DNA from: an uncultured Erysipelotrichaceae bacterium
GTDB taxonomy: Bacteria > Bacillota_I > Bacilli_A > Erysipelotrichales > Erysipelotrichaceae
DNA: 11,206 bases
Assembly (NCBI GenBank): GCA_902784015.1
Contig: CACZTC010000061.1
Coordinates: 1-11,206 of the forward strand
Reading direction: 5' to 3'
Within the stretch, counting starts at the first letter, position 1. Each line of letters opens with the position of its first letter. Under the pieces are notes generated by a model that saw nothing but the letters and a program-made list of their open reading frames with translations, did no database searches and was not told the DNA's origin. This document shows positions 1-11,206 of the stretch, piece after piece. Position numbers and translations under genes: made by a program.

Positions 1-1337
1 GCCGCTACATAGATTTCCGCTTGTTTTAATAATTCATCAACCGGTACATTTTCATTTGTGTTATGAATACGATAATCTCTTCCTAAAAAAGCACAGCCAA
101 AGGCTATTGTATTATTAATACCTTTCGCATATGTACCTCCGCCCATTGTCATAGGCTGAGTTTCTGTGTCACCAGTTACTTCTTGATAAGCTGAAACTAA
201 TGATTTAACTAAAGGTGAATCAGGCGCGTAGAATAAAGGCTCTGCTGTATGATCTATTTCAATATAGCCATTTTCATCTTCAAGCTTACCTTCCATCATC
301 TTTATTACTTTCTTTGAAGTTAAAGTTACTGGGAAGCGAATATCAACGCTACCGCTGATTATGCCATCCTTCATTTCAATAACACCATTGTTTAATGTTA
401 AGGCTCCATATTCATCTTCACATTTAGCTCCTATACCGCTACCATCAGTAGCTAAGCCAAAATGTGTATGATAAAATTCCACAAATTTATCTTGGAAGCC
501 TGCTTGACGTAATGTTTCTAATAAATATGATATAGCATTCATTCCTAATTCTGGTAAACTCGCATGAGCTGCTATACCTTGTAAAGTAATTCTTATCAAG
601 TCACCATCTTCAACTATTTCATATTTATAATCATTATTTTTAAAGTCATCTTCTAATTTCTTACGTGAAAAATCACCCTTATTGACGACGATTGTGCATG
701 ATGGACATACCACATTCTTAGCAGTTCCACCTTGAATATCAACTATTTTAGTTTCTTTAGAATGATAAGTTAAACCCATCATACCTTTTTCACCAAAAAC
801 ACCAGGGAACTCGCCATCAGGCGTAAAGCCATAATCAACATGGCCTTCTTTTTCAACATAATATTCTAAACATTTAGAACCAGATTCTTCATTAGTTCCC
901 ATGATTAATCTAATTCTTTTCTTTAATGGTATATTGAGATCTCTTAATACTTTCATAGCTATCATACTAGCTACTACTGCTCCTTTATCATCGGCTACGC
1001 CTCTACCATAAAGTAAGCCATCTTTTAAAGTCATCTCAAAAGGATCACTATCCCAACCATCATCTTTATTAGCAGGAACTATATCCAAATGTCCAATAAC
1101 ACCTATTAATTCCTCGCCTTCTCCCATTTCAGCATAACCAATATAGTTATCTAAATTAACCGTTTTAAAACCATCTTCATTTAGTTGTTGTAAAGCTTTT
1201 TCTAAAGCTAATTTAGGACCTTCACCAAATGGAGCTTCTTTAGTACTTTGACCTTCTTCACTATTTATCGCTACTAATTCACTTAGTTTATTTAATAAAT
1301 CTTCGCGATATCCTTCAACCATAGATTTAATATCCAT
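1..1337 (-). CDS. pepV: PepV-type M20 dipeptidase (Sapep family), 3' end outside window
   Basis: Zinc-dependent cytosolic dipeptidase that hydrolyses dipeptides released by other peptidases. The visible 445 codons run from ATG at 1337. The start is supported by a strong AAGGAGG 6 nt upstream, ahead of the alternative Met6. The metal-site motifs of family M20 are present: GHLDIVP (His83, Asp85), GRGVADDKG (Asp116/117), GTNEESG (Glu150/151 as general base and metal ligand), TPDGEFP (Asp174), and a C-terminal His425 in the RIHNTNE stretch. The central part (about residues 190-320) is the lid/dimerisation-like domain of PepV. PepV proteins are usually about 465-470 residues, so only some 20 residues should be missing beyond base 1. 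It is the last visible gene of the pepP-exoA-pepV unit, 31 bp after exoA with no terminator between them. PepV is chosen over PepT/DapE because of the order GHLD, ADDKG, NEESG, PDGEFP; DapE-like annotation is the main alternative. Confidence 0.9.
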   Translation of the reverse strand, partial: MDIKSMVEGYREDLLNKLSELVAINSEEGQSTKEAPFGEGPKLALEKALQQLNEDGFKTVNLDNYIGYAEMGEGEELIGVIGHLDIVPANKDDGWDSDPFEMTLKDGLLYGRGVADDKGAVVASMIAMKVLRDLNIPLKKRIRLIMGTNEESGSKCLEYYVEKEGHVDYGFTPDGEFPGVFGEKGMMGLTYHSKETKIVDIQGGTAKNVVCPSCTIVVNKGDFSRKKLEDDFKNNDYKYEIVEDGDLIRITLQGIAAHASLPELGMNAISYLLETLRQAGFQDKFVEFYHTHFGLATDGSGIGAKCEDEYGALTLNNGVIEMKDGIISGSVDIRFPVTLTSKKVIKMMEGKLEDENGYIEIDHTAEPLFYAPDSPLVKSLVSAYQEVTGDTETQPMTMGGGTYAKGINNTIAFGCAFLGRDYRIHNTNENVPVDELLKQAEIYVA

Positions 1338-1368
1338 GTATAGCCTCCTTAAAATCTCATTTATTATA

Positions 1369-2124
1369 CTAAATATCTAAAATCAAACCAACCGGACAAT
1401 GATCCGAGCCTAATATATCATCATATATTAAAGCATCTTTCACTTTATCTTTAATACTTTCAGAAACAATAAAATAATCAATTCTCCATCCTATACCTTT
1501 TTCTCTAGCACGGAATCTATAACTCCACCATGAATATTTAATTTCTTCAGGATATAAATAACGGAAAGTATCTATAAATCCGGCTTTTAATAATTTAGTC
1601 ATTTTTTCTCTTTCTTCATCTGTAAAGCCAGGATTGCGATGATTACTAGATGGATTTTTTAAATCTATCTCTTCATGAGCTACATTTAAGTCACCAGTAT
1701 ATATTACTGGTTTTTTCTTATTAAGTTTAACTAAATGCTTACGAAGTAAATCTTCCCATTCACATCTAAAATCTAAACGCAATAAACCATCTTTTGAATT
1801 AGGTACATAAGCACATACGAAATAAAACTTATCAAATTCTAATGTTATGACTCTACCTTCATTACAAGTATCGCCTTCAATATCATAAGTCACATTAATA
1901 GGCTCTTCTTTTGTATAAACTAAAGTGCCTGAATAACCTTTCTTTTCAGCGCTATGCATATACATATGATAGCCATCAAAATGCATATCTTCTTCCAATT
2001 GATGCTCCTGCATTTTAGTTTCTTGAATCGCAAAAATATCTGCATCAACTTCATTAAAGAAGTCCGCAAAACCTTTTTTCATACAAGCTCTTAAGCCATT
2101 TACATTCCAAGATATATATTTCAT
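1369..2124 (-). CDS. xth: Exodeoxyribonuclease III (Xth/ExoA, AP endonuclease)
   Basis: DNA repair nuclease of the endonuclease/exonuclease/phosphatase superfamily. It cuts at abasic sites and trims 3' ends in base-excision repair. All 251 residues are present, the usual length for the Gram-positive ExoA group. The conserved sites are in order: SWNVNGLR (Asn7), QETK (Glu35, metal ligand), CAYVPNS (Tyr106), TGDLNVAH (Asp145 and Asn147), WRIDYF (Asp216) and the terminal GSDHCPV (Asp241, His242 catalytic pair). Its ATG overlaps the TGA of pepP as ATGA, and a GGGAG lies about 7 nt upstream, so translation is probably coupled to pepP. Pairing a repair nuclease with two peptidases looks like operon convenience rather than shared function (inference). 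No residue expected at the active site is missing. Confidence 0.95.
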   Translation of the reverse strand: MKYISWNVNGLRACMKKGFADFFNEVDADIFAIQETKMQEHQLEEDMHFDGYHMYMHSAEKKGYSGTLVYTKEEPINVTYDIEGDTCNEGRVITLEFDKFYFVCAYVPNSKDGLLRLDFRCEWEDLLRKHLVKLNKKKPVIYTGDLNVAHEEIDLKNPSSNHRNPGFTDEEREKMTKLLKAGFIDTFRYLYPEEIKYSWWSYRFRAREKGIGWRIDYFIVSESIKDKVKDALIYDDILGSDHCPVGLILDI

Positions 2125-3923
2125 CTTTTTATCTCCCTTGTTGCCTTCTTAAGCCATGCTTTACCTTTTTCGCATAGATATGGAGATATAGTTTTATAAA
2201 CTTTCTTATGATAAGCATTGATATCTTGAATATCTATATCATCTAAATACTTCACATCAATCGCATCTAATTCATATGGGCAATAAGTAATATCTTCAAA
2301 TTTTAAGAATTGACCATATTCATTCTTCTCATCTTCTACAACTACTAATTCATTTTCAATTCTTATACCTAATTTATCACTCATATATACGCCAGGCTCA
2401 TTAGTTACAACCATACCTTTTCTTAAACTAACTGCTGGTCTACTTATTGTAGGTAAGCCCCATCTTATTGAATGAGGTCCTTCATGTACGCCTAAGACAT
2501 GCCCAACGCCATGCCCCGTACCGCACTGATAATCTATATTAATATTCCATAAAGGTCCTCTAGCTAAAATATCTAAATTATTACCTGAAGTACCTTCTAG
2601 GAATTTAGCTCTAGCTAAAGCTAAATGACCTTTTAAGACTAATGTATATAATTTCTTTTCTTCATTAGTTAATTTACCTAAGGCAATAGTTCTAGTTATA
2701 TCAGTAGTACCATCTTTATAAGTGCCGCCTGAATCAACTAATAAGAAACCTTTCTTATTAATCTTAGCGTGACTTTTTTCTGTAGCAGAATAATGCATCA
2801 TTGCGGCATTACCACCATAAGCGCATATTGTTGGGAAAGAAGGATGAATATAATTTTCATTCTTCTCTCTTAATTCATATAGATGATTTTGAACGCTAAC
2901 TTCATCCATATCAATTACACCAATATTCTCTTTTATCCACTTGATGAATTTAACCATAGTTACACCATCTTTTATATGCGCATTTTTGATGTTCTTTATT
3001 TCAATATCATTCTTCATCGCTCTAAATAAAGCTATTGGTGAAGCTTGATTAATAATCTTATTATCTTTAGCTATCGCATTATATAAATTAGTATTTAAAG
3101 TATTTAATGATATCCAAATCTTCTTCTTATGATATTTCTTAATATCTTTTTCTAATTCATCATATTCTTTAACAATTACTTTATTATCTTTAAAATATTT
3201 ATTTACTTCTTTATTTACTTTTCTTTTATCAACATAATAAATAACTTGATTCTTAGTTATTAAACTAAAAGCATAACTAAGTGGTGTACAAGCAACATCT
3301 AAACCTCTAATATTTAATAACCAACATGGATCTTCTAAAGCTGTCAAAATTAAAACATCAGCTTTCTTCTTTTCCATTTCTTTTCTTACTCTTTTAACTC
3401 TTTCAGCTATACTTTCGCCTGTATATTTTTTATCTAAGATAAATAATTCTTCTAAAGGCATAGCTGGTCTATCACTAACCCAAATTTCATTAACCAAATC
3501 TAAATTAGTTTTAAGCTTCGCTTTTTTCTCTTTTAATACTTTTTCTAAATATATCGTAGTAGTTGCAGAAACAACCCTACCATCATAGCCTACTACACCA
3601 CCTTTAGGGATATTATCAATAATATATTCCATCGCTGTAGGCACACCTGCTTGAGCCATCTTCATTAATTTAATACCACTACCTTTTAATTCTTTATTAG
3701 CTTGGATGAAATATCTGCCATCTGTCCATAAACCCGCAAATTTTTGGGTTACTACAACACAACCTGATTCCCCTTTAAAGCCAGATATAAAAGATTTACT
3801 TTTATAATAGTCAGCTGTAAATTCTTCAGATAGATGATCATCTTCGTTAGGGATGTAATAAACATCTATTTTATTCTCTTTCATTAGTTTTCTTAATGTC
3901 GCTATTTTACTTTTTGTATCCAT
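2121..3923 (-). CDS. pepP: Xaa-Pro aminopeptidase, long three-domain form (M24B)
   Basis: Cytosolic metallo-aminopeptidase that removes an N-terminal residue preceding proline. At 600 residues this is the long form resembling eukaryotic XPNPEP1: two creatinase-like N-terminal domains (about 1-150 and 160-300), then a pita-bread catalytic domain (about 310-540) and a C-terminal extension. Metal ligands are visible: Asp397 (LLVDSGG), Asp408 (TTDITRT), His471 (GTGHGVGH), Glu509 (TNEPGVY) and Glu523 (RIENE). Substrate-site histidines His377 (MMHYSA) and His480 (VHEGP) are also present. The residue four before His471 is Cys467, where human XPNPEP1 has His. The start ATG has an AGAGG about 8 nt upstream. 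It is first gene of the unit and ends in an ATGA overlap with the exonuclease gene. A possible -10 box and inverted repeat lie just upstream. Confidence 0.93.
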   Translation of the reverse strand: MDTKSKIATLRKLMKENKIDVYYIPNEDDHLSEEFTADYYKSKSFISGFKGESGCVVVTQKFAGLWTDGRYFIQANKELKGSGIKLMKMAQAGVPTAMEYIIDNIPKGGVVGYDGRVVSATTTIYLEKVLKEKKAKLKTNLDLVNEIWVSDRPAMPLEELFILDKKYTGESIAERVKRVRKEMEKKKADVLILTALEDPCWLLNIRGLDVACTPLSYAFSLITKNQVIYYVDKRKVNKEVNKYFKDNKVIVKEYDELEKDIKKYHKKKIWISLNTLNTNLYNAIAKDNKIINQASPIALFRAMKNDIEIKNIKNAHIKDGVTMVKFIKWIKENIGVIDMDEVSVQNHLYELREKNENYIHPSFPTICAYGGNAAMMHYSATEKSHAKINKKGFLLVDSGGTYKDGTTDITRTIALGKLTNEEKKLYTLVLKGHLALARAKFLEGTSGNNLDILARGPLWNINIDYQCGTGHGVGHVLGVHEGPHSIRWGLPTISRPAVSLRKGMVVTNEPGVYMSDKLGIRIENELVVVEDEKNEYGQFLKFEDITYCPYELDAIDVKYLDDIDIQDINAYHKKVYKTISPYLCEKGKAWLKKATREIKR

Positions 3924-3943
3924 ATAAAAAACCTCTTTTATTT

Positions 3944-3973
3944 ATTATATACGATAAGTTCATTATGACTTAT
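3944..3973 (-). promoter_or_regulatory. Possible pepP promoter -10 with operator-like inverted repeat
   Basis: Read on the minus strand, a perfect TATAAT lies at 3949-3944, about 20 bases before the pepP start. Its -35 region is poor (TAAGTC at 17 bp spacing). Overlapping that -35 is the inverted repeat ATAAGT-N8-ACTTAT (3954-3959 and 3968-3973), placed where a regulator could block or assist RNA polymerase. If this promoter is used, the mRNA leader would be only about 14 nt, so the pepP ribosome site would sit at its very 5' end. A second weak -10 (TATAAT at 4052-4047) upstream of the terminator at 3986-4015 is an alternative. Confidence 0.35.
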
Positions 3974-3985
3974 TTAATGCCTCTA

Positions 3986-4015
3986 TAAAAACAGGTATCT
4001 TTTTTAGATACCTGT
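3986..4015 (-). terminator. Intrinsic terminator (minus strand), proximal to pepP
   Basis: A perfect 10-bp stem, ACAGGTATCT paired with AGATACCTGT (3991-4000 and 4006-4015), has a 5-nt loop. On the minus strand it is followed by a run of five T (3991-3987). The plus-strand side has no T run, so it acts on minus-strand transcripts. It lies between the RNA locus at 4076-4383 and pepP. It could be a back-up terminator for that RNA, or an attenuator if pepP is transcribed from further upstream. Confidence 0.75.
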
Positions 4016-4075
4016 CTTACTATATATTTATCATTTATGTTTTATGATTATATATGATATTACTTACTAAAACAT

Positions 4076-4109
4076 AAAAAAGCTTCAAGATTTTAACCTC
4101 GAAGCTTTT
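4076..4109 (-). terminator. Intrinsic terminator (minus strand), end of candidate RNA
   Basis: In the minus-strand RNA a 13-bp stem forms between 4109-4097 (AAAAGCTTCGAGG) and 4090-4078 (TCTTGAAGCTTTT), with a 6-nt loop, ending in six T (4081-4076). Two of the inner pairs are G-U and so exist only in minus-strand RNA; the plus-strand version would have A-C mismatches. The T run is also better on the minus side. No protein-coding gene lies directly upstream on this strand, so it most likely ends a non-coding transcript. Confidence 0.75.
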
Positions 4110-4313
4110 GTCTATTATTAGTTTTTTAACTATTAATGAAAGATATATTTCACTTTATGCAGTTTCCTGCATTTTTTATAAATATTCAATTGTCAGAATA
4201 CTGTGTCCATCGGTCTGTCCTCATGCAGACTTTCACTTTCTTTTTTTTATTTATTTGTCACTTTTGTGACTCTACGTCCCCTCCAAATACTCTGCAATCT
4301 TTGAAGAAGACGG

Positions 4314-4343
4314 CTATTTATATTCTAGTAATACCTCTTTCAT
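4314..4343 (-). CDS. Possible leader peptide of 9 residues (MKEVLLEYK)
   Basis: A short reading frame, ATG at 4343 and TAG at 4314-4316, sits at the 5' end of the candidate RNA, just before its 13-bp stem. An AGGTAGG (4359-4353) lies 9 nt upstream and could serve as a ribosome site, although it also forms part of a small hairpin. Position just ahead of stem-loops and a terminator is what a translated attenuator leader would show. The peptide has no run of a single regulatory amino acid, and so short a frame can occur by chance. Weak support. Confidence 0.2.
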   Translation of the reverse strand: MKEVLLEYK

Positions 4344-4389
4344 AATATTGTACCTACCTTTCTTTTTTGGTACTTCTATTTACACCTTT

Positions 4390-4418
4390 AATATAGCCAA
4401 TTAAAACTATAAAATCTA
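4390..4418 (-). promoter_or_regulatory. Putative promoter of the candidate RNA
   Basis: On the minus strand, TATATT (4395-4390, five of six matches to the -10 consensus) lies 17 bp from TAGATT (4418-4413, three of six matches to the -35 consensus). Transcription would begin near 4383, about 40 nt before the short reading frame. Its location upstream of two minus-oriented terminators supports the call more than the boxes themselves. Confidence 0.4.
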
Positions 4419-4450
4419 GTCTATAAATAGTCTGTTTATTGTTGTATAAT
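4417..4450 (+). promoter_or_regulatory. Putative promoter of the GH13-MATE unit, with TAGTCT direct repeat
   Basis: A perfect TATAAT at 4445-4450 lies 47 bp before the GH13 start. The -35 match is weak (TATAAA, 4422-4427, 17 bp spacing). TAGTCT occurs at 4417-4422 and 4428-4433, eleven bases apart, about one helical turn, between the two divergent -10 boxes. That spacing could allow a regulator to bind one DNA face, or be chance in AT-rich DNA. Confidence 0.4.
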
Positions 4451-4496
4451 AATTTTGTTGGGCAATTAGTGCTCATTTTTATTTAGTGGAGTAATT

Positions 4497-5792
4497 ATGT
4501 ATTTTAATGAAATAATATATCAAATATATCCTTTAGGTTTCTGTAATGCTTTAAATAATGATGATAATACCGATCATAAATTATTAAAAGTTTTAAAGTG
4601 GTTACCTCATTTAAAGAGATTAGGTATTACAACTATCCTTTTTAATCCTTTATTTGAAAGTGAATATCATGGTTATGATACTATCAATTATCTTGAATTA
4701 GATAAAAGATTAGGTAATATAAAAGACTTAGATAAAGTAATTACAACAATTCATAAAGAAGGCTTCAAAATAGTATTTGATGGTGTTTTTAATCATGTTG
4801 GTAGATCATTTCCATATTTCCAAGATGTCTTAAATAAAAAAGAAAATAGTGAATATAATGATTTCTTTTATATTAACTATGAAGACAATAATAATGAAGA
4901 TGGTTTTAGTTATGCAGATTGGGAAGGCCATCATGAATTAGTAAAATTAAATTTGGAGAATTATCGTGTTAAAGATTATTTATTTAGTATAGTGGATGAA
5001 TGGATTAGAAAATATCATATTGATGGCTTAAGACTTGATGTTGCTTATACGATGAATAGAGATTTCATGAAAGACTTAGTTAATCATATTAAGTCATATA
5101 AAGAAGATTTTTTCTTTTTAGGCGAAATGGTTAATGGCGATTATAATGTCTTACTTAATGAAGCTAATTTAGATTCCGTAACTAATTATGAATGTCGTAA
5201 AGGCTTATATTCTTCTTTTAATTCTCATAATCTATTTGAGATAGCTTATTCATTGAATCGCCAATTTGGAAATGATCCTTGGACTTTATATAAAGGTAGA
5301 AAATTATTATCTTTTTTAGATAATCATGATGTAGATAGAATCGCTAGTATATTAGAAGATGAAAGAGATTTACCTCTAATTTATTCTTTATTATTTGCGA
5401 TGCCTGGTATACCTTGTATATATTATGGCAGTGAGTGGAAAGCTAAAGGCACAAGAAATAATCATAGTGATATTGAATTAAGACCTAGCTATGATAAAGC
5501 TATATGGAATGATTTAAGCGAAGAAATAGCTTATTTATCTCAATTAAGAAAAGAATATCCAGTATTCTATGAAGGAGATTATACACAGTTATATATCCAA
5601 AATGAACAATTCGCTTTCAAAAGAGAGAATGATCAAGAAATCATATTATATTTATTAAATATAGCTAATGATGATAAAGTAATCGACATAGATATTAATA
5701 ATTATATTGATTTAAGTAATAATGAAATACTTAAAGATAATTATATAAATCTTAAAGCTAAGACTTATAAGTTATTATATTTAAGGAAATAA
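4497..5792 (+). CDS. GH13 alpha-amylase-family glycoside hydrolase, cytosolic
   Basis: Retaining alpha-glucan hydrolase of family GH13, 431 residues, with a (beta/alpha)8 barrel over about residues 1-350 and a short beta-rich C-terminal domain (about 355-431). The four GH13 regions are visible: DGVFNH (Asp95, Asn99, His100), DGLRLDVA (Arg179, nucleophile Asp181), FFLGEM (acid/base Glu210) and FLDNHD (His277, transition-state Asp278). There is no signal peptide, so it should act in the cytosol, for example on imported maltodextrins or cyclodextrins or on stored glycogen; the exact substrate cannot be read from the sequence. It lacks the extra N-terminal domain typical of neopullulanases and cyclomaltodextrinases. 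The start is supported by TGGAG 5 nt upstream. The MATE gene begins 2 bases after its stop, so the two are surely co-transcribed. Confidence 0.9.
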   Translation: MYFNEIIYQIYPLGFCNALNNDDNTDHKLLKVLKWLPHLKRLGITTILFNPLFESEYHGYDTINYLELDKRLGNIKDLDKVITTIHKEGFKIVFDGVFNHVGRSFPYFQDVLNKKENSEYNDFFYINYEDNNNEDGFSYADWEGHHELVKLNLENYRVKDYLFSIVDEWIRKYHIDGLRLDVAYTMNRDFMKDLVNHIKSYKEDFFFLGEMVNGDYNVLLNEANLDSVTNYECRKGLYSSFNSHNLFEIAYSLNRQFGNDPWTLYKGRKLLSFLDNHDVDRIASILEDERDLPLIYSLLFAMPGIPCIYYGSEWKAKGTRNNHSDIELRPSYDKAIWNDLSEEIAYLSQLRKEYPVFYEGDYTQLYIQNEQFAFKRENDQEIILYLLNIANDDKVIDIDINNYIDLSNNEILKDNYINLKAKTYKLLYLRK

Positions 5793-5794
5793 AT

Positions 5795-7168
5795 ATGACG
5801 ATAAGAAAAGAAGGCTTAATTAATGATCTAACTATTGGTAGTGTACCTAAAACATTATTAACTTTTGCGTTTCCTTTATTCTTATCAGGTCTACTTCAAA
5901 CTGTCTACAACATGGTTGATATGGTAGTTGTCGGTAATGTTGTAGGGCCTGAAGGTCTAGCTGCAGTATCAATTGGTGGCGACTTTCTTATGATTTTAAC
6001 CTTTATTGCGATAGGTTTTTCTAATGCGGGACAAATATTAATATCGCGCTTTGTAGGTGAAGATAGAAAAGATAAAGTTAGGGAAATGATAGGAACATTA
6101 TTTACTCTTTTCATTCTCATCGCTATCTTCATGACTATCTTTAGCTTCTTATTACATAAAAATATCTTAAATTGGCTACATACACCTAATGAATCTTATA
6201 AGATGGCTAGCGAATATGTAGTCACATGTATCTTTGGTTTAATCTTCATCTATGGTTATAATCTAGTCTCAGCTATTTTAAGAGGAATGGGTGATTCAAA
6301 ACATCCTTTTATCTTTATCGCTATTGCTTCAATAATTAATATTATTTTAGATTTATTATTTGTAGCCAAAATGGGTTTAGGACCCTTCGGGGCAGCTTTA
6401 GGTACAGTTATAGGCCAAGCAAGTAGCTTTATTTTTGCGATCTCTTTACTTTATAAAAATAAAGAAGATTTTCATTTTGATTTTAAAAAAGATAGTTTCC
6501 ATCTTTATAAAGATGTCTTCCCTTCTTTATTATCCTTAGGCATTCCCATGGTTATTCAAAGTGCAGCTGTTACTTTTTCTATGTTATTTGTGAATTCATT
6601 TGTGAATACATATGGTGTTACTGCTGTAGCAGTAACGGGTATATCTAGAAAATTAGAAAGTATTATCAATATTATTTCGCAATCTATATCTTCAGCTGGA
6701 GGCGCGATGATATCGCAAGCACTAGGTGCTAATAAATTAGAAAGAGTACCTAAAGTTGTATATACAGCCTTATTAGTTGTATTTGTGCCTGCCTTTATGA
6801 TGGCAATGCTCACTTTATTTAAGCCAGAATGGCTATTTGGTTTATTTACTCAAGATAAAGATGTTTTATTATTAGCTTTAACTTATGTCCCTGTTGCGAT
6901 GGTTCAATATACTGGAGCTACATTAAGACCTGCAAGCTTTGCGTTAATTAATGGCTCAGGCAATTCTAGATTGAATTTATCTGTGGCTTTATTAGATGGT
7001 ATCGTAGCTCGCATTGGCTTTGCGTTATTGTTTGGAATATACTTAGGCTTTGGAATTATGGGCTTTTGGTATGGGAATGCTTTAGCTGGGATAGTACCTT
7101 TCTTTATTGGCTTTAGTTATTTATTAAGTGGTAAATGGAAAAAAAGAGCTTCAGCTACTCTTCGATAA
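5795..7168 (+). CDS. MATE-family cation-coupled multidrug/metabolite exporter
   Basis: Inner-membrane antiporter of the multidrug and toxic compound extrusion family, 457 residues, the usual size, with about twelve hydrophobic segments. Family signatures are clear: the first-repeat stretch NMVDMVVVGNVVGPEGLAAVS (residues 39-59) and LRGMGDSKHPF followed by NIILDLLFV (about 162-190). It most resembles the Gram-positive NorM/MepA-like branch, by recall only. Substrate and coupling ion (Na+ or H+) cannot be told from sequence. A ribosome site AAGGAA lies within the end of the upstream GH13 gene, 2 bases away, so translation is probably coupled. Its last 14 bases overlap the end of the oppositely oriented pseudouridine synthase gene. 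The last residues (KWKKRASATLR) are a short basic cytoplasmic tail. Confidence 0.93.
   Translation: MTIRKEGLINDLTIGSVPKTLLTFAFPLFLSGLLQTVYNMVDMVVVGNVVGPEGLAAVSIGGDFLMILTFIAIGFSNAGQILISRFVGEDRKDKVREMIGTLFTLFILIAIFMTIFSFLLHKNILNWLHTPNESYKMASEYVVTCIFGLIFIYGYNLVSAILRGMGDSKHPFIFIAIASIINIILDLLFVAKMGLGPFGAALGTVIGQASSFIFAISLLYKNKEDFHFDFKKDSFHLYKDVFPSLLSLGIPMVIQSAAVTFSMLFVNSFVNTYGVTAVAVTGISRKLESIINIISQSISSAGGAMISQALGANKLERVPKVVYTALLVVFVPAFMMAMLTLFKPEWLFGLFTQDKDVLLLALTYVPVAMVQYTGATLRPASFALINGSGNSRLNLSVALLDGIVARIGFALLFGIYLGFGIMGFWYGNALAGIVPFFIGFSYLLSGKWKKRASATLR
7139..7162 (-). terminator. Intrinsic terminator of the secA-prfB-rlu unit, inside the MATE gene
   Basis: In the minus-strand RNA, AAGAGT (7162-7157) pairs with GCTCTT (7149-7144) around a 7-nt loop, followed by a run of seven T (7145-7139). 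The inner U-G pair exists only in the minus-strand RNA. The stem includes the first base of the rlu stop codon, so termination would occur immediately after translation ends. The stem is short, hence moderate confidence. Confidence 0.5.
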
Positions 7169-8021
7169 GTCTCAACATATCTTTAGCTAAAGCTATATCT
7201 TTTTTTATTAATTCATTTGTGAAAGGTTGAAATAGTTGAATGGAGGCACAGTGTAAAGCTGGTCGTTTTATTCTATTTAAATTGCCTCCATATAAATTAT
7301 CCCCAACTAAAGGATAACCTAAAGCACTAAAACCAGCTCTAATTTGATGAGATTTACCAGTTTTAATTTCCACAAATAATAAACTATAAATATCTGTTTC
7401 TAAGATGACACGATATTTTGTTTCGCAAGCATCATCATTAAAATCTACTTCTTTTTTAATAGAACCTTCTACTTTTTTAATACCATATTTTAAAGTATCA
7501 GCTTTCTTTAATAATCTACCTTCGATAATAGCTAAATATTGTTTATTAAATCTCTTCTCAGATCTAGCTTTAGATAATCTAGCAGCGCTAGGCTGACTTT
7601 TAGCATATACTATCAAACCTGATACATCTTTATCTAATCTACCTATTACTCTTACTTTATCTAAACCACATTTTTTACATACTAAAGAGCCTAAATCATC
7701 TTCCAGATGACCATGACTTTTATGACATACTATACCACTAGGCTTATTGATAATAATTAAATCTTCATCTTCATATAGAATATCTAATTCAATATCTTCT
7801 TTATCATCTACTACTGTCTCAGAAAATCTTATTTCAAGCTCATCCCCTTCTTTGACTATTTCATTAATAAAAGCTTTTTTATTATTTAGAAGAATACCAT
7901 CTTCTATAAATTTCAATCTTGATATTTCCTTTTTAGACAAATGAAAAATATCTTTTAATATTACTTTGACTAACTTATTATTGTCTTCTTTTTTTATTTC
8001 TTTACGTAATATCTTTCTCAT
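7155..8021 (-). CDS. RluA-family pseudouridine synthase (RluD-like)
   Basis: Isomerises uridine to pseudouridine in rRNA or tRNA; 288 residues. An N-terminal S4-like RNA-binding segment (about 15-70: FHLSKKEISRLK, then GDELEIRF) is followed by the catalytic domain. The catalytic Asp130 lies in VIGRLDKDVSGL, the RLD motif of the RluA family. The second motif is GKSHQIRAGFSALGYPLVGD (222-241), slightly altered from the common GRTHQIR. The conserved LHCASIQL-type stretch is near residue 256. The target position cannot be assigned from sequence; RluD, RluC and RluB-like paralogues in Bacillota are often named generically. Its ATG overlaps the prfB stop as ATGA, with only a weak ribosome site (AGAGTAGAAG), so it is probably translated by coupling. 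Its 3' end overlaps the MATE gene tail-to-tail. Confidence 0.9.
   Translation of the reverse strand: MRKILRKEIKKEDNNKLVKVILKDIFHLSKKEISRLKFIEDGILLNNKKAFINEIVKEGDELEIRFSETVVDDKEDIELDILYEDEDLIIINKPSGIVCHKSHGHLEDDLGSLVCKKCGLDKVRVIGRLDKDVSGLIVYAKSQPSAARLSKARSEKRFNKQYLAIIEGRLLKKADTLKYGIKKVEGSIKKEVDFNDDACETKYRVILETDIYSLLFVEIKTGKSHQIRAGFSALGYPLVGDNLYGGNLNRIKRPALHCASIQLFQPFTNELIKKDIALAKDMLRLIEE
7177..7206 (+). terminator. Possible intrinsic terminator of the GH13-MATE unit, inside rlu
   Basis: About 10 bases after the MATE stop, ATATCTTT (7177-7184) pairs with AAAG and ATAT (7189-7192, 7195-7198) around the loop AGCT with a 2-nt bulge. It is followed by seven T (7200-7206). All of it lies within the rlu coding sequence. 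The stem is AU-rich and bulged, so this is tentative, but no other plus-strand terminator is near the MATE stop. Confidence 0.35.
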
Positions 8022-9122
8022 TCTTCTACTCTACTACGTAAATAACTATCGATAAAACCATCCAAATCTCCATCCATTACAGCTTGCGTATTACCAGTTT
8101 CATATCCGGTTCTAAGATCTTTTACCATCGAATATGGATGGAAGACATAAGAGCGAATTTGGGAGCCCCATTCATTAGCTTTAACTTCACCTCTAACCTC
8201 TGCTGCCCTTTCTTCATTCTCTTTTATTTTTATTTGTAGTAATTTTGATTTAAGCATATTTAAACATGCTTCACGATTTTGTAGTTGGGAGCGCTGAGTT
8301 TGACAAAATACGACAATACCCGTAGGTTTATGCGTCATTCTTACGGCTGAATCAGTTTTATTAATATGTTGACCACCCGCTCCGCTTGACCTCATCGTAA
8401 CAGTTTCAATTTCATTTTCATCAATTTCAATTTCAATATCATCATCGAATTCAGGCATTATTTCAACAGAGGCAAAGCTTGTATGTCTTCTCGCATTTGC
8501 ATCAAATGGAGATATTCTTACTAAACGATGAATTCCATTTTCTGCTTTTAAATATCCATAGGCCATATCACCTTCTATTAATACTGAACAAGATTTCATG
8601 CCTGCTTCTTCACCATCTTGATAATCTAATAATGTTATCTTATAACCTTTCTTTTCAGCATAGCGCATATACATACGATATAACATCATAGCCCAATCCA
8701 TCGCCTCAGTTCCGCCAGCTCCAGGATGGATTTCTAATATCGCATTATGATTATCATATTCGCCAGAAAGTAAAACTTGAATCTCAAATTGTTCAAATCT
8801 TTTCATAACATCATGATATTCATCTTGAATAATCATATTTAAATCATTATCAAAAGTATCTGTTAATTCATTAATTCCAACAGCCAATTCTTCTAATTCA
8901 TTATGCAATGTTGTATGTGTATCAACTATTCTTTTTAATTGATTATTTTCTTTGATAACTTTCTGAGCTCTTTTCTGGTCATTCCAAAAATCTGCTTCAT
9001 TCATTATCTCTTCATTTTTCTTTATTATTTCTTTTTTATTATTCAAGTCAAAGAGAGTGGCCAAGCGACTCCAATTTGCGCTGGCTATTTATCACATTTT
9101 GACGCATATCATATAATTCCAT
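8018..9122 (-). CDS. prfB: Peptide chain release factor 2 (RF2), programmed +1 frameshift
   Basis: Ends translation at UGA and UAA. The gene starts at ATG 9122 with AGGAGG 10 nt upstream (inside secA), reads 24 codons (MELYDMRQNV... to Leu24), meets an in-frame TGA at 9050-9048 and continues after a +1 shift at CTTTGAC to give 367 residues. A TTG at 9064 opens the downstream frame but lacks a ribosome site and would remove the conserved N-terminus. In the shifted product the UGA/UAA-recognition tripeptide SPF falls at about 204-206 and GGQ, which reaches the peptidyl-transferase centre, at about 249-251, near the E. coli RF2 positions. The residue before GGQ's first Gly is preceded by Ala (SGAGGQ). 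The neighbour order secA-prfB is common in Bacillota. The frameshift self-regulates RF2 level: low RF2 favours the shift. Confidence 0.95.
9047..9053 (-). promoter_or_regulatory. RF2 autoregulatory +1 frameshift site CTTTGAC
   Basis: On the minus strand codon 24 CTT is followed by stop TGA and then C, the classic RF2 shift heptamer. Leu-tRNA slips forward one base and Asp (GAC) is read next. The AGGGGG that normally sits 3 nt upstream to stimulate the shift by pairing with 16S rRNA is not present; the bases there are GGCCAC. The nearest purine run, GGAG at 9072-9069, is 15 nt away. Confidence 0.9.
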
Positions 9123-9124
9123 AT

Positions 9125-11206
9125 TTAGTTAGCCTCCTGCGACACCACTTTAATACGCATACAATAGTTGACTATTTCTTGCGATATTGTATGCATCATA
9201 TCTTCAAATAATTCAAAGCCTTCTTCAACATAAGCTTGTAGAGGATTATGTTGAGCATATCCTCTTAAGCCAATACCTGATCTAAGTTTATCCATCGTAT
9301 CAATATGATTTGACCAAGCTCGATCAATCGTTCTTAAAGATATTTGTTTTTCAATCGATAATACTTTTGGACGAACTGGTTCAATTCTATTTTCATAATC
9401 TTCCCAGACTTTCGCAAAGCATATATCACTAACTTCTTCTCTAGATTTATTCATAATATCTTCTTTTTTAAATAAATCTTTAAAGCCAATATCATCTAAA
9501 CCACTTAATAAGCCATCTACATCTACATCCTGATTCTTGCTTTCAAAATCTATATGTGCTCCTACCATATCAGAAACAACACGCTTAAACATATCATGGA
9601 TCATATCATGAACATCATCATGTTCAAGAATATAATCTCTTTGCGCATACATTGTTTCTCTTTGTTGGCGCATGACATCATCATATTGTAATAATTGTTT
9701 ACGAGCATCATAGTTAACGCCTTCAACTCGCTTTTGAGCATTAGAAATAGATCTAGTTATAGTCTTTGATTCAACTGCTGTATCACCTAATGAAGCAAAT
9801 AATCCTTCCATTCTTTCCGAACCAAAGCGCACCATTAAATCATCTTGCACAGAAACAAAGAAACGAGACATACCAGGGTCACCCTGTCTTCCAGAACGAC
9901 CTCTTAACTGATTATCAATACGTCTACTTTCATGTCTTTCTGAACCTAAGACACATAAGCCACCTAATTCTCTAACGCCTTCACCTAGCTTGATATCGGT
10001 ACCACGACCAGCCATGTTAGTAGCGATAGTAACAGCACCTCTTTTACCCGCATTAGCGATAATATCAGCTTCACGAGCATGATTTTTCGCATTCAATACA
10101 TTATGTGGTATTTTTCTTTCTTTTAAATATTTAGATATTAATTCAGAAGTTTCAACCGCTATCGTACCAACTAATACAGGTTGACCACTTTCATGTCTTT
10201 CTTTAACTTCATCTACTAAAGCTGAATATTTAGCTTTCTTAGAACCATATACTGCATCTGGATAATCTTTTCTTTCAACTGGTACATTCGTTGGTATTTC
10301 AACAACATACATATTATAGATATCCAAGAATTCTTCTTCTTCCGTTTTAGCAGTACCTGTCATACCAGCTAGCTTATTATATAATCTAAAGAAATTCTGA
10401 TATGTAATTGTCGCCATCGTAGTTGTTTCTTGTTTAATTGATATACCTTCTTTAGCTTCAACAGCTTGATGTAAGCCATCAGACCACTGTCTACCTTTCA
10501 TTAATCGACCAGTATTAGCATCTACAATAACTATTTCATCATCTTCTTCATCAACTACATATTCAACATCTTTCATCATAATATAATTGGCTTTTAAAGC
10601 TTGATTAATATGATGTAATAATTGGGTATGATCTAAATCAAATAGATTTTCTACTCTAAATACTCTTTCTGCTTTAGCTACACCAGCCTCAGTTAATTGA
10701 ACAGATCTACTCTTAACATCAACTTCATAATCTTCATCTTCTTTTAATTTCTTCACAAAGCGATCAGCTTGTAGATAATGATTAGCTGTTTGTTTCATAC
10801 CACCTGAAATAATAAGTGGTGTTCTAGATTCGTCTATTAGAATTGAGTCTACCTCATCGACTAAGGCGAAATTTAAACCACGTAAAACACGATCATTTAG
10901 ATTTGTAACCATATTATCTCTTAGATAATCAAATCCTAATTCTGAATTAGTCGTATAAGTAATATCACAATTATAAGCAGCTCTTTTTTGGGCTTTTGAT
11001 AATTCTCTTAAATTTAAACCTACTGTTAAGCCTAAAAATCTATGAATTTGACCCATCCAATTAGAGTCACGTTCTGATAAATATTCATTAACTGTAACAA
11101 CATGAACACCTTTACCTTCTAAAGCATTCAAATATACTGCCATGACACTGGTTAAGGTTTTACCTTCACCAGTTTTCATTTCGGCGACGTCACCATTATG
11201 TAAAAC
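9125..11206 (-). CDS. secA: SecA preprotein translocase ATPase, 5' end outside window
   Basis: Motor ATPase that drives unfolded preproteins through the SecYEG channel at the cytoplasmic membrane. The frame is open from base 11206; 693 residues are visible. About 90 N-terminal residues should be missing, judged from the Walker A position in E. coli SecA; the ATG at 11179 is an internal codon (AEMKTGEGKT). Visible landmarks are Walker A GEGKT, NEYLSERD, DEVDSILIDESRTPL (Walker B region of NBD1), a preprotein cross-linking domain, MTGTAKTEEEEF, GTIAVETSE, ATNMAGRGTDIKLGEG, and RGRSGRQGD (arginine finger of NBD2), then the helical wing/scaffold. The protein stops at VVSQEAN soon after the helical scaffold and has no C-terminal Cys-rich zinc tail (CxCxSGxxxKxCxG). 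prfB starts 2 bases after its stop. Confidence 0.97.
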   Translation of the reverse strand, partial: VLHNGDVAEMKTGEGKTLTSVMAVYLNALEGKGVHVVTVNEYLSERDSNWMGQIHRFLGLTVGLNLRELSKAQKRAAYNCDITYTTNSELGFDYLRDNMVTNLNDRVLRGLNFALVDEVDSILIDESRTPLIISGGMKQTANHYLQADRFVKKLKEDEDYEVDVKSRSVQLTEAGVAKAERVFRVENLFDLDHTQLLHHINQALKANYIMMKDVEYVVDEEDDEIVIVDANTGRLMKGRQWSDGLHQAVEAKEGISIKQETTTMATITYQNFFRLYNKLAGMTGTAKTEEEEFLDIYNMYVVEIPTNVPVERKDYPDAVYGSKKAKYSALVDEVKERHESGQPVLVGTIAVETSELISKYLKERKIPHNVLNAKNHAREADIIANAGKRGAVTIATNMAGRGTDIKLGEGVRELGGLCVLGSERHESRRIDNQLRGRSGRQGDPGMSRFFVSVQDDLMVRFGSERMEGLFASLGDTAVESKTITRSISNAQKRVEGVNYDARKQLLQYDDVMRQQRETMYAQRDYILEHDDVHDMIHDMFKRVVSDMVGAHIDFESKNQDVDVDGLLSGLDDIGFKDLFKKEDIMNKSREEVSDICFAKVWEDYENRIEPVRPKVLSIEKQISLRTIDRAWSNHIDTMDKLRSGIGLRGYAQHNPLQAYVEEGFELFEDMMHTISQEIVNYCMRIKVVSQEAN

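Follow-up and report, generated by a model that had tools for sequence, protein, structure and literature searches.

An 11,206-nucleotide stretch of DNA from an uncultured Erysipelotrichaceae bacterium, the whole of which we call the window, contains a gene-less gap of 573 bp (3924-4496) between pepP (minus strand, 3923-2121) and the open reading frame of a GH13 alpha-amylase (plus strand, 4497-5792), raising the question of what the gap encodes. The initial annotation had placed there an orphan structured RNA on the minus strand, of no recognized class and of open function. We find a structured RNA element at 4383-4076 of the minus strand in this Lactimicrobium (Erysipelotrichaceae), supported by covariation and kept across relatives. 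It looks like a stand-alone RNA gene, but it is not simply noncoding, since it carries a very short open reading frame (ORF1) and usually a second one (ORF2). Both frames, the pairing of a hairpin loop with a downstream segment K and a divergent promoter-like motif had escaped the earlier reading. Genes of the window were named by Pfam (alpha-amylase, MatE, pseudouridine synthase, M24 peptidase and exo/endonuclease), and the names prfB and secA, as well as gene names in relatives, were assigned by reading the sequences. As a side observation, the upstream frame of prfB runs on the minus strand from an ATG at 9122-9120 to CTT TGA, and the CTTTGAC at 9053-9047 (minus strand) is presumably the classical site of RF2 programmed +1 frameshifting.

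To describe the element, we folded all 308 nt on both strands. The minus strand reached -76.2 kcal/mol (z -7.4) and the plus strand -58.9 kcal/mol (z -4.6), with 0 of 100 dinucleotide shuffles as good in either case; both strands therefore beat their shuffles, with the more stable fold on the minus strand. The hairpins listed in the initial annotation are all present: a 13-bp stem with three G-U pairs at 4312-4275 (P1), a GAAA-tetraloop hairpin at 4172-4157, and two 5-bp hairpins, GUCAC/GUGAC and GUCUG/CAGAC, the latter at 4230-4213. The picture of successive hairpins nevertheless misses the main structural element, which is a pseudoknot between the P1 loop and K, lying beside the ORFs. A further hairpin at the 5' end (4350-4373, minus strand; GUACC at 4373-4369, GGUAC at 4354-4350) is predicted to fold over the Shine-Dalgarno (SD) site of ORF1; variants UACC/GGUA and AGUAA/UUACU were noted by eye and uncounted, and the hairpin was not seen in loci L018 and L020. 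For the GAAA-tetraloop hairpin, the alignment showed covariation, as all five predicted pairs had changed on both sides; at each pair, between 3 and 9 of the 34 rows were broken or had a gap.

Two minus-strand intrinsic terminators had been reported, and we recovered both: the first (4109-4076) was found by a terminator scan, which placed it at 4109-4078, and the second (4016-3985), which lies between the RNA and pepP, is evident in the sequence but absent from the scan list. Over both strands of 3400-5200, the scan returned 4 terminator-like sites against a shuffle mean of 0.4. The proposed 5' end at 4383 fits a TATATT -10-like box at 4395-4390 (minus strand), a presumed promoter with an AGACT element upstream at 4422-4418; the consensus promoter scan, however, did not list this box, and its 10 promoter-like sites were no excess over the shuffle mean of 13.3. 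A loose TA....-GTGxA pattern, counted without a control, occurred in 54 of the 64 loci usable for upstream sequence, two of the 66 rows of our table (see below) having too little of it. We infer that the RNA is transcribed from the minus strand, probably from a promoter of its own.

The RNA does not belong to a class that we could name. When the window was searched against Rfam 15, 0 families scored at or above their gathering score, and the best matches below threshold were SpF11 (27.9 of 54 bits) and BTnc005 (25.2 of 174.8 bits). Two sets of additional loci (19 and 20), searched with E values of up to 1, gave 2 and 4 matches, each below the gathering score, so that a known Rfam class is ruled out at the families' cut-offs. 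6S RNA was rejected as well, as genome G000 gave no RF00013 match; a 6S match was present in 61 of 77 family genomes (26 over the cut-off), and in G068, G241 and G218 it lay on different contigs from the RNA. ARAGORN found 0 tRNA or tmRNA genes in the window. A phage or plasmid element was likewise rejected: three viral matches lacked ORF1, a further search returned none, and a plasmid collection contained no match to the window RNA. Passages of earlier papers (PMC11109978, PMC8632094, PMC6429828, PMC10724649, PMC10286972 and PMC8125031) contain no description of the RNA. Four peptide strings likewise had no match in a literature collection with few subscription papers.

We then asked how widely the RNA occurs. 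Among 60 relatives, blastn matched 27 genomes, comprising 26 of the same genus (the source genome counted) and, outside that genus, one genome of the order with a match of 36 nt. A pattern drawn from the best-conserved stretch matched 44 stretches in named species genomes, 32 in Erysipelotrichaceae, Solobacterium or Lactimicrobium records and 12 in unrelated ones, and an ORF of the ORF1 kind was absent from those 12. R1, a covariance model covering the 3' half, matched 82 of 272 family genomes, namely 59 of 70 from the same genus and 23 in nine other genera; among the 11 same-genus genomes without an R1 match, G071, G077 and G035 have an ORF1 match. A shorter model (R2), largely sequence-based with only 2 base pairs supplied by RNAalifold, was run on 315 genomes of the order and matched 73, every one of them a member of this family. 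A sequence-only model of the SD-ORF1-P1 region (R3) matched at most 111 of 266 family genomes, tandem arrays included; this is an upper figure because 4 of 31 fetched stretches lacked ORF1 by pattern (L171, L183, L186 and L191), two of which (L171 and L183) resemble ordinary gene starts. In genus g33, 20 of 36 genomes had an RNA match, and five genomes (G103, G219, G221, G230 and G257) carry the RNA in two separate copies. The isolate Lactimicrobium massiliense strain Marseille-P4301 also has it (L026, identical to L009), which makes direct tests possible.

For comparative analyses, we used a genus set of 34 loci selected by the core pattern alone, which holds TCTGC and an 8-nt gap, and a table of 66 rows made of these 34 plus 32 R1-found loci. 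ORF1 was required in the table, and L112, cut by a contig start, was skipped. The R1 model was built from genus-set rows, so that the K letters and the 8-nt gap are partly a product of selection. The 66 rows comprise 60 distinct versions of P1 plus core; L044 is the L121 locus, L054 supplies two rows, and L018 and L020 stand outside the 66.

ORF1 (4314-4343, minus strand) encodes MKEVLLEYK and follows an SD site, AGGTAGGT, at 4352-4359 (minus strand). An SD-like sequence, by a loose pattern, was present within 22 nt of the ORF1 start in all 64 loci tested. ORF1 itself was found in 34/34 genus-set loci, is mostly 8-9 codons long and follows the pattern MK(E/K)(V/I)L(L/K)(E/N)(Y/F/I), the commonest peptides in the 66 rows being MKKVLLEY (17), MKEVLLEY (12), MKEVLLEF (6) and MKEVLKEI (4). 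Its stop codon is TAA in 41 rows, TAG in 18 and TGA in 7. Over 42 distinct nucleotide versions, the synonymous share of pairwise codon differences was 0.551, compared to a mean of 0.183 and a maximum of 0.441 after column shuffling (0 of 500 as high). This synonymous excess indicates that the peptide is what is conserved, and these codon comparisons demonstrate that ORF1 is a conserved mini-gene with apparent selection on its peptide.

A peptide kept in this way could itself be the product, as an intracellular signal or a peptide acting on the ribosome, with the RNA essentially its regulated mRNA. The synonymous change and the existence of tandem ORF1 copies (e.g., L161 with four, L177 and L178 with three each) fit such a role. 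We nonetheless consider it unlikely, since it leaves the covarying loop-K pairing and the sequence conserved beyond the ORF unexplained, and by eye the 8 residues hold no signal peptide.

P1 (4275-4312, minus strand) starts directly after the ORF1 stop. RNAalifold predicted 0 pairs on alignment A1, which we ascribe to MAFFT leaving P1 stems unaligned when their sequences differ, and we therefore tested P1 sequence by sequence. A P1-type hairpin folded in 34/34 genus-set loci, with stem sequences that vary and pairing that is kept. When the 46 nt after the ORF1 stop were folded, the first paired base lay 0-6 nt past the stop in 65 of 66 rows, and z was -2 or lower in 57 of 66.

The loop of P1 carries UGCAGA (4291-4296, minus strand), and its complement, UCUGCA, forms segment K about 60 nt downstream of the loop (4224-4229, minus strand). 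We looked for the loop motif between 10 and 34 nt past the ORF1 stop (for CAGACA, within the first 36 nt) and sorted the rows by loop and K class. GCAGA/UCUGC agreed in 41/41 rows, 34 of which had been selected for that K; there, only the loop (GCAGA in 34/34) counts as evidence, because the genus-set pattern holds TCTGC. Among R1 rows, agreement was found for GUAGA/UCUAC in 9/9, GCAGA/UCUGC in 7/7, ACAGA/UCUGU in 7/7, CCAGA/UCUGG in 3/3 and CAGACA/UGUCUG in 1/1, with four rows falling in no class. The assignment of L129 to CCAGA was wrong, as it has no such P1 loop, and this row was excluded. Altogether, loop and K agree in 61/61 rows with a correctly assigned loop, 27 of which were not directly selected for K (GUAGA 9, GCAGA 7, ACAGA 7, CCAGA 3 and CAGACA 1). 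Given that the rows are related, they cannot be counted as independent events; even so, no fewer than five distinct pairings are preserved. TGTCTG, the complement of CAGACA, turns up as well in one row of the GCAGA class and one of the ACAGA class, and the loop motif and the usual K are jointly absent from L108, L118, L119, L127 and L129. Shuffle tests of the pairing locus by locus (100 rows) were mostly weak alone because the pairing is short; in several rows, the automatic procedure truncated the loop or the best match fell outside the expected place (e.g., L012, L037, L053, L061, L109, L170, L172, L204, L205 and L206).

The geometry is different in g33, and likewise in G077 and G071, two divergent genomes of the same genus: there, K lies just after P1 and would form an H-type pseudoknot with the loop. 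A complement of at least 6 bp was present in 20 of 23 such units, with pairings that include TAATCAGC/GCTGATTA, CGATCAG/CTGATCG, TTCTAAGAGT/ACTCTTAGAA, TGATCAACC/GGTTGATCA, TTGCCTG/CAGGCAA and TGGCAGT/ACTGCCA. Together, these comparisons, made on sequences, show that the P1 loop covaries with K, as expected of a predicted pseudoknot.

Downstream of the loop, the order of elements is K, GAGG, GACC and the AUG of ORF2. GAGG (4219-4222, minus strand), an SD-like site for ORF2, sits in the loop of the K hairpin (GUCUG/CAGAC, 4230-4213), where K pairs with CAGAC beyond GAGG. The K hairpin and the loop-K pairing share bases and so exclude each other; their energies are comparable, with a mean of -5.7 kcal/mol for the hairpin against -3.4 to -6.3 for the isolated loop-K duplex. 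At least 4 pairs of the K hairpin are possible in 34/34 genus-set and 24/32 R1 rows, and impossible in L108, L113, L114, L117, L118, L119, L127 and L129.

ORF2 (4193-4210, minus strand) encodes MDTVF. The gap between AGG and AUG is 8 nt in 31/32 R1 rows; in the 34 genus-set rows the pattern used for selection prescribes it, and there it has no value as evidence. ORF2 is exactly 5 codons long in 30/34 genus-set and 14/32 R1 rows (44/66), compared to shuffle means of 1.9 and 2.0 and maxima of 7. It has at most 10 codons in 33/34 and 32/32 rows (65/66, with 20 codons in the remaining one), compared to shuffle means of 19.0 and 19.8 and maxima of 27 and 29. Its peptide is not conserved past the first two residues, MD in 53/66, which is partly selected. 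An alternative frame from ATGAGG (MRTDQW...) shows no synonymous change by eye and loses its ATG in L017, and we therefore prefer the frame that opens at ATGG, 8 nt past AGG. In g33, GACC is often not followed by the AUG, and a different AUG precedes GAGG, so ORF2 may not be the real output; this shift and the missing K hairpin in some R1 rows are the main facts against a universal role of ORF2. After ORF2 comes a conserved motif, CAATTGAATA (4183-4192, minus strand). AAYT[GAT]AAT was found after ORF2 in 52 of 66 rows, compared to 4 of 66 in a control stretch upstream, and a covarying hairpin, the GAAA-tetraloop hairpin at 4157-4172 in the window, lies 3' of it.

The GAGG-GACC core ranks with the best-conserved parts of the RNA, in part through selection, and it survives in part of g33 despite the changed ORF2 start. 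This could point to a base-pairing trans-acting small RNA in which the core, or K and the loop, is the seed and the ORFs are stabilising or minor, and the presumed promoter and the terminator of the RNA would suit such a role. The coding signature of ORF1 at the peptide level speaks against it, and we find this reading improbable too.

Units of SD, ORF1 and hairpin also occur in multiple copies. The reverse strand of L161 (144-460) holds four SD-octapeptide-hairpin units (MKKILLNY, MKEILLEI, MKEILLNY and MKEILLEI), the fourth abutting a terminator-like hairpin that is followed by a gene that looks HAD-like by eye. Six rows have two ORF1 units. Four of these (L008, L014, L015 and L062) are alike, with an upstream copy that encodes LLNY and has a hairpin without GCAGA and a core-proximal copy that keeps the loop, and L054 and L127 differ; a division of labour is possible in two-unit rows. 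In genus g57, unit copies lie near contig ends in L164, L165, L167, L173 and L188, and L164 and L165 look alike, as if a recent multi-copy repeat were breaking assemblies. In the second unit of L210, ORF2 (MDRIMTRRVQ) ends by eye inside the loop of a terminator-like hairpin, such that its translation could prevent termination. L163 and L189 (g57) both have, by eye, a MKKVLLNY unit, a terminator-like hairpin and then apparently the same gene, possibly a cis-acting copy.

Since the function had been left among a trans-acting RNA, an attenuator and a leader, we asked which genes surround the RNA. Loci of the same genus often have prfB/rluD or NUDIX/GH13 on one side and pepP on the other, and outside the genus the neighbours differ. 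When ORFs of at least 180 aa were called without a gene finder in 67 loci, 34 had the nearest downstream ORF on the strand of the RNA, 29 had it in convergent orientation, and 4 had none within the stretch examined. A classical cis leader or attenuator, in which a hairpin or terminator is kept from forming by a ribosome dwelling on the ORF1 stop, so that the next gene (pepP here) is transcribed, would suit the position of P1 within the expected footprint of a terminating ribosome, the succession of last ORF1, terminator-like hairpin and by-eye HAD-like gene in L161, and the presence of pepP (cluster c1) downstream in many same-genus loci. However, the convergent downstream ORF in 29/67 loci makes a cis leader unlikely as a general role, the identity of the downstream gene varies as well, and in the window two terminators stand between the RNA and pepP. 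A fixed cis leader of pepP is ruled out as the general role by the varying orientation and identity of the downstream gene, and an attenuator of this kind seems quite improbable to us. Chance structure or a DNA-level repeat without RNA function, which could draw on the AT-rich region, the short pairings and a plus strand that also beats shuffles, is very hard to reconcile with z -7.4, cross-genus conservation, the coding signature and class-by-class covariation.

On the other strand, the window has a divergent TATAAT-N5-TGTTGGG motif with a terminator-like hairpin (4445-4484, plus strand) in the 5' leader of the GH13 gene. The motif (TATAAT-N5-TGTTGRGG) was found in 44/64 loci, with a strict terminator in 26, compared to 5/64 for the sense-strand control. 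L116, partly masked with N, was scored as a miss, and a pattern that refuses TGTTGA gave 37/64 with 0 in the control; we retained the count of 44/64. Its position is upstream of the RNA, clear of P1. Look-alikes were seen by eye in most of the other 20 loci, and the motif points either to a very short, conserved transcript running divergently or to an attenuated leader for the divergent gene.

The reading that we prefer, and hold with confidence just short of even, is that the locus encodes a free-standing RNA of about 300 nt with its own promoter, acting as a translation-gated switch. A ribosome with a stop codon in its A site covers about a dozen downstream nucleotides, and this footprint spans the 5' arm of P1, so that ribosome occupancy and P1 should exclude each other. 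A ribosome at the ORF1 stop would thus cover the P1 5' arm and keep P1 open. Once the ribosome departs, P1 would form and its loop would capture K; the resulting pseudoknot would free GAGG from the K hairpin and may let a ribosome start at ORF2. Translation of ORF1, or termination on it, would in this way set the state of both the ORF2 start and the 3' domain. Since ORF2 has only about 5-10 codons and downstream genes vary, the output may be, speculatively, a changed conformation, stability or trans-activity of the RNA itself, and the variation in downstream genes leads us to prefer a trans-acting RNA state. Local antitermination is possible in some copies, given the ORF2 end in a terminator-like hairpin in L210 and the ORF1 abutting one in L161. 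Extended to the family as a whole, the switch would be a new RNA class, a self-contained translation sensor in which ribosomes that finish the conserved octapeptide ORF switch a pseudoknot, so exposing or hiding a mostly pentapeptide ORF2, and which reports in trans, sometimes as tandem units; we offer this wider proposal tentatively, as something that may well not hold.

If the switch reading is true, the RNA would be a free-standing sensor of ribosome behaviour, and its closest likeness is to plasmid replication control. RepY-RepZ of ColIb-P9 is a leader-ORF/pseudoknot switch of the IncI complex, and in work by Asano and Mizobuchi from 1998 the pairing is said to join the loop of a stem-loop to a segment just before the second SD. 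In IncL/M plasmids, a pseudoknot in the rep mRNA is needed for repA to be expressed, and repB serves as a leader peptide with translational coupling (PMC8125031). These IncI and IncL/M switches (RepY-RepZ of ColIb-P9; RepB-RepA of pMU604 and pCTX-M3) couple a leader ORF to a pseudoknot-dependent second cistron, and our RNA, as far as covariation alone indicates, appears to have the same layout of leader ORF, stem-loop and loop pairing before a second SD. On the other hand, its second cistron has at most 20 codons in the 66 rows and is not a replication initiator, its leader peptide is itself conserved, and its genus loci often lie beside the housekeeping genes prfB and pepP, with no match of the window RNA in the plasmid collection. 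With no replication gene involved, the parallel is, on our analysis, one of working and not of membership. An arrangement known from plasmid replication control would thus be found here on its own, without a fixed target gene, in an RNA family that is supported by covariation and that no Rfam model matches at its cut-off.

Leader-peptide attenuators and uORF motifs resemble the RNA in having a short conserved ORF beside a covarying structure. Examples are uORFC-6-1 upstream of hflX and odc1 with a conserved 11-aa uORF (PMC8632094). Such motifs lie upstream of a consistent main ORF, whereas our RNA has none (34 same strand, 29 convergent and 4 none). The dual-function small RNAs SgrS, RNAIII and SR1 are stand-alone RNAs with a short ORF. 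They resemble our RNA, a probable stand-alone transcript, in carrying a small ORF, which in ORF1 shows selection, but here two mini-ORFs are tied by a predicted pseudoknot, and the first peptide is mostly 8-9 residues long.
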